Below are positions 1 through 64,000 of a stretch of 64,000 nt of DNA, piece after piece (the stretch's first letter is position 1; every line of letters begins with the position of its first letter). The notes beneath the pieces are model-generated. The model was not told the origin of the DNA. It searched no databases and saw nothing but the letters and a program-made list of their open reading frames with translations. Source of the stretch: Candidatus Latescibacterota bacterium (GTDB lineage: Bacteria; JAAXHH01); assembly GCA_022821085.1 (NCBI GenBank), contig JAJEEG010000006.1, forward strand, positions 580,405 to 644,404, written 5' to 3'. The position numbers and the translations under genes were made by a program.

Positions 1-741
1 CTGGTACAGCCAGAGGTTCAGGAAGTTGAGGAAGGGCTGGTCGCCGCGGACGGACATGTAGCCGAGGTCCTCGCGGGTCAGCGGTTTATCCGGATCGAGG
101 GCGTAAAGCAGCGGATTCTGTCTCGCGTAGATCACCGCTTCCACGTTGTCCGTGAACATGACGTCCACGTCGCCCGACGCCACGGCCGGCTGGACGTCCA
201 GGTTGTTCTCGAACATGACGATCGTGGCCTGACGGATGTTGGCGCGTACGTAGGCTTCGTTGGTCCCACCGTAATTGGCGCCGATCCGGACGCCGGGCCG
301 GTCGATGTCCTGCAGGCTTTTGAAACGCTCGCGGTCGGCCTTTCTGATGAGCGGTGACTTTCCGATGGTGACGTACGGGTCGGTGAGGGCCAGATCTCTC
401 TGCCGCTTCAGTGTCCGGGTAATTCCGCCCATGGCCAGGTCGAAACGGTCGTTCAGGGTATCTTCGGAGAGGTTGCTCCAGGTCGTGGGCACGAACCGGA
501 CGCTGACGCCGAGGGCTTCGCCGAGCAGATGGGCCGCGTCGATGTCCATGCCCTCGTAAGTACCGGTCTCCAGATTCAAATAGGTGAACGGCTTGTAGTC
601 GCCCGTCGTCCCGATCCGGATCTCGCCCCGTTCCCGGACCCGGTCCAGCAGGGAGGTCTGGGCGTGGACATGCACCGAAAGGGCACACAGGCAGGCAAGC
701 AGAAGAAGCGATGGGATGGCGCGCATAGGGTTTGTGCTCAT
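1..741 (-). CDS. Periplasmic amino-acid-type substrate-binding protein (SBP family 3), 3' end beyond window
   Basis: Manual minus-strand translation from 741: MSTNPMRAIPSLLLLACLCALSVHVHAQTSLLDRVRERGEIRIGTTGDYKPFTYLNLETGTYEGMDIDAAHLLGEA..., with signal peptide and SBP_bac_3 pattern. Absent from the ORF track because it runs off the left edge. Confidence 0.85.
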   Translation of the reverse strand, partial: MSTNPMRAIPSLLLLACLCALSVHVHAQTSLLDRVRERGEIRIGTTGDYKPFTYLNLETGTYEGMDIDAAHLLGEALGVSVRFVPTTWSNLSEDTLNDRFDLAMGGITRTLKRQRDLALTDPYVTIGKSPLIRKADRERFKSLQDIDRPGVRIGANYGGTNEAYVRANIRQATIVMFENNLDVQPAVASGDVDVMFTDNVEAVIYARQNPLLYALDPDKPLTREDLGYMSVRGDQPFLNFLNLWLYQ

Positions 742-832
742 TAATCACTCCGATAGCGTAAGATTCGATGTGGGAACTTTGATCGACCTGCGGATCAGGC
801 TGTCGGTGAGTTTATAGTGCTTCCGGTCCTGC

Positions 833-2737
833 GTGTCAATGCATCTTGACAGGCCGGTGCCGGGCTTCTACCTTGAATCGGCACCTGGACCATTCGGAAT
901 ACACCTGTCATACCCGTCTGTCCACCCGCTGGATATCTTGTCCCTTCAGGCCATGTCACCAGCCCCCTCCAGTGCAATACGGACATCGGCGACCACGCTG
1001 TTCATCATTCTGATCATTTCGCCCTTCTTCCTCGACCGTTGGCTGTCGCGCGAGACGGACGTACGCGAAACAGACGCCGCAAATCCGGGACGGTACGGTT
1101 TCCTGTTGACCGACGCGACTGTGGCGGCCGGCATTGACTTCGACCATGCGAAGCCGGAACTCGATCCGAAGCTCGACCCGATCATGCCCCATATCTCGGC
1201 CCTCGGGGCGTCCGTCTCGGTCGTGGATTTCGACAACGACGGGTGGCAGGACCTTTACGCGACCAGCAGCCGGAAGGGGACGCCGAATGCCCTGTACCGG
1301 AACCTGGGCGACGGAAGCTTCGCGGAGGTTGCCGGAGCGGCCGGCCTGGCCGATGTGAACGGAGAAGGCGGCGTATCCATGGGCTCGGTGTGGGGGGACT
1401 ACGACAACGACGGTTTCGAGGACGTTTTCATCTACATGTGGGGCCGCCAGCGCCTGTACAGGAACCAGGGAGACGGCACCTTCGAGGACGCGACCGGCGC
1501 GGCCGGGCTCGACCGGTGGATGAACGCCAACAGCGCGGTGTGGACGGACGTCGACCGGGACGGCCTGATCGATCTCTACGTGGGTGGATATTTCTCGGAA
1601 GTCCATGACCTGTGGCAGGTTACGACGACGCGGATCATGCAGGAAAGTTTCGAATACGCGGACAACGGCGGACACAACTACCTCTTCCTGAACCGGGGAA
1701 ACGGCCGTTTCGAGGACGTGACGGAAGCGTACGGCGCGGACTGCACGCGTTGGACCATGTCCGTCGGCGCGGCGGACCTGAACGGCGACGGCTGGCCCGA
1801 TCTGTACCTGGCCAACGACTACGGTCCCGAGGTGCTCTTCCTCAATATCGAAGGGAAGCGTTTCGAGCAACCCGCCGGGACCACGCTGGAGGAGACCTCC
1901 AAGAGCGGCATGAACGTGGCCTTCGGCGACCTGTACAATGACGGCCGCGCGGATGTCTACGTGACGAATATCTCAAAGCGCGGTTACCTGTTCCAGGGGA
2001 ACAATCTCCGTCGCAACCTGATTGAGGAAAACGGCCGGATGATCAACATCGCGGAGGGGGAGATCGCCGACGCGGGCTGGGCCTGGGGCGCGCAGTTCGG
2101 GGACCTGAACAATGACGGTTTCGTGGACCTGTTCGTCACCAACGGCTTCGTCTCGGCCGATCCGGAGGAAGACTACTGGTACGAGATGTCGCGGGTCGCC
2201 ATGGGCAACAACAACATCTTCCAGGACGTGAGGAACTGGGCGCCGATGGGCGATCAGAGCCTGTCGGGATTCGAGCGGTCCAGGCTGTACCTGAACGACG
2301 GCACCGGGCGCTTCTACGACGTGGCGGAATCCGTCGGCGTAGTCGACCGGTACGACGGCAGGGGCGTCGCCCTGGCCGACCTGTTCAACCGGGGCGTGCT
2401 CGACGTGGTGGTGGCCAACCAGGACGGTCCCCTGCTCCTGTACCGGAACGAGGTCGAGCAGGGGAACGCGTGGATTGCCTTCGAACTGAGGGGCGCCCGC
2501 GGCAACGCGAGCGCCATCGGCGCGGAGGTCCGGGTATTCTGGGACGGACGGCAACAGGTTCAGGTCGTGACGGCGGGTGCGGGTTTCGCCGCCCAGAGTC
2601 AGCGCAGACGGCATTTCGGACTGGGAGCCGCCACGGAGATCGAGCGGGTCGAAATACGCTGGCCGGCGGGGACGGTGCAGGCACTGGAGCGTCCCGAAAT
2701 CAACCGGCTGCACACCGTGATCGAACCGGAGGGATGA
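833..2737 (+). CDS. FG-GAP repeat / ASPIC-UnbV (CRTAC1-like) protein
   Basis: Repeated D-x-D-x-DG motifs (VVDFDNDGWQDLYAT, VWGDYDNDGFEDVFIY, AADLNGDGWPDLYLAND) and C-terminal ASPIC-like segment (VEIRWPAGTVQ). True start may be 954. Confidence 0.9.
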   Translation: MSMHLDRPVPGFYLESAPGPFGIHLSYPSVHPLDILSLQAMSPAPSSAIRTSATTLFIILIISPFFLDRWLSRETDVRETDAANPGRYGFLLTDATVAAGIDFDHAKPELDPKLDPIMPHISALGASVSVVDFDNDGWQDLYATSSRKGTPNALYRNLGDGSFAEVAGAAGLADVNGEGGVSMGSVWGDYDNDGFEDVFIYMWGRQRLYRNQGDGTFEDATGAAGLDRWMNANSAVWTDVDRDGLIDLYVGGYFSEVHDLWQVTTTRIMQESFEYADNGGHNYLFLNRGNGRFEDVTEAYGADCTRWTMSVGAADLNGDGWPDLYLANDYGPEVLFLNIEGKRFEQPAGTTLEETSKSGMNVAFGDLYNDGRADVYVTNISKRGYLFQGNNLRRNLIEENGRMINIAEGEIADAGWAWGAQFGDLNNDGFVDLFVTNGFVSADPEEDYWYEMSRVAMGNNNIFQDVRNWAPMGDQSLSGFERSRLYLNDGTGRFYDVAESVGVVDRYDGRGVALADLFNRGVLDVVVANQDGPLLLYRNEVEQGNAWIAFELRGARGNASAIGAEVRVFWDGRQQVQVVTAGAGFAAQSQRRRHFGLGAATEIERVEIRWPAGTVQALERPEINRLHTVIEPEG

Positions 2738-3579
2738 TGAGCGCAACGAGGGCCGCGGCCGCCGAATCTGCCGCGGAACCGCCGAAGGGACCGTCGCCGG
2801 GACCGCCGAAAGGGGCGGGATGGCAGATCGACCCGCGGTACCTGTCCTCCAGCCTGATCACCCTGATCCTGGTCTTCGGCCAGCTATACGTGGGATTTCT
2901 CCACGACCTGTCGCAACTGTTCACGGCGATCGCCGTGGCCCTGGCGGCGGAGATGGCCCTGGGCCGCCTGTTGACGGGCAGGTGGCTCAACCCCGCCAGC
3001 GCGTACATCACCGGGATCAGCTGCGGGATTCTGCTGAGATCACTTTCGCTGTGGCCCTTCGCCATCGCCAGCCTGCTTTCCATCCTGTCGAAATACGTCC
3101 TCCGCTTCAGGGGACGGCACCTGTGGAATCCGTCCAACTTGGGTATCTGCGTAGTACTCTTCGCGGCGCCCGGGACGGTGGCCGCCCTGAGCGAGCAGTG
3201 GGGCAACGACCTCTGGGCCATGGCCGTGATCTGGGTGCTGGGATCGGTCATCCTCTGGCGGGCGAAGCGTTTTCACGTTACCTTCACCTACGCCGCGTCC
3301 TTCGTCGCGCTCGCCTACGTGCGGTCCCTGATCACCGGAACGCCGTTCCTGTCCGAAGTCGCGCCCATCACCGGCCCCATGTACCAGCTCATGGCCTTCT
3401 TCATGGTCACGGATCCCGCCACGTCCGTCTCCTCGCGACGCGGCCGCATCGGGGTGGCCTTTCTCGTGGCCCTGGCAGAAATGGTGTTGAGGCTCTTCGA
3501 AATCGTGAACGCGCCGCTGTACGCGCTGTTCCTGGTGGGTCCGGCGGCGAAGGTATTGGATTTGAGACGTTCGGCCTGA
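2734..3579 (+). CDS. RnfD/NqrB-like integral membrane protein
   Basis: Start overlaps the stop of the upstream ORF (ATGATGA). Multiple TM segments; 'LTGRWLNPASAYITGISCGILLRS', 'HLWNPSNLGICVVLFAAPGTVAALSEQWGND' and 'MVTDPATS' resemble the NQR2/RnfD/RnfE family. Confidence 0.75.
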   Translation: MMSATRAAAAESAAEPPKGPSPGPPKGAGWQIDPRYLSSSLITLILVFGQLYVGFLHDLSQLFTAIAVALAAEMALGRLLTGRWLNPASAYITGISCGILLRSLSLWPFAIASLLSILSKYVLRFRGRHLWNPSNLGICVVLFAAPGTVAALSEQWGNDLWAMAVIWVLGSVILWRAKRFHVTFTYAASFVALAYVRSLITGTPFLSEVAPITGPMYQLMAFFMVTDPATSVSSRRGRIGVAFLVALAEMVLRLFEIVNAPLYALFLVGPAAKVLDLRRSA

Positions 3580-3710
3580 TTACGACGCTTAAAGAACTAC
3601 ATTCAAAATCTGTGCGGTATACAAAGGATCTTTCCGTCGAGTGAAGGAAACGATTTGTGTTCGAAGCCATTTTCCGGAAAACCGGACCATACAGCTTTAA
3701 AACCGTAGAG

Positions 3711-5378
3711 TTAAAGGTGTGCCAAACTCAAAATGTGATCTAGTTTTTCGCTGACTTCAGGATGGATTTCGTCCTGTCTCATTACAGCAGCTAATTGAAA
3801 GAGATCACTTTTTGTTGTGTAGTTCTCAATACGTTCTAGTAAGGGGATAAGAAACTCGTCACTTGCCTTTACTCTCATCAAAGAGACATGATCACCAAAA
3901 AGATCTGTTCCTTGAGGTATTTGGGCCCAAAATGCTCTATCTATTTCCTGATTGAGAAGTGGGAACCCAACAAATCGTTTAATTGCATCAGGTATCAGCA
4001 GGTAGTTTTCTATTTCATAGCGGCGCCATCGCAGTACCACTAAACCGGACTGCTGAGTTTCTGCATCGGGCATGTCTTGATTGTCTCCATCAAGAATACA
4101 CACGGCACGAAGCTCAGGTACGATTGCCTTCATGGCAAAATAGTGGTCTCTGGCTTCCTTTAAGCTTTTACCACCCAGCCAGTGAACAAACGCCCGTTCG
4201 AAGAAAAACCGAGCATTATGCTCAAGGGTTTTTGCCCACTCATGTAACAAGTGCTGGTCGGAATTTCCTTCGACATAAAGTACCGCACCTAACTCGCGAG
4301 CCAGCATAATGCCGGTGGTTGTTACATGTTTGAGTGCTTCTCGCAGTTGGTCTCTTTCGGATCTATTGGTAAGTTGACGTGGTTCATTACCAAAAAGACT
4401 GATTACCCGTTCTGGAAGAGTTGCGTCAAGAACTACAGGAGAATGAGTTGCGACAATCACTTGACCGCCATTTGAACGTGCGACTTTGCGAATAAGATCG
4501 TAAACTTGCTGCTGTAGAATTACATGCTGATGAGCATCCGGCTCATCGAGCAAAATCACTGAAGCAGGTCTGGCATAGATGAACGCCAATAGCAATAAGA
4601 CCTGTAATGTACCACTACCAGCGTTTGAAAGATCGAGAGCTCGTGTGTTGTCCTGTTCCCTATATTCACAGACTATATAGGGTTGTGCAGATGAATATGA
4701 AGGTTTCTGTAATTCCATCCGAAAGAGCTCGTAGATATGACCGGCTACATAATCCCAGCTGTTCTCGTCCGTGTCTTCAGCAATTTCTAAAAGAAGGTTT
4801 CTAAGGATTTCACCAGGACGACCCTGACCTATCAGTAAATCTTGCATTCCTCGGTCTCGCCGAGGTTCGTCGCGTTCGATCCCGGAGAGTGGTGGAACGT
4901 GCACGATGTTGACATTACGAGCTTCGTCAGGAGGGAAATCGCCAAGTTCGTCACTTTCTAGTCCCTTGGCGTTTAGAGGACGTGCATACATCAGTTCCCT
5001 ATTTGCATACTGAAGTTCGATGCCACATGACCAGGATCTTTCGTTATCGTATCCATTCACTACAATCTCAATGAGCCTTCGTACTCCAGACATACCTTGA
5101 GGTCCGGTGACCCTTCGATCATTCCACAATAGATTCATCTCACGCAAGGGTACGGCGGTAATGTCAGCTCGGGGGATGGCAACACCAGATCTAGTTACTG
5201 CTCGTCCTCCTTCACGCTGTGTCAGCCACCTGTCTAGTGCGAATTTCCATGTGGCGATAGCCTGCAGTAGCGTGGTTTTACCAGCATTGTTCGGACCGGC
5301 CAATACTACGGAATCGGCGAGTTCGAATACGTGTTCTTTAAATCCTTTGAAGTTTTTTATTACTACTCGTCGTATCAC
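3711..5378 (-). CDS. AAA/ABC-type ATPase with C-terminal TOPRIM-like domain (OLD/PARIS-like, putative defence protein)
   Basis: Walker A GPNNAGKTT; signature-like DLSNAGSGTLQ; Walker B VILLDEPDAH; H-loop ATHSPVVLD; TOPRIM-like YVEGNSDQ...ILDGDNQD and RYEIENYLL. Clearly AT-richer than neighbours. Confidence 0.85.
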   Translation of the reverse strand: MIRRVVIKNFKGFKEHVFELADSVVLAGPNNAGKTTLLQAIATWKFALDRWLTQREGGRAVTRSGVAIPRADITAVPLREMNLLWNDRRVTGPQGMSGVRRLIEIVVNGYDNERSWSCGIELQYANRELMYARPLNAKGLESDELGDFPPDEARNVNIVHVPPLSGIERDEPRRDRGMQDLLIGQGRPGEILRNLLLEIAEDTDENSWDYVAGHIYELFRMELQKPSYSSAQPYIVCEYREQDNTRALDLSNAGSGTLQVLLLLAFIYARPASVILLDEPDAHQHVILQQQVYDLIRKVARSNGGQVIVATHSPVVLDATLPERVISLFGNEPRQLTNRSERDQLREALKHVTTTGIMLARELGAVLYVEGNSDQHLLHEWAKTLEHNARFFFERAFVHWLGGKSLKEARDHYFAMKAIVPELRAVCILDGDNQDMPDAETQQSGLVVLRWRRYEIENYLLIPDAIKRFVGFPLLNQEIDRAFWAQIPQGTDLFGDHVSLMRVKASDEFLIPLLERIENYTTKSDLFQLAAVMRQDEIHPEVSEKLDHILSLAHL

Positions 5379-5592
5379 TTTATGTATCGGTTCCTTTTGA
5401 TTCCTGGCAACATTGACATGCCACGACCAATCCTTTTATGATTTGAACTCGTTAAAATATAGGCGTATGACTACTTCCTGTCAATCGGAGCGAGGGAGAT
5501 TGAACAGCACTATGTATCGAATAGACTGCGGGCATTTCGGGCTCAGATCTTGTGGTTAACGTCGTGTAATTCAGGATGAACAGGAGAATACC

Positions 5593-6606
5593 ATGGCCCA
5601 CAGGGTAGGCATCGTCGGCGTGGGCGGCATCGCGCACTGCCACGGCCGGGCGGCCCGGGAAGCGCCCGAAGCGGAACTCGCCGGGATCTGCGACGTCTCG
5701 GAGGAGGCGCTGGACCGGTTCGGCGGGGCCTTCGACGTTTCCGGCCGCTACACCGACCTGGAACGCATGTTGCACGAAGAGGAAATCGACATCCTCTCCG
5801 TCTGTACCTGGGGAAACTCGCACGCCGACATCGCCATACGGGCCGCGCGGTCGGGCCGGGTCAGGGCGATTCTCTGCGAAAAGCCGATCAGTTCGACGGC
5901 GGCCGAATGCGAAGCCATGATCGAAGCCGCGCGGGAACACGGCGTGCTGCTCGCTGAGGCCTTCAAGTTCCGCCACCACCCGTGCCATATCAGGGCGAAG
6001 GAGCTCATCGACAACGGCGAGATCGGCAAGGTCATGTTCATCCGCAGCACCTTTACGGCCGCGGTCGATCCCGGAAACCTCAGGCCGGATTACAACTGGC
6101 GGTTCAACAGGGACAAGCGCGGCGGCGCCACTTACGACCTGGGCTGCTACTGCATACACCACGCCCGGTTCATCACGGGCAGCGAACCGGAACGGGTCCA
6201 TGCGCGCGGCCACTACGGCACGCGGTCCCGGGTGCCGGAGTCCGTCCTGGCGCAGCTCGAGTTCCCCGATGAGATCAGCGCACAGTGCGCCTTTTCCTTC
6301 CGGTTCTACGGATCCCAGGAGTTCGAGGTGTACGGTACGGACGGCTACATGCGCATGGACATGGCCTGGAACAACGAAGACCACCCGGTCGCACTGGAAA
6401 TCCTAAAAAACGACGGGGAGGAAAGAACCGTCCGGTTCGCCCCGGTCTTTCAGTTCACCGACCAGTTGCGGCACCTGTGCGACTGTCTCGAATCCGGGCG
6501 GCCGCACCGGATTCCACCGGAGAACAGCCTGGGCAACATGCGGGTCATCGACGCGGTGCATGCGTCCATAGACGCGGGACAGCCCGTGGTATTGAATCCC
6601 GTGTGA
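5593..6606 (+). CDS. Gfo/Idh/MocA family oxidoreductase
   Basis: N-terminal Rossmann VGIVGVGGIAHCHGRAA; ILCEKPIS; GGATYDLGCYCIHHARFI. RBS-like aggag upstream. Confidence 0.93.
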   Translation: MAHRVGIVGVGGIAHCHGRAAREAPEAELAGICDVSEEALDRFGGAFDVSGRYTDLERMLHEEEIDILSVCTWGNSHADIAIRAARSGRVRAILCEKPISSTAAECEAMIEAAREHGVLLAEAFKFRHHPCHIRAKELIDNGEIGKVMFIRSTFTAAVDPGNLRPDYNWRFNRDKRGGATYDLGCYCIHHARFITGSEPERVHARGHYGTRSRVPESVLAQLEFPDEISAQCAFSFRFYGSQEFEVYGTDGYMRMDMAWNNEDHPVALEILKNDGEERTVRFAPVFQFTDQLRHLCDCLESGRPHRIPPENSLGNMRVIDAVHASIDAGQPVVLNPV

Positions 6607-6718
6607 TCTACCGGATTTGCTTGATGAAAGCGCAATGCAGACCTTATGTAAGAAACCAATGACACCATGGGAACAAGGACGAGGACACCTCACACGCAAC
6701 AAGGGAGGACATCGAGCA

Positions 6719-7114
6719 ATGAGAATCACACACACCAGCGTCACCGTAGACGACCAGCAGAAGGCGCTTCGCTTCTACACGGAAACACTCGGCTTCCAGT
6801 TGAAGCACAACATACCCCTGGGAGAACATTCCTGGATCACCCTGGTATCCGAGGATGATCCGGATGGAACGGAGCTGGTGCTCGAACCTGACGCCTATCC
6901 CCCGATGCGACCGTTCAAGAAGGCCCTTGTGGAGGACGGTATTCCCTGGACCGCTTTCTCGGTCGACGACGTCGCAGCCGAACACGAGCGGCTCGAGGCA
7001 AAGGGCGTGCGGTTCGTACAGCCGCCAACGGATGCCGGGGACGTTGTTATTGCCGCCTTCGACGATACCTGCGGCAATTTGATCCAGATTATGGCGCAGA
7101 AGGATCAGGCGTGA
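6719..7114 (+). CDS. VOC (glyoxalase/bleomycin-resistance) family protein
   Basis: MRITHTSVTVDDQQKALRFYTETLGFQ...ERLEAKGVRFVQPPTDAG...DTCGNLIQIM; start chosen at MRITHT. Confidence 0.92.
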   Translation: MRITHTSVTVDDQQKALRFYTETLGFQLKHNIPLGEHSWITLVSEDDPDGTELVLEPDAYPPMRPFKKALVEDGIPWTAFSVDDVAAEHERLEAKGVRFVQPPTDAGDVVIAAFDDTCGNLIQIMAQKDQA

Positions 7115-7179
7115 CGATCGCATAAACCCGTCGGCCATCTTGTGACCCGCGGGCATGATGCTTATTTTCAGGGAGGAAC

Positions 7180-7611
7180 ATGATGCTCAGGAACATCCTC
7201 GCGGCCATCGTCGGCTACGTGGTCATGGCCGCCGTACTCTTCGTACTCTTCTCGCTGCTGTGGGTGGCGGTGGGACCTTCGCGCGCCTTCCAGCCGGGTT
7301 CGTGGGAAGTACCCGCCGGCTGGGCGCTGGGTTCGCTCGTGCTGGGGTTCGTGGGGGCGTGTGCCGGCGGAAAAGTCTGTGCCAGGGTGGCGCACGATGG
7401 CAGAGGCGCCATGATCCTGATCGGCCTCGTCATCGTGTTCGGGGTGGTGAGAGCCCTGACGCCGGTGGAGATACCGGCAGGACCGCGTCCCGACGATGTG
7501 TCGTTGATGGAGGCGACCGCGGGGGCCGTTCATCCGGCGTGGTTCAACTGGCTCAATCCGCTGATCGGGGCCGTGGGCGCCTGGTTCGGATCGCGGAAGC
7601 CGCGCGCGTAG
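7180..7611 (+). CDS. Hypothetical membrane protein
   Basis: 143 aa ORF preceded by gggagg, several hydrophobic segments. Confidence 0.75.
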   Translation: MMLRNILAAIVGYVVMAAVLFVLFSLLWVAVGPSRAFQPGSWEVPAGWALGSLVLGFVGACAGGKVCARVAHDGRGAMILIGLVIVFGVVRALTPVEIPAGPRPDDVSLMEATAGAVHPAWFNWLNPLIGAVGAWFGSRKPRA

Positions 7612-7729
7612 CATTCGCGTACGCAGCGTTCAACGCGTAGCAAACAACGTGTAGCAAACAAAATGTAAACCAGCAGTAGCATCTCAGCGGTCCATCGACC
7701 GGACCCGGATTTCCGGAACGGCTCGAACC

Positions 7730-8833
7730 ATGAACTTAGACGAAATGACCCTCGGCGTCGAAGAGGAATACCAGATCATCGACCCCGACTCGCGGGAGCT
7801 GACTTCCTACATCTCCGAGTTTCTCGAAAAGGGGAAGCGGGTCTTCCGCGACCAGGTCAAGCCGGAGTTCCTTCAGTCCCAGGTGGAAATGGGCACCGAG
7901 GTCTGCAGGGACATCAAGGAAGTCCGGAGGGAGATCGCCCGGCTTCGGAGCATGGTATCCGAAATCGCCGAGAAGAGCGGCCATCGGATCGTGGCGGCCG
8001 GCACCCATCCCTTTTCCCGCTGGCAGGAGCAGGAAATCACCGAGAAAGACCGGTACCGCAGCCTGGTCGCCGACCTGCAGTACGTCGCCCGCCGCCTGCT
8101 CATCTTCGGCATGCACATCCACGTCGGCATACCGGATCGGGAACTGCGCATCGACACCATGAACCAGATCAGCTATTTCATGCCGCACGTCCTGGCTCTT
8201 TCTTCTTCATCCCCCTTCTGGATGGGCGACAACACGGGGCTCAAGTCCTACCGGAGCATCGTGTTCTCCGAGTTGCCCAGGACGGGCATTCCGGATCGTT
8301 TCGACTCGGCTGCCGAATACGACCATTTCATCCAGACGATGATCAAGACCGGCTGTATGGACGAGCCCACGAAGATCTGGTGGGACGTGCGGCCCCATCC
8401 CCGTTTCCCCACGCTGGAACTCCGGATCTGCGACTGCATCACCGAAATCGACGAAGTGGTGGCTATCGTGGCCCTGGTGCGGGCGGTGGCGACCAAGTTG
8501 ATCCGGCTGCGCCGCGAGAACCAGTCATGGAGGTACTACCGACGCGACCTGGTGGCCGAGAACAAGTGGCGCGCGATCAAGGATGGGCTGGACGGGAACC
8601 TGGTCGATTTCGGCAAGGAAGAAGAGGTGCCGCTGCGATTCCTCATCGAGGAACTGCTGGACATCGTGGACGACGTCGTGGATCCACTCGGCGTCCGGGA
8701 AGAGATCGAGTATATCCGGGTCATGCTCGAGCGGGGCAGCAGCGCGGACCGGCAACTCAGGACTAATGGTGAGACCGGTGATCTGAAGGCGGTCGTGGAC
8801 CAGCTCGCCGAGGAGACGGTGACCGGACTCTGA
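7730..8833 (+). CDS. Carboxylate-amine ligase, GCS2/YbdK family
   Basis: MTLGVEEEYQIIDPDSRELTSY; GMHIHVGIPD; HPRFPTLELRICDC. Confidence 0.92.
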   Translation: MNLDEMTLGVEEEYQIIDPDSRELTSYISEFLEKGKRVFRDQVKPEFLQSQVEMGTEVCRDIKEVRREIARLRSMVSEIAEKSGHRIVAAGTHPFSRWQEQEITEKDRYRSLVADLQYVARRLLIFGMHIHVGIPDRELRIDTMNQISYFMPHVLALSSSSPFWMGDNTGLKSYRSIVFSELPRTGIPDRFDSAAEYDHFIQTMIKTGCMDEPTKIWWDVRPHPRFPTLELRICDCITEIDEVVAIVALVRAVATKLIRLRRENQSWRYYRRDLVAENKWRAIKDGLDGNLVDFGKEEEVPLRFLIEELLDIVDDVVDPLGVREEIEYIRVMLERGSSADRQLRTNGETGDLKAVVDQLAEETVTGL

Positions 8834-8922
8834 TCGGGACGAAGGGCACTGGTGATTATCCATCTCGATTTTTAATAGCTCGATTTTTAATTGCGCCGGA
8901 CAAGGAGAAACACGAGGACCCC

Positions 8923-10533
8923 GTGCCTTCACCGTCCAGACCGAACATCCTGTGGATTTCCTTCGAGGATACCGGCCCTTACTACGGTTGCTACGGCGAC
9001 CCGGTGGCCCGCACGCCGAACGTGGACCGCTTCGCGGAGGAAGGGTGCCGGTGGACGCGCTGCTTTTCCACATCGGGGGTATGCGCCCCGGCCCGTTCGG
9101 CCATCATCACCGGGATGTACGCCATCTCCATCGGCACGCACCACATGCGGACCACCCACTTCGACTCCGCTACGCCTGAATTGCCCACGCCTTATTCCGC
9201 GGTCCCGCCCCACTACGTCAAGTGCTTCACCGAATACCTGCGGGCGGCGGGCTACTACTGCACGAACAATTTCAAGACCGACTACCAGTTCGAGCCGCCG
9301 CTGACGGCCTGGGACGAGCTGGGAAAGGATGCCCACTGGCGCAACCGGCCCGATCCGGACCAGCCTTTCTTCGCGGTCTTCAACCTCATGCGCAGCCACG
9401 AGAGCGGGATGTGGCCGGAAAAGTGCCCTTCACCCGAGTTCGATCCCGACGTCATCGAGCCGCCGCCCCATCTGCCCGACACGCCGGTCGTGCGGGAAGC
9501 CCTTGCCCGCATGTACACGCATATTGCCCACAACGACCTGGAATTCGGTTCCATACTGGGTCAGCTGGAAGCAGACGGGCTCGCCGGGCATACCCACGTC
9601 TTCAACTGGAGTGACCACGGCCCGCTGCCCCGGGGCAAGCGCTGGCCCTATGACGCGGGCATCCACGTGCCGCTCATCGCGCGGGGTCCGAACCTGGAAG
9701 CCGGGCGGGTATGCGAAGACCTGGTCAGCACGATCGACCTGGGCCCCACGATGCTGTCCCTGGCCGGCGTCGAAGTCCCGCACCATATCCAGGGCCACGC
9801 CTTTCTCGGGGAGCAGGCCAGACCGCCACGGGAATACGTCTTCGCCAGCCGGGATCGCCATGACGTGTCCTACGACATGGTCAGGGCCGTGCGCGACAGC
9901 CGGTACAAGTACATCCGGAACTACCGGCCCGATCATCCCTATCTATCCTGGATACCCTACCGCAACCGCCATCCGATCATGCAGGAGATCTGGCGGCTTC
10001 ACCTGGAGGGCGGCCTGGACGAGGCCCAGTCGGCCCTGTTCCGGTACCCCAGGCCCGTCGAAGAGTTCTACGACACGGCGGTTGATCCGCACGAAATACA
10101 CAATCTGGCCGCCGATCCGCTGTTCCGCGGTGACCTGGAGCGGATGCGCGGGGCGCTCGACACATGGCTCGAGGAAGTGGGCGACCTGGGCCGGATTTCC
10201 GAGAGCGAGATGGTCGGAAACTGGTATCCGGGCGGCCGCCAGCCGGAGACCGCTCCCGTAGTCTGTGTGCCCATATGTACCGAAAGCCCCGGGATCGACC
10301 CGGCACTGGAGGGCGGCTCGTTCGAAGGGCCCATGCAGCTGCAGCTTCACTGCGCCACGCAGGGCGCTTCCATCGCTTACACGCTCCAGACAGGGGATGA
10401 CCCCCACTGGCTGTTGTATTCCGAACCGCTGCGTCTTCACGCCGGTGACTACCAGGTGCGGGCCCGGGCGATACGCATAGGATACCGGGAAAGCCCCGAG
10501 ATCCGGGCGAGGTTTGTGGTTAGGCAAGCCTAA
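8923..10533 (+). CDS. Sulfatase with C-terminal chitobiase/hexosaminidase-C-like domain
   Basis: RPNILWISFEDTGPYYGCYGDPVARTPNVDRFAEEG; formylglycine motif C-A-P-A-R in SGVCAPARSAIITG; C-terminal beta-domain 'SIAYTLQTGDDPHWLLYSEPLRL'. GTG start. Confidence 0.93.
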   Translation: MPSPSRPNILWISFEDTGPYYGCYGDPVARTPNVDRFAEEGCRWTRCFSTSGVCAPARSAIITGMYAISIGTHHMRTTHFDSATPELPTPYSAVPPHYVKCFTEYLRAAGYYCTNNFKTDYQFEPPLTAWDELGKDAHWRNRPDPDQPFFAVFNLMRSHESGMWPEKCPSPEFDPDVIEPPPHLPDTPVVREALARMYTHIAHNDLEFGSILGQLEADGLAGHTHVFNWSDHGPLPRGKRWPYDAGIHVPLIARGPNLEAGRVCEDLVSTIDLGPTMLSLAGVEVPHHIQGHAFLGEQARPPREYVFASRDRHDVSYDMVRAVRDSRYKYIRNYRPDHPYLSWIPYRNRHPIMQEIWRLHLEGGLDEAQSALFRYPRPVEEFYDTAVDPHEIHNLAADPLFRGDLERMRGALDTWLEEVGDLGRISESEMVGNWYPGGRQPETAPVVCVPICTESPGIDPALEGGSFEGPMQLQLHCATQGASIAYTLQTGDDPHWLLYSEPLRLHAGDYQVRARAIRIGYRESPEIRARFVVRQA

Positions 10534-10696
10534 CCGGCGCGACGGCGAGCCACGGCCAGCGCGACCGTGAATAACAGCCCGGGGCCCGGGTGCGCCCGGC
10601 CCGGTCTTCAAATGGGTTGACCATCGGGTTGTCAGTCGTTAACAAAATACGGTTAGAATCCGTGACGTATGGGCGTACCGAACCCGGAGACCCGCC

Positions 10697-11548
10697 ATGG
10701 ACCCTTCCTGTCTCGCCTACAGTCTGACGGACGAAGAGCGGAAACGCTTCGATGACCAGGGATATTTCATCGTGGAGGACGTCCTGCCGTGCGACATGGT
10801 CGAAGCCCTGGGACGGATCGCGGACCGCATCGACGCGGAATGCCGCCCGAACATGGGGGGCGGCCCCTACAGCATCAAGAACCACTTCGACATCATCGGC
10901 CAGGACGATCTGCTGCTGGAACTGCTCGACTGGCCGAAGACCTTTCCCAAGGTCTGGGGTATTCTCGGCTGGCACATCCAGCTGTACCATTCCCATTTGA
11001 TCGTCTCGCCCGCATGCCCGGCGGACCAGAAGCCTAAAAAACGGCGCCTGGGCTGGCACCAGGACAGTGGAAGGCTCAATATTGACCTGGAGACCACGCC
11101 CCGTCCGCGGGTGTCGCTGAAAGTGGCCTTCTTCCTGAGCGACTGCACGGCGACCGACCGGGGCAACTTCCACGCCGTTCCGGGCAGCCACCGGAGCGAC
11201 GTGATCGAGTTCCCCGATGAAGCCGAACGGGATCCGGAGGGCGCCGTCCCGATCCTTGCCGCGGCCGGAGACGCCGTGTTCTTCGATCGCCGGCTCTGGC
11301 ACGCATCCGGGATCAACTATTCCGACATTACCCGCAAGGTGCTGTTCTACGGCTACAGTTACCGCTGGCTGCGTCCCCGGGACAACATGACGGTCGATCA
11401 CTACATGGACCGCAGCGACCCCATCCGCAGGCAGCTTCTGGGCGCCGGGCCTTCGGGCGGCCATGGCTTTACTTCGCCCCTGCCCGAAGACATCCCCCTG
11501 CGCGAATGGATCGGCAAGCACGCGGGCCCGGAATTCGTGATAAGCTGA
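10697..11548 (+). CDS. Phytanoyl-CoA dioxygenase (PhyH) family protein
   Basis: Fe(II)/2OG motif: WHQDSGRLNID, GNFHAVPGSHRSDVI, DRRLWHASGINYS. Confidence 0.92.
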   Translation: MDPSCLAYSLTDEERKRFDDQGYFIVEDVLPCDMVEALGRIADRIDAECRPNMGGGPYSIKNHFDIIGQDDLLLELLDWPKTFPKVWGILGWHIQLYHSHLIVSPACPADQKPKKRRLGWHQDSGRLNIDLETTPRPRVSLKVAFFLSDCTATDRGNFHAVPGSHRSDVIEFPDEAERDPEGAVPILAAAGDAVFFDRRLWHASGINYSDITRKVLFYGYSYRWLRPRDNMTVDHYMDRSDPIRRQLLGAGPSGGHGFTSPLPEDIPLREWIGKHAGPEFVIS

Positions 11549-11559
11549 GGCGGTCCTGC

Positions 11560-11853
11560 ATGAGTGATTCCACCGGAGACCTGGCGGAACAGCAGGCCCT
11601 GCTCGACCGGATCGCCGAAGCCGTGGTCGCGCGCGAGCTCACCGCGCCCGCGGTCCTCTTCCTGGAATCCATGAAACCCCTCTCGTTCCTGGGCGGCCAG
11701 TTCATGGCTTTTTTCAGCCCCTTCATTCACATGGTGGTGGACGCGTCGGACTACGACCGGATCGCCGAGGCCATCGAGCGCCGGGAGAACGTGGAGTTCC
11801 TGATCCAGCGCATAGAGCATCACGCCTCCGGGGCGGATGACACAGCCAACTGA
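11560..11853 (+). CDS. Conserved small hypothetical protein upstream of the GlmL-like gene
   Basis: MSDSTGDLAEQQALLDRIAEAVVARELTAPAVLFLESMKPLSFLGGQFMAFFSPF...; overlaps the following ORF. Confidence 0.65.
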   Translation: MSDSTGDLAEQQALLDRIAEAVVARELTAPAVLFLESMKPLSFLGGQFMAFFSPFIHMVVDASDYDRIAEAIERRENVEFLIQRIEHHASGADDTAN

Positions 11854-13660
11854 CTCCATGTCTCTTCCAACAGAAACCAACGTCATCCTGGCCACGGACT
11901 GCGGCAGCACGACCACCAAGGCGATCCTGATCGAGCGACGCGACGGCGCCTACCGGCTCGTCGTTCGCGGCGAGGCGCCGACGACCGTGGAAGCGCCCTT
12001 CGAAGACGTCACGCGGGGCGTCCTCAACGCGGTGCGCGAAGTGGAGGAGCAGTCCGGCCGCGAGATCCTCGACGGAGAACGGATCGTGTCGCCCGCCGAG
12101 GGCGGCCGCGGCGTGGATATCTACGTCTCGACGAGCAGCGCCGGCGGCGGGCTCCAGATGATGGTGGCCGGCGTGGTCAAGAGCATGACCGCCGAGAGTG
12201 CCGAACGGGCGGCGCTCGGCGCGGGCGCCATCGTCATGGAAACCCTGGCCTCCAACGACGGGCGTCTGCCCCACGAGCGCATCGAACGCATCCGTCAGCT
12301 CCGGCCGGACATGATCCTGCTGTCCGGCGGCGTGGACGGCGGCACGAAGTCCCACGTTGTCGAGATGGCCGAACTGATCGCCGCGGCGGACCCGAGACCC
12401 CGGCTGGGCAGCGGCTACGATCTGCCGGTCATCTACGCCGGGAACGCCGACGCCCGCGAAGACATTGCCCGGATTCTGGCCGATCGGACGGAACTCAGCC
12501 GGGTGGACAACCTGCGGCCCGTGCTCGAAGCGGAGAACCTGGGTCCCGCCCGGGAACAGATCCATACCCTGTTCATGGAACACGTGATGGCCCAGGCGCC
12601 CGGGTACGGCGACCTGATGGCGTGGACCCACGTGCCGATCATGCCCACGCCCGGCGCCGTGGGACGGATGGTGCGGGTCGTCGCGGAACGAAACGGTATC
12701 GACGTGCTGGGCGTTGATATCGGCGGTGCGACCACCGACGTGTTTTCGGTCTTCGGCGGCGTGTTCAACCGGACCGTCAGCGCCAATCTCGGCATGAGCT
12801 ACAGCATTTCCAACGTGTTGACGGAGGCGGGCCTGGAGGCCATCGCGCGGTGGCTGCCCTTTGAGATTACCGACGCCGACCTGAAGGACCGCATGGGCAA
12901 CAAGATGATCCGGCCCACCAGCATTCCCCAGACCATGGAGGAGTTGATCATCGAGCAGGCTGTGGCCCGCGAGGCCCTGCGGCTGGCCTTCGAGCAGCAC
13001 AGGAACTTCGCCGTCGAGTTGAAGGGCGTTCAACAGCTTCGGACGATATCGGACACCTTCGACCAGCAGACGGGCGGCCGGACCCTGGTCGACCTGATGA
13101 ACCTGGACCTGATCATCGGCAGCGGGGGCGTGCTCTCCCACGCGCCGGGCCGGGCGCAGGCCGCGCTGATGATGGTGGACGCCTTCCAGCCGGAGGGCAT
13201 CACGAACCTGGCGGTGGACAGCATCTTCATGATGCCCCACCTGGGCGTGCTGTCGACCGTGCATGAAACCGCGGCGCTGGAGGTGTTCGACCGGGATTGC
13301 CTCGTCCATCTCGGCCCATGCGTTGCGCCCGTGGGTACCGGGGCGCCCGGCTCCCCGTGCGCCACCGTCCGGGCGAGGTCGGACGACGGGGAATGGACGC
13401 ACGAGGCGGCCGTGGGCGAACTGGCCGCGATCCCGGCCGGAGAGGCGGAGGAGATCGTCCTGGAGGTCGCGCCGTCGCGCGGATTCGACGCCGGTGCGGG
13501 ACGGGGCGTGCGTGTCGACCGTAACGTGCGGAACGGCCCCCTGGGCGTGATCATCGACACCCGCGGCAGGCCGCTTCAACGGCCGAAGGACGCGGCTGTA
13601 CGGGTAGAAACGCTGCAAAGGGAATACCGCGCACTCGACCTCTATCCGGAGCCGGGATGA
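11837..13660 (+). CDS. GlmL/MutL-like ASKHA-fold protein (glutamate mutase accessory protein family)
   Basis: VILATDCGSTTTKAILIE phosphate-1 motif; GVDIGGATTDVFSVF phosphate-2 motif; LSGGVDGGTKSHVVEMAELI; IIGSGGVLSH. True start may be 11858 (MSLPTETN). Confidence 0.88.
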   Translation: MTQPTDSMSLPTETNVILATDCGSTTTKAILIERRDGAYRLVVRGEAPTTVEAPFEDVTRGVLNAVREVEEQSGREILDGERIVSPAEGGRGVDIYVSTSSAGGGLQMMVAGVVKSMTAESAERAALGAGAIVMETLASNDGRLPHERIERIRQLRPDMILLSGGVDGGTKSHVVEMAELIAAADPRPRLGSGYDLPVIYAGNADAREDIARILADRTELSRVDNLRPVLEAENLGPAREQIHTLFMEHVMAQAPGYGDLMAWTHVPIMPTPGAVGRMVRVVAERNGIDVLGVDIGGATTDVFSVFGGVFNRTVSANLGMSYSISNVLTEAGLEAIARWLPFEITDADLKDRMGNKMIRPTSIPQTMEELIIEQAVAREALRLAFEQHRNFAVELKGVQQLRTISDTFDQQTGGRTLVDLMNLDLIIGSGGVLSHAPGRAQAALMMVDAFQPEGITNLAVDSIFMMPHLGVLSTVHETAALEVFDRDCLVHLGPCVAPVGTGAPGSPCATVRARSDDGEWTHEAAVGELAAIPAGEAEEIVLEVAPSRGFDAGAGRGVRVDRNVRNGPLGVIIDTRGRPLQRPKDAAVRVETLQREYRALDLYPEPG

Positions 13661-14784
13661 TGGCCCATGCCTATACATCCGGTCTGCGTGTATCCTCCCG
13701 GACCGTCGTTGCCAGGACGCGCCGTCTACCGCTGAGCGGCCAGGTGCTGGTGAATGTCGGCGACCAGGTAAGACCCGACACGGTGGTCGCCGAAACCTAC
13801 CTGCCCGGCCCGGTGCACAACGTCAATGTGGCCAATGCCCTGGCCATCGCACCCGATGAAGTACCGGGCTGCATGCTCAGGCAACGGGGCGAACCGGTGG
13901 CGAAAGGCGAGTTGATCGCCGAATCGAAGGGGATCTTCGGTCTGTTCAAGTCCAGCGTCCGGAGTCCCGAAAGCGGCACGATCGAAATGGTATCGGATGT
14001 GACCGGGCAGGTGCTCATCCGGGAACCGTCGACCCCGGTGCGGATCAACGCCTACCTCGACGGCACGGTCACCGAAACACTACCCGGTGAGGGCGTCGTG
14101 GTGGAAACGGCCGGCGCCTGCATTCAGGGGATCTTCGGCGTGGGGGGCGAAACGCACGCGCCCATATGCCAGATCGTTCAATCGCCCGAGGACGAGGTCA
14201 CCGGCGAAATGATCGATGACCGCCTGCGGGGCATGATCGTCTGTTGCGGATCCATGATCACCCTTGACGCGCTGCGTAAGTTGATAGAGGTCGGCGCGTC
14301 CGGCGTGGTCGTGGGCGGCATGCGGTACCACGATATCGGCGACCTCCTGGGATACCAGATCGGCGTCGCGGTGACCGGCGGGGAAGACATCGGACTGACC
14401 ATGATCGTCACCGAGGGATTCGGACGCCTGCCCATGGCCGAACGCACTTTCGAACTCCTCCGTTCCCTGCAGGACCGCGAAGCTTCCCTGAGCGGCGCCA
14501 CGCAGATCCGGGCCGGTGTGATCCGTCCCGAGATCATCATCAAATCCGACGGTGGCGAGGCGACTTCGGATCGGGCGAGCACGGCCGGCCGCGGCCTTGA
14601 AGCCGGTTCGCTGGTACGCCTGATCCGCGAACCCTGGTTCGGGGAACTCGCCACGGTGGCGTCGCTGCCTGAACAGCCTGTGCGGCTTCCCACGGGCGCA
14701 TTCGCCCGGGTGCTGGAAGCGCGCAGGACCAACGGAACGCTCGTGACGGTGCCCCGGGCGAACGTGGAGATCGTGGAGACCTGA
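13657..14784 (+). CDS. Uncharacterised protein translationally coupled to the GlmL-like gene; lipoyl/barrel-sandwich-like N-terminus
   Basis: Overlaps the upstream stop; RRLPLSGQVLVNVGDQVRPDTVVAETYLPG and SPESGTIEMVSDVTGQVLIREP have the Gly-turn pattern of barrel-sandwich domains. Confidence 0.8.
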   Translation: MMAHAYTSGLRVSSRTVVARTRRLPLSGQVLVNVGDQVRPDTVVAETYLPGPVHNVNVANALAIAPDEVPGCMLRQRGEPVAKGELIAESKGIFGLFKSSVRSPESGTIEMVSDVTGQVLIREPSTPVRINAYLDGTVTETLPGEGVVVETAGACIQGIFGVGGETHAPICQIVQSPEDEVTGEMIDDRLRGMIVCCGSMITLDALRKLIEVGASGVVVGGMRYHDIGDLLGYQIGVAVTGGEDIGLTMIVTEGFGRLPMAERTFELLRSLQDREASLSGATQIRAGVIRPEIIIKSDGGEATSDRASTAGRGLEAGSLVRLIREPWFGELATVASLPEQPVRLPTGAFARVLEARRTNGTLVTVPRANVEIVET

Positions 14785-15761
14785 TGTACCTTTTTTCGAC
14801 CACCGGCAGACCGCCAGGCGTACCCCATTCGAACGGACTGTCGCGCGCGGTCCCCGCCTTCGCGGCGATCTTCGCCTTGTCGCGCGCGGTCCCCGCCTTC
14901 GCGGCGATCTTCTCCCTGCTGCAGGCGGATCCCGTTTTCGCCCAGGCCGCCTCCGAATCCGGCTGGTTCAACGCGGACCGGACCCAGGCCCTGGTCCTGG
15001 GGATCATCCTGACGGGCGCTATCCTGCTCTACGTCGTGCTGGCCTCCGCGGGCCGGCCGCTGTTCATACGCAAGATCGCCGGCCTGGACACGGTGGAGGA
15101 AGCCGTGGGACGGGCGACGGAGATGGGCAAGCCCATCCTCTACGTCCCCGGCCTGAACGACATGGACGAGGTGCAGACCATCGCGTCCATGAACCTGCTG
15201 GGCCATCTCGCCACCATCATCGCGGGCTACGATTCCAGGCTGCACGTGCCGGTACGCAAGTCCCTCGTCATGAGCGTGGCCCGGGAAACCGTGCAGCAGT
15301 CCTACCTGTCCGCGGGCCGCCCCGACGCCTACCAGGAGGACGACATTCACTACGTCTCGGATGCCCAGTTTGCATACGCGGCGGCCGTCGACGGCATCAT
15401 CGTGCGGGAAAAGCCGGCCGCCTGTTTCTACCTGGGCGGGTTCTACGCCGAGTCCCTGATCCTGGCGGAAACGGGCAACTCCATCGGGGCCATACAGATC
15501 GCGGGAACGGCAAGGCCGCCCCAGCTGCCCTTCTTCGTGGCGGCCTGCGACTATACGCTGATCGGGGAGGAATTGTTCGCCGCCAGCGCGTACCTGTCCA
15601 AGGAACCGCGCATGCTGGGCAGCCTGAAGGGACAGGACGCCGGCAAGGGCATCGCCATCGTATTCATCCTGGCCGGCAGCGCGCTGGCCACCCTTTATTC
15701 CGTTACCGGAAGTGAAACCGTCCGCGAAGTCTCCGAAATCGTGCTCTGGCTTTTCAGGTAG
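14784..15761 (+). CDS. DUF6754-like membrane protein
   Basis: TM segment LVLGIILTGAILLYVVLA followed by RPLFIRKIAGLDTVEEAVGRATEMGKPILYVPGLNDMDEVQTIASMNLLGHLA...YLGGFYAESLILAETGN. Overlaps the upstream stop. Confidence 0.75.
   Translation: MYLFSTTGRPPGVPHSNGLSRAVPAFAAIFALSRAVPAFAAIFSLLQADPVFAQAASESGWFNADRTQALVLGIILTGAILLYVVLASAGRPLFIRKIAGLDTVEEAVGRATEMGKPILYVPGLNDMDEVQTIASMNLLGHLATIIAGYDSRLHVPVRKSLVMSVARETVQQSYLSAGRPDAYQEDDIHYVSDAQFAYAAAVDGIIVREKPAACFYLGGFYAESLILAETGNSIGAIQIAGTARPPQLPFFVAACDYTLIGEELFAASAYLSKEPRMLGSLKGQDAGKGIAIVFILAGSALATLYSVTGSETVREVSEIVLWLFR
14839..14912 (+). repeat. In-frame 39-bp tandem duplication in the signal/TM region
   Basis: tgtcgcgcgcggtccccgccttcgcggcgatcttc repeated with period 39, encoding LSRAVPAFAAIFA-LSRAVPAFAAIF. 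Confidence 0.95.
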
Positions 15762-15766
15762 ACCCC

Positions 15767-16447
15767 ATGCGCCGTAGAATACCTCTTATCATCACTTTCA
15801 TCATCGGTGTGGTCCTGATCACGGGTTACTTCGTGACTCGGGGCCCCTTCAACACGCTCTACGAGAGCTTCTCGGACTACTTCGCCATCATTACCGTCTT
15901 TGCGTTCATCCTCGGTGGCGGCAGCCTGCTCAAGATACATCTGAAACGCGTTTCCAGCCGCGCCGCGGACTGGCCCTACAGCGTGGTCACCCTGGTGGCC
16001 TTCCTCGTCACCCTGGTGATCGGCCTGTTCAAGGTGGGCAACCCCGGCGGGATGAGCGGGGAAATCCTGGCCTCGGGTTCCTGGCTGCGGTTCATGTTCG
16101 ACGGGGTCTACAATCCGCTGTCGGCCACCATGTTCTCCCTGCTGGCCTTCTTCGTCGCCTCGGCGTCCTACCGCGCCTTCAGGGCGCGCACTAAGGAGGC
16201 CACCATCCTCCTGTCGGCCGCCCTGGTCATCCTGCTGGGAAGGACCCCCGTAGGGGCCTGGATGACGGCCTGGATGCCGGAAAGCCTGGCATTCCTCGAA
16301 CTGCCGAACCTGGCCAACTGGATCATGGCCTGGCCCAATACGGCCGGCCAGCGGGCCATCATGATCGGCATCGCCCTGGGGGTCATCGCGACTTCCCTGC
16401 GCATCATCCTGGGGATCGAACGCAACTACCTGGGCCGGGGAGAGTAA
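15767..16447 (+). CDS. Uncharacterised polytopic membrane protein
   Basis: 226 aa; RRRIPLIITFIIGVVLITGYFV... multiple TM; starts 5 bp after the upstream stop. Confidence 0.8.
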   Translation: MRRRIPLIITFIIGVVLITGYFVTRGPFNTLYESFSDYFAIITVFAFILGGGSLLKIHLKRVSSRAADWPYSVVTLVAFLVTLVIGLFKVGNPGGMSGEILASGSWLRFMFDGVYNPLSATMFSLLAFFVASASYRAFRARTKEATILLSAALVILLGRTPVGAWMTAWMPESLAFLELPNLANWIMAWPNTAGQRAIMIGIALGVIATSLRIILGIERNYLGRGE

Positions 16448-16449
16448 GC

Positions 16450-17325
16450 ATGCGGATTCCCGATTCCATCCTGCGGATCGACCGCCGGATCATCTTCCTG
16501 CTCATCGGGGCGGCGGTCTGCATCCCGCTGATCCTGAAACCCCGCTTCCAGGACAGTCCCACGCCCATCGTACAGTCGATCTTCGACACCGTGGAACGGC
16601 TTCCGGCCGGGTCGCGGGTGTTCCTTTCCTTCGACTACGGTCCGGACACCGCACCCGAACTCGACCCCATGGCAAAGGCCCTCGTGCGGCATACGATGAC
16701 CCGCGGCCACGAAGTGTCCTTCTTCACCCTGTTTCCCGAAGGGGTGGGACAAATCAAGAAGATCACGGACAACCTGCTGCCCGTGGAGTTCCCGGACAAG
16801 GCGTACGGGCGGGACTACGTGAACCTGGGGTACAAGGCCGGACTGGGCGGCGCGATCAACACCATGGTGGTCAACTTCCGGACCCTGGTCAATGCCGACG
16901 CGGAGGGCACGCCGCTCGACGACCTGCCCATAACCGCGGACGTGGACGAGATGGTGGACTACGTCATCATCCTGAGCCTGACCGCGGGGGATCCGGGACT
17001 GAAGGAGTGGATACAGTTCGCGGGCGACATCGCGGGGATCCCCGTCATGGGAGGCGGCACGGCCGTGGTGGCGCCGGAACTCTATCCCTACTATCCCCAG
17101 CAGCTGGTCGGGCTGATGGGCGGCCTCAAAGGGGCCTCCGAGTACGAGTCCGCCCTGGTGGACCGGTATCCGACCTACCGGAACGCCACCATGGAGGCCA
17201 CCATGCGCATGGGTCCCCAGGTCGTGACCCACGTGTTGATCGTCCTGCTGGTCCTGCTGGGCAACCTGGCCTACTTCCTTGGCCGGTCTGACCGGAGGAA
17301 CCGGGCAGGCCGGACGGGCCAGTGA
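16450..17325 (+). CDS. Uncharacterised membrane-anchored protein with N- and C-terminal TM helices
   Basis: N-terminal TM IIFLLIGAAVCIPLIL, soluble domain SRVFLSFDYGPDTAPELDPMAKALVRHTMTRGHEVSFFTLFPEG, C-terminal TM VLIVLLVLLGNLAYFLG. Confidence 0.8.
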   Translation: MRIPDSILRIDRRIIFLLIGAAVCIPLILKPRFQDSPTPIVQSIFDTVERLPAGSRVFLSFDYGPDTAPELDPMAKALVRHTMTRGHEVSFFTLFPEGVGQIKKITDNLLPVEFPDKAYGRDYVNLGYKAGLGGAINTMVVNFRTLVNADAEGTPLDDLPITADVDEMVDYVIILSLTAGDPGLKEWIQFAGDIAGIPVMGGGTAVVAPELYPYYPQQLVGLMGGLKGASEYESALVDRYPTYRNATMEATMRMGPQVVTHVLIVLLVLLGNLAYFLGRSDRRNRAGRTGQ

Positions 17326-17363
17326 GACCGAGCACGCCAGGGCCGGACGGGCCAGTGAGACCG
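17309..17363 (+). repeat. Direct repeat, 22 bp x2 with period 33, spanning the stop codon
   Basis: gccggacgggccagtgagaccg at 17309 and 17342; the first copy contains the TGA stop of the preceding ORF. Confidence 0.9.
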
Positions 17364-17436
17364 GGCAGGCCAGGGGAGCCGGGCCGGCCTTACGAGCCAG
17401 GGGGCCGGATCTGACGCCGGCCATCGAGGACTTTTT

Positions 17437-18111
17437 ATGGACGTAACGCTGATGCTCTGGATCGACGCGGCCCTCACGCTGATGATCCTCAGCTTCCTCT
17501 ACCGGGACAATCCCTTCTACAAGTTCGCCGAACACCTGTTCGTCGGTGTTTCGGCCGCTTACCTGATGGCCGTCGGGTTCTGGGACCACCTGGTGCCGAA
17601 TCTGCTCGGCAAGCTGTTCCCTTCGCTCATGTCGGGGGTCGTGCCCGGCGCCGTGGGTCGATCGCCGGACTACTACTACCTCATCCCCGCCGTATTCGGC
17701 ATGCTGCTGCTCACCCGCCTGATCGACCGCTGGGCCTGGCTCAGCCGCTGGGCCCTGGCCTTCATCGTCGGCGGCGCGGCGGGGTTCAACCTGCCCCGCT
17801 TCCTCGATTCGGACTTCATCATCCAGGTCCAGAGCACCATGATCCCCCTCGTGGTACTCGACGCTTCGGGCAACCTGCTCTGGGGCGCCAGCTTCTCCCA
17901 CGTCGTGCTCGTCCTGGGCGTGATCTGCGGCCTGGTGTACTTTTTCTTCTCCGTGGAGCACAAGGGCGCGCTGGGACACGTGTCCCGCGCGGGGATCTGG
18001 GTGCTGATGGTGACCTTCGGCGCGGCCTTCGGGTACACGGTCATGGCGCGCATCTCCTTGCTGACCGGCCGGATGGAAGCCCTCGGCGCCTGGCTCGGTT
18101 CGATCTTCTGA
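17437..18111 (+). CDS. Uncharacterised polytopic membrane protein
   Basis: 224 aa, multiple hydrophobic segments: MDVTLMLWIDAALTLMILSFLYRDNPFYKFAEHLFVGVSAAYLMAVGFWDHL. Confidence 0.8.
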   Translation: MDVTLMLWIDAALTLMILSFLYRDNPFYKFAEHLFVGVSAAYLMAVGFWDHLVPNLLGKLFPSLMSGVVPGAVGRSPDYYYLIPAVFGMLLLTRLIDRWAWLSRWALAFIVGGAAGFNLPRFLDSDFIIQVQSTMIPLVVLDASGNLLWGASFSHVVLVLGVICGLVYFFFSVEHKGALGHVSRAGIWVLMVTFGAAFGYTVMARISLLTGRMEALGAWLGSIF

Positions 18112-18245
18112 TTCCCTGGACAAGCCGGTGTCGGCGACCATGATTTCTGTTGCGCGCGGCCATGGTGTGCTGTTACTTAGTGAACCGTTCTTTTCGGTCC
18201 CGGCGCGTTCCGCCGGGAGAGGCTGCACACGCGCAAGGAAGTTCC

Positions 18246-19394
18246 ATGAAAGCCATCATTCCCGTCGCTGGCAGCGGCAGCCGATTGCACCCCCTCACGC
18301 TGGATACCCCCAAGGCCATGGTTCCCGTCGCCGGCAAGCCGGTGCTGGAATACCTGCTCGACCAGGTTACCGGCATGGGTATCCGCGACGTCGTGCTGGT
18401 GGTCTCGCCATCGGGTGACGCCATCCGCCGGTTCGTCGACCGGCGTGACGACCTCGAAGCCCGGTACGTCGTGCAACGCGAGCCGCTCGGGATCGGACAC
18501 GCCGTGCACCTGTGCGGGGACCTCGTGGATGACGAGCCGCTTCTGGTCCTGCTGGGAGACGTCATCTATCTTTCTGATTTCGCTTTCCTTTCCGACGAGC
18601 CGCGCGGCAACGCCATCGGCGTCAAGCGGGTCGCCGGTGACCTGAGCCGGTACGGACTGGTCGAGATCGAAGGCGGGCGGATCACCCGGCTGGTGGAGAA
18701 ACCCGATCATCCCGTGTCGAATCTCGCGATCGCCGGGATCTACCGTTTCTCCAGTCCGCGGCCGCTCATGGAAGGACTGGAAACCCTGGTAAGGTCCGGC
18801 CGAAGGACCCGGAACGAGTATCAGCTGACGGACGCCCTGCAGTGGATGGTGGAACAGGGCGAACGCCTGGTCCCCTTTGAAGTCGACGACCTGTACGACT
18901 GCGGCACGCCGGACCGTCTGCTGGAGGCCAACAGGCGGCTGCTCGACCTGAACGGGGGGCGTTGCGACATCCCCGGCAGCGTGATCATTCCACCGGTAGA
19001 CATCGCATCCGACGCCCGGGTCCACCGGTCCGTCATCGGCCCCCACGTCGCCATCTCGTCCCGGGCTTCCGTCGCGCGCACCGTCGTCCGCGACGCCATC
19101 ATCGGGAGCCACGCCCGGATCGAGAACTGCGACCTCAGGAGTTCCATCGTCACCCCCCATGCCGTCCTGACCGATACGGTAAGGCGTGTTCCGGTCAGCC
19201 TGGTCAGCCTGGCCGGCCCGGTCGGCCCGGGCGGCATGTTTGGTCAGGACAGCCTTGACGGCCCGGACGGCCCGGTCGGCCCGGGCGGCTCGGGTGGCCT
19301 GGCCGGCCCGGACCGCGCGCGCTGCGAAGTTCACGTCCGACCGATTACCGAAACCACGAAACCGATCGTACCCGACCCTCGGGCAGCTCGTTAG
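18246..19394 (+). CDS. Sugar nucleotidyltransferase (glucose-1-phosphate thymidylyltransferase-like) with left-handed beta-helix and Gly-Pro-rich tail
   Basis: [48 protein letters not shown]; hexapeptide-like region [25 protein letters not shown]. Confidence 0.92.
19189..19313 (+). repeat. Collagen-like GP-rich degenerate tandem repeat in the C-terminus of the nucleotidyltransferase
   Basis: ggcccggtcggcccgggcggc occurs twice among related units; protein [35 protein letters not shown]. Confidence 0.85.
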
Positions 19395-19405
19395 GAGCAA
19401 GACGC

Positions 19406-20548
19406 ATGACACCTGGTTATCTCTTCACTTCCGAATCCGTTACCGAAGGCCATCCCGACAAGGTCGCCGACCAGATCTCCGACGCGGTGCTGGACGCCGT
19501 CATCGAACAGGACCCCTACGCCCGCGTGGCCTGTGAAACTTTCGTCACCACCGGCCTGGTGGTCGTTGGCGGGGAGATCTCGACGGATGGCCACGTGGAC
19601 GCGCAAAGCGTGGCCCGCGAGACCGTCAAATCCATCGGGTATACGGATTCCGGGTTCGGGCTGGACTGGGAGTCCTGCGGCGTGGTCGTATCCCTCGACC
19701 AGCAGTCGGCCGACATCGCCATGGGGGTGGACCGGCAGGGCGCGGGCGACCAGGGCATGATGTTCGGCTACGCGACCAACGAGACCCCCGAGATGATGCC
19801 CCTGCCCATCACCCTGGCCCACCGGCTGACCCGGAACCTCGCGGCGATCCGGAAGAACGGCGCGGCCCCGTATCTGCGTCCCGACGGCAAATCGCAGGTC
19901 ACGGTGGAATACGTCGATGGCCAGCCCCGCCGGATCGACACGGTGGTCATCGCCGCCCAGCACGACCCGGACGTTTCCAACGAGCAGATCCGGGAGGACA
20001 TCGTCAACGAGGTGATCGGTCCCGCGTTGCCGGAGGAGTTGATCGACCCGGGCCGGATCAAGTACCATGTGAACGCGACCGGTCGATTCGTCACCGGCGG
20101 TCCCCAGGGAGACGCCGGCCTGACGGGCCGGAAGATCATCGTGGATACCTACGGCGGTTACTGCCGCCACGGAGGCGGGGCTTATTCGGGCAAAGACCCG
20201 ACCAAGGTGGACCGCTCGGCTTCCTACGCGGCCCGCTACGTGGCCAAGAACGTTGTCGCGGCCGGGTTGGCCGAGAAATGCGAGATCCAGCTCGCCTACG
20301 TCATCGGCGTGGCGGAACCGGTTTCCGTCAACGTCAATTCCTTCGGTACCGGCGCGGCCGATGACCTGGAGATCACGCGATTGATCCGCAAGCACTTCGA
20401 CCTGACGCCCCAGGGCATCATCGAAAGCCTCGACCTGCGCCGACCGATCTACCGCCCCACGGCGTCCTACGGACACTTCGGCCGCAACGAGGCGGGCTTT
20501 ACCTGGGAGAACTGCGACAAGGCGGAGGAGCTCAGGAACCACGCCTGA
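19406..20548 (+). CDS. metK: S-adenosylmethionine synthetase
   Basis: [81 protein letters not shown]. Confidence 0.98.
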
Positions 20549-20605
20549 ACCGCAAGAGTCTCACTTCGGCGCTCTGACCAGGTTTGCAGCCGGTCGAAGC
20601 GAGTT

Positions 20606-21688
20606 CTATTTCGGCGCTCTGACCAGCAAAATCAAGGCCAGCAGGCAGAAGAGGGCGTTGGCGCCCCAGGCCGCCGCCACGGGATGGAGCAATCCGGCGT
20701 GTCCGAAGGCCTGTGCAAAGCGGAGCAGCCCCCAGTAGACGAAACATATACCGATACTCAGGGCAAATCCCACCGCTACGCCGCCCCGTCTCAGGTGAGA
20801 GGCCAGCGCGCCGCCCAGTAGCACGATGATCAGGCCCGCGCTCGGGAAGGCGATCTTCAGATTGAGGTCTACCAGGTAGCCCTGCACGTCTCCGCCGCCT
20901 AGCCGGACGTTCTGAATCAACTCGTCGAGCTCGCCGTAGCTCATCTCCTCGGGTCGTTTCTGCCCCCGCATGAAATCTTCCGGTGTTTCGGACCATCCGT
21001 CCGGTTCCCGTTCGGCGAATGTGATGTATTCGGACAATCCGCCTCCCGTCCGGAACCGCCGTTCCTCCCCGTTGGAAAGCAGCCAGCGCCCGTCGTTCCA
21101 GACCGCGCTTTCCGCCGAGAGCACGCTGGAGACGAGGCTGTCGCGGAATTCGGTGACGAAAACCCCCGTGCCCTTCGCGTCGTGTCCGTCGAATACGCGG
21201 ATATAGAACTGGCGCCCTCCCTCTCCCCTGAAATACACGTCGTTCCGGACGTGCTGCCCTGCTCCGTCCTGGATGTCGACGTGTTCCGATTGGATTTCGG
21301 CCCGTTTCATGCTCGTATGGGGCACGAGCCATTCACCGGCCCAGAACAGGCACCCGCTCACCACCGCGCTGACGAGGAGCATGGGCCGCAGCAGCCGGTA
21401 CAGACTGAGCCCCGATGCCTTCATGGCGGTCAACTCGCCCAGCCTGGTCAGTTGACCGAAGGTATACAAGCTGGCGAGCAGCAGGCTGACGGGAATCGTG
21501 AGTACGAAGATATAAGGCGTGTAGTAAACGTAGTAGAGCGCGATGTATACCGGGGCCACCTCGCGGTCCAGGAATCGGTCCAACTGCTCGATGAGATCGA
21601 CCACGAAGAAGATGCTGACGAAGGCGACCAGGCCGACGGCGATGGCGGTGATGTACAGGCGGAGCACGTACCGGGTGATCAGGGACAT
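20606..21688 (-). CDS. LptF/LptG (YjgP/YjgQ) family permease
   Basis: MSLITRYVLRLYITAIAVGLVAFVSIFFVVDLIEQLDRFLDR...FGQLTRLGELTAMKASGLSLYRLLRPM. Confidence 0.9.
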   Translation of the reverse strand: MSLITRYVLRLYITAIAVGLVAFVSIFFVVDLIEQLDRFLDREVAPVYIALYYVYYTPYIFVLTIPVSLLLASLYTFGQLTRLGELTAMKASGLSLYRLLRPMLLVSAVVSGCLFWAGEWLVPHTSMKRAEIQSEHVDIQDGAGQHVRNDVYFRGEGGRQFYIRVFDGHDAKGTGVFVTEFRDSLVSSVLSAESAVWNDGRWLLSNGEERRFRTGGGLSEYITFAEREPDGWSETPEDFMRGQKRPEEMSYGELDELIQNVRLGGGDVQGYLVDLNLKIAFPSAGLIIVLLGGALASHLRRGGVAVGFALSIGICFVYWGLLRFAQAFGHAGLLHPVAAAWGANALFCLLALILLVRAPK

Positions 21689-21783
21689 GAAACGGCGTTC
21701 CTCCGGTTATATCGATGCGATTCGAAACGGATCCAAGCGTGGCCAAGGTTGACCAGGCTGTCCAGGCTTGACCAAGCTGTCCG

Positions 21784-23010
21784 TCAGACGCGGTCCCTGC
21801 CGGTAACCCAGACCAGGACAGCGCCGGGGACCCCGATGACGATATTCGCCGCCCACATCGCCCAGACTGGATCGACCAGGTCGCGGTCCGCCAGTTCCTC
21901 ACCGCCCAGCAGGCAGGCCCAGTACAGCAGGAAGAAGCACAGGCTGACGCCCACGCTGACGCCGAGGCTGCCGCGGCGGATGCGAACCCCCAGCGGCGCG
22001 CCGATCAGTACGAAGACGAAACAGGCCGCTGAAATGGCGTACTTCTTGTGGATCTCCACGATGTAGCTGTTCTTCTGCCGCTGTCTCAGCGAGACCGTCC
22101 GCTCCGCACGGTCCCTCGCCGCCTCGAGGGAGTCCTCCGTCGCCTCCGGGGAATCCGGCGCGGCTGCCATGTTCGCCGATACTTCGTCGATCTCCTTCTG
22201 CCACTCATCGATTCTGGCGCGCATCATCTCGATGTTCAGCTCGCGGTCGCCCCGGATTCCCGCATCCGACCGCTGGACGCCGGCCGGTTCGGTGCGGATC
22301 GTAAACCGCTGCCTCTCGAAGATCTCTTTGAAATAGCGCCCCGAAGATTCGTCCTGCTGAAGCAGTTCTCCGTCGTACAACATGAGGTCGAGCCGGCTGC
22401 CCGTCTCGTTGACGTGGAATTCTCCGGACATCGCCGTCATAAGGCGCGGGTAGCGCTTGTTCTCCGTTTCGTAGATGGTGATTCCGGAGATTTCGTTGTT
22501 TCTCGGGTTGACCCGGTCGATCAGGATGCTGTATCCCGGAATGTCCTTCATGAATATGCCCGCGGTGAAGAGCAGCGTGGGACGCGCCCGGTGGATGTCG
22601 TTCATGAGCGAGCGCGCCCGGTAGTTGGCTTCGGGCAGTATGACGTCCATGAAGAACAGGTGGCCGCTCCCCAGGAGGATGCCCGCCGCCAGGACCGGCG
22701 AGACCATCTGAAAGAAACTGACGCCGCCTGCCTTGAGCGCCGTGACCTCGTTATCGGCCGACAGCCGCCCGAAGGCCATGAGGCTGGCGACCAGCACGGA
22801 CATGGGGATCGATACGGCGACGATCCAGGCCAGGTTGAGGAAGAACACCTCGAGCACGATGAACAGGTCGAGGTTCTTGCCGATGATGAGGTCGGCGATC
22901 TGAAATATGATGTCCATCACGAGGATGAACGTGATGATCACGAATGAAAAAAGGAAGGGACCGACGTGCGCCTTGAACACGTATCGGTAGAGGTGAACAG
23001 GGAGGGTCAT
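21784..23010 (-). CDS. LptF/LptG (YjgP/YjgQ) family permease
   Basis: HLYRYVFKAHVGPFLFSFVIITFILVMDIIFQIADLIIGK...FGRLSADNEVTALKAGGVSFFQMVSPV. Confidence 0.9.
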   Translation of the reverse strand: MTLPVHLYRYVFKAHVGPFLFSFVIITFILVMDIIFQIADLIIGKNLDLFIVLEVFFLNLAWIVAVSIPMSVLVASLMAFGRLSADNEVTALKAGGVSFFQMVSPVLAAGILLGSGHLFFMDVILPEANYRARSLMNDIHRARPTLLFTAGIFMKDIPGYSILIDRVNPRNNEISGITIYETENKRYPRLMTAMSGEFHVNETGSRLDLMLYDGELLQQDESSGRYFKEIFERQRFTIRTEPAGVQRSDAGIRGDRELNIEMMRARIDEWQKEIDEVSANMAAAPDSPEATEDSLEAARDRAERTVSLRQRQKNSYIVEIHKKYAISAACFVFVLIGAPLGVRIRRGSLGVSVGVSLCFFLLYWACLLGGEELADRDLVDPVWAMWAANIVIGVPGAVLVWVTGRDRV

Positions 23011-23255
23011 GGTCCAATCGAGCGAATAACGGGCCGGGGGAGGGCATTCCGGCCCGTACGATGTCGGGTTCCGTCAACAATAGTTACGATGTTTTGAAAA
23101 GGTCCCTCGACTATTCGAATATAGGGCGCGATACCGGGGAGAAGCAAGCGGTATTCTCCCGCGCGACGGTCCCGGGACAGCGGGAAATTCGCTTGACTTG
23201 CCCCGTGTATCACGCTATACTCACTTCATTCTTTTTCATATAAGGAGCATCCCAA

Positions 23256-23693
23256 ATGGCCAGCTTGAATAAAGTCATTCTGATCGGCAATCTCGGCGCG
23301 GATCCCGAGATGAGGTACACGCCTGCCGGCCGGGCCGTGGTCAACTTCCGCATGGCCACGACGCGGCAGTGGAACACGCAGGACGGAGAACGGCGGGAAG
23401 AAACGGAATGGCACCGGATCGTGGCCTTTTCGAAACTGGCAGAGATCTGCGGCCAGTATCTCAAGAAAGGCGCGCCGGTGTATGTCGAAGGACGGCTGCA
23501 GACCCGTTCGTGGGAGGATCAGAGCGGGATGAAACGATACATGACCGAGATCGTGGCGAACGAGATGCAGATGCTGAGTGCCCGCCAGCAGAATGAGCAT
23601 GCATCAGACGCGCCCGGAGGAGTCGGAAGCACGGCGACGGAAGTGCCGCCTTCTTCGCCAGAGGCCGATTCCGACGACGATCTTCCGTTTTGA
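23256..23693 (+). CDS. ssb: Single-stranded DNA-binding protein
   Basis: [39 protein letters not shown]...acidic tail DDDLPF. Confidence 0.97.
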
Positions 23694-23763
23694 CGCCATT
23701 TGAGGGATAGTCCGTTCGCCGCAACCGGTTGCTCCTTCCAACGTGGGCCTGTAGTGAGAACCC

Positions 23764-24462
23764 ATGACCGTTAGACTAAGCGGCAACGGGCTTCCCCGAA
23801 TATCGATCCTTATTGCCCGCCAGGAACCCGTCGAACCGCTGATCAGGTGGTTGAGCGGCGCAGGTTACCCCTTGACGGAACTGCATTACACCGTTGTTGA
23901 AGACCTCCACGCTCGCATACCCGATTCGGACGTCCTGCTCATCCAGACGGACCGGCCCCGGTCGGTCCTTCCCTTCGTAATGGACGAACTGCGGTCGCGC
24001 GGGTTCCGGCAAGCCCCCGCGGTCATCGTGCTGACCGGTTGTGACGCCATCGGCGACCTCGACGTCACCCGGGGAATCGACGATTTCATCTGCGCGCCAT
24101 TCAACGTCCGCGAGTTCGATCTACGCATCAAGAACGTCCTCTGGCGGCGCCACAGCGTGCAGATCCAGGATATGATCGTCTGGGGCGACCTGCTGATCAA
24201 CCTGGGCAACTACGAAGTCACGATCCGGGGCAAGGCGATCGACCTGACCCTCAAGGAATACGAGTTGCTCAAGCACCTGGCCCGGCACAGGGGGCGGGTG
24301 TTCACGCGCGACGAACTGCTGACCGCCGTCTGGGGATACGATTATTTCAGTGGTACGAGGACGGTGGACGTGCACGTGAGACGGCTGCGCATGAAGATCG
24401 AACGCCACGGCGTGCATATCATCACAACCGTCCGGGGCGTCGGTTACAAATTCGGAGATTGA
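23764..24462 (+). CDS. OmpR/PhoB-type winged-helix regulator with atypical receiver domain
   Basis: C-terminal DLTLKEYELLKHLARHRGRVFTRDELLTAVWGYDYFSGTRTVDVHVRRLRMKIE...TVRGVGYKF; N-terminal receiver-like region lacks the expected Asp. Confidence 0.88.
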   Translation: MTVRLSGNGLPRISILIARQEPVEPLIRWLSGAGYPLTELHYTVVEDLHARIPDSDVLLIQTDRPRSVLPFVMDELRSRGFRQAPAVIVLTGCDAIGDLDVTRGIDDFICAPFNVREFDLRIKNVLWRRHSVQIQDMIVWGDLLINLGNYEVTIRGKAIDLTLKEYELLKHLARHRGRVFTRDELLTAVWGYDYFSGTRTVDVHVRRLRMKIERHGVHIITTVRGVGYKFGD

Positions 24463-24463
24463 C

Positions 24464-26308
24464 ATGCGCAGGACTTCCCTCATCCTGTTCGCCCTGGTGT
24501 GCGTGGTCCTCGGTTGCGCGTACTACAATACGTTCTACAACGCCAGGAAAGCGTTCGAGGAAGGGGAGCGTATACGCCTCAACCAGCAGACACCCGACGG
24601 CGGCATTCCACCCCTCGCCACGGCCTCCTACGAGCTCGCCATCGAGAACGCGGGTCTCGTCCTGCGGGATCACTCCGGTAGTTCCCTGGTAGACGACGCG
24701 CTGGTCCTGATCGGCGACGTCCGGGCGATCCAGGGACAGCATCAGCAGGCCATCAAGCGCTACGAACAGGTGTTGAGGCTGTTCCCGGACGGCGAGTTCA
24801 CCGGCCACTGCGTTTTCTCCCTGGGCAACAGCCTCCTCAACGTGGGTGATTCCACCCGCGCCGATGAGCAGCTGGACCGCTTCGTCCGTGAGTTTCCCGA
24901 CAGCGACAGGATTCCGGAAGCCCTGCTGCTCCGGGGAAAGATCGCCCTTGGCGGCGCCCGTTACGGGGAAGCCGTCGCGCGGTTCCAGGAAGTGCTGGAT
25001 ACGCGCCCCGGCGATGAACGGGAGGCGGAAGCCAGGTACTATATCGCACGCGCCAGGCTGGAGGAGCAACGATTCGTCGAAGCCAGGGAACAACTCGCAC
25101 AGGCCATCGAACAGGCACGGACCCGGCAGCTTAAGTTTCAGGCGGAATTCATGCTCGGAGAAAGCCTGCGGCGCGAAGGGGATCTGCCGGCTGCGCTGGG
25201 GATATACGAATCGTTGCTGGATCAGCGCGCTTACAGCGACTACCACCCCGAAGTCATGCTGGCGATAGCCGCGTGCCTGTTCGAAATGGACTTGAAGGAA
25301 TCGGCCGTCTCCACCTACGAGTCGCTCATCGCCCATTTCGAATCCGACCGGAGTCACGAGGTGGAAGTCTCCCGGGCCATGTTCGAACTGGCGGAACTGC
25401 ACCGGACCGCGGGCGATCTCGATCTGACGGAACAGTGGTATGACGAGGCGCGGCGCAAGAGTCCACGTTCGTTCTGGGTCGGCGATGAAGCGGACCGGAA
25501 GCATCGCGCCATACGCGAACTGCGGCGCGTGGACGGAAACCTCGGAAACCTGCTGGCCGCAATGGATGCGTTGAAATCCCCCGGTGATCCTGAATCAAAT
25601 ACCTCGTCGAACTACGCGAAGTTGACGGAAGACGCGATCGGCCTGAGATTCGAGCTGGCGGAACTGTACCTGTTTCAACTGGAGATGGCCGACTCGGCCC
25701 TGAGCCAGTACCGCGCCATAGAAGACGGGTCGCATGATCCCTCCGTGGCCGCCAAGGCCGCTTTCGCAAGGGGCTGGATACTCGACGAGATGGTGAATGA
25801 CACGGAAAACGCGCGCTCCGTCTTCGATGCCATCGCCGTGAGGTATCCCGGGACCGCACACGCCGTGGAAGCGGCCATCCTGCTGTCGAAGCCCATAGAA
25901 GGTGATCTGCCCCCGGACCGGCTTTTCGCCGAGGCGGAACGGTTGCTTTTCGAAGCCGACCGGCCGGACTCCGCACGCGGGCTCTACGAACTGGTCCTCC
26001 AACGGGATCCGGATGGTGAATTCGCACCGCGAGCGCGCTATGCGCTGGGCTGGCTCGCAGAGACGCGTTTCGACGATCCGGAAACCGCTCTCGACCACTA
26101 CCGTGAAATCCTGGAACGCCATCCCCGGTCGGAACAGGCCAGGTCCATCCGCGACAAGATACGCCTCATGGAAGAACTGCTTCCCGCCACGGCCCCGGAT
26201 TCGGCCGCGGCCCCCAACTCGGACCCGGCCCCGGATTCGGCCGCGGCCCCCAACTCGGACCCGGCCGTGGACCCGGCCGCGGCCTCGGACCCGTTGCCGG
26301 ACAAATGA
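24464..26308 (+). CDS. Tetratricopeptide-repeat lipoprotein
   Basis: Lipobox-like LVCVVLGC; repeated TPR-like helices (QQAIKRYEQVLRLFPDGEF, GEAVARFQEVLDTRPGD, ETALDHYREILERHPRSE). Confidence 0.85.
   Translation: MRRTSLILFALVCVVLGCAYYNTFYNARKAFEEGERIRLNQQTPDGGIPPLATASYELAIENAGLVLRDHSGSSLVDDALVLIGDVRAIQGQHQQAIKRYEQVLRLFPDGEFTGHCVFSLGNSLLNVGDSTRADEQLDRFVREFPDSDRIPEALLLRGKIALGGARYGEAVARFQEVLDTRPGDEREAEARYYIARARLEEQRFVEAREQLAQAIEQARTRQLKFQAEFMLGESLRREGDLPAALGIYESLLDQRAYSDYHPEVMLAIAACLFEMDLKESAVSTYESLIAHFESDRSHEVEVSRAMFELAELHRTAGDLDLTEQWYDEARRKSPRSFWVGDEADRKHRAIRELRRVDGNLGNLLAAMDALKSPGDPESNTSSNYAKLTEDAIGLRFELAELYLFQLEMADSALSQYRAIEDGSHDPSVAAKAAFARGWILDEMVNDTENARSVFDAIAVRYPGTAHAVEAAILLSKPIEGDLPPDRLFAEAERLLFEADRPDSARGLYELVLQRDPDGEFAPRARYALGWLAETRFDDPETALDHYREILERHPRSEQARSIRDKIRLMEELLPATAPDSAAAPNSDPAPDSAAAPNSDPAVDPAAASDPLPDK
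26192..26299 (+). repeat. 36-bp in-frame tandem repeat plus degenerate copy at the TPR lipoprotein C-terminus
   Basis: gccccggattcggccgcggcccccaactcggacccg at 26192 and 26228, encoding APDSAAAPNSDP twice, then VDPAAASDP. Confidence 0.93.
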
Positions 26309-26349
26309 TGCGTTGACATCCGGCCCGGCCGGTTGTATTGTAGTGGAGC

Positions 26350-27258
26350 ATGTCCACCATCCCCATCTGCCAGTACGACGCCGAGATCCTCACCAACCGT
26401 GAAATCGGTCCCAGCTTGTACTGGATCGACCTGCTGGCACCCGAAATCACACGACACGCCCTGCCCGGTCACTTCGTACACCTGATCGCTTCCGATGTCT
26501 CGGAGGACAGCAGCAGGCAGACCTGGCTCCGTCACACCCCCTTGCTCAGGCGACCCTTCAGCATAGCAGAACGAGATCCGGAACGCGGCGTTTTCGGCCT
26601 CATATACCGTATCGTCGGTGGCGGAACCGAAATCCTGGCGACGCGACGCCGCGGAGAACGGGTCGACGTGCTCGGACCCCTGGGAAGGACGTTCGATCCG
26701 GTGCGCGCGGGACGGCCGGTGATCATGGTCGCCGGGGGCGTCGGTGTAGCGCCCTTTCTCTCCCTGGCCCAGGAGACGGCGAGGGATGGACGGGCGCGGC
26801 CGGAGGACATGACGGTACTCTTCGGCGCGGCGACGGCGGGTCTCTTGAGTGGCGAAGAGAAATTCCGCGAATACGGGGTCGACGTCAGGCTGGCGACCGA
26901 CGACGGGACGACGGGCCACCACGGCCTGGTGACGGACCTGCTGGAACGGGAACTGGCCTCCTCACCCCGGCGATGCGCCTATCTCTATGCCTGCGGACCG
27001 ACGCCCATGATGCGGCGTTGCCAGGAAATCGCCCGGGAAGCCGGTATCGACGGACAGGTCTCCCTCGAGGGGATCATGCCCTGCGGCGTGGGCGTGTGCA
27101 TGGCCTGCGTCGTGGCCTGTGCCGCCCCCGGCACCGACCCCGGCACCGACCCCGGCGCCGCCCCCGGCGCCGCCCCCGGTGAACGGTCCTCATCCCGACG
27201 CTACGAGCGGGTCTGCGACGCCGGCCCGGTATTCGACATGCAGGAGGTCGTGCTGTGA
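26350..27258 (+). CDS. pyrK: Dihydroorotate dehydrogenase electron transfer subunit
   Basis: RRPFSIAERD; GPLGRTF; VAGGVGVAPFLSLA; [2Fe-2S] region MPCGVGVCMACVVAC...YERVCDAGPVF. Confidence 0.93.
   Translation: MSTIPICQYDAEILTNREIGPSLYWIDLLAPEITRHALPGHFVHLIASDVSEDSSRQTWLRHTPLLRRPFSIAERDPERGVFGLIYRIVGGGTEILATRRRGERVDVLGPLGRTFDPVRAGRPVIMVAGGVGVAPFLSLAQETARDGRARPEDMTVLFGAATAGLLSGEEKFREYGVDVRLATDDGTTGHHGLVTDLLERELASSPRRCAYLYACGPTPMMRRCQEIAREAGIDGQVSLEGIMPCGVGVCMACVVACAAPGTDPGTDPGAAPGAAPGERSSSRRYERVCDAGPVFDMQEVVL
27124..27180 (+). repeat. 12-bp in-frame tandem repeats within the PyrK [2Fe-2S] loop
   Basis: ggcaccgacccc x2 then ggcgccgccccc x2, encoding GTDPGTDPGAAPGAAPG. Confidence 0.95.
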
Positions 27259-28205
27259 CGGCACAACCTGATTTGACGGTAAACATCGGCGCGCTGAAGC
27301 TGAGGAATCCCGTGCTCGCCGCATCGGGCACGTTCGGATACGGATCGGAATACGGGCGGTTCGTGGATCTCGCCGATTTCGGCGGCATCGTCACGAAGAC
27401 GCTCACGCCCGAACCCTGGCCGGGCAATCCTCCCCCCCGTGCCGCGGAGACGGCCGCCGGCATGCTCAATTCCATCGGACTGCAGAACGTGGGCGTGGAG
27501 GCCTTCATCCGGGACAAGATGCCCTACCTGAGAACCGTGGACACCGCCTTGATCGTCAACGTGGGCGGCGGTCCGGTGGAGGAGTTCGTCCACGTGACCG
27601 AACGCCTGTCGGACTGCGAGGGCATCGATGCCCTGGAGATCAACATGTCCTGCCCGAACGTGTCCGGGGGCATGGACTTCAGCACCGACCCCCGGCGCGC
27701 GGCGGAACTGGTCTCCACGCTGCGGAACATCACGGGACTGCCGCTCATCGCCAAGCTCACGCCGAACGTTACGGACATCGGGGAGATCGCCCGCAGCGTC
27801 GAAGAGGCCGGCGCCGACGCCATATCGGCCATCAACACCCTGCGAGGCATGGCGGTGGACATCCGTACGCGCCGTCCCATGCTCGGCGCCGTCACGGGGG
27901 GGCTATCGGGTCCGGCCATCAAGCCCGTTGCCGTTGCGGCCGTCTACCGGATCGCGAGCCAGGTGTCCGTCCCGGTCATCGGCATCGGCGGCATCATGAG
28001 CGGAGAAGACGCCGTGGAGTTCCTCGTGGCGGGCGCCACGGCCGTGCAGGTGGGCACGGCCACCTTCGTCGAACCCCGGGCCGGACCGTCTGTCGCGCGT
28101 ACGCTGGCCGAATGGTGCGCCGCGTCGGGCGTGCACACGGTCCGCTCGCTGATCGGAAGCATTCAAATCCCTTCACCAGAGGACGCTCCATGTCACCGTT
28201 CGTAG
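27255..28205 (+). CDS. pyrD: Dihydroorotate dehydrogenase B catalytic subunit
   Basis: LKLRNPVLAASGTFGYG; NMSCPNVSGG; PLIAKLTPNVTDI; GIGGIMSGEDAVEFLVAGATAVQVGTA. GTG start overlapping pyrK. Confidence 0.95.
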   Translation: MTAQPDLTVNIGALKLRNPVLAASGTFGYGSEYGRFVDLADFGGIVTKTLTPEPWPGNPPPRAAETAAGMLNSIGLQNVGVEAFIRDKMPYLRTVDTALIVNVGGGPVEEFVHVTERLSDCEGIDALEINMSCPNVSGGMDFSTDPRRAAELVSTLRNITGLPLIAKLTPNVTDIGEIARSVEEAGADAISAINTLRGMAVDIRTRRPMLGAVTGGLSGPAIKPVAVAAVYRIASQVSVPVIGIGGIMSGEDAVEFLVAGATAVQVGTATFVEPRAGPSVARTLAEWCAASGVHTVRSLIGSIQIPSPEDAPCHRS

Positions 28206-29002
28206 ATAAACTGAACCTCGCCCGGACCGCGGCGAACAGCCTGGTCTGCGTGGGACTCGATCCGGACCTGGATCGATTCCCGGAGCACCTCAGGTCGGAA
28301 CCGGACGCGTTGTTCGAATTCAACCGGGCGATCGTCGAGCACACATCGGACCTCGTTTCGGCCTACAAGCTGAACATCGCGTTTTTCGAGGTCATGGGTT
28401 CCAGGGGCTACGAAGCGCTGGAGCGCACGCTCACGGTTATACCGGATGGCGTCGTGGTCATCTGCGACTGCAAGCGGGGAGACATGGGAAACAGCGCCCG
28501 CATGTACGCGAAAGCGCTTTTCGAGCATTTCGGTTTCGACGCGGTGACCGTCAATCCCTACCAGGGACGGGATTCCGTGCAGCCCTTCCTGGACTACACC
28601 GACCGGGGGGTTTTCATCCTCTGCCTGACTTCCAACGAAAGCGCGCGTGAGTTCCAGTACCTGTCCGTCAACGGACACCCGCTGTATCTGGAGGTGGCCA
28701 CCGCGGCCAGGTCGTGGAACACCGCCCGAAACGCGGGCCTGGTCGTGGGGGCCACGCAGGCGGAATCCCTGGCCGGCATCCGTGCCGTCGTCCCCGACAT
28801 GCCCCTGCTGATCCCCGGGATCGGCACCCAGGGCGGCGATCTGGAAACGGTCATCCGCGAAGGCGCCGACGAGCGCGGCGGCGGACTGCTCATCAATTCC
28901 TCCCGGAGCATACTCTATTCCTCCGGCGGCCATGACTTCGCCGAATCCGCCCGGGCGGCCACCCAACGGCTCAGAGAAGAGATAAACGACCTGCTGCCCT
29001 GA
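28190..29002 (+). CDS. pyrF: Orotidine-5'-phosphate decarboxylase (type 2)
   Basis: NSLVCVGLDPDLDRFPEHL; VVICDCKRGDMGNSARMYAKALF; LIPGIGTQGGD. Overlaps pyrD. Confidence 0.95.
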   Translation: MSPFVDKLNLARTAANSLVCVGLDPDLDRFPEHLRSEPDALFEFNRAIVEHTSDLVSAYKLNIAFFEVMGSRGYEALERTLTVIPDGVVVICDCKRGDMGNSARMYAKALFEHFGFDAVTVNPYQGRDSVQPFLDYTDRGVFILCLTSNESAREFQYLSVNGHPLYLEVATAARSWNTARNAGLVVGATQAESLAGIRAVVPDMPLLIPGIGTQGGDLETVIREGADERGGGLLINSSRSILYSSGGHDFAESARAATQRLREEINDLLP

Positions 29003-29082
29003 ACGCCACGTGCGAATGAACACCACGCGAATGGACGCCCCGTGTGAATGAACGCCCCGCGTCGTCCGGGAGAAACGGAGAC

Positions 29083-29634
29083 ATGGAGACGAACTTCGAG
29101 GTCCGCAGCTTCGATGCGGAGATTACGAAGGAAGCGTACGACCGGCTGCCCAAGCTGCCCCTCTACTTCGTCCTGGATAACCTGCGCAGCGCATTCAACG
29201 TGGGCTCCATCTTCCGGACCTGCGATATCCTGCGGGTGAAGGGCCTTTTCCTGTGCGGATACACGGCCTGTCCGCCCCACGCGAAACTGGAGAAGACCGC
29301 CCTGGGCACCATCGATTACGTCCCCTGGCGTTACTTCGAAACGGCCGTCGACGCCGTCGAATGCCTGCAGGATGGCGGTGTCGCGGTGTGGGCCGCCGAA
29401 ACCACATCGGATTCGGTGTCGTACGACGTCGCGGTGTTTCCGGATGAACTGGCTATTGTACTCGGCAACGAAGCGCTCGGGGTGAGCCGGGACGTGCTGG
29501 AGCGCTGCGACGGACTGGTCGAGATCCCCACGCGGGGCTACAAGAATTCACTGAACGTGGCGTCCGCCTGCGCCGTCCTGGGATTCAAGGCGCTGGAGAC
29601 TATGGAAAGGGCTCTAGGCGGTTCGGGCGGATGA
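29083..29634 (+). CDS. SpoU/TrmH-family RNA methyltransferase
   Basis: LDNLRSAFNVGSIFRTCDIL; LAIVLGNEALGVSRDVLERCDGLVEIPTRGYKNSLNVASACAVLGF. Confidence 0.95.
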   Translation: METNFEVRSFDAEITKEAYDRLPKLPLYFVLDNLRSAFNVGSIFRTCDILRVKGLFLCGYTACPPHAKLEKTALGTIDYVPWRYFETAVDAVECLQDGGVAVWAAETTSDSVSYDVAVFPDELAIVLGNEALGVSRDVLERCDGLVEIPTRGYKNSLNVASACAVLGFKALETMERALGGSGG

Positions 29635-29644
29635 CGCCGGAAGG

Positions 29645-30367
29645 TTACGGGTCGCTCGACCAGGTCTTCTTGCCGACGAAGAACGGTCCGAGCGAATCGA
29701 TGTACAATGCGGTCTGCTGGGTCTTTCGCATATCCTGCACGACCCGGGACAGCGGGTAGAGCTCCTTGCCGATAAGCCCGATGACGAAGTCGTTGTCCGC
29801 CTCGTCCAGCCCATAGCAGGCCAGGCGGATATCGTGGGCGAAGTCGGCCCGGCCGTAGGCCCGTCCGATGTGGGCGTGCTCCATCAGGATCTGGCGCTGT
29901 TCCTTGTGTTCCAGTCGTGCGAAGGCGCCGTTGCGCCGCAACGGGTACCAGATGGCCCAGGGCCAGTCGGGATTGAGCACGGTGTTGCGCGGCCGATGGA
30001 TGAGCGATTCCATCAGATCCGGCTCGTATCCCATGGAGTAGGTCCTGCCGAGCATCGTCATGGAGCCGCGGCGGTTTAGGACATCGAAAGGTCGTTCGGT
30101 CAGCAGGTCCCGCACATCGGATACGAAGACATCGGGATCTTCGGCGAGAAACAGCACGCCGATGCCCACGGGATCGTTGACATCGAGGTACACCGCGGCA
30201 TCCAGGCCGGATTCCATGAGCCTGGCCGCGATGTCGCCGGCCATCGTCCCTGTCTGCCGAGGCTGGCCTGTCTGCCCAGGCTGACCAGGCTGACCGGGCT
30301 GGCTGGCCGCTCCGGCGCCCGACAGGGAAAACACGTTGAGCTGCATGTACAGCCGCGTTTCGGCCAT
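29645..30367 (-). CDS. hemQ: Chlorite dismutase-like coproheme decarboxylase (HemQ/ChdC)
   Basis: TRLYMQLNVFSLSG...GRTYSMGYEPDLMESLIHRPRNTVLNPDWPWAIWYPLRRN...EHKEQRQILMEHAHIGRAYG. The ORF extends to 30583, but that overlaps divergent hemH, so a start at 30367 is preferred. Confidence 0.85.
   Translation of the reverse strand: MAETRLYMQLNVFSLSGAGAASQPGQPGQPGQTGQPRQTGTMAGDIAARLMESGLDAAVYLDVNDPVGIGVLFLAEDPDVFVSDVRDLLTERPFDVLNRRGSMTMLGRTYSMGYEPDLMESLIHRPRNTVLNPDWPWAIWYPLRRNGAFARLEHKEQRQILMEHAHIGRAYGRADFAHDIRLACYGLDEADNDFVIGLIGKELYPLSRVVQDMRKTQQTALYIDSLGPFFVGKKTWSSDP
30249..30310 (-). repeat. 9-bp-type PGQ/TGQ repeat inside hemQ
   Basis: (ccaggctga)-like units; protein SQPGQPGQPGQTGQPRQTG. Confidence 0.88.
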
Positions 30368-30549
30368 CTGCGGTTGCCCGTCGACGGGCGCTCCGTGTTC
30401 AAGGATGTCGGGAGTTTTCCCGGTTTCTTCGCTCACTGCGCTTCCCTGTTGCGTATTACGCGAAATCGCGCGAAATTCCGATGGGTCCGGCCTCGCGTAA
30501 CTTACGGGCGAACCGTTAGCATGGCAAGGAAATACGGGGTCTGCACACC

Positions 30550-31641
30550 ATGCGGAGAGGAAGCTTGTCGAACTACGACGCACTGCTCCTGGTATCCTTC
30601 GGAGGGCCCGATGGCCCAGACGATGTCATCCCCTTTCTCGAGCGCGTGCTCAAGGGCCGGCGCGTCCCCCGGGAACGGATGATGGAGGTCGCGGAACACT
30701 ATCATCATTTCGGCGGGGTCAGCCCGATCAACGGCCAGAACCGTGCGCTGATCTCGGCCATGGAAGCGGCGCTGGAAATCCGCGGCATATCCCTGCCGGT
30801 CTACTGGGGAAACCGGAACTGGCACCCTCTGCTTTCGGATACGGTCGGGCGCATGGCCGCGGACGGGGTCCGGAGGGCGCTGGCCTTTGTCACGTCCCCA
30901 TACAGCTCCTGGTCGAACTGCAGGCAGTACCTGGAGAACATCGAGGATGCCCGTCGCGACGCAGGGGCCGGCGCACCGGTAATCGAGAAGATCAGGCCCT
31001 TTTTCAATCACCCGGGATTCATCGAAGCGATGGCGGCGCGCGTTCGGTCCGCCCTGGATCGCCTGCCGGAGGAACGCCGTCCGCGGGCGCACCTCGTGTA
31101 CACCGCCCACAGCATACCCCTGGCCATGGCCGGCGGCTGCGCGTACGAGGCGCAGCTCCGAGAATCGTCCCGGCTCATCAGCGAGCGCGTGGGCGCGTCC
31201 TCCTGGGCGCTGACCTTTCAAAGCCGCAGCGGTCCGCCCGCCCAGCCCTGGCTGGAACCCGACGTCTGCGACTATATCCGGGCGTTCCACGAAACGGCCA
31301 CGGTGGATAAGGTGGCCCGAGCGGACAGGACGGATGCAGCGGACAAGGAGGTCGCGGCGGACCGGGATATCGTGGTGATCCCCGTGGGATTCATCTCGGA
31401 CCACATGGAGGTGGCCTACGACCTGGACGTAGAAGCGCGGGCCTGCTGCGATGAACTCGGGGTGTCTATGGTCCGGGCGGAAACGGCGGGGACCCATCCC
31501 CGCTTCGTGGACATGATCGTGGACCTCGTCGAAGAGCGGTTGTTCCCGTCGGCGGCCACGTCGGCGTCCAGGCCGGCCGTGGGCGTCCTGGGTCCCTGGC
31601 CCGATCGATGTCCGCCGGATTGCTGTCCTCCCGGCAGGTAG
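30550..31641 (+). CDS. hemH: Ferrochelatase (probably coproporphyrin ferrochelatase)
   Basis: YDALLLVSFGGPDGPDDVIPFLERVLKGR; HYHHFGGVSPINGQNRAL; YTAHSIPLAMA; FQSRSGPPAQPWLEPDV; IPVGFISDHMEVAYDLDVEA. Confidence 0.95.
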   Translation: MRRGSLSNYDALLLVSFGGPDGPDDVIPFLERVLKGRRVPRERMMEVAEHYHHFGGVSPINGQNRALISAMEAALEIRGISLPVYWGNRNWHPLLSDTVGRMAADGVRRALAFVTSPYSSWSNCRQYLENIEDARRDAGAGAPVIEKIRPFFNHPGFIEAMAARVRSALDRLPEERRPRAHLVYTAHSIPLAMAGGCAYEAQLRESSRLISERVGASSWALTFQSRSGPPAQPWLEPDVCDYIRAFHETATVDKVARADRTDAADKEVAADRDIVVIPVGFISDHMEVAYDLDVEARACCDELGVSMVRAETAGTHPRFVDMIVDLVEERLFPSAATSASRPAVGVLGPWPDRCPPDCCPPGR

Positions 31642-31666
31642 GGCAGCGGCTGCGTGCCGGCCGTCC

Positions 31667-32722
31667 TCAGCCCGCAGGTCCCCACCTGTCCATGGGGTCG
31701 GTGGATCGCACCCGGCGCATGCCCGCGTCGGCGAAACGGCCGAAGGCCTCTTCCGCCTCCTCGGTAAAATCGATCACACCCGGCACGACGACCGGCGAGG
31801 TGCAATCCTCCAGCAGGCAGACACGTGCGGTCATGGACGGCTTGCGCGCGGCGAATTCCGACCGGAGATCCTCCACCGTCCACGCCACGCAGTGGCTCTT
31901 GGCCTGTCCGGCCACGATGACGGCGTCGAAGGTCATCAGATGGTCGACCAGCGGGGTGTTCTTCACGCCCAGCGGGGTGTTCTTCACGCCCAGCGGTCGG
32001 CCCTCGGCGTCTTCCGTCACTTCGGGGCACAACGCGGAGTAGTTTTCCGTGAGGGCATGGTTCCCCTTGATCTCGAAGCGCGTCGGCCGGACCCGGGCGA
32101 TGCCGTGGAAGAACACCGCCTCCTCCACGGCGGACACCAGGGCGTGGCCGATCCCCCCGAGCATGGCGTGGTAGGGCCAGATCATGAGGGGATACTTGCC
32201 GTCCCTGGTGAGGCGCCGGACGTAGTGCAATGCGTAGGCTGAAAGATCGACCCGGCCGCTGTACCAGGCCTCCACCGCCGGATTGACGCGCCAGGTTCCC
32301 GCTTCCACATCGTCCGGTGTGATGACGGTCTCGCCACCGGTGGGGTGCCTGCCGTCCCGGTCTACCCAGAACACCGGATGGAAGACCTGCTGGGCCGTGT
32401 GGGTGTCCAACGTGGGAATGATTTCCGTGATGGAATGGAGATTGCGATAGATGAAGGCGCAGAGCCGCTTGTTGTCCTCCACCGCGCCCCGGCCGCTCCG
32501 GCCTCCCACGAAGAGTTCGAAACCGGGGAGACAGAAAGTGTTCTGGCAGTCCACCAGGAGCAGCGCGGTGCGGAACGCATCTTCACCCGAAGGCCGGATG
32601 CCGTGTTCCGCCGCCCAGGTGCGAGCATCGGACGCCCGTTCTCCGTAGGGGACGCGCCAGCAGGTCTCGACGGACTCGGGCCGGTAGTGGGGCGGTACTT
32701 CGCCGGGTGGTCTATAGGGCAT
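31667..32722 (-). CDS. Isochorismatase/nicotinamidase-like cysteine hydrolase
   Basis: TALLLVDCQNTFC; LDTHT; VIVAGQAKSHCVAWTVEDL. Start overlaps the end of nadE. Confidence 0.85.
   Translation of the reverse strand: MPYRPPGEVPPHYRPESVETCWRVPYGERASDARTWAAEHGIRPSGEDAFRTALLLVDCQNTFCLPGFELFVGGRSGRGAVEDNKRLCAFIYRNLHSITEIIPTLDTHTAQQVFHPVFWVDRDGRHPTGGETVITPDDVEAGTWRVNPAVEAWYSGRVDLSAYALHYVRRLTRDGKYPLMIWPYHAMLGGIGHALVSAVEEAVFFHGIARVRPTRFEIKGNHALTENYSALCPEVTEDAEGRPLGVKNTPLGVKNTPLVDHLMTFDAVIVAGQAKSHCVAWTVEDLRSEFAARKPSMTARVCLLEDCTSPVVVPGVIDFTEEAEEAFGRFADAGMRRVRSTDPMDRWGPAG
31949..31990 (-). repeat. Perfect 21-bp in-frame tandem duplication
   Basis: cagcggggtgttcttcacgcc twice, encoding GVKNTPL-GVKNTPL. 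Confidence 0.97.
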
Positions 32723-34763
32723 CGGGGATGCGTTCCAGGTCCGCCAGCCAGGCCGCAGGCGAAGCATCGGACGGCATCCGCCAGTCGCCGCGGGGGGAGA
32801 TGCAGGTCGTGCCGACCTTGGGTCCTTCGGGCAGGCAATTCCGTTTGAACTGGTTCTGGAAGAACCGGACGATGAAGACGCGGAGCCATGCCTTGATTTC
32901 AGGGAGTCCGTACTTTCCCTCGAAGGCGTGCAGTGCCATCCGGGCTATACGGGAAGGCGAAAAGCCGAATCGCAGGAAATAGTAGATGAAGAAATCGTGC
33001 AGCTCGTAGGGACCGATCTCCTCTTCGGTTTTCTGTGCGATCTCGCGATCGCTCGGGGGCAGCAGTTCCGGCGAGATGGGCGTATCGAGGATGTCCAGCA
33101 GAACCGCGCGGACCTCCGGCTCCTCCTCGAAGACCTCGTCGGCCGTCCAGTGGATCAGGTAGGATATGAGGGTCTTGGGAATCCCGGCGTTGACCCCGTA
33201 GTGGCTGGCGTGGTCGCCGAACATGGTGCACCAGCCCAGCGCCAGTTCCGAGAGGTCTCCCGTGCCGAGCACGATGCCCCTGACCTGCGCGGCCGTGGCG
33301 AGCTCCTCCAGCTTCCGCGTCCACGCCTGGGTGTTTTCGTAGACGAGGTCTTTCTTGTCTTCCGAATGCCCGATGTCCCCGAAGAACTTCCGCACCGCCG
33401 GTTTGATGTCTATCTCCCGGAACGTGGCGCCGACGGCCCGGATCAGGGCGCAGGCGTTCGTGTAGGTCCGCTCCGTGGTGCCCAGACCCGGCATGGTCAG
33501 GGCCACGATGCGGGACCTGGGCAGGCCGAGCAGGTCCATGGTGTGCACCGCCACGTTCAGGGCGTGGGTCGAATCCTGGCCGCCGGAGACCGCCACGACG
33601 ACGCGCCGGGCATCTTCGGGCAGCGATCTGAGTTTGGTCGCCAGTCCCGTGGACTGGATCATGAAGACCTCGCGGCACCGCTGGCTGCGTTCCGCTGGAT
33701 TCTGGGGTACGAAGGGATGGGCAGGTATGTCACGATGGAAGGTCCGGTGCGCCTGTTCACGGTCGCGTCCGGCGGCATCGTGATCCACATCCCCGGCCTG
33801 GCCGGGCCGGAAGCCCGCCAGTGAGACGGACCGCCAGGATGACTTGTAGTCCATGGCGTTCTGCCGGAACGAACCCTGGACGCCGCGTTCCAGCGTAAGC
33901 GCTTCCACGTCCACGTCCGCCGTGATACAGGTCCCGTCCAGTTGAAAGCGTTCCGTTTTCGCCAGCATGTAGCCCCGCTCGGCGATGAAACCGTGGCCGT
34001 CCCATACCACGTCCATGGTCGATTCCCCGAAACCCGCCGCGGCGTACATGTGTACGGCCTCGTTGCGTCCCGAGGAAGCCAGGATGAGGTCCTCGCGGTA
34101 CTGCGCCTTGCCGATGACGATGTTCGAAGCGGAGAGATTGGCGAGTATGGTCGCCCCCGCCAGCGCCGCCCGGCTGGCCGGCGGGACCGGCACCCAGTCG
34201 TCTTCGCAGATCGTCGGGTAGATCACGACCCTGGGATCATCCGTGCGCAGGAGCACATCGGGGCCGAAAGGCGCGTCCCGGCCGCAGAGGGATACGGTCT
34301 CCGTCTGGGCTTCCGCCGCCCGGGCGAAGTACCGCGTCTCGTAGAACTCGCGGTACTGGGGAAGGTAGGTCTTGGGCGTTACCGCCAGGATCTTCCCGCG
34401 ATTGCAGGTCACCGCGACGTTGAAGACCGCGTGGTCCAGCCGCAGAGGCATGCCGAAACTGAAGGCCAGGTCGAGCTTCTCCGTGCCGGCGAGCAACGTT
34501 TCCAGGGCTTCCAAAGCGCCTTCCAGCAGCGCCTGGGCGTGGAACAGGTCCGCGCAGGTGTAGCCGGTAAGACTCAGTTCGGGGAAGAGGACGTAGGAAG
34601 CCCCCTGCTCCCCGGCCGCTTCAATCTGCTCGAGGTGATGGGCCACGTTCTCCGCGGGATCGCCCACGCGTATGCGGGGCACGGCGATGGCCAGGCGGAC
34701 GAAGCCGTGGCTGCGAATGTCGAGGAACTGGTCGGGTGAAAACTTCGGGTCCATGGTCACCAT
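32712..34763 (-). CDS. nadE: Glutamine-dependent NAD+ synthetase
   Basis: Nitrilase-type N-terminus (LFPELSLTGYTCADLF) plus synthetase domain VVAVSGGQDSTHALNVAV, VLGTGDLSELALGWCTMFGDHASHYGVNAGIPKTLI. Confidence 0.95.
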   Translation of the reverse strand: MVTMDPKFSPDQFLDIRSHGFVRLAIAVPRIRVGDPAENVAHHLEQIEAAGEQGASYVLFPELSLTGYTCADLFHAQALLEGALEALETLLAGTEKLDLAFSFGMPLRLDHAVFNVAVTCNRGKILAVTPKTYLPQYREFYETRYFARAAEAQTETVSLCGRDAPFGPDVLLRTDDPRVVIYPTICEDDWVPVPPASRAALAGATILANLSASNIVIGKAQYREDLILASSGRNEAVHMYAAAGFGESTMDVVWDGHGFIAERGYMLAKTERFQLDGTCITADVDVEALTLERGVQGSFRQNAMDYKSSWRSVSLAGFRPGQAGDVDHDAAGRDREQAHRTFHRDIPAHPFVPQNPAERSQRCREVFMIQSTGLATKLRSLPEDARRVVVAVSGGQDSTHALNVAVHTMDLLGLPRSRIVALTMPGLGTTERTYTNACALIRAVGATFREIDIKPAVRKFFGDIGHSEDKKDLVYENTQAWTRKLEELATAAQVRGIVLGTGDLSELALGWCTMFGDHASHYGVNAGIPKTLISYLIHWTADEVFEEEPEVRAVLLDILDTPISPELLPPSDREIAQKTEEEIGPYELHDFFIYYFLRFGFSPSRIARMALHAFEGKYGLPEIKAWLRVFIVRFFQNQFKRNCLPEGPKVGTTCISPRGDWRMPSDASPAAWLADLERIPDAL

Positions 34764-34917
34764 ATCTCGTGGCGATTCCGCGCGAACCGGCTCGATCCGG
34801 CATCCCGGCCGGCGGTCCGATCCGCACGCCGGCAGGCCGACAGTCACGAAAAAGATAAGGGAACAGCGATTGGACAGGCAAGGCGCAATTTACGGCACGC
34901 CAACGGGTTCGGGGCCG

Positions 34918-35802
34918 TCAGTCCTTCTCGACAAGCCGGCCCTTCGCGTCATGGCCGACCTCCACGGTGCCGCGGCCCTGCCTTCGTCTGCGCATTCGGT
35001 CCCGGTACCGCAAGGGCATTTCCCGGCGGCGCCACGCGAGGAATCCCCGCTCATGCCGGTCCCGGTTCCGTAGCGACGGCGACGCCGGAATGGCGATGGT
35101 CCCGTGGGTGATGGCGGTCTGCTTGCGGGACAGGGCGACGATTTCCCCTTTGCTCACGATCAGCGTGACGCCGACGTTGGCTTCGACGATGGGCACGCCG
35201 TTCTCCCTGGCCCGGGCGAGCACGGCCCGGTCCTGGGCGCGGGCAGTCGATCCGAAGGAAGGTATGAGCAGGTACCGGGCGCCGTCGAGCACCGGTATGC
35301 GGGCGATATCCGGGTTCCACCGGTCATTGCAGATGACCATGCCTACCCGGCCGAAGGGGGTGTCGAAGGCGCGGCTCTCCTTACCCAGGCGATTGAACCA
35401 CCAGGAACGGTGATGGCCCTCGGCCAACTGCATCTTGTGGTACTTGCCGCGCAGCCGTCCCCGATGGTCGAGGAATACCGCGCAGTTGTAGACTTCGCCC
35501 CGGATCCACTCGGCGAGACCGAAGGCGAGGCACATGTGCAACGATCTCGCGAGTTCCCGGAACCGCCCGATGACCGGGCTGCGCATGGTAAGCGAGACGC
35601 GGTTCATTTCATCCGGCGAGATTTCGCCGTCGATGATTTCGTTGACCACGTAGCCTTCCAGCACGCCTTCCGGTGCGACGGCGAGTTCGGCCCCACCGGC
35701 CGCGGCCTCGCGAAACATCTCTTCCAGCCGGTCCGCGTTCCCCCGCAGGTCCAGCTTGACCGGTTTGAACGAGAGTGCCGCGACGCGCACTTCTCTGAAC
35801 AT
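34918..35802 (-). CDS. Carbon-nitrogen hydrolase (nitrilase superfamily)
   Basis: Putative E-K-C triad: [41 protein letters not shown]. Confidence 0.88.
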
Positions 35803-35922
35803 GTTACGCCTCCGGATTACAGGCTAGCAGCATTGCGGTTTAGCGATCAACTCAATATATTGCGCTCGATCGCGTCTTCGCAACGGTGGCATAATCTGCG
35901 CCGGTTTGCTGTACACTTCCTG

Positions 35923-36624
35923 ATGAATAGGGCTGCCATGAGGGATGCCGTCGTACTGCTCAGCGGAGGGGTCGATTCGGCGACCTCGCTCGCCATTGCC
36001 CGGCACGAAGGATACGCGTGCCACGCCATCACCTTCGACTACGGTCAGCGCCACCGTTTCGAGCTCGAAGCGGCAAAGCGCGTCGCCGAGTCCATGGGGG
36101 TGGGACGCCACGTGACCATACCCTTCGACCTGCGGGCCATCGGCGGGTCCGCGTTGACGGACGACATCCCCTTGCCCAGGGACCAGGATCCAGCGTCCAT
36201 GGCCGGGCAGATTCCATCCACCTATGTGCCGGCCCGCAACACCATCTTCCTTTCCTTCGCAATGGGCTGGGCCGAAGTACTCGGCGCATTCGACCTGTAC
36301 ATCGGCGCCAACGCCATCGATTACAGCGGCTATCCCGACTGCCGGCCCGAATACATCGCGGCCTTCGAGCACCTGGCCAACCTGGCCACACGCGCGGGAG
36401 TGACCGGCGAGGGCCGATTCAACATCCACGCGCCGCTCATCGAAATGTCCAAGGCCGATATCCTGCGTACCGGCGTCCGGCTCGGGGTGGACTACGCCCT
36501 CACGACGAGTTGCTACGACCCGGCGGACGACGGGGCGGCCTGCGGACGTTGCGACGCCTGCATCCTGCGGCGAAACGGTTTCGAAGAAGCCGGTATAGTG
36601 GATCCGACGCGATACGCCTCATGA
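35923..36624 (+). CDS. queC: 7-cyano-7-deazaguanine synthase
   Basis: [75 protein letters not shown]. True start 35923 or 35938; the longer ORF from 35104 is antisense read-in. Confidence 0.95.
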
Positions 36625-39600
36625 AGCTTCCGGCCCGCGGAAGCCCGCGTCGATCCGGGACAAGAGGTCCTGCAGTCTTATCGGCGAAACGGTCCGTCCG
36701 GTCCCCAGCTCCTGGGCGAATACCGACACGCGGTACTCCTCGAGCATCCATCTGAATTCATCCATCAGGGCGGGATCCACGTCGTCCCGGGTCTTCAGTG
36801 ACTTGAGCGCATCGTCGAAGGGCTTGATCCGCTCCGCCTTCTTCAAGTCCTTCGATCGGTCTTCCCGGGCCCGGCGGGAACGAATTTCCACCGCCTTGAG
36901 GTATCGGACCAGGTTGGGCAATTCGACGGCGGGTGTATTCCGCAGGAAATCGGGTGGAAACAACCGGTCGAGATCGTCTTCCATGCCGGGGTAGGCATCT
37001 GGCTTCCCGGGTTTTACCCCCACAATTCGTTCCAGCGCTTCCATCTGTTGCCGAAACCATTGCGGTAGCTTCCTCAGCAGCCCCTGCGCGGTCTCCACGT
37101 CCTCTTCGAAGCGCCTGGCCGTCAGTGGATACAGGGGTTCACGGGTGAACAGGGCGGCCAGGAGGTGATCGTAAGCGGAATCCAGCAGCGCTTCGGGCCC
37201 GCCGGCATGGTCCGCCAGGCCAGGGAGGTCCCGAAGAAACGCCAGGTCCCGGCGCAGCCAGGCCATTTCTTCGCCCATCCGTCGTTCGAGCAGGCGAACC
37301 AGACCCTTGCGGCTCTCCCGCAGCGCCTCATGCCGGTCCCTGAACAGACGCAGGTCCACCAGGTCGTCATCGGCCTGCAGTCCGGGATAGGCGTACTGCG
37401 GCACGGTTCCCGATACTCCGATTTCGACCCTTTCGGGCAGGTCGCCGACCGACCAGTCCCGCAGGTCATATTTCTCCCAGCATTCCGCCGCTTTCCGCCA
37501 TCCTTCGGATTCGACGGCGGCGGCGCGGCCCACGACTTCGGCGTGCAGCCGGTCCGGATCGCGGGTGGAAAGGACGGTGCTCCCGTCCTCTGCAGTCACC
37601 AGGACGCGCATATTCAGGTGATCGGGTACGGAATCGGGCGACCAGTCCGCCGGGTCGATTTCGACCCCGTGCCGCCTGGCGATGTAGGCCGCGAGCGCAT
37701 TGGTCAGGGAGGAAGCGGAGGGATCCAGGTCCTCCGCGATCGTCCGGGCCGTTTCCGGAATGGGTACGAGCGGCTTGCGTTTCCTTCCGGGCAGCCCCCG
37801 GAGCAGGGCTTCGATCTTCTCGCGCAGCAGGCCTGGCACGAGCCATTCCAGCGTTTCGGGATCCAGCAGATGAACCCTGTCGACAGGGAGCGAAAGGGTG
37901 ACCCCATCCTCTTCCCGGCCCGGCCGGCAGGCATATTGCAGGGGAAGCAGATCGCCTTCCAGGTTGAAAAGCTCCGGAAAACCTTCCGGCCGGCCTGGCT
38001 CGCCTGGTCCGATCGGCCGGTCCGGCCCGCCTTCTTCTTCCGCGGTTCCCGTGAGATCCCCGATTTCCATGTGCAGGAAGGAAGCGTTGTCCGCTACGGC
38101 GGACTTCATAAGCCGGTTGAGATCATGAATCGACGATACCCCGGAGATCCGTTCTTCGTAGAACCGGAAGGCGGTCTCGTCGAGATCGACGCGATAGGCG
38201 TTCCGGTGTTGAAGCAGCCAGATCTCGGCATCCCGTCGTATCCCGCGGTTATGTTCCAGGAAGTCATGGGGGGCTTGCAGGTCATCACCGACGAGTGCCT
38301 CGCGTATGAAAATACGCGTCGCGTCATCGGGATCGATCTTCTTATAGTCGACGGTCCGGCGGGCGACCATCATGCCGTACAGGTGCAGCGTTTCCGTGGC
38401 CTTCACCCGCTCGGCGGACCGGTCCCATCCCTGGTCGGAAAAGGAAGCGCGGCACAGGTGGCGGCCCAGTTCGGCGGCCCACCCGGGCTGTATCCGGGCC
38501 ACCGTGCGCGCATAGAGCCGGTTGGTCTCGACCATCTCCGCTGCCACGATCCAGGGGGCGGCGCCCGACCCGTCCCGTGGTGCGTCCGATCCCTCCTGTC
38601 CGGGTTTCCCGTCTCCCCGTCGGGCCGGTTTTTTCTCCGGGTGCCGGTCGACCGGTTTCCTTCGAAAGAGGCCGGAACCGGGGAAGATCATGGCGGTGCG
38701 GTTCCGGGTCCCGGTATAGAGATTGCCTTCCCGGTGTTCCGCGACCTGGCTGAGCAGTCCACTGAGGATCGACCGGTGGATCGCGTCGTAGTGTGCGCTA
38801 CCCGTACGTCCCGCACTTCCCGGCCGGCCGCGGAAACCGCCCGATTCCCGAAGCGCACGGCGGAGTTGCACGTAGATATCGCGCCATTCGCGCATGCGGT
38901 TGTAGGACAGGTAGTGTTGCCGGCAGAACCTGCGCATGGCGGACTGGGTCTGCAGGTGCTCGAAAGTACCGTGGAAAGCCTCCCAGATATTGAGCAGGGT
39001 CAGGAAATCCGAGGTCCGGTTCCTGAACTTGCGGTGTTCGGCGTCCGCCTGTTCCTGCTGGTCGAGCGGCCTTACGCGAGGGTCCTGTATGCTGATGGCC
39101 GACGCGATCACGAGGACCTCCTGCAGGACGCCTTCCTGACGGGCCTGCAGCAGCATGCGCGACACCGTGGGCGACACCGGCAGTCTCGCCATGTCCCTGC
39201 CCCGTCCGGTCAGCCGCCGTTCCCGGTCGATGGCCCCCAGTTCGGCGAGCAGCTGGAACCCGTCCCGGATCGCCTGGGGCGTGGGTGGATCGAGAAAGGG
39301 GAAGGCGTGGACGTCGCCCAGTTTCAGCGCCAGCATGCGCAGGATGACCTCCGCGAGATTGGCGCGCTGCAACTCGGGCGTGGTGAATTCCGGCCGACCG
39401 GCCAGGTCGGCCTCGCTGTAAAGCCGGAGGCAGACGCCTCCCGACACGCGTCCGCACCGTCCGGCCCGCTGCAGGGCGCTGCTTCTCGATATGGGCTCGA
39501 TGGGCAGGCGCTGGGTGCGGGTCCTTGCGGCGTACCGGCTGATCCGCGCGAGACCGGTATCGACGACGTACTTGATGCGCGGTATGGTCAGCGAGGTCTC

Positions 39601-40734
39601 GGCGACGTTCGTGGCCACGACGATGCGCCGGTTGTTCCCCGGCCGGAAGACCCGCTGCTGGTCCGCGTTGGTCAGCCGGCCGAAGAGCGGAAGCACGTCG
39701 GTGTGGCGGTAGGACCGGCCTTCCAGTCTCCTGCGCGTCTCGTGAATGTCCTTCTCCGTGGGGAGAAACACCAGGATGTCGCCCCGGCCGGGTTCTTCCA
39801 TGATCCTTTCGACCGCGTCCACCGCCCCGTCGACATAGGTATATACTTCGGCTTCACCCCGGATATCCTCGACGGGAAGGTGGCGGATCTCCACCGGGTG
39901 CAGGCGTCCGGAAACTTCGACGACCGGCGCCTGGCCGAAGGCGTTCGAGAATGCGGCGGCGTCGATCGTCGCCGAGGTGACCACGATCTTGAGATCCTTC
40001 CTGCGCCGGATCAGCAGACGCAGGTAACCGAGCAGGAAGTCGATGTTCAGGCTGCGTTCGTGGGCCTCGTCGATGATGACCGTATCGTATTCAAGCAGGT
40101 CCGGGTCGTGCTGAATCTCGGCGAGCAGCATGCCGTCGGTCATCATCTTGATGCGGGTCTCGGCCACGGTCTCGTCCGTGAACCGGATCTTGCATCCGAC
40201 TTCTCGTCCCCAGGTCGCGCCGAGCTCCTCGGCGATGCGGCGCGAGACCGACAGCGCCGCGACGCGGCGGGGCTGCGTGCACGCGATGCGGCCGTATACG
40301 CCCCGGCCGGCTTCGAGACAGATCCGCGGCAGTTGCGTCGTCTTGCCCGAACCCGTCTCCCCCGTCACGATGACCACCGGGTGGCCGCGTAGGGTTTCGA
40401 GGATTTCATCTTTCCGGGTTGAAATGGGCAACTGGCGGTCGATGTCGACAGCGGGGTCCGCGCGGAGGCGCGCCTCCACGAGGCCGGCCGAAGCGGCCGC
40501 CTGCTCTTTCAGTTTACGAAGTCGACCGTGGTCCTCGCCCCCGCTCCCTTTCCCACCGGCGCCGCGCGCACCGCTCCCACTCCCGTTCCTGCTTCCGCCG
40601 CGCGCACCGTTCCCGCCGCGCGCACCGCGCGACCTTTTCAGTCCACGCTGGATGTCCCGCCGGTCCTTGAGCGTGCAGCGGGGGAGCAGGTCCCGGATCT
40701 CGGCCGCCAGCCTATGGTACGTGGAGGCATCCAC
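36619..40734 (-). CDS. hrpA: ATP-dependent RNA helicase, HrpA-type (DEAH)
   Basis: [83 protein letters not shown] start. Confidence 0.96.
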
Positions 40735-41933
40735 TACATCAGCAGGCCCGCCACGGTGGCGGTCATGTTGGCGGCCAGGGCGCCGCCGATCATGGACCGG
40801 ATACCGAACCGGGCGATGTCCTTGCGCCGTTCAGGAACCAGTCCGCCGATCCCTCCGATCATGATCGCGATGGTCCCGAAGTTGGCGAAGCTGCACAGCG
40901 CGTACGTGGCGATGGCGAACGACCGTTCCGACAGTTGCGCCTGCATGGCGCTGAGGTCCTGGTAGGCGAGGAATTCGTTCAGGATGGTTTTCTTGCCGAT
41001 CAACATCCCCACGGCCTGGGCGTCTTCCCATGCCACGCCCATGAACAGGGCCAGCGGCGCGCAGAGCCATCCGAGCATACGTTCTAGGGAAAGCGGTTCG
41101 CCACCCACGTAAGGGGCGAGCCCCACCGCCCAGTTGAACAGGCTGACGAAGGCGATGGCTATGATGAGCATGGCCGCCACGTTCAGCGCCAGTCTCAACC
41201 CGTCCGAAGCGCCGCTGCAGGCCGCATCGATGAAGTTGACCCCCGGTTTCGGGACGTCTACGGTCACGACACCCAGGGTACGGGAGGTTTCGGTCTCGGG
41301 GGTCATGATCTTGGCTACGACCAGCGCCGCGGGCGCCGACATGAGCGAGGCGGCCAGGAGATGGCCGGCGTCGGCCCCCAGGGCGACGTAGGCGGCCAGC
41401 ACGGAACCCGCCACCGTCGCCATGCCGGAGGTCATCACGGCCATGATTTCGGACCGGGTCATAGTCTTCAGGTAGGGCAGGATGACGAGCGGCGCGGTGG
41501 ATGCGCCGAGATAGACGTTCGCCGCCGCGGCCATGGATTCCGATCCTGAAGCGCCCATGACGCGAACCATGACCCGGGCCATCTGCCGGACGATCCATTG
41601 GATGCAGCCCAGGTAGAACAGGATCGAGGTAATGGAGGACACGAAGATGATCATCGGGAGCACGGAAAAACCGAACAGCGCGGTTTCCACCAGGTCGCCG
41701 AAGACGAACCGCGCTCCCTCGTTGGAGAAGGCGATCACCTTGTTGACGGCCAGCCGGGCCACGTCGAACACCACCTGGCCGGGCGCCGTGTGCAGCAGCA
41801 GCAGGGCCAGCAGTCCCTGCAGGGCCAGGCCACTGCCGATGAGCCGCCAGTTCAGCCGCCTGCGGTTTTCCGACAGCAACCAGGCGATGGCCAGGAGAAC
41901 GACAAGGCCGAAGAGGCCGAAGACACGTTCCAT
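40734..41933 (-). CDS. NupC/CNT-family nucleoside transporter
   Basis: VLLAIAWLLSENRRRLNWRLIGSGLALQ; GASGSESMAAAANVYLGASTAPLVILPYLKTMTRSEIMAVMTSGMATVAGSVLAAYV; FANFGTIAIMIGGIGGL. Confidence 0.95.
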   Translation of the reverse strand: MERVFGLFGLVVLLAIAWLLSENRRRLNWRLIGSGLALQGLLALLLLHTAPGQVVFDVARLAVNKVIAFSNEGARFVFGDLVETALFGFSVLPMIIFVSSITSILFYLGCIQWIVRQMARVMVRVMGASGSESMAAAANVYLGASTAPLVILPYLKTMTRSEIMAVMTSGMATVAGSVLAAYVALGADAGHLLAASLMSAPAALVVAKIMTPETETSRTLGVVTVDVPKPGVNFIDAACSGASDGLRLALNVAAMLIIAIAFVSLFNWAVGLAPYVGGEPLSLERMLGWLCAPLALFMGVAWEDAQAVGMLIGKKTILNEFLAYQDLSAMQAQLSERSFAIATYALCSFANFGTIAIMIGGIGGLVPERRKDIARFGIRSMIGGALAANMTATVAGLLM

Positions 41934-41936
41934 GGG

Positions 41937-43463
41937 CTATCCTTGGCTTGCGGTTCCCGGCCACAGGGAGGCCAGGCCGACGTACAGGTAACCGGCGAAG
42001 AACAGGCACAGGAAGGGTATGGAAGCGTAAATGCCGTTGATGGCCGTGTAGTAGATCAGCAGGCCGAAATGCACGGCAAAAAGCAGTTCCAGCGCGGGAA
42101 GCCAGTTTCGGTTCCCTCGGTAGCGCAGACCGCGCCATGAGGCCGTCTGGTTCAATGCGGTCGCCTCGTTCTCGTGGCCCGCCTCGTTCCCGTGGCCCGC
42201 CTTCCCGAGGATGCCGTATTTGGGCGTCCGCTGGAAACCCGACTTGAGGTTCAGCAGCGCCTCCAGGACGGCCCGCGTGTTGTTGAGGCAGATGCCGATG
42301 CCGATGGACATGAGCACGGGGAGGTAAAAGGGGGACCATATCCACCGCGGGCGGTTTATTTCGTATTGCGCGAACAGATAGAAGAGCGATACGGAAACCG
42401 TGGCCGCGCAGAGAAAGGGCAGGTCGATCCAGAAGGAATTGATCCATCCGGCCTGCACCCGGATCACGATGGATGGAAAGATCAGGACCGAGAGCAGCAG
42501 CATGAGCAGGTAGGCCATGTTGTTCGTGAGGTGATAGGTCGCTTCCAGCTTGAAACGGAAGGGCAGCGCGCTGCGCCATACCGGGGGAAGCATTTTCTTC
42601 GCGGTCTGTATGGACCCCTTGGACCACCGGTGCTGCTGGGTCTTGAAGGCGTTCATTTCCACGGGGAGTTCGGATGGCGTGGCGACTTCCTCCAGGAATA
42701 CGAAGCGCTGGCCCCGGAGTTGCGCGCGGTAGCTCAGGTCGAGGTCCTCGGTCAGCGTGTCGTGCTGCCAGCCGCCGGCTGCCTCGATGCACTCCCGGCG
42801 CCAGATCCCCGCCGTCCCGTTGAAGTTGAAAAACCGCCCCGACCGGTTCCGGGCGCCGTGCTCCATGACGAAATGGCCGTCCAGCATGATCGCCTGAACC
42901 CGGGTCAGGATCGAGTAGCCCCGGTTGAGATAGGACCACCGGGTCTGTACCAGGCCCACCCGCTCGTCACGGAACCGGTGCATGGTGTTCCTGAGGAAAT
43001 CCGACGGCGGGATGAAGTCGGCGTCGAAAATCGCGATGTACGCGCCGCGTGCCACCTCGAGCCCCTCCTGCAACGCCCCCGCCTTGTATCCGGTGCGTTC
43101 CTTCCGGTGAAGGTAGTGGATATCGATACCGGCCGACCGGTGACGTTCGACGCAACGTGCCGCAAGTCCGCGGGTTTCGTCGGTCGAATCGTCCAGTACC
43201 TGTATTTCCAGCCGGTCGCGGGGATAGTCGATGCGGCAGACGGCGTCGATGAGCCTTTCGACCACGTACTGTTCGTTGTAGAGGGGCAGCTGAACGGTGA
43301 CCGCGGGCGCCGGATCTCCCAGGGCTTCCGGCTTTACACGCCTGGCCCGGTCCTTATATTTGTAGTACAGATACACCATCAGGTACCGGTGGATCCCGTA
43401 GACCGCGAGCAGGAACAGGACAAGGAAATAGAGAAGTATGAAGATCAGCGAGAGATAGCTCAT
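41937..43463 (-). CDS. Membrane glycosyltransferase family 2 (cellulose-synthase-like)
   Basis: VTVQLPLYNEQYVVERLIDAV; AIFDADFIP; EDLDLSYRAQLRGQ; QQHRWSKGSIQ. Confidence 0.93.
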   Translation of the reverse strand: MSYLSLIFILLYFLVLFLLAVYGIHRYLMVYLYYKYKDRARRVKPEALGDPAPAVTVQLPLYNEQYVVERLIDAVCRIDYPRDRLEIQVLDDSTDETRGLAARCVERHRSAGIDIHYLHRKERTGYKAGALQEGLEVARGAYIAIFDADFIPPSDFLRNTMHRFRDERVGLVQTRWSYLNRGYSILTRVQAIMLDGHFVMEHGARNRSGRFFNFNGTAGIWRRECIEAAGGWQHDTLTEDLDLSYRAQLRGQRFVFLEEVATPSELPVEMNAFKTQQHRWSKGSIQTAKKMLPPVWRSALPFRFKLEATYHLTNNMAYLLMLLLSVLIFPSIVIRVQAGWINSFWIDLPFLCAATVSVSLFYLFAQYEINRPRWIWSPFYLPVLMSIGIGICLNNTRAVLEALLNLKSGFQRTPKYGILGKAGHGNEAGHENEATALNQTASWRGLRYRGNRNWLPALELLFAVHFGLLIYYTAINGIYASIPFLCLFFAGYLYVGLASLWPGTASQG

Positions 43464-43465
43464 AC

Positions 43466-44908
43466 ATGTCCGTTTCTGCTTACAGCATCCCGGCCGGATT
43501 CACTGAACGGCTTGCCCCGATAGCCATTCCCGGTCTCCTGCTCGTGGCCGCTTGTGTTGTCATAGTGGCCATCGGCGACCTGCGGGCGGGACTGATCGGA
43601 CCAGGCGGACCAGGCGGACCAGGCGGACCAGGCGGACCAGGCGGACCGTACGACCCTGACGCGTTCCTGCCTGCCTTCCTGTCCTCGCGGGTGGCCCTGC
43701 CGGACGCCCTGCTGCTGTTCTGGATTCCCTTCGCCGCGGCATTCATTGCCTATACAGTCGCCGTCGTCCACCAGGTCCGGGCCGGCGCGGCGCCGGGCCG
43801 GAGTACGCTCTGGTTCATCCTGGCCGCGGCCATCCTTTGCCGCGTCATCCTGCAGTTCAGTCCCCCCACCCTGTCCGACGACATCTACCGGTACCTCTGG
43901 GACGCCAGGATGCAGTTCCAGGGTGTCAACCCCTACGTGCATGCCCCGGACAGCGAAGCGATCGCCCACCTGCGGGATGAATACCATGGAGGGATCAACA
44001 ACAAGGACGTCCCCACGGTCTATCCGCCCCTGATGCAGGCGGCCTTCATGGCCGCGGCGTATCTGTGGTACAGTCCCGCTTCGATGAAACTGCTTTTCAC
44101 CCTGTGCGACGTGGGCGTGATCATCCTCACGATCCTGATGCTCGGCCGCCGGAACCTTCCGCGGGAGCGCGTGCTCATCTACGCCTGGAATCCCCTCGTC
44201 CTGGTCGAAATCGCGGGTAGCGGCCACAACGACTCGCTGCCGGTCGTCCTCATGCTCGCCGCTTTGCTGGCCGTGGACGGCCTCCGTCCGGTCCGGGCGG
44301 TCGCCTGGCTGGCCCTTTCCATGCTCGCCAAGTGGTTCACCGCCATGCTTGTCCCGTCCTTCTTCCTGAAAATACGTCGCATCAGCCCGTTCTGGCTGAT
44401 TCCGGTCCTGCTGCTCGCCGGTTACCTGCCCTATCTCGGCGCCGGGCCGGACCTGTTCAGTGGACTCCTGGTCTACGGCGACAAATGGCGGTTCAACGAC
44501 AGTCTCTTCTCGATCTTCTTCTACCTGACGGATTCGCTGAACGCGTCCAAGATCATCGCGGGTTTGCTCTTCGCCGCCCTGGTCGCGTACTGCGCGGTCA
44601 GGGTAACGGATCCGTTCCGTTCGGCCTTCGTACTGCTCGGAGGCTATCTCCTGCTCACGCCCACGGTGCAGCCCTGGTACCTGGTCTGGATCATCCCCTT
44701 CCTCTGCCTGTACCCCAATCCGGCGTGGATCCTGCTGTCCGGCCTGGCCGCCCTTTCGTACCATGTCGTGATCGGGTTCGTCCTCACCGGGACCTGGGAA
44801 GAGGAAACATGGGTCCGCTATGTGCAGTACGTCCCCTTCTACGGCCTGTTGATCGCGCAGTCCCTGAAGGACGGATCGTGGCGCAACGCGCTGAAACCGG
44901 CTTCCTGA
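43466..44908 (+). CDS. Polytopic membrane glycosyltransferase (GT87/mannosyltransferase-like)
   Basis: Multiple TM; SDDIYRYLWDARMQFQGVNPYVHAPDS; YPPLMQAAF; YAWNPLVLVEIAGSGHNDSLPVVLML. Confidence 0.85.
   Translation: MSVSAYSIPAGFTERLAPIAIPGLLLVAACVVIVAIGDLRAGLIGPGGPGGPGGPGGPGGPYDPDAFLPAFLSSRVALPDALLLFWIPFAAAFIAYTVAVVHQVRAGAAPGRSTLWFILAAAILCRVILQFSPPTLSDDIYRYLWDARMQFQGVNPYVHAPDSEAIAHLRDEYHGGINNKDVPTVYPPLMQAAFMAAAYLWYSPASMKLLFTLCDVGVIILTILMLGRRNLPRERVLIYAWNPLVLVEIAGSGHNDSLPVVLMLAALLAVDGLRPVRAVAWLALSMLAKWFTAMLVPSFFLKIRRISPFWLIPVLLLAGYLPYLGAGPDLFSGLLVYGDKWRFNDSLFSIFFYLTDSLNASKIIAGLLFAALVAYCAVRVTDPFRSAFVLLGGYLLLTPTVQPWYLVWIIPFLCLYPNPAWILLSGLAALSYHVVIGFVLTGTWEEETWVRYVQYVPFYGLLIAQSLKDGSWRNALKPAS
43598..43648 (+). 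repeat. 9-bp tandem repeat (ggaccaggc) x5 plus partial
   Basis: Perfect repeats encoding GPGGPGGPGGPGGPGGP in a predicted loop after the first TM. Confidence 0.98.
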
Positions 44909-45130
44909 ATCACACGGGATTGCACGGCAGCACCGGAGGCATGGCAACCCTGCCGGCGCACCGGCGTAAAGTAACCGGCGCACGCGCCGTATGCAAGGGC
45001 TAAGGCGCCACGCGGCGCGGCGTCGACAGCCGAATTCAATTGACGTAATCCGGTCCCGAATGTACACTCCTCCGCCGTACTCGGCCTGTCGGCCACGTGG
45101 TATTCCTGGCCGCCGGCCCACGCGATTCCC

Positions 45131-45200
45131 AAGCATATCCAGGCATGACCACGCAAGTCCAGGCATGACCACGCATATCCAAGCATATCCAAGCATGACC
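45131..45200. repeat. Seven consecutive 10-bp imperfect repeats upstream of the SDR gene
   Basis: aagcatatcc/aggcatgacc/acgcaagtcc/aggcatgacc/acgcatatcc/aagcatatcc/aagcatgacc, followed by ggaggaatcaATG. Confidence 0.95.
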
Positions 45201-45210
45201 GGAGGAATCA

Positions 45211-45978
45211 ATGCCCGATACATCCCTGTTTTCCCTGGAAGGCAAAACCATGATCGTCACCGGTGCGAGCAAGGGCATCGGCAAGGCCGTTGCGCTGGGG
45301 GCCGCCCGCGCGGGCGCCGACCTCGCGATCGGCAGCCGCACCCGGGCCGACCTGGAGCCGGTGGCTTCCGAGATCCAGTCGATGGGCCGCGGCTGCGCCG
45401 TTCATACGGTGGACGTGGGCAAGGTGGACTCGATCCGCGCATTCGTGGACCAGGTGCTCGCGGACGCGGGCGACATCGACATCCTGGTCAACAACGCCGG
45501 ATGCAACCGGATCATGCCGGTACTCGAAGTCACCGAGGAAGTGTACGACGAGATCATCGACGTGAACCTGAAGAGCGTCTTCTTCCTCAGCCAGGCCCTC
45601 GCCGCGCACATGATCGAACGGGGCCGGGGCGGGCGCATCATCAACGTATCTTCCCAGGTGGGCGTCGTCGGCGGTCCGCTGCGGGCGGCCTACACGGCGG
45701 CCAAGGGCGGCGTATGCACGCTGACCAAGTCCATGGCCGCCGAATGGGCGGAGCACGGCATCACCGTAAACGCCGTGGCGCCGACCATGACGCGAACCCC
45801 CATGGTGGAGAAGGCGATGGAGAACCCGGGGTTCCGGGCCAATATCAAGAAGATCCTGCTGGGGCGGCTGGCCGAACCGGACGAGATCGCCAGTTCGATC
45901 ATCTACCTCGCGTCCGACGCGAGCGCCATGGTAACCGGACACACCATGCTCGTGGACGGCGGCTACACGGCCGTGTGA
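45211..45978 (+). CDS. SDR-family oxidoreductase (FabG-like)
   Basis: MIVTGASKGIGKAVALGAARAGA; NNAGCNRIMP; YTAAKGGVCTLTKSMAAEWAEHGITVNAVAP. Confidence 0.95.
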   Translation: MPDTSLFSLEGKTMIVTGASKGIGKAVALGAARAGADLAIGSRTRADLEPVASEIQSMGRGCAVHTVDVGKVDSIRAFVDQVLADAGDIDILVNNAGCNRIMPVLEVTEEVYDEIIDVNLKSVFFLSQALAAHMIERGRGGRIINVSSQVGVVGGPLRAAYTAAKGGVCTLTKSMAAEWAEHGITVNAVAPTMTRTPMVEKAMENPGFRANIKKILLGRLAEPDEIASSIIYLASDASAMVTGHTMLVDGGYTAV

Positions 45979-46060
45979 CGGCAGGCGGCATCACGTTCGC
46001 CGGGGGATGTACCGTCCAACGCGCTGCCGGGTAGGGCCTGTTCGTCCCCGATTCAACCGA

Positions 46061-47071
46061 TTACCGGGTATTGCGCAGGCGTCTGACCTGGGCCCGTGCC
46101 CGATTGTGCTCGCGGTTGGTAACGGAAAAGATGTGTCTGCCGTCTCCCCGGCCTACGAAGAAGAGATAGTCCACGTCCTTCGGATAGAGCGCGGCGTGAA
46201 TGGACGCCTCGCCGGGGCTGCAGATCGGTCCCGGCGGCAACCCGGCGTGGACGTACGTGTTGTAGGGCGACGGGTGGGAGAGGTGTTTCTCGTAGAGCCT
46301 CATGTTCGGCCTGCCGATCCCGTACTGGACCGTGGGATCCGCCTCCAGGCGCATGCCCCTTTGCAGCCTGTTGTGAAATACCCCCGAGATGATGTCCCTT
46401 TCGTCGTCCACCATCGCTTCCTGCTCGATGATGGAAGCTAGGGTAACGATCTCGTGTACGCTGTACCCCAGTGCTTCCGCCCTTTCCCGGTACTCGTCCG
46501 TAATGGTTACCAGGTGTCGCGACGTCATCTGCTTGAGGATGTCATCGACCGTCATGTCCGGGTACATGTTGTAGGTCGCCGGGTACAGGTATCCTTCCAG
46601 GGTCGGCGCCTCGATCCCCAGTGATTGCACTTTCTCCGGATCGGCGGACCGTTGTACGAACGCAGTGGTATCGATGCCTATCCTCGCCTGCAGGACCCGC
46701 GCTGTCTCGGGGATGGTCAGGCCCTCCGGGACGGTGACGCGATTGACCGCGATCCTGCCCTCGGTGAACATGCTCAGGATCTGGCCGGCGTCCATGTAGG
46801 ACTCGATTTCGTAACGTCCCGCGTTTATGCCGTGCCCCACCCCCCGGTACCGCGCCAGCAGTTCGAACAGGATCGCATGACGTACCACGCCCCGGTCTTC
46901 CAGGTCCCCGGCGACGTCGGACAGGGTCATGCCGGGTTCGACGGTGTACTGGATGACGGTGTCGCGCTCGACCGCGAGGTTGGAGAACTGGTAGGCCGCG
47001 ACCAGCACGACCGTTCCGGCCAGCACGACGAGGACGATGGCGGCGGCAAGCAGCTTTTTCATGGGCTTCAC
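46061..47071 (-). CDS. mltG: Endolytic transglycosylase MltG (YceG-like)
   Basis: Single N-terminal TM; VTVPEGLTIPETARVL; LEGYLYPATYNMYPD; TLASIIEQEAMVDDERDIISGVFHNRLQRGMRLEADPTVQYG. Confidence 0.95.
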   Translation of the reverse strand: MKPMKKLLAAAIVLVVLAGTVVLVAAYQFSNLAVERDTVIQYTVEPGMTLSDVAGDLEDRGVVRHAILFELLARYRGVGHGINAGRYEIESYMDAGQILSMFTEGRIAVNRVTVPEGLTIPETARVLQARIGIDTTAFVQRSADPEKVQSLGIEAPTLEGYLYPATYNMYPDMTVDDILKQMTSRHLVTITDEYRERAEALGYSVHEIVTLASIIEQEAMVDDERDIISGVFHNRLQRGMRLEADPTVQYGIGRPNMRLYEKHLSHPSPYNTYVHAGLPPGPICSPGEASIHAALYPKDVDYLFFVGRGDGRHIFSVTNREHNRARAQVRRLRNTR

Positions 47072-47706
47072 TCCGGTTCCTTTACCGTTCCCCTGCGGAA
47101 ATCCAGGTAGTTCTGCAGCAGCAACGTGGCGGCGATCCGGTCCAGGCCGCCCTTGCCTTCCCGGGTCGCTCCGCCCATTTCATGCATGGCCCGGCGGGCC
47201 GAAACGCTGGTCAACCGCTCGTCCCACGTACGTACATCGCAGGACACTTTTTTACGCAGCCGGTCCGCCAACTCCTCGACCTTCCCGGCCATTTCGCCCG
47301 CGGTCCCGTCCATGTTGACCGGCAGTCCCAGGATGATCTCCCGGACTCGCTGCTCCTCGACGATGTCCACGATGGATGCGAGGGTTTCGCCCGTGCCTGC
47401 CGTATGCATCGTCTCCAGCCCCTGGGCGATCAGGCCGGTCGGATCGCTCAGAGCGAGCCCGACGCGTCTTTCACCATAATCCACGGCGAGTACCCGCCCC
47501 GCCAGAGATTTCCCCGTTCCGGTTTCCGCGCCAGCGCCGGCGTGCCCGTGATCACCGGCCATGCCATCGGTCAACATGCCATCGGCCATCATGCCTTCAC
47601 CGGCCAGGCCATCGGCGCCATGCGCCCGGGATCCAGCGTGCCGTCCGCGCTTCGTCTTCTGAAGTCGCGGCGTCGCGGCGCTGTTGGGTCTGTTTTTTCT
47701 GGGCAT
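47068..47706 (-). CDS. ruvX: Holliday junction resolvase-like protein RuvX/YqgF with atypical N-terminal extension
   Basis: GRVLAVDYGERRVGLALSDPTGLIAQGL; EIILGLPVNMDGTAG; WDERLTSVSARRAM; overlaps mltG. Confidence 0.92.
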   Translation of the reverse strand: MPRKNRPNSAATPRLQKTKRGRHAGSRAHGADGLAGEGMMADGMLTDGMAGDHGHAGAGAETGTGKSLAGRVLAVDYGERRVGLALSDPTGLIAQGLETMHTAGTGETLASIVDIVEEQRVREIILGLPVNMDGTAGEMAGKVEELADRLRKKVSCDVRTWDERLTSVSARRAMHEMGGATREGKGGLDRIAATLLLQNYLDFRRGTVKEPE

Positions 47707-47715
47707 GTCGACCTC

Positions 47716-48603
47716 TCAGTGCCTGGCCGCCCGCTCACGCTCGATCATCGGTGGCAGCCCGGTTACGCTGATGCGCCAGAGCAGGCGGCTGTCACGGGGA
47801 CCGGCGGCCGGTTGCAGCACGGTGGCCTTGTGCAGGGTCGAAAAGGTGTCCCACGCTCCCGCGTCGCCCACCTTGAAGTCGTACTCGGTCACGTATTCCG
47901 GCTTGATGGCGTGGGCGGCCAGTTCATCCAGCAGGTCGAAGGCCTCGTCGTCCGGCATGCCGACGATGCCGAAGGAACTGCCGCAGACGCCGTAGAGCGC
48001 TTTGCGGCCGGTGACCGGGTGGCGCTTGACCAGGGGATGGTAGACGTCTTCGACCCGGTCCTTCTGGTCCAGCGTCAGTTTTTCCGCCGAGGTCGAGGAC
48101 TCCTCGTTCATGTCCGCCCGGTTGCCGTAGTGATGCAGGACGGACAAGTCGTCGATGGTGTCTTTCATCTTCACCGGCAGATCGTCGTAGGCGGTCATCT
48201 GGTCGGCGAAGTAGGTCGGACAGCCCCCCTCGGGCCACTGCCGGCCGTAAACGACCGTGGAACTGTTGGGCGGGTCCTGATAGGCCACGTCCGTGTGCCA
48301 GAAAGCAGCTCCTTCGTAAACGCCGATCGGCCGCCCGCCTTCGAAAACGTTGGAGAGATTGAGGATGGCCGGGTGGTTTTCGTGGCGCAGGTGATCCAGG
48401 AAATGCGGCTTCTGCGCGCCGAACTCCTTTGTGAAGGCGTCGTAGCGGTCGAAGGTCATTTCCTGGTCGGGGATCACGATCAGGCCATGTGCATGAAACA
48501 CCCTCAGGATTTCCCGCATGACGTCCGGTTCCAGCGGTTCCGAAAGATCGACGCCGGATATCTCCATGCCGAATCCGGGCAGGGGTCTCGTGGAAATCCG
48601 CAT
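47716..48603 (-). CDS. TauD/TfdA-family Fe(II)/2OG dioxygenase
   Basis: MRISTRPLPGFGMEISGVDLSEPL; HGLIVIPDQEMTFDRYDAFTKEFG; AFWHTDVAYQDPPNSSTVVYG; HYGNRADMNEE. Confidence 0.92.
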   Translation of the reverse strand: MRISTRPLPGFGMEISGVDLSEPLEPDVMREILRVFHAHGLIVIPDQEMTFDRYDAFTKEFGAQKPHFLDHLRHENHPAILNLSNVFEGGRPIGVYEGAAFWHTDVAYQDPPNSSTVVYGRQWPEGGCPTYFADQMTAYDDLPVKMKDTIDDLSVLHHYGNRADMNEESSTSAEKLTLDQKDRVEDVYHPLVKRHPVTGRKALYGVCGSSFGIVGMPDDEAFDLLDELAAHAIKPEYVTEYDFKVGDAGAWDTFSTLHKATVLQPAAGPRDSRLLWRISVTGLPPMIERERAARH

Positions 48604-48668
48604 GTCGGTCACCTCCCGTTCGCCGTGGCGCCGCGCCCGCGGCGTCGTCCCCGTGGCGCCATCTCCAA

Positions 48669-49688
48669 TCAGCCGTCCTGGGCCGGCGCGCCGTAGGGAC
48701 TGTCTCGAAACACGGCCTTCAGGTCCCGCGCCCATCCCGATTCGGGCAGAAAGCGCGCACAGTCGTTCCAACCCGATTCAAACGCCGCGCGGAACAGCGG
48801 TTCCGCCGATGACCGCGGCCACGCGCCGATCAGACGGAATAGCGCGGGTGAATAAGCGCCGGGCCCGTCCTTACCATCCTGCGCAGGCGGGCCGCCCTTT
48901 GCAGCCGACTCCGGCCGGATCATGACGTACACGGCCGCCGAGTAAAGCCGGTCGCCGTACCGCGCCAGCAGCTTGTCTACAGGGGTCTCGCCATCCGGTA
49001 CGGGTTCGTCCTCCGTCAGGAAAAGCAACTGCAACAGGGGCACCATGGCCTCGTCGGGCAGCTCCTCTGCCGGGCATTCCAGCAGGGAGACATAGGCCGT
49101 GTCCCGGGTGTATTCCGCGCCCAGGCTGCCCAGGTGGCCGTACCGATCGCCAACCGCCGGCGGCGTCCCGCAGGCGACGGGCGCCAGGATACGCTCCGGT
49201 GGGAGTACCGTTTCCCCGTCCGACGGGAAGACCTCCCGATAGGCCGCAAGGGTAAGCCGCTTGACCTCGTACGCGTACATATCGGGATGGACGTCCTGCA
49301 CACGGTCCGCGGCGAACAGCAGCCATCCAGGGGCGTGCAGGGCCTCGTCCCGGTAGAGCAAGACACGGATAGGCTCGGATGCCTCGTCGGCCAGGGCGCG
49401 CAACTCGGCGGAATCGAGAGGAAGGTTCCCGACGGTCCGGTGCGCCACGTCGAACAGTACCGCCACCTTCTTCAGATCATTCTCGTCTTCGAGCCTCAAC
49501 GACGATTTCAGGGTGTTTTCGGCGGCTTTGCCGAGCCTGCCCAGCGGTTCGACCACCGCCCAGGTGCCCTTTATTTCGGACTGTCCCCGGCCGATCCAGC
49601 CGCCCCTGTTGAACCAGTTCGCAATCGATCGGACGAGCAGGATCGCGACCACGACGAAGAGGGCGACAATGAGAAGGCGTTGGAACAT
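48669..49688 (-). CDS. Hypothetical protein with N-terminal TM
   Basis: 339 aa, MFQRLLIVALFVVVAILLVRSIANWF; no family recognised. Confidence 0.7.
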   Translation of the reverse strand: MFQRLLIVALFVVVAILLVRSIANWFNRGGWIGRGQSEIKGTWAVVEPLGRLGKAAENTLKSSLRLEDENDLKKVAVLFDVAHRTVGNLPLDSAELRALADEASEPIRVLLYRDEALHAPGWLLFAADRVQDVHPDMYAYEVKRLTLAAYREVFPSDGETVLPPERILAPVACGTPPAVGDRYGHLGSLGAEYTRDTAYVSLLECPAEELPDEAMVPLLQLLFLTEDEPVPDGETPVDKLLARYGDRLYSAAVYVMIRPESAAKGGPPAQDGKDGPGAYSPALFRLIGAWPRSSAEPLFRAAFESGWNDCARFLPESGWARDLKAVFRDSPYGAPAQDG

Positions 49689-49694
49689 GATGGG

Positions 49695-50915
49695 CTAACG
49701 CGCGACTCCCAGCATGTCGATCACGATGCCGCAATAGGCCCGCGCGACACGGAGGGTGGATTCGATATGGACGAATTCGTTGGCCTGGCAGGTGTTTCCC
49801 CCTTCGGGCCCATACACCAGCGTCGGGATGCCCCCGGTCACGGCAAAGTGATTCGTGTCGGCCACGCTCCGGGCCAGGGCGTATCGTACCGGTCGGCCGA
49901 GTTGCTCTTCGACCCGCTTCCGGGTGGCCTGGACAAACTTCGACCCGGGATCCACGATGTACGGCGCCGGCGCGGGCGTGGGCCGGTCGTCCCACGTGAC
50001 GCGCCACTCGGACGCGATCGACAGGGACCGGATCAGCGCCTCGATGTCCTTCGCGGCCTCGTCGATCGACTGGCCGGGCAGTATGTGCCGATCGAGGACG
50101 ACCTGTGCGCGTTCCGGCACGAGGATGATGTTTCTCCCCCCGCTGATTTCGATGACGCAGATCGTTCCGCCGAGGTCGTACTCCTCGTTCCAGCCCAGTT
50201 CGATCCGGTCCAGGGCCGTGATAATCTTCGCGGCGTCTTGTACGGCGTTGACGCCCTCTCCCGTGTACGCGGCGTGGGCCGTCCTGCCCGCCAGGTCGAT
50301 CTTGATCACGTGACGGCCCCGCGAACCGATGCGCAGGCGTCCCGGAGGCGTGGGTTCGGGTATGAGGCAGCCCTCGCACCCCTCGAGCAGCCCACTGTCG
50401 ATCAGGGCATGGGCGCCTCGCGACCAGTTCTCCTCGTCGGTCGTGGCGGAGACGATCAGGTCGCCGGCCAGCTCCGCCCCGGACCGGACAATGGCCTCCA
50501 CCGCAGAGAGCACGGCCGCCGCCCCGGCCTTCATGTCGTGCGCGCCGAGCCCGTACATGCATCCATCTTTGACCACGGGCGACCACGGGTCCGTTTCCCA
50601 GCCATCGCACGCGTCGAAGGTGTCCTGGTGGAAATTGAGCATGAACGCGCGACCGTTCCCCCGGCCGTTTCCGTGGTCGTTCCGACTGGTGCCGTTCCCG
50701 TTCCCGCGGCCGGGAATCCGCACCGCCAGGGTGTCGCCCGAATCCTCCACAGGAATCCGGTGAATTCCAGCCAGGCCGATCTCGCCGAAATACCCATGGA
50801 GCATGTCGCCCAGCGCCCGTTCGTTTCCCGTGACGGACGGAATGGCGACCAGCCCTTCGATCAGCTCGGTGACGCGCCCGCGTGTGATGGACGATGTGAT
50901 GGCTTCCAGGGTCAT
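49695..50915 (-). CDS. M20-family peptidase/deacylase (ArgE/DapE-like)
   Basis: LVAIPSVTGNERALGDML; FMLNFHQDTFDACDGWETDPWSPVVKDGCMYGLGAHDMKAGAAAVLSA; SATTDEENWSRGAHALI. Confidence 0.9.
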   Translation of the reverse strand: MTLEAITSSITRGRVTELIEGLVAIPSVTGNERALGDMLHGYFGEIGLAGIHRIPVEDSGDTLAVRIPGRGNGNGTSRNDHGNGRGNGRAFMLNFHQDTFDACDGWETDPWSPVVKDGCMYGLGAHDMKAGAAAVLSAVEAIVRSGAELAGDLIVSATTDEENWSRGAHALIDSGLLEGCEGCLIPEPTPPGRLRIGSRGRHVIKIDLAGRTAHAAYTGEGVNAVQDAAKIITALDRIELGWNEEYDLGGTICVIEISGGRNIILVPERAQVVLDRHILPGQSIDEAAKDIEALIRSLSIASEWRVTWDDRPTPAPAPYIVDPGSKFVQATRKRVEEQLGRPVRYALARSVADTNHFAVTGGIPTLVYGPEGGNTCQANEFVHIESTLRVARAYCGIVIDMLGVAR

Positions 50916-51094
50916 GTGCCCGGCCGTTTCGGTGTGTGCTCCGAAGCCCCTGTTCACCGGGCCTCCGCTCTTTTTAATGATACAACGTAAAGCCCTGGCA
51001 GACAAGAGAATTATCTTGACATACAGGGCCGTGCGCCTTAGTTATACCAGCGCTTCAGGGACCGTTGGAATTCATTCATTTTCCGGAGTCAGAC

Positions 51095-52489
51095 ATGGCA
51101 TCAGAGATCTACGACGTGGCAGTGGTCGGCGGCGGGCCCGGGGGGTACGTTTCGGCGATCCGCGCGGCCCAATTGGGCTTGAAATCGGTGGTGATCGAGA
51201 AGGACAAACCCGGCGGCGTGTGCCTGAACTGGGGGTGCATTCCCACCAAGGCGCTGCTGAAGAACGCCGAGCTCGTGTTGACCCTGCGCCACGCTGAAGA
51301 CTACGGCATTTCCTGCGACAACCTGCGGTTCGACATGGGCAAGGCCGTGCAGCGTAGCCGCAAGGCCGCCGACACCCTGGCCGGCGGAATCAAGTTTCTC
51401 CTCAAGAAGAACAAGGTGGATCTCGTCAGCGGCCACGGCCGCCTGGTTTCGGCCACGTCCATCGATGTGACGAACGGCAAGGGTAAAACGCAGACGGTAA
51501 ACGCCCGTTCGATTATCCTGGCAACGGGTTCGCGCTCCAAGGCGATCCCGGCCGTTCCGGTGGACGGAGAGCGGATCATCACAAGTACCGAGGCCATGCT
51601 GATCGAAGAGCCGCCCGGGTCGATGACCATCATCGGCGGCGGTGCGATCGGCGTGGAATTCGCCTACTACTACGCGGCCTACGGTACCGAGGTCACCATC
51701 GTCGAGATGCTGTCTCACCTGCTGCCTGTCGAAGACGAGGAGATCAGCGAAACACTGGAAAAGAGTTTCGCGAAACTGGGTATCGGGATCAAGACCGGGG
51801 CGCGTGTCGAATCGGCCGAATCGGGTTCGGACGGCACCTCGGTAACCGTATCCGTCGACGGGAAAGAAGAGACGCTGAACGCCGACGTCACGCTCCTGGC
51901 CATCGGACGGGACGCGAATATCGAGGATATCGGTCTGGAAGCACTCGGCGTCGAGACCGACCGGGGCTTCATCCAGGTGGATGACGAGTGCCGGACGACG
52001 GTATCCGGCGTGTACGCCATCGGCGACGTGACGGGCCCGCCCCTCCTCGCCCACAAGGCGTCCGCGGAAGGGATCAACCTGGTAGAGCGGCTCGCGGGCC
52101 ATCCATCGGCGCCCATCGATCGCGAGAACATCCCCGCGTGCACCTATTGCCAGCCCCAGGTCGCCAGCGTCGGCCTGACCGAGGCGCAGGCCGCCGCCGA
52201 ACGCGAAATCCAGGTATTCAGAATGCCCTATCGCTCCAGCGGCAAGGCCGTGGCCGCCGGCCAGACGGACGGCATGGTCAAGCTGATCGCGGACGCGAAG
52301 TACGGCGAAATCCTCGGCGCGCACATCATCGGGGCCGACGCCACGGAACTGATCGCGGAGATCTGCACCGCGCGCACGCTGGAATCCACCACCCGGGAAC
52401 TCCACAAGACCATTCACGCCCACCCCACATTGTCGGAACTGGTCATGGAAGCCGCCGCCGGGCTGGAAGGCGCGGCGATCCACATCTAG
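51095..52489 (+). CDS. lpdA: Dihydrolipoyl dehydrogenase
   Basis: YDVAVVGGGPGGYVSAIRAAQLGLKSVVIEK; GGVCLNWGCIPTKALL; redox CxxxxC; GGGAIGVEFAYYY; C-terminal HAHPTLSE. Confidence 0.96.
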   Translation: MASEIYDVAVVGGGPGGYVSAIRAAQLGLKSVVIEKDKPGGVCLNWGCIPTKALLKNAELVLTLRHAEDYGISCDNLRFDMGKAVQRSRKAADTLAGGIKFLLKKNKVDLVSGHGRLVSATSIDVTNGKGKTQTVNARSIILATGSRSKAIPAVPVDGERIITSTEAMLIEEPPGSMTIIGGGAIGVEFAYYYAAYGTEVTIVEMLSHLLPVEDEEISETLEKSFAKLGIGIKTGARVESAESGSDGTSVTVSVDGKEETLNADVTLLAIGRDANIEDIGLEALGVETDRGFIQVDDECRTTVSGVYAIGDVTGPPLLAHKASAEGINLVERLAGHPSAPIDRENIPACTYCQPQVASVGLTEAQAAAEREIQVFRMPYRSSGKAVAAGQTDGMVKLIADAKYGEILGAHIIGADATELIAEICTARTLESTTRELHKTIHAHPTLSELVMEAAAGLEGAAIHI

Positions 52490-52499
52490 GGCTGCCCGC

Positions 52500-55055
52500 A
52501 TGCCTTGCTCGGCCCGCTTCTACCTCGCCGCCTTCGTCCTGCTTGCCGGGACTGCGGTCCAGGGCTGCGATGCCGGACCCCGCCCTCCCTCGAACAGGCT
52601 GTCCGGAGAAACCAGCCTGTATCTGCGCGCCCACGCCCGGAATCCGGTGGATTGGTATCCCTGGGGCGCGGAGGCGATAGATCGCGCCCGCGGGGAGGGG
52701 AAACCCATCTTCCTGTCCGTCGGATACGCGACCTGCTACTGGTGCCACGTCATGGAACGCGAGGTGTTCTCCGACCCCGATATCGCCGCGGTCATGAACG
52801 CCCATTTCGTAAACGTCAAGGTAGACCGCGAAGAACGCCCGGACGTAGACGAGATCTACATGACGGCCACCCAGCTCATCACGGGCGGCGGCGGTTGGCC
52901 CAATTCGGTGTTCCTTACACCGGAACTGGAACCGTTTTTCGCCGGTACGTATTTCCCGCCGGAGGACCTGCCCGGCCGGCCCGGTTTCCCCCGCGTGCTG
53001 AACCTGTTGAGGGAGGCCTGGGAAAACCGCAGGGACGACCTGGTCGAACAGGCGGGCCGGGTAGCCGAAGCGATCCGCTCCTTTCAGCGCGACCAGGTCG
53101 CGGCAGACGGGACCGCGGAACCGGACGATACCGTCCTGTCCGGCGTCCTGTCCGGCGCCCGGTCCCACCTGAAGACGCGTTACGACGCCGTTAACGGTGG
53201 ATTCGGCCCCGCGCCCAAGTTTCCGGCGCCCCTGCGTATCGAACTGGCGCTGAGCGCATACGAACGCACCGGCGACGGGTCCCTGCTGTCCATGGCCACC
53301 CACACCCTGGATGTCATGATGCGGGGCGGTCTCCACGACCACGTGGGCGGTGGATTCCACCGCTACGCCACGGATTCCGCCTGGCGCATCCCCCATTTCG
53401 AGAAGATGCTGTACAACCAGGCGGATCTCGCCCGTGTCTACTTGCTGGCATTCCACATAACCGGCGACACCGCCTACCGGGCCGTCGCCGAAGACGTGCT
53501 CGCCTTCGTCCACCGCGAGATGCGGGACCCCGAAGGCGCTTTCTATTCGTCGGTGGATTCCGAGACCGACGCCGTAGAGGGCCGGTACTACCTCTGGTCC
53601 GAGACGGAGATCAGGGAGACGCTCGGCGCGGGCGCCGACGTGTTTCTGGGAAGGTACGGATTGGCGCCGATGGCCGGGGCGGCGGCCGGTACGACAGGTG
53701 TCACGGGCACGGCGATTGACGGAACCTCGGAAGATGCGGAGTTCGACGCGGGCGTTCCCGCCGGTGCGGGCGTCCTGTACATCCGCGGGGAAGCAGATAC
53801 GATCGGGCCTCCCGCCGGTCTGGAAGCCATGCGCGAAGCGCTGCGTTCGGCCCGGTCCCAACGCGAGCGACCCGTGGTGGACCCCAAGATAATCACGGCC
53901 TGGAACGGCCAGATGATCGATGCCTTCGCCTACGCGGGACGCGTGACCGGAGACGGGCGGTACATCGAAACGGCCGCGCGGGCAGCGGACTTCATGCTGG
54001 ACCGCCTCTGGGACGACGAGCTAGGTCTCTACCGGATCTATGCCGACAAAGCGGTCCGGCGGAGCGCTTTCCAGGAGGACTACGCCTGCCTGATCGGGGG
54101 GCTGCTCAGCCTGTACGAAGCCAGCGCGGATTCCCGCTGGCTTGCCGCGGCCGAAACGCTCGCGGACCGGATGAACCAGCGCTTCTGGGATCCCGGGCCC
54201 GGCGGTTTCTACTTCGGGGAAAACGAGGAATACCAGCTCCTGCGCACGAGGAACGCCTTCGACGGAGCCCGGGCGTCCGGGAACGGTGTGGCCGCCCGGG
54301 TGCTGCTTTCACTGGCGCGCCACACCGGCGATATGCGGTACCGTGCGCGGGCCGCCCGTCTGTTCGGCGCCTACGCCGCATCGATGACGGAGGTCCCCGG
54401 ACGGTTCACCTCCATGATCCTCGCGCTTCAGGTCTATCTGCATGGTCAAGGGGATGTGATGCGCATGGATGAAACTCATGGCGGGCCCGATGCCGCGGAA
54501 AGCGGTCGGACCGGGCAGACCGGGTGGACCGGTCGAACCGGGCGGATCGGGCAGAATGGGCAGAGCGGGCAGCGCGGGCAGAGCGGGCGGTCCGCTCAGG
54601 GAGCCGCGTCGAATCCGTCCGCGGCGGGCTTCGGCGGCAACAGCAAAGTCGAGGCCAATCTGAACGCCGTGGCGGGCCCCCGCGACGGGGTGATTGACGC
54701 GGCCGTATCGATCCGTATCGAGGACGGTTGGCACATTATCGGCGGCAGGACCGACGTGCCGGGACTGGTACCCACGGCCCTTACGTTCAATGCGGATGTA
54801 CCCATCCGAACCGCCGCAGTCTCCTATCCGCCGGCGGATATGCTGCGATTCGACTTCTCCGACGTTCCGGTCGAAGCGTACCAGGGGGAAATCCGGCTGA
54901 GTGCCCGGATCGAAGTGGAATCCGCTGCCCTCGCGGATGGCGGTTCCCCGGCGGAAGGCGGGCGACTGTACGCGACTCTGTACTACCAGGCCTGTAACGA
55001 CGCAGTCTGCCTTGCGCCGGAGGAGAAGGCCCTTTCCGCCCCGCTCGATCCGTGA
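52500..55055 (+). CDS. DUF255 thioredoxin-like/YyaL-family protein fused to a C-terminal DsbD-alpha-like domain
   Basis: NRLSGETSLYLRAHARNPVDWYPWGAEAIDRARGEGKPIFLSVGYATCYWCHVMEREVFSD; C-terminal GVIDAAVSIRIEDGWHIIGG...YYQACNDAVCLAPEEKALSAPL. Confidence 0.93.
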   Translation: MPCSARFYLAAFVLLAGTAVQGCDAGPRPPSNRLSGETSLYLRAHARNPVDWYPWGAEAIDRARGEGKPIFLSVGYATCYWCHVMEREVFSDPDIAAVMNAHFVNVKVDREERPDVDEIYMTATQLITGGGGWPNSVFLTPELEPFFAGTYFPPEDLPGRPGFPRVLNLLREAWENRRDDLVEQAGRVAEAIRSFQRDQVAADGTAEPDDTVLSGVLSGARSHLKTRYDAVNGGFGPAPKFPAPLRIELALSAYERTGDGSLLSMATHTLDVMMRGGLHDHVGGGFHRYATDSAWRIPHFEKMLYNQADLARVYLLAFHITGDTAYRAVAEDVLAFVHREMRDPEGAFYSSVDSETDAVEGRYYLWSETEIRETLGAGADVFLGRYGLAPMAGAAAGTTGVTGTAIDGTSEDAEFDAGVPAGAGVLYIRGEADTIGPPAGLEAMREALRSARSQRERPVVDPKIITAWNGQMIDAFAYAGRVTGDGRYIETAARAADFMLDRLWDDELGLYRIYADKAVRRSAFQEDYACLIGGLLSLYEASADSRWLAAAETLADRMNQRFWDPGPGGFYFGENEEYQLLRTRNAFDGARASGNGVAARVLLSLARHTGDMRYRARAARLFGAYAASMTEVPGRFTSMILALQVYLHGQGDVMRMDETHGGPDAAESGRTGQTGWTGRTGRIGQNGQSGQRGQSGRSAQGAASNPSAAGFGGNSKVEANLNAVAGPRDGVIDAAVSIRIEDGWHIIGGRTDVPGLVPTALTFNADVPIRTAAVSYPPADMLRFDFSDVPVEAYQGEIRLSARIEVESAALADGGSPAEGGRLYATLYYQACNDAVCLAPEEKALSAPLDP
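54503..54600 (+). repeat. Degenerate 9-bp tandem repeat linker
   Basis: SGRTGQTGWTGRTGRIGQNGQSGQRGQSGRSAQG between the catalytic and DsbD-like domains. Confidence 0.92.
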
Positions 55056-55146
55056 AAGGCCACCCGGGCGGGACGTGAAAGCAGTTGCCGAATACATCCA
55101 CAATGGTGTACAGTAACGGGAGGACCCAACCTGCACAGGATTCGCC

Positions 55147-56850
55147 ATGCCTGAGACAAACCTCAAGGCCGACCCGCGACTAAGCGCGCCGATGCGCCGG
55201 CATCTCCGTTCGCTTCACCTGGATACGGTGGAAGCCTACCGGGCCTGGTGCCGGGAGAACGGATTCAATATCCGACTCAACAAGACCCTGCCGCAGCGTC
55301 GGCGGGAACTGGCCTCGTCGCGGAAGACCACGCAACAGCACCGGATCGACTCGGAACTCGAGGCGCATATCTCCGCCCTGGGCCTGGGCACGGTCGCGGA
55401 GTACCAGGCGTGGTGCCGGGCGCACGGCGCCGGGGACGGCCTGCAGAAAAGCAAGGCGCAACGCCGACAGGAGATCCGGTTAGGGCAGCAGTCGCAAAGC
55501 CGGCAGAAGGCCGACCGATCATCCGCCAGCCAGCACCGGCGGCGCCGGAAAGACCTGCTGAAGCGGATCGCCGCCGGCGAGGTCGACGACCGGGAACTCA
55601 CCAGTCCCGTGCTGCTCCGGGTGCGCCATCTCTTTCAGAATGCGCCGCTCGATCCGGAGGCCCGATCCGCCTTCCTGACGCTTCTCCTCCACGTCGAAAG
55701 CCAGGGAAGACTGTTTCATCTTAAACCGGTCGTGCCCCGGTACGGGCCGCAGCCGGCCAACAATTTCGTGGACGGTCTGGCGTCGCTGGCCGCCTGGCAC
55801 GGCCGCTGGATCCGAAAGGTCGCGTCGTGGCAACCGGACAGCCACAACGGCCGTCGGCAGTTCGGCGAACTGGCGCGACATCTCCTGGCCGAATACGACG
55901 TGCCCGCATGCATGGATACAGCGTTCTTCACGGGTATGGATGCCGGGTCGAGTACCCGGCAAGGCTGGTTCGTGCATGTGGGCGCCGGCAACAACATCCG
56001 GAAGGCCGACATCCCGCTGCGCTTCACCAAGCGCATGGCCCATGCGTTCATCGTGTCCGCACCGTCCGGATACACGGTGGACGCGGCCCTTAGATGGGCC
56101 CAGGTGATCGGGATGGGCGGCGACGACCTGCTGGCGGAGGCGGTCTGCGATTCGATGCTCGGGGACCGGTTCGAGGAGGGGCCGTTCTGGGAGACCGTGC
56201 TGCACTTCTTCGTGAACCATCCCATGCTCGACGTGGCGCACGTGGGACCGATCGTCGACTACGTCCATCACCGGCGGATGGTCGCCCGGGAGCAACGGGA
56301 ACCGGACGGAAACGTTCGTCTCATCGATCCGCCCGAGCCGGATTTCACCATGAAGGGCCGCACGCCCGAATCCATGCTGCGGAGGGTGGAAGCCTGGCAC
56401 CGTGGGTTGAATCGATCCCAGCCCAAGAAACCTCGCGAATGGGATTCCTGCGGGGTAGACGGATATACGTGGGTTGACGAGGACGAGAGGGCGGGGGAGA
56501 TCCGGACCTGGCGCATCGAGGAGATCCGCAACAGCCGGGACCTGGCCTACGAGGGCAAGCACATGAAGCACTGCGTGGCCTCGTACCTGACCTCCTGCGC
56601 GAACGGTACCCGGTCCATCTGGTCCATGAAGGTCGATTACCTGGGATCCGGAGCGACCAGGAACGTCTTGACCATCGAACTGCTCAACAACAAGAAGTAC
56701 ATCCGGCAGGTACGCGGCCGCAGCAACAGCAGGCCCATGGACGCCCACAGCGGCCGCGCGCAGGAAGGCTGGAACGTCCTTGCCATGTGGGCCGACCAGC
56801 AGGGCCTGACGCTTCCGGGCGGCAGGTCGTGGGCCATGCGCAGGGTGTAG
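55147..56850 (+). CDS. PcfJ-like domain protein with duplicated N-terminal module
   Basis: C-terminal ELAYEGK-type segment SRDLAYEGKHMKHCVASYLTSCANGTRSIWSMKV...IRQVRGRSNSRPMDA; N-terminal duplicated TVxxYxAWCRxxG...QRRxE module. Confidence 0.75.
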   Translation: MPETNLKADPRLSAPMRRHLRSLHLDTVEAYRAWCRENGFNIRLNKTLPQRRRELASSRKTTQQHRIDSELEAHISALGLGTVAEYQAWCRAHGAGDGLQKSKAQRRQEIRLGQQSQSRQKADRSSASQHRRRRKDLLKRIAAGEVDDRELTSPVLLRVRHLFQNAPLDPEARSAFLTLLLHVESQGRLFHLKPVVPRYGPQPANNFVDGLASLAAWHGRWIRKVASWQPDSHNGRRQFGELARHLLAEYDVPACMDTAFFTGMDAGSSTRQGWFVHVGAGNNIRKADIPLRFTKRMAHAFIVSAPSGYTVDAALRWAQVIGMGGDDLLAEAVCDSMLGDRFEEGPFWETVLHFFVNHPMLDVAHVGPIVDYVHHRRMVAREQREPDGNVRLIDPPEPDFTMKGRTPESMLRRVEAWHRGLNRSQPKKPREWDSCGVDGYTWVDEDERAGEIRTWRIEEIRNSRDLAYEGKHMKHCVASYLTSCANGTRSIWSMKVDYLGSGATRNVLTIELLNNKKYIRQVRGRSNSRPMDAHSGRAQEGWNVLAMWADQQGLTLPGGRSWAMRRV

Positions 56851-56908
56851 AAAAAAAAGCGACGGCATCTGGGCGGCCGCATGGGAAGCGGCAAGGAATG
56901 CCGTCGCT
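56851..56908 (-). terminator. Candidate minus-strand hairpin terminator immediately after the PcfJ-like gene stop
   Basis: 11-bp perfect arms agcgacggcat (56858-56868) and atgccgtcgct (56898-56908); the A8 tract at 56851-56858 reads as U-tract on the minus strand. Confidence 0.5.
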
Positions 56909-57127
56909 AAAATGATTGGATATGCTCCCGCGGGGCGCCGGAGTCATATCGAATCCTTGATCATTGGCGGGCAATCGATCGTGGCCGTGATGCAATCACG
57001 TGTTCGATGTCCGCCTATACTACTCTATTGGACTCCGAATCGCCGAAAAAGATGCACTAAATCGGTCCGGACATGCGTATTTCCGATCCCGTTAGACCCG
57101 TGGCCCCCGCGAGTGCCCCTTCGAACG

Positions 57128-57559
57128 ATGCAAATTGAAACGATCACATTCCTTGCCGCGATCACGGGCTATGCCGGATTAACCGCGAACATGGTCCTGG
57201 TGGCCGCTGACCGCCATCGGCCGAAACACATGACGCCGGTCGCGCTGATCGTCTTCGCCCATGTTCTGATGGTCTGGCAGTTCCGGTACGATTGGGAGAT
57301 CGCCCAGGCGACTAGAAACGGATATGCGGGGTTCGTTATATTCCATGCCGCGTTGCTCGGTATCCTGGCCGCCCCGCTGGCCGGGCACCCCTGGGCGAAG
57401 CGGCTCGTGGCCTTCTCGTTCCTCGTCGCCGCCATGGGGGCCAGCGGCGCCGTTATGCGTTACGATGAAGTAGCGGTCTACCGCCTGCCCGTTTTCGTAT
57501 GCGATCTCGTCGGCCTTTCCGCGCTGGCTTACTGGATATTCAGACGGTCCAGACCTTAG
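57128..57559 (+). CDS. Hypothetical membrane protein
   Basis: 143 aa, several TM: MQIETITFLAAITGYAGLTANMVLVAADRHRPKHMTPVALIVFAHVLM. Confidence 0.75.
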   Translation: MQIETITFLAAITGYAGLTANMVLVAADRHRPKHMTPVALIVFAHVLMVWQFRYDWEIAQATRNGYAGFVIFHAALLGILAAPLAGHPWAKRLVAFSFLVAAMGASGAVMRYDEVAVYRLPVFVCDLVGLSALAYWIFRRSRP

Positions 57560-57571
57560 GAGGAATCCGCA

Positions 57572-58390
57572 ATGATGAGCCTGGCTGAACAGAAGGCCTT
57601 TTTCGAGGAAGAGGGATACCTGGTCGTCGAGGGCCTGCTGTCGGAAGACGAGCTGGCCGCATGCCGCGAGGAAATCGAACGCCTGCACCGGCTGTCGGCG
57701 GAACTCGAGTCCGCCGGCGATCCGGCATCGTCGCGTTTCCAGCGCGAACCTTATGCAGAAGGCGCGAACCGACCGGACGGCCTGCCCGTGCTGAGGAAAA
57801 TCGAAAACACGCGGGAAATCTCGGCGTACTTTCGCGACCTCTCCGTCCATCCCGGACTGCTTCGGGTGGTGGGTGGATTGCTCGGTCCCGATCTGTTGCT
57901 GTTCCGCAGCACGCTGATGCTCAAGCCGGCTTTTCACGGTTCCGCCCACGCGCCGCACCAGGATTCGGCCTACTGGCCCATCGAACCGCCCGCGCTCGTG
58001 ACCGTCAGCATCGCCCTGAACGACGCCACGACCGAAAACGGCTGTTTCAAAGTCATCCCGCGCAGCCACACCTGGGGTTTGAAAGACTGGGGACTGATCG
58101 CGCAGGCACAGGACGCGGAACCCGCGCACGAGCGCGACCTGCAGGATGCCCACCAGGTCGAGGTGCCGCTGAACGCCGGCAGCGCGCTCTTTTTCCACAG
58201 CCTGATGGTACACGGGTCCGGTCCCAACCGGTCCCCCCACCCACGCAATACGGCGCTTTACGCCTACTTCCCGCCCCATGTCCGCTACATCCCGGGCAAA
58301 GGCGGTCCCAGGGAGAAGACCTATCCGGTGGCGTGCGGTCTGGATGGCCGAAAGACCTTCACGCTGGAGACCGCGGGTCAGCAGGTTTAG
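57572..58390 (+). CDS. Phytanoyl-CoA dioxygenase (PhyH) family protein
   Basis: QKAFFEEEGYLVVEGLLSEDELAACREEI; HAPHQDSAYWPIEPPALVTVSIALND; NGCFKVIPRSHTWG; HSLMVHGSGPNRS. Confidence 0.93.
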   Translation: MMSLAEQKAFFEEEGYLVVEGLLSEDELAACREEIERLHRLSAELESAGDPASSRFQREPYAEGANRPDGLPVLRKIENTREISAYFRDLSVHPGLLRVVGGLLGPDLLLFRSTLMLKPAFHGSAHAPHQDSAYWPIEPPALVTVSIALNDATTENGCFKVIPRSHTWGLKDWGLIAQAQDAEPAHERDLQDAHQVEVPLNAGSALFFHSLMVHGSGPNRSPHPRNTALYAYFPPHVRYIPGKGGPREKTYPVACGLDGRKTFTLETAGQQV

Positions 58391-58524
58391 GCCGGACCGG
58401 GTGCACCTTCCCATTTTGCAACAAAAAAAAGTGAATTACACTTCCGCTCGAAATAATAATAAACTATATAGTAACTATACATCCGGTTTAATGATGGCAT
58501 CCCGGCTACCGCACCGGCTGCCGT

Positions 58525-58577
58525 TCCTGCACGCACCTGATCCTGCACGCACCTGTTCCTGCACGCACCTGTTCCTG
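58525..58577. repeat. 16-bp intergenic tandem repeat x3
   Basis: tcctgcacgcacctg(a/t) at 58525, 58541, 58557. Confidence 0.95.
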
Positions 58578-58609
58578 AGACCAGACTGCACCGAATCGGG
58601 AGAGCATTC

Positions 58610-58780
58610 ATGCGAAACACGGAAGCGCAAGAGACCAACGAGGTACTGAATGAACTGCGTGGCGAGCTCCAAGAGGTGGTCATCCTGTTGTCGACAATCG
58701 CCAGGCACATCGACGACTTTCGTTACGAGACCCACAAGTTGAACCGGTATCTGCGCAACATCCCGCGCGAAGAACAGTAG
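58610..58780 (+). CDS. Small (56 aa) probable coiled-coil protein
   Basis: MRNTEAQETNEVLNELRGELQEVVILLSTIARHIDDFRYETHKLNRYLRNIPREEQ*; preceded by gggagag; below the ORF-track length cutoff. Confidence 0.6.
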   Translation: MRNTEAQETNEVLNELRGELQEVVILLSTIARHIDDFRYETHKLNRYLRNIPREEQ

Positions 58781-58812
58781 AGCGTCTGGGCCAGCCTAAC
58801 CGCGAGCTTGCG

Positions 58813-59559
58813 ATGTACTATGACCAGGGTTCGTTCGATATCCGATGTGAGTGGGGCCTGGAGGGGCTTCAGGAACTGCTGCCCGCCAGCAGGGCCGTGG
58901 TCATCGTCGACGTCCTGTCGTTTACCACCAGTGTGGACATCGCGGCGGGAAACGGCGCGCTGGTCTACCCTTTCCGCAGCAAGGACCAGACGGCGGCGGC
59001 CTACGCCAGGTCTCGGGATGCGCTGATGGCCAATGCCACCCGGGAATTCGAAGGGGGCGGCTACTCGCTGTCCCCCTCCTCCTTGCTGGACATACCAGCC
59101 GGCACCGCGCTTGTTTTGCCCTCTCCCAACGGATCTACACTTTCCCTGTCGACCGGTGATATCCCCACATTCGCCGGCTGTATCCGGAACGCAACGGCCC
59201 TTGCCGGCGTATTGCGGCAATACGAAACCGGTATCAGTATCATCGCCGCGGGAGAGCGCTGGAAGCAACAACAGACCCTCAGGCCCGCGATCGAGGATCT
59301 GATCGGCGCAGGGGCCGTCATTCATGCGCTGGATGGCACCCGTTCGCCGGAAGCCGAAACTGCCGCTCGCGTTTTCGAGGCGTTCAGGGACGACCTGAAA
59401 TCGGTCCTTTGCACATCGGGGTCCGGCAAGGAGTTGATCGGCAGGGGTTTCGCGGCTGATGTGCGGCTTGCCGCGGCTTTGGACGCGAGCCGTTGCGTAC
59501 CGGTGTTGAAAGACGGAGCGTACCGGTCGTATCACGTACCCGGCAGCTCCGATGCGTGA
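58813..59559 (+). CDS. comB: 2-phosphosulfolactate phosphatase family (ComB)
   Basis: AVVIVDVLSFTTSVDIAAGNGALVYPF; PSPNGSTLS; IIAAGERW; VLCTSGSGKELIGRGFAADVRLAA. Confidence 0.88.
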   Translation: MYYDQGSFDIRCEWGLEGLQELLPASRAVVIVDVLSFTTSVDIAAGNGALVYPFRSKDQTAAAYARSRDALMANATREFEGGGYSLSPSSLLDIPAGTALVLPSPNGSTLSLSTGDIPTFAGCIRNATALAGVLRQYETGISIIAAGERWKQQQTLRPAIEDLIGAGAVIHALDGTRSPEAETAARVFEAFRDDLKSVLCTSGSGKELIGRGFAADVRLAAALDASRCVPVLKDGAYRSYHVPGSSDA

Positions 59560-59570
59560 TAGCGGATGCC

Positions 59571-60602
59571 TCACACTTCGTACGCCTGCCACGTACCCAG
59601 GCAGCCGTGGCCGCGCCGCACGTGAAGCAGCCGTTTTCCGGGTTCGGCGATGTACCCGGAAATCGAATGCATCCCGACCGCGCCGTGCCGGCAGATCCCG
59701 CCGGGATCATTTTCGTGATCGGCCAGGATTTCTTTGATCGTGTCGACGGTGATCGTCCCCCAACGCGCCTCGACAAGCTGCCGGATGCGGTCCAGGCGGG
59801 GACAGGAATCCGGCAGGTGTCCGGTCTCGTGAGCGGCGAACGCGGGGGTCAGGTAGTGGTTGGTATGCAGGCAGGCGTCGGGATGGGCGTCCCGATGCAG
59901 GGCTATCCCCTCGGGCCGTATTTCCACGGTATCGATATGTCCCTGTCCGTCGCACAACACCAGGTTGGCGGCCGAACAGGCAGGGTGCCTGGAAAGTAGC
60001 TCCACGCAGTCTGAGGCCGTCCGCTGCTCCAGGACCAGGCGCTTGATCGGGTAATGGGGCAGTCCCATCCGCCAGGTACATCCGTAGAGGGCATTGGCGA
60101 AATGGGCCACGCCGTGCTCGTTCATCCCTGAATAGCCCAGCTGGCCGGCAAAGGTGAACATCAGTGCCCGGGGCCGGCCGTCGTCGGGTCTTACACGCAA
60201 CAGCAGCGCCACGTCGGCGTATTCCGGTTCGAGATCCTGGTTCTGTCCCGCCAGCGTGTTTCCATCGGCTGTGGCCGACCGTGTCAGCGCGAAGGCGGTG
60301 CAGGCCCCGACCGTCTGTTGCGCGGCCTCGGCGCGGGCCTGGCAAAGCACCGCTTCCTCCAGGCTGATGCCCGCGCCCGCCGCCAGCCCTCTCACCTCTT
60401 CCGAGAAGGCCGGACTCATGCGCTCCATCAGGGGCCAGAAACCCATGGCGTTCCGGCACAGCGCATCCCGGGACAGCCCGGTCAACCGGTCGATCCATCG
60501 CAGGTACTTCCGGACGAGACCGGCGGCCTGCGCGCCGTGCTGATAGCCCATCTCGTAACCGGTGCCCGCGACTTCGATCAGCGGGAATGTGTGATCAGGC
60601 AT
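59571..60602 (-). CDS. C45-type acyltransferase/NTN hydrolase
   Basis: GYEMGYQHGAQAAGLV; candidate nucleophile in TVGACTAFALT; GQLGYSGMNEHGVAHFANAL. Start preferred at MPDHTF. Confidence 0.85.
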   Translation of the reverse strand: MPDHTFPLIEVAGTGYEMGYQHGAQAAGLVRKYLRWIDRLTGLSRDALCRNAMGFWPLMERMSPAFSEEVRGLAAGAGISLEEAVLCQARAEAAQQTVGACTAFALTRSATADGNTLAGQNQDLEPEYADVALLLRVRPDDGRPRALMFTFAGQLGYSGMNEHGVAHFANALYGCTWRMGLPHYPIKRLVLEQRTASDCVELLSRHPACSAANLVLCDGQGHIDTVEIRPEGIALHRDAHPDACLHTNHYLTPAFAAHETGHLPDSCPRLDRIRQLVEARWGTITVDTIKEILADHENDPGGICRHGAVGMHSISGYIAEPGKRLLHVRRGHGCLGTWQAYEV

Positions 60603-60619
60603 GGTTTCCTTACCGCGTT

Positions 60620-63600
60620 TCAACGCGAGTCCCCCGTAAACGTCCACGTCCGCCAACCCTGCAGCATCGGGAAATAGAGACCCAGGCTGACTGGCCCCGA
60701 TTCCAACGACTGTAAAACGCCTGCGTAGCCTTCCAGCTGGCTCCTGTACCGCTGCTGTTCGTTATCCAGGAAACCCTCGAGATCCCCGCCGGTATGGGCG
60801 CTGGTCTTGTAATCGATGATCCAGCGCGTTCCTTCGAACACGAACGTCCGGTCCACGACGTATTGTCGGGGCCGGCTGTCGAGAACCGTGGTAAGGGCAA
60901 GCTCTCTTTCGTCCTGCGGGTGGCGGGACAGGATCCAGCGTCCTCTTTCGTCGGCGACCGTGTTCGCCAGGGCGGACAACGCTCTTGAAACCGCCTCGTC
61001 CAGCTTTTCGCCGGCCAGTCCTTCCTGCCGGAGCGCCGTGCGAAGCGTATCCTCGCTGAATCCCAGGCGATCCGGCGCGTACATGCGCTGCAGCATCTGG
61101 TGCACGACGATACCCACCCGCCGCTGAAGTTCGGTTACCCACTCGAAGGTGGGATGTCCCGACTCGTCACTATCGGGATCCGACGGATCGTAGAGCGGTT
61201 TGAAGTCGATGTCTTCGGGCGGTGGCGCGGGCGTCCAGCCTGTGACCAGGCGGCGGAGCGGCACGCCCCGGGGCTTCGCCGCGGCCGCGTCGCGTTCCGG
61301 GTCTTTCCCTTCGTAGTCCTTCAGTGCTTCCATGAACTCCGGCTCCACGGCGTGCCAGATCCTTGCCAGCAGCGTCCGAGAAGCCGGCGGCTTCAGGGAT
61401 TCGTTCTCCGGATCGGACAGGGCGTGCCCGAGCAGATGCAGGCATTTCCGGGCCCTGGTGGCAGCCACGTAGAGCAGCCGGGTCCTCTCGTTTTCGCGCT
61501 TTTGCGATACAATGCGCGCCAGGTAGGCGTAGAGCGGGTCCTTTTCGCCGCCGGTGGGGCGAATTGGCGCCAGCAGAAGCCGGGACCGGCCGCCGCGGAC
61601 GTATTCGTGCCACATGAGCAACCTCGGGTCCTCCGCTCGCGGAAGGCGGCCCAGGCCGGGCAGGATGACCGTGTCGAACTCCAGGCCCTTGGCCCGGTGA
61701 ATGGTCAGCAGCTGCACGTCCCCCGCGGCTTCCATGTCGGAAGGCGCAAAAAGGCGCGCGACGTCATCGGCAAAGGCCTTCTCGTCCGGGATCCCCAGGC
61801 CGTCCTGAACCCGTTCCAGGAGATCGAGAAAAGCGGTGGCGTCTTCGCGTTCGGTCCGGGTTTCCAGGCAGGCCGGTCCGCCCAGCGCGGTCCAGACGCC
61901 TTCCACCAGCCGGCGGATGGGCAACCTGGCGTGGAGGGCGAACGCATCGGCGAGTACGGGCATCATGCGGCCAATCCTGGATCGGCCGTCCGAAGACAGC
62001 CGCTCCCGCCGCTCACGGTCCCGCAGTAGGTCCCACACGGCGGACGAGGCGTCGCTCCCGGCCAGGGTCTCGAGGTCCGCCAGGGTGAGGCCGCACCACG
62101 GCGCGCGCAGTACGGCGAGCCAGGCCAGCCGGTCGCTGGGATGCAGGAGCGCCCGCGTGAGGGCCAGCAGGTCCCGCACCACCGGACGGTCCCCCAGGGC
62201 GTCGATCTCCACGGCGCGGAATCTGATCCCGTTTCTTCTCAGGACGGAAACGATGCCGGCCAGATGACCGCGGGCCTGGACCAGTACGGCGATGTTCTCG
62301 TCCGGTCGTCGCGCCTGCGCCTCGGCGATAATCTCGACAACGCGTTCGGCTTCGGCCTCCTGGTCGCGGGCGAGGAAGGGATGGAAGCGGACGCAGCTGT
62401 CGGGATGGTCGGCCTTGAACGCCTCGGAGGGTTCGTAGGTCACCGCGCCGGACAGGATGTCCTCGCTAAGGGGGAATGCGTCGCGCAACACGCGGTTCAC
62501 CCAGTCCACGACGCGTGGATGGGAGCGGAAATTCACCGAGAGCGCGAGGGGGACGGGGCGGATGGCGCCTATCCCGTGCTGCCGGGCCTGAAGAAAAAGC
62601 CCCACTTCCGCTTCGCGAAACCCGTAGATCGACTGCATGGGATCGCCCACCAGGAACAGCGTCCGGCCATCATCCGGGCGCCAGTCCCTGATCAGGCGGA
62701 TGAGCAGGCCGTACTGGCTCTGGGAGGTGTCCTGGAACTCGTCGATGAGCAGGTGCATGATACGATCGTCCAGGCTCCGGGCCAGGTCGGTGGGCGCTTC
62801 GTCCGGACCCAGCGCGTCCCGCGCGCCGATGCCGATCTCCGTGAAGTCGACGCATCCCTCTTCCTGGAATACGAGCCTGAGCTGTTCCACCGCCACGGGC
62901 AGCAGGAGGAGCAGCGCGTTCAGAACGTCCCACTGCCTTTCGTCGAAACGCGGAGCGGGCAGTGTACGCAATTCATGCAACGATTCGGCGGTTCCCGGGG
63001 GCAGGTCGATGCGGGCAAGTCGTTCCCCTGCGTCGCGTCCGGCGTCGGTCGGCGGGAATCCATGGTTGACGTTCAGGGCCTTGCGGCGGGTCCCCCGCCC
63101 GGTCAGGAACATCTCCGCGATGCCGATCCAGCTGGGGAGAGACTCGGCATGCGATCCCGGAAATCCGGTCATCTCGTGACAAGCGCCGATCACACTCTCC
63201 CGGTCCCTCGCAACCAGATTCGATGCCGCGAAACGGGCGAGGGCGGCGGTTTCGACCCTGAAGTGCTCAGGGAATCCGTCACGGACCTCTTCCAGGGCGC
63301 TTTCGATGACCTCCCCAAGGGAGGACTCCAGGTCGGCGCGCAGCGCTTCGGGATCGTGGAACGCTAAGGCATCGCCGGCCGCCTCGGCATCGCTCTCTGT
63401 GCCGGCATCGCCCATCGCACCGGCGTCGCTCGCCGCACCGGCATCGCCCTCTGTGGCGATCTGGCCCTCTGTGGCGGTCTGGCCCTCTGTGGCGGTCTGG
63501 CCCACTGTGGCGGGTCCGGCGATCGCCGGAGGTTCACGTAACGCACCGTGGTGACCACGATGAGCCACGTGGCGCATCCACTGGTCCCTGGTGCCCAGCA

Positions 63601-64000
63601 TGACGCTCAGCAGTTGCTCGACTCTTCCGAAGTGATTGTCCAGGTGGGCAAGCAGGACGGCTACGGCTCCGGATACCTCCTGAGGCGCCCCTTCGGCATC
63701 CAGCATGGATACCGTCCGGCGGGCCGCGCGCGCGTACAGGTGTCCCGCGTCATCCACCGGCCGGAGCGCCGCGCCCATGCGGGAGACCCAGGGCATCCTG
63801 CGCACCAGCATGGCGCAGAGCGAGTCGATCGTCTGGATGCGCAGGCGTGCCGGATGCTCGGCCAACCGCCAGTCCAGCCGGTCGTTTTGGGCAACGGCTT
63901 CCCGCGCGAGCTGCCAGGTGTGGGCTTCGTGCGGCGTCGCGGGCCGTGGTCCGGAGGCGCCTGCCAGGGCCGCGACGATGCGATGGCGCATCTCCGCGGC
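60620..64000 (-). CDS. UvrD-family helicase/PD-(D/E)XK nuclease, AddA/RecB-like (N-terminus beyond window)
   Basis: AAEMRHRIVAAL; RIQTIDSLCAMLVRRMP; HLLIDEFQDTSQSQYGLL; LFLVGDPMQSIYGFREAEVGLF; LLTIHRAKGLEFDTVILPG; nuclease-like WIIDYKTS. No stop before the right edge. Confidence 0.93.
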   Translation of the reverse strand, partial: AAEMRHRIVAALAGASGPRPATPHEAHTWQLAREAVAQNDRLDWRLAEHPARLRIQTIDSLCAMLVRRMPWVSRMGAALRPVDDAGHLYARAARRTVSMLDAEGAPQEVSGAVAVLLAHLDNHFGRVEQLLSVMLGTRDQWMRHVAHRGHHGALREPPAIAGPATVGQTATEGQTATEGQIATEGDAGAASDAGAMGDAGTESDAEAAGDALAFHDPEALRADLESSLGEVIESALEEVRDGFPEHFRVETAALARFAASNLVARDRESVIGACHEMTGFPGSHAESLPSWIGIAEMFLTGRGTRRKALNVNHGFPPTDAGRDAGERLARIDLPPGTAESLHELRTLPAPRFDERQWDVLNALLLLLPVAVEQLRLVFQEEGCVDFTEIGIGARDALGPDEAPTDLARSLDDRIMHLLIDEFQDTSQSQYGLLIRLIRDWRPDDGRTLFLVGDPMQSIYGFREAEVGLFLQARQHGIGAIRPVPLALSVNFRSHPRVVDWVNRVLRDAFPLSEDILSGAVTYEPSEAFKADHPDSCVRFHPFLARDQEAEAERVVEIIAEAQARRPDENIAVLVQARGHLAGIVSVLRRNGIRFRAVEIDALGDRPVVRDLLALTRALLHPSDRLAWLAVLRAPWCGLTLADLETLAGSDASSAVWDLLRDRERRERLSSDGRSRIGRMMPVLADAFALHARLPIRRLVEGVWTALGGPACLETRTEREDATAFLDLLERVQDGLGIPDEKAFADDVARLFAPSDMEAAGDVQLLTIHRAKGLEFDTVILPGLGRLPRAEDPRLLMWHEYVRGGRSRLLLAPIRPTGGEKDPLYAYLARIVSQKRENERTRLLYVAATRARKCLHLLGHALSDPENESLKPPASRTLLARIWHAVEPEFMEALKDYEGKDPERDAAAAKPRGVPLRRLVTGWTPAPPPEDIDFKPLYDPSDPDSDESGHPTFEWVTELQRRVGIVVHQMLQRMYAPDRLGFSEDTLRTALRQEGLAGEKLDEAVSRALSALANTVADERGRWILSRHPQDERELALTTVLDSRPRQYVVDRTFVFEGTRWIIDYKTSAHTGGDLEGFLDNEQQRYRSQLEGYAGVLQSLESGPVSLGLYFPMLQGWRTWTFTGDSR
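63400..63515 (-). repeat. 18-bp in-frame tandem repeats in the AddA/RecB-like gene
   Basis: tggcggtctggccctctg-type units, encoding TVGQTATEGQTATEGQIATEGDAGAASDAGAMGDAG. Confidence 0.93.

Follow-up and report, generated by a model that had tools for sequence, protein, structure and literature searches.

A MutL-family ATPase gene clustered with a conserved four-gene membrane-protein cassette, and without glutamate mutase genes, in a Candidatus Latescibacterota bacterium and other phyla

The window, which is the whole 64,000-nucleotide stretch of Candidatus Latescibacterota DNA that we analyzed, contains seven genes on the same (+) strand between positions 11560 and 18111. Their reading frames are open at these coordinates:

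g115: 11560 to 11853, + strand, 97 aa, opens the unit, no known domain (an in-frame ATG also lies at 11506)
Operon-type MutL: 11837 to 13660, + strand, 607 aa, ASKHA-fold ATPase (Pfam PF13941)
BSH: 13657 to 14784, + strand, 375 aa, soluble protein with a barrel-sandwich N-terminal domain, a middle domain, and an SH3/KOW-like C-terminal part
DUF6754 protein: 14784 to 15761, + strand, signal-like N terminus, transmembrane (TM) helix, predicted cytosolic alpha/beta domain, and TM helix (PF20539)
tm226: 15767 to 16447, + strand, polytopic membrane protein, cassette gene 2
m291: 16450 to 17325, + strand, TM helix, predicted periplasmic alpha/beta domain, and TM helix, cassette gene 3
tm224: 17437 to 18111, + strand, polytopic membrane protein, cassette gene 4

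Neighboring genes of the unit overlap or lie 2 to 5 nt apart, with 111 nt before tm224, and the same gene order recurs in loci of many phyla, so the seven-gene arrangement is not due to chance. These observations bear out the original prediction of a tightly coupled operon. The gene at 17437, which the prediction set after the closely packed genes, is part of the unit, as tm224 is the fourth cassette gene in other genomes. The prediction had counted three membrane proteins, one of them with a soluble domain between two TM helices. This count was too low, as four are present (DUF6754, tm226, m291, and tm224), and structure models indicate such a domain in both DUF6754 and m291. Clear Pfam families could be assigned to only two of the seven window proteins, MutL (PF13941) and DUF6754 (PF20539). 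The unit is flanked by phytanoyl-CoA dioxygenase-like and sulfatase genes upstream and by nucleotidyltransferase-like and MetK-like genes downstream, which are shared by close relatives only and lie outside the unit.

A scan with the DUF6754 protein identified 78 loci, onto which we mapped iterative profiles for all seven proteins. By the names in their records, these loci span Zixibacteria, Eisenbacteria, Latescibacterota, Cloacimonadota, Acidobacteria, Planctomycetes, Fermentibacteria, and others. The original prediction had called for this gene-neighborhood search and had named a lack of co-occurrence in other genomes as the outcome that would count against it; the genes do co-occur, and the DUF6754-tm226-m291-tm224 order is conserved across loci. 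DUF6754 was followed by tm226, m291, and tm224 on the same strand for 105 of 126 copies. Another 18 copies are truncated at contig ends, and the remaining 3 differ, one due to masked sequence and two in genomes with cassette genes elsewhere. Two or three tandem cassettes were present in 31 of the 78 loci. In a tree of concatenated cassette proteins, the first, second, and third cassettes of Zixibacteria (A, B, and C) formed three separate groups, and the single cassettes of most other phyla, including that of the window, grouped with the second (support of 0.89). Given this conserved order and the placement of tandem paralogs in separate clades, the four cassette genes are inherited and duplicated as one unit. 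Where cassettes were split (L043 and L178 of genome G022, and L082), every part was retained. DUF6754 genes that looked orphaned in L032 and L043 were dismissed as such, as the remaining cassette genes are elsewhere in those genomes, and an apparent DUF6754-protease fusion in L074 was an artifact of a masked run of N.

Further cassette copies, up to seven, are dispersed through genomes. In one phylum (that of Zixibacteria genome G026), each of 80 sampled genomes had m291, mostly in four to five copies and at most seven. Within the genus of the window, DUF6754 was present in 12 of 12 genomes, its own included. In a genome of the same family in this small phylum, mutL and bsh lie at the edge of one contig and m291 on a different one, and both BSH and m291 are absent from three other genomes of the phylum. 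We found no DUF6754 on plasmids.

The DUF6754 protein of the window matched PF20539 at 395.4 bits (E=1.2e-118), relative to a gathering score of 27 bits, and the family is exceptionally conserved, with 46 columns invariant across 52 diverse sequences. The models of DUF6754 (pLDDT of 89.6) and m291 (pLDDT of 93.3) each consist of a TM helix, an alpha/beta domain, and a second TM helix. Most DUF6754 homologs, in contrast to the window protein, carry an exported N-terminal Fn3 domain that matched titin and fibronectin entries of the PDB down to E=6e-58 and was recognized by Pfam fn3 in 13 of 38 members. As this domain is exported, the DUF6754 alpha/beta domain is predicted to be cytosolic, and the K/R counts agree (4.3 after TM1 versus 1.4 before TM1). 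For m291, a near-invariant DRR motif ahead of TM1 places the predicted alpha/beta domain outside, in the periplasm, in agreement with positive-inside counts. DUF6754 and m291 are not recognizable homologs of each other (hhalign probability of 1.4%).

The polytopic proteins are marked by the motifs SASYRAFRA and GQRAI..GI.LG..A.SLR.ILGIER in tm226 and SFLYKDNPFYKFAEHLFVG and YFFFSKEHKG in tm224, and neither has conserved cysteines. Neither tm226 nor m291 matched a Pfam family, and we rejected an AveC_like assignment for tm224, as the match was below cutoff and limited to 3 of 37 members. Profile searches of PDB sequences yielded nothing significant for DUF6754, m291, BSH, tm226, or tm224, and Foldseek searches with the DUF6754 and m291 models found no match to PDB structures at E <= 1e-3. 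The Foldseek matches for both soluble domains were all Rossmann-like, with query-normalized TM-scores of about 0.36 or lower, too low to interpret, and they point to no particular biochemical activity.

Over its full length, the window MutL matched PF13941 (435 bits, E=4.6e-130). Operon-type MutL proteins retain the ATPase motifs phosphate-1 (DCGSTTTKA), phosphate-2 (DIGGATTDV), and adenosine (GSGGVLSHAP), and they have the ASKHA core and these motifs in common with GlmL/MutL of B12-dependent glutamate mutase, described as a chaperone that reactivates the mutase (PMC4682846). However, operon-type MutL has a C-terminal extension that GlmL lacks, and its partners are BSH and the membrane cassette instead of GlmS and GlmE. 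The window protein scored below the cutoffs of both related NCBIfam models, GlmL (NF040745; 237.1 bits, cutoff of 475) and the GlmL-related ornithine degradation protein Or-4 (NF040744; 224.2 bits, cutoff of 600). Or-4 belongs to the same ATPase superfamily, but no ornithine aminomutase context was seen for the operon type.

In a phylogenetic tree, operon-type MutL, including a mislabeled fragment from L069, formed its own clade (support of 98/95) separate from GlmL, and a very long branch led from operon-type and fusion MutL to GlmL and Or-4; some GlmL placements in this tree are unsure owing to long branches. The sister clade of operon-type MutL consists of four MutL-BSH fusion proteins (930 to 967 aa), suggesting that MutL and BSH work in contact. 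Among 297 Acidobacteriota genomes sampled as an even draw, PF13941 was over the cutoff in 16, with 3 of the operon type. Of the other 13 proteins, 12 are encoded beside GlmS and GlmE, and one is Or-4-like and on a short contig. By neighborhood and tree together, GlmL and operon-type MutL are thus cleanly split.

The original prediction that no B12 mutase subunit is encoded nearby was confirmed, as GlmS and GlmE profiles matched nothing in the window or in any DUF6754 locus. Its proposal to look for glmE elsewhere in the genome was pursued with PF06368, and GlmE is absent from the window's own genome, which is 96% complete. The B12-binding proteins of this genome are encoded away from the unit. 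The subcutoff GlmL score, the absence of GlmE from the genome and of GlmS and GlmE from the loci, and the separate clade led us to reject an accessory role in glutamate mutase for the operon-type protein.

BSH, with a mean column identity of 69%, showed weak but repeated matches across its members to RnfC_N, Biotin_lipoyl, NQRA_N, and KOW. The window protein matched RnfC_N weakly (20.7 bits, cutoff of 25.6, E=4.5e-4) and NCBIfam RsxC at E=0.16, and against PDB sequences the RNA polymerase beta-prime barrel-sandwich domain and Spt5 KOW appeared below significance. g115 had no Pfam or NCBIfam match. Its homologs lie immediately 5' of mutL in Acidobacteria, Planctomycetes, and Eisenbacteria, and one lies near mutL in a Calditrichota-labeled genome.

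MutL and BSH are not always encoded beside the cassettes. In 20 genomes picked for cassettes without a nearby mutL, we detected BSH in all 20 and PF13941 MutL in 18, often on another contig; the two genomes missing MutL are 1.6 and 2.2 Mb and possibly incomplete. Twelve of these 20 genomes contain two to seven cassettes and exactly one stand-alone BSH each, and most multicassette genomes have a single operon-type MutL. Among the 297 Acidobacteriota genomes, DUF6754 occurred in four and BSH in three, all within those four (chance p of about 1e-6, not corrected for relatedness). One Acidobacteriota genome had DUF6754 on short contigs, and BSH and MutL were not found in it.

Outside the cluster, conserved neighbors at the 78 loci and at 20 extra cassette loci amounted only to lineage-level synteny, and we therefore dropped the inference of function from neighbors. 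By gene names read by eye, Zixibacteria synteny includes pyruvate phosphate dikinase, a 104-aa basic protein, and Tol-like genes, and glycine-cleavage genes lie near cassettes in two genomes. One divergent cassette has a gene for an exported SH3 protein upstream. None of the seven proteins matched an antiphage defense system in PADLOC.

The original prediction of a membrane complex with an ASKHA-fold ATPase remains the best reading of these data, with physical association suggested by co-duplication, co-occurrence, and the MutL-BSH gene fusion. In a working model that we judge to have an even chance of being correct, the unit encodes an ancient, two-layer, membrane-spanning machine in which a four-protein inner-membrane complex is served by a cytosolic MutL-BSH ATPase unit. 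DUF6754, tm226, m291, and tm224 would form the membrane complex, with DUF6754 presenting its near-invariant alpha/beta domain to the cytosol and, in most lineages, Fn3 to the outside, m291 presenting its alpha/beta domain to the periplasm, and polytopic tm226 and tm224 joining both sides. MutL and BSH, with g115, would constitute one cytosolic ATPase unit for every cassette copy in the cell. MutL may bind and hydrolyze ATP and, via BSH, remodel or energize the cytosolic face of DUF6754, so that a cytosolic ATP cycle would alter the state of the periplasmic m291 domain. The proposed remodeling role is only an analogy to other ASKHA proteins, GlmL-type reactivases among them. The gene-level data behind this model are the inheritance of the cassette as a unit, the co-occurrence, the single BSH for many cassettes, the fusion proteins, the ATPase motifs, and the predicted topology. 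From these we infer physical assembly, ATP use, the direction of signal or force, and the coupling of MutL-BSH to DUF6754. Just short of even confidence, we suggest that these systems may form a new class of membrane machine, conserved across FCB phyla, Planctomycetes, and some Acidobacteria. In this class, a single actin-like (ASKHA) ATPase and its barrel-sandwich partner would power or maintain many paralogous membrane complexes of four subunits each.

The same parts could be arranged as an ATP-driven transporter, with the cassette as permease and m291 as periplasmic receptor, MutL-BSH as a shared energizer, and the paralogs dedicated to different substrates. Two polytopic subunits, soluble domains on either side of the membrane, and one to seven paralogous cassettes per BSH (and, in most genomes, per operon-type MutL) would suit such a system. 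However, no transporter family scored above cutoff, substrate genes are not colocated with the cassettes, and no transporter powered by an ASKHA-fold ATPase is known to us, so we consider this reading unlikely. The weak BSH matches to RnfC_N, NQRA_N, and Biotin_lipoyl, along with the enzyme-like conservation of DUF6754, bring to mind a membrane-bound cofactor enzyme or redox complex whose cofactor is loaded or repaired by MutL-BSH, a task ascribed to GlmL in the case of glutamate mutase, and the described role of the MutL family is indeed that of a reactivating chaperone (PMC4682846). This reading is improbable in our estimate, as no B12-binding, Fe-S, or biotin motif was recognized in any of the seven genes, the B12-binding proteins of the genome are encoded elsewhere, and tm226 and tm224 are without conserved cysteines.

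An envelope sensing or signaling complex, with Fn3 and m291 as periplasmic sensors and DUF6754 as the relay to the cytosol, would be consistent with Fn3 outside and an alpha/beta domain inside and with the exported SH3 protein encoded upstream of the divergent cassette. As genes for kinases, nucleotide cyclases, or regulators are not conserved next to the cassettes, we hold sensing to be highly improbable. That the window MutL is an orphan GlmL, a glutamate mutase reactivase that came by chance to lie in an unrelated operon, agrees with its membership in PF13941 and is practically refuted by its scores under both NCBIfam cutoffs, its separate clade, the genome without GlmE, and the conservation of MutL with the cassette across phyla.

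Rnf and Nqr ion-translocating complexes likewise combine several membrane subunits with a peripheral barrel-sandwich protein, as the weak RnfC_N and NQRA_N matches recall, but no Fe-S, flavin, or NADH-binding subunit was recognized at the unit, and neither the window proteins nor the members of A2, A4, and A5 had Pfam matches to Rnf/Nqr membrane or Fe-S/flavin subunits. In ECF transporters, multiple S-components share one ECF module with an ABC ATPase, much as one MutL-BSH unit apparently serves many membrane partners. In contrast, MutL has the ASKHA fold, and we found no sequence relation. PilM/GspL-type proteins are ASKHA-fold proteins on inner-membrane platforms that work with single-pass membrane proteins. 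We liken them to the unit by fold and membrane partners, but pilus or secretion genes are not conserved in its loci.

In the open-access literature searched, we found no mention of DUF6754, PF20539, or PF13941, and a single occurrence of "glutamate mutase L," in a ThiC paper. The ATPase is the sole component from a described family, and the membrane module of four proteins, which match no solved structure, resembles no characterized system among those compared; the system therefore appears to be new. An annotation as "glutamate mutase L," which is likely for such proteins, need not imply a glutamate mutase, and this matters for metabolic reconstructions from metagenomes. Because every sampled genome of one phylum (80 in total) has the cassette, usually in four to five copies, it probably has a basic role across large groups of bacteria, most of them uncultured. 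If MutL does energize or remodel these complexes, the actin-like ATPase fold would be put to a new use here.

Operon-type MutL, the ASKHA ATPase (PF13941) encoded in the window upstream of the four-gene membrane-protein cassette, had as its sister clade a set of proteins of 930-967 aa in which MutL is fused to the barrel-sandwich protein BSH, and we found no mutase gene adjoining the fusion genes at these four loci from other genomes:

L123:8589-11489, MutL-BSH fusion protein
L124:8013-10799, MutL-BSH fusion protein
L125:3600-6398, MutL-BSH fusion protein
L126:8135-10984, MutL-BSH fusion protein

In several Zixibacteria (L044, L057, L059, L072, L073, and L132), a gene for a secreted protein of 240-260 aa was observed between mutL and bsh, and genes resembling tolQ/tolR, tonB/tolA, and tolB by eye were located 3' of bsh.

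We also observed highly divergent cassette copies (DUF6754 score of 85-95 bits) at L177:4059-8082 and L186:2124-6064, with an exported bacterial SH3-domain protein encoded ahead of each. The cassette at L082:10832-16370 retained all four genes despite being interrupted by inserted genes, including those for a Por_Secre_tail protein and an NYN-domain protein.

Sulfatase-family and phytanoyl-CoA dioxygenase-family genes at 8923-11548 of the window lie immediately 5' of the seven-gene unit, and their synteny was limited to close relatives of the window. Two membrane proteins encoded at 20606-23010 (- strand) resembled, by eye, an LptG/LptF permease pair. The window DUF6754 protein carries a short N-terminal tandem duplication, SRAVPAFAAIFAL / SRAVPAFAAIFSL (14840-14915); at this position, most DUF6754 homologues carry an Fn3 domain as well as a signal peptide.
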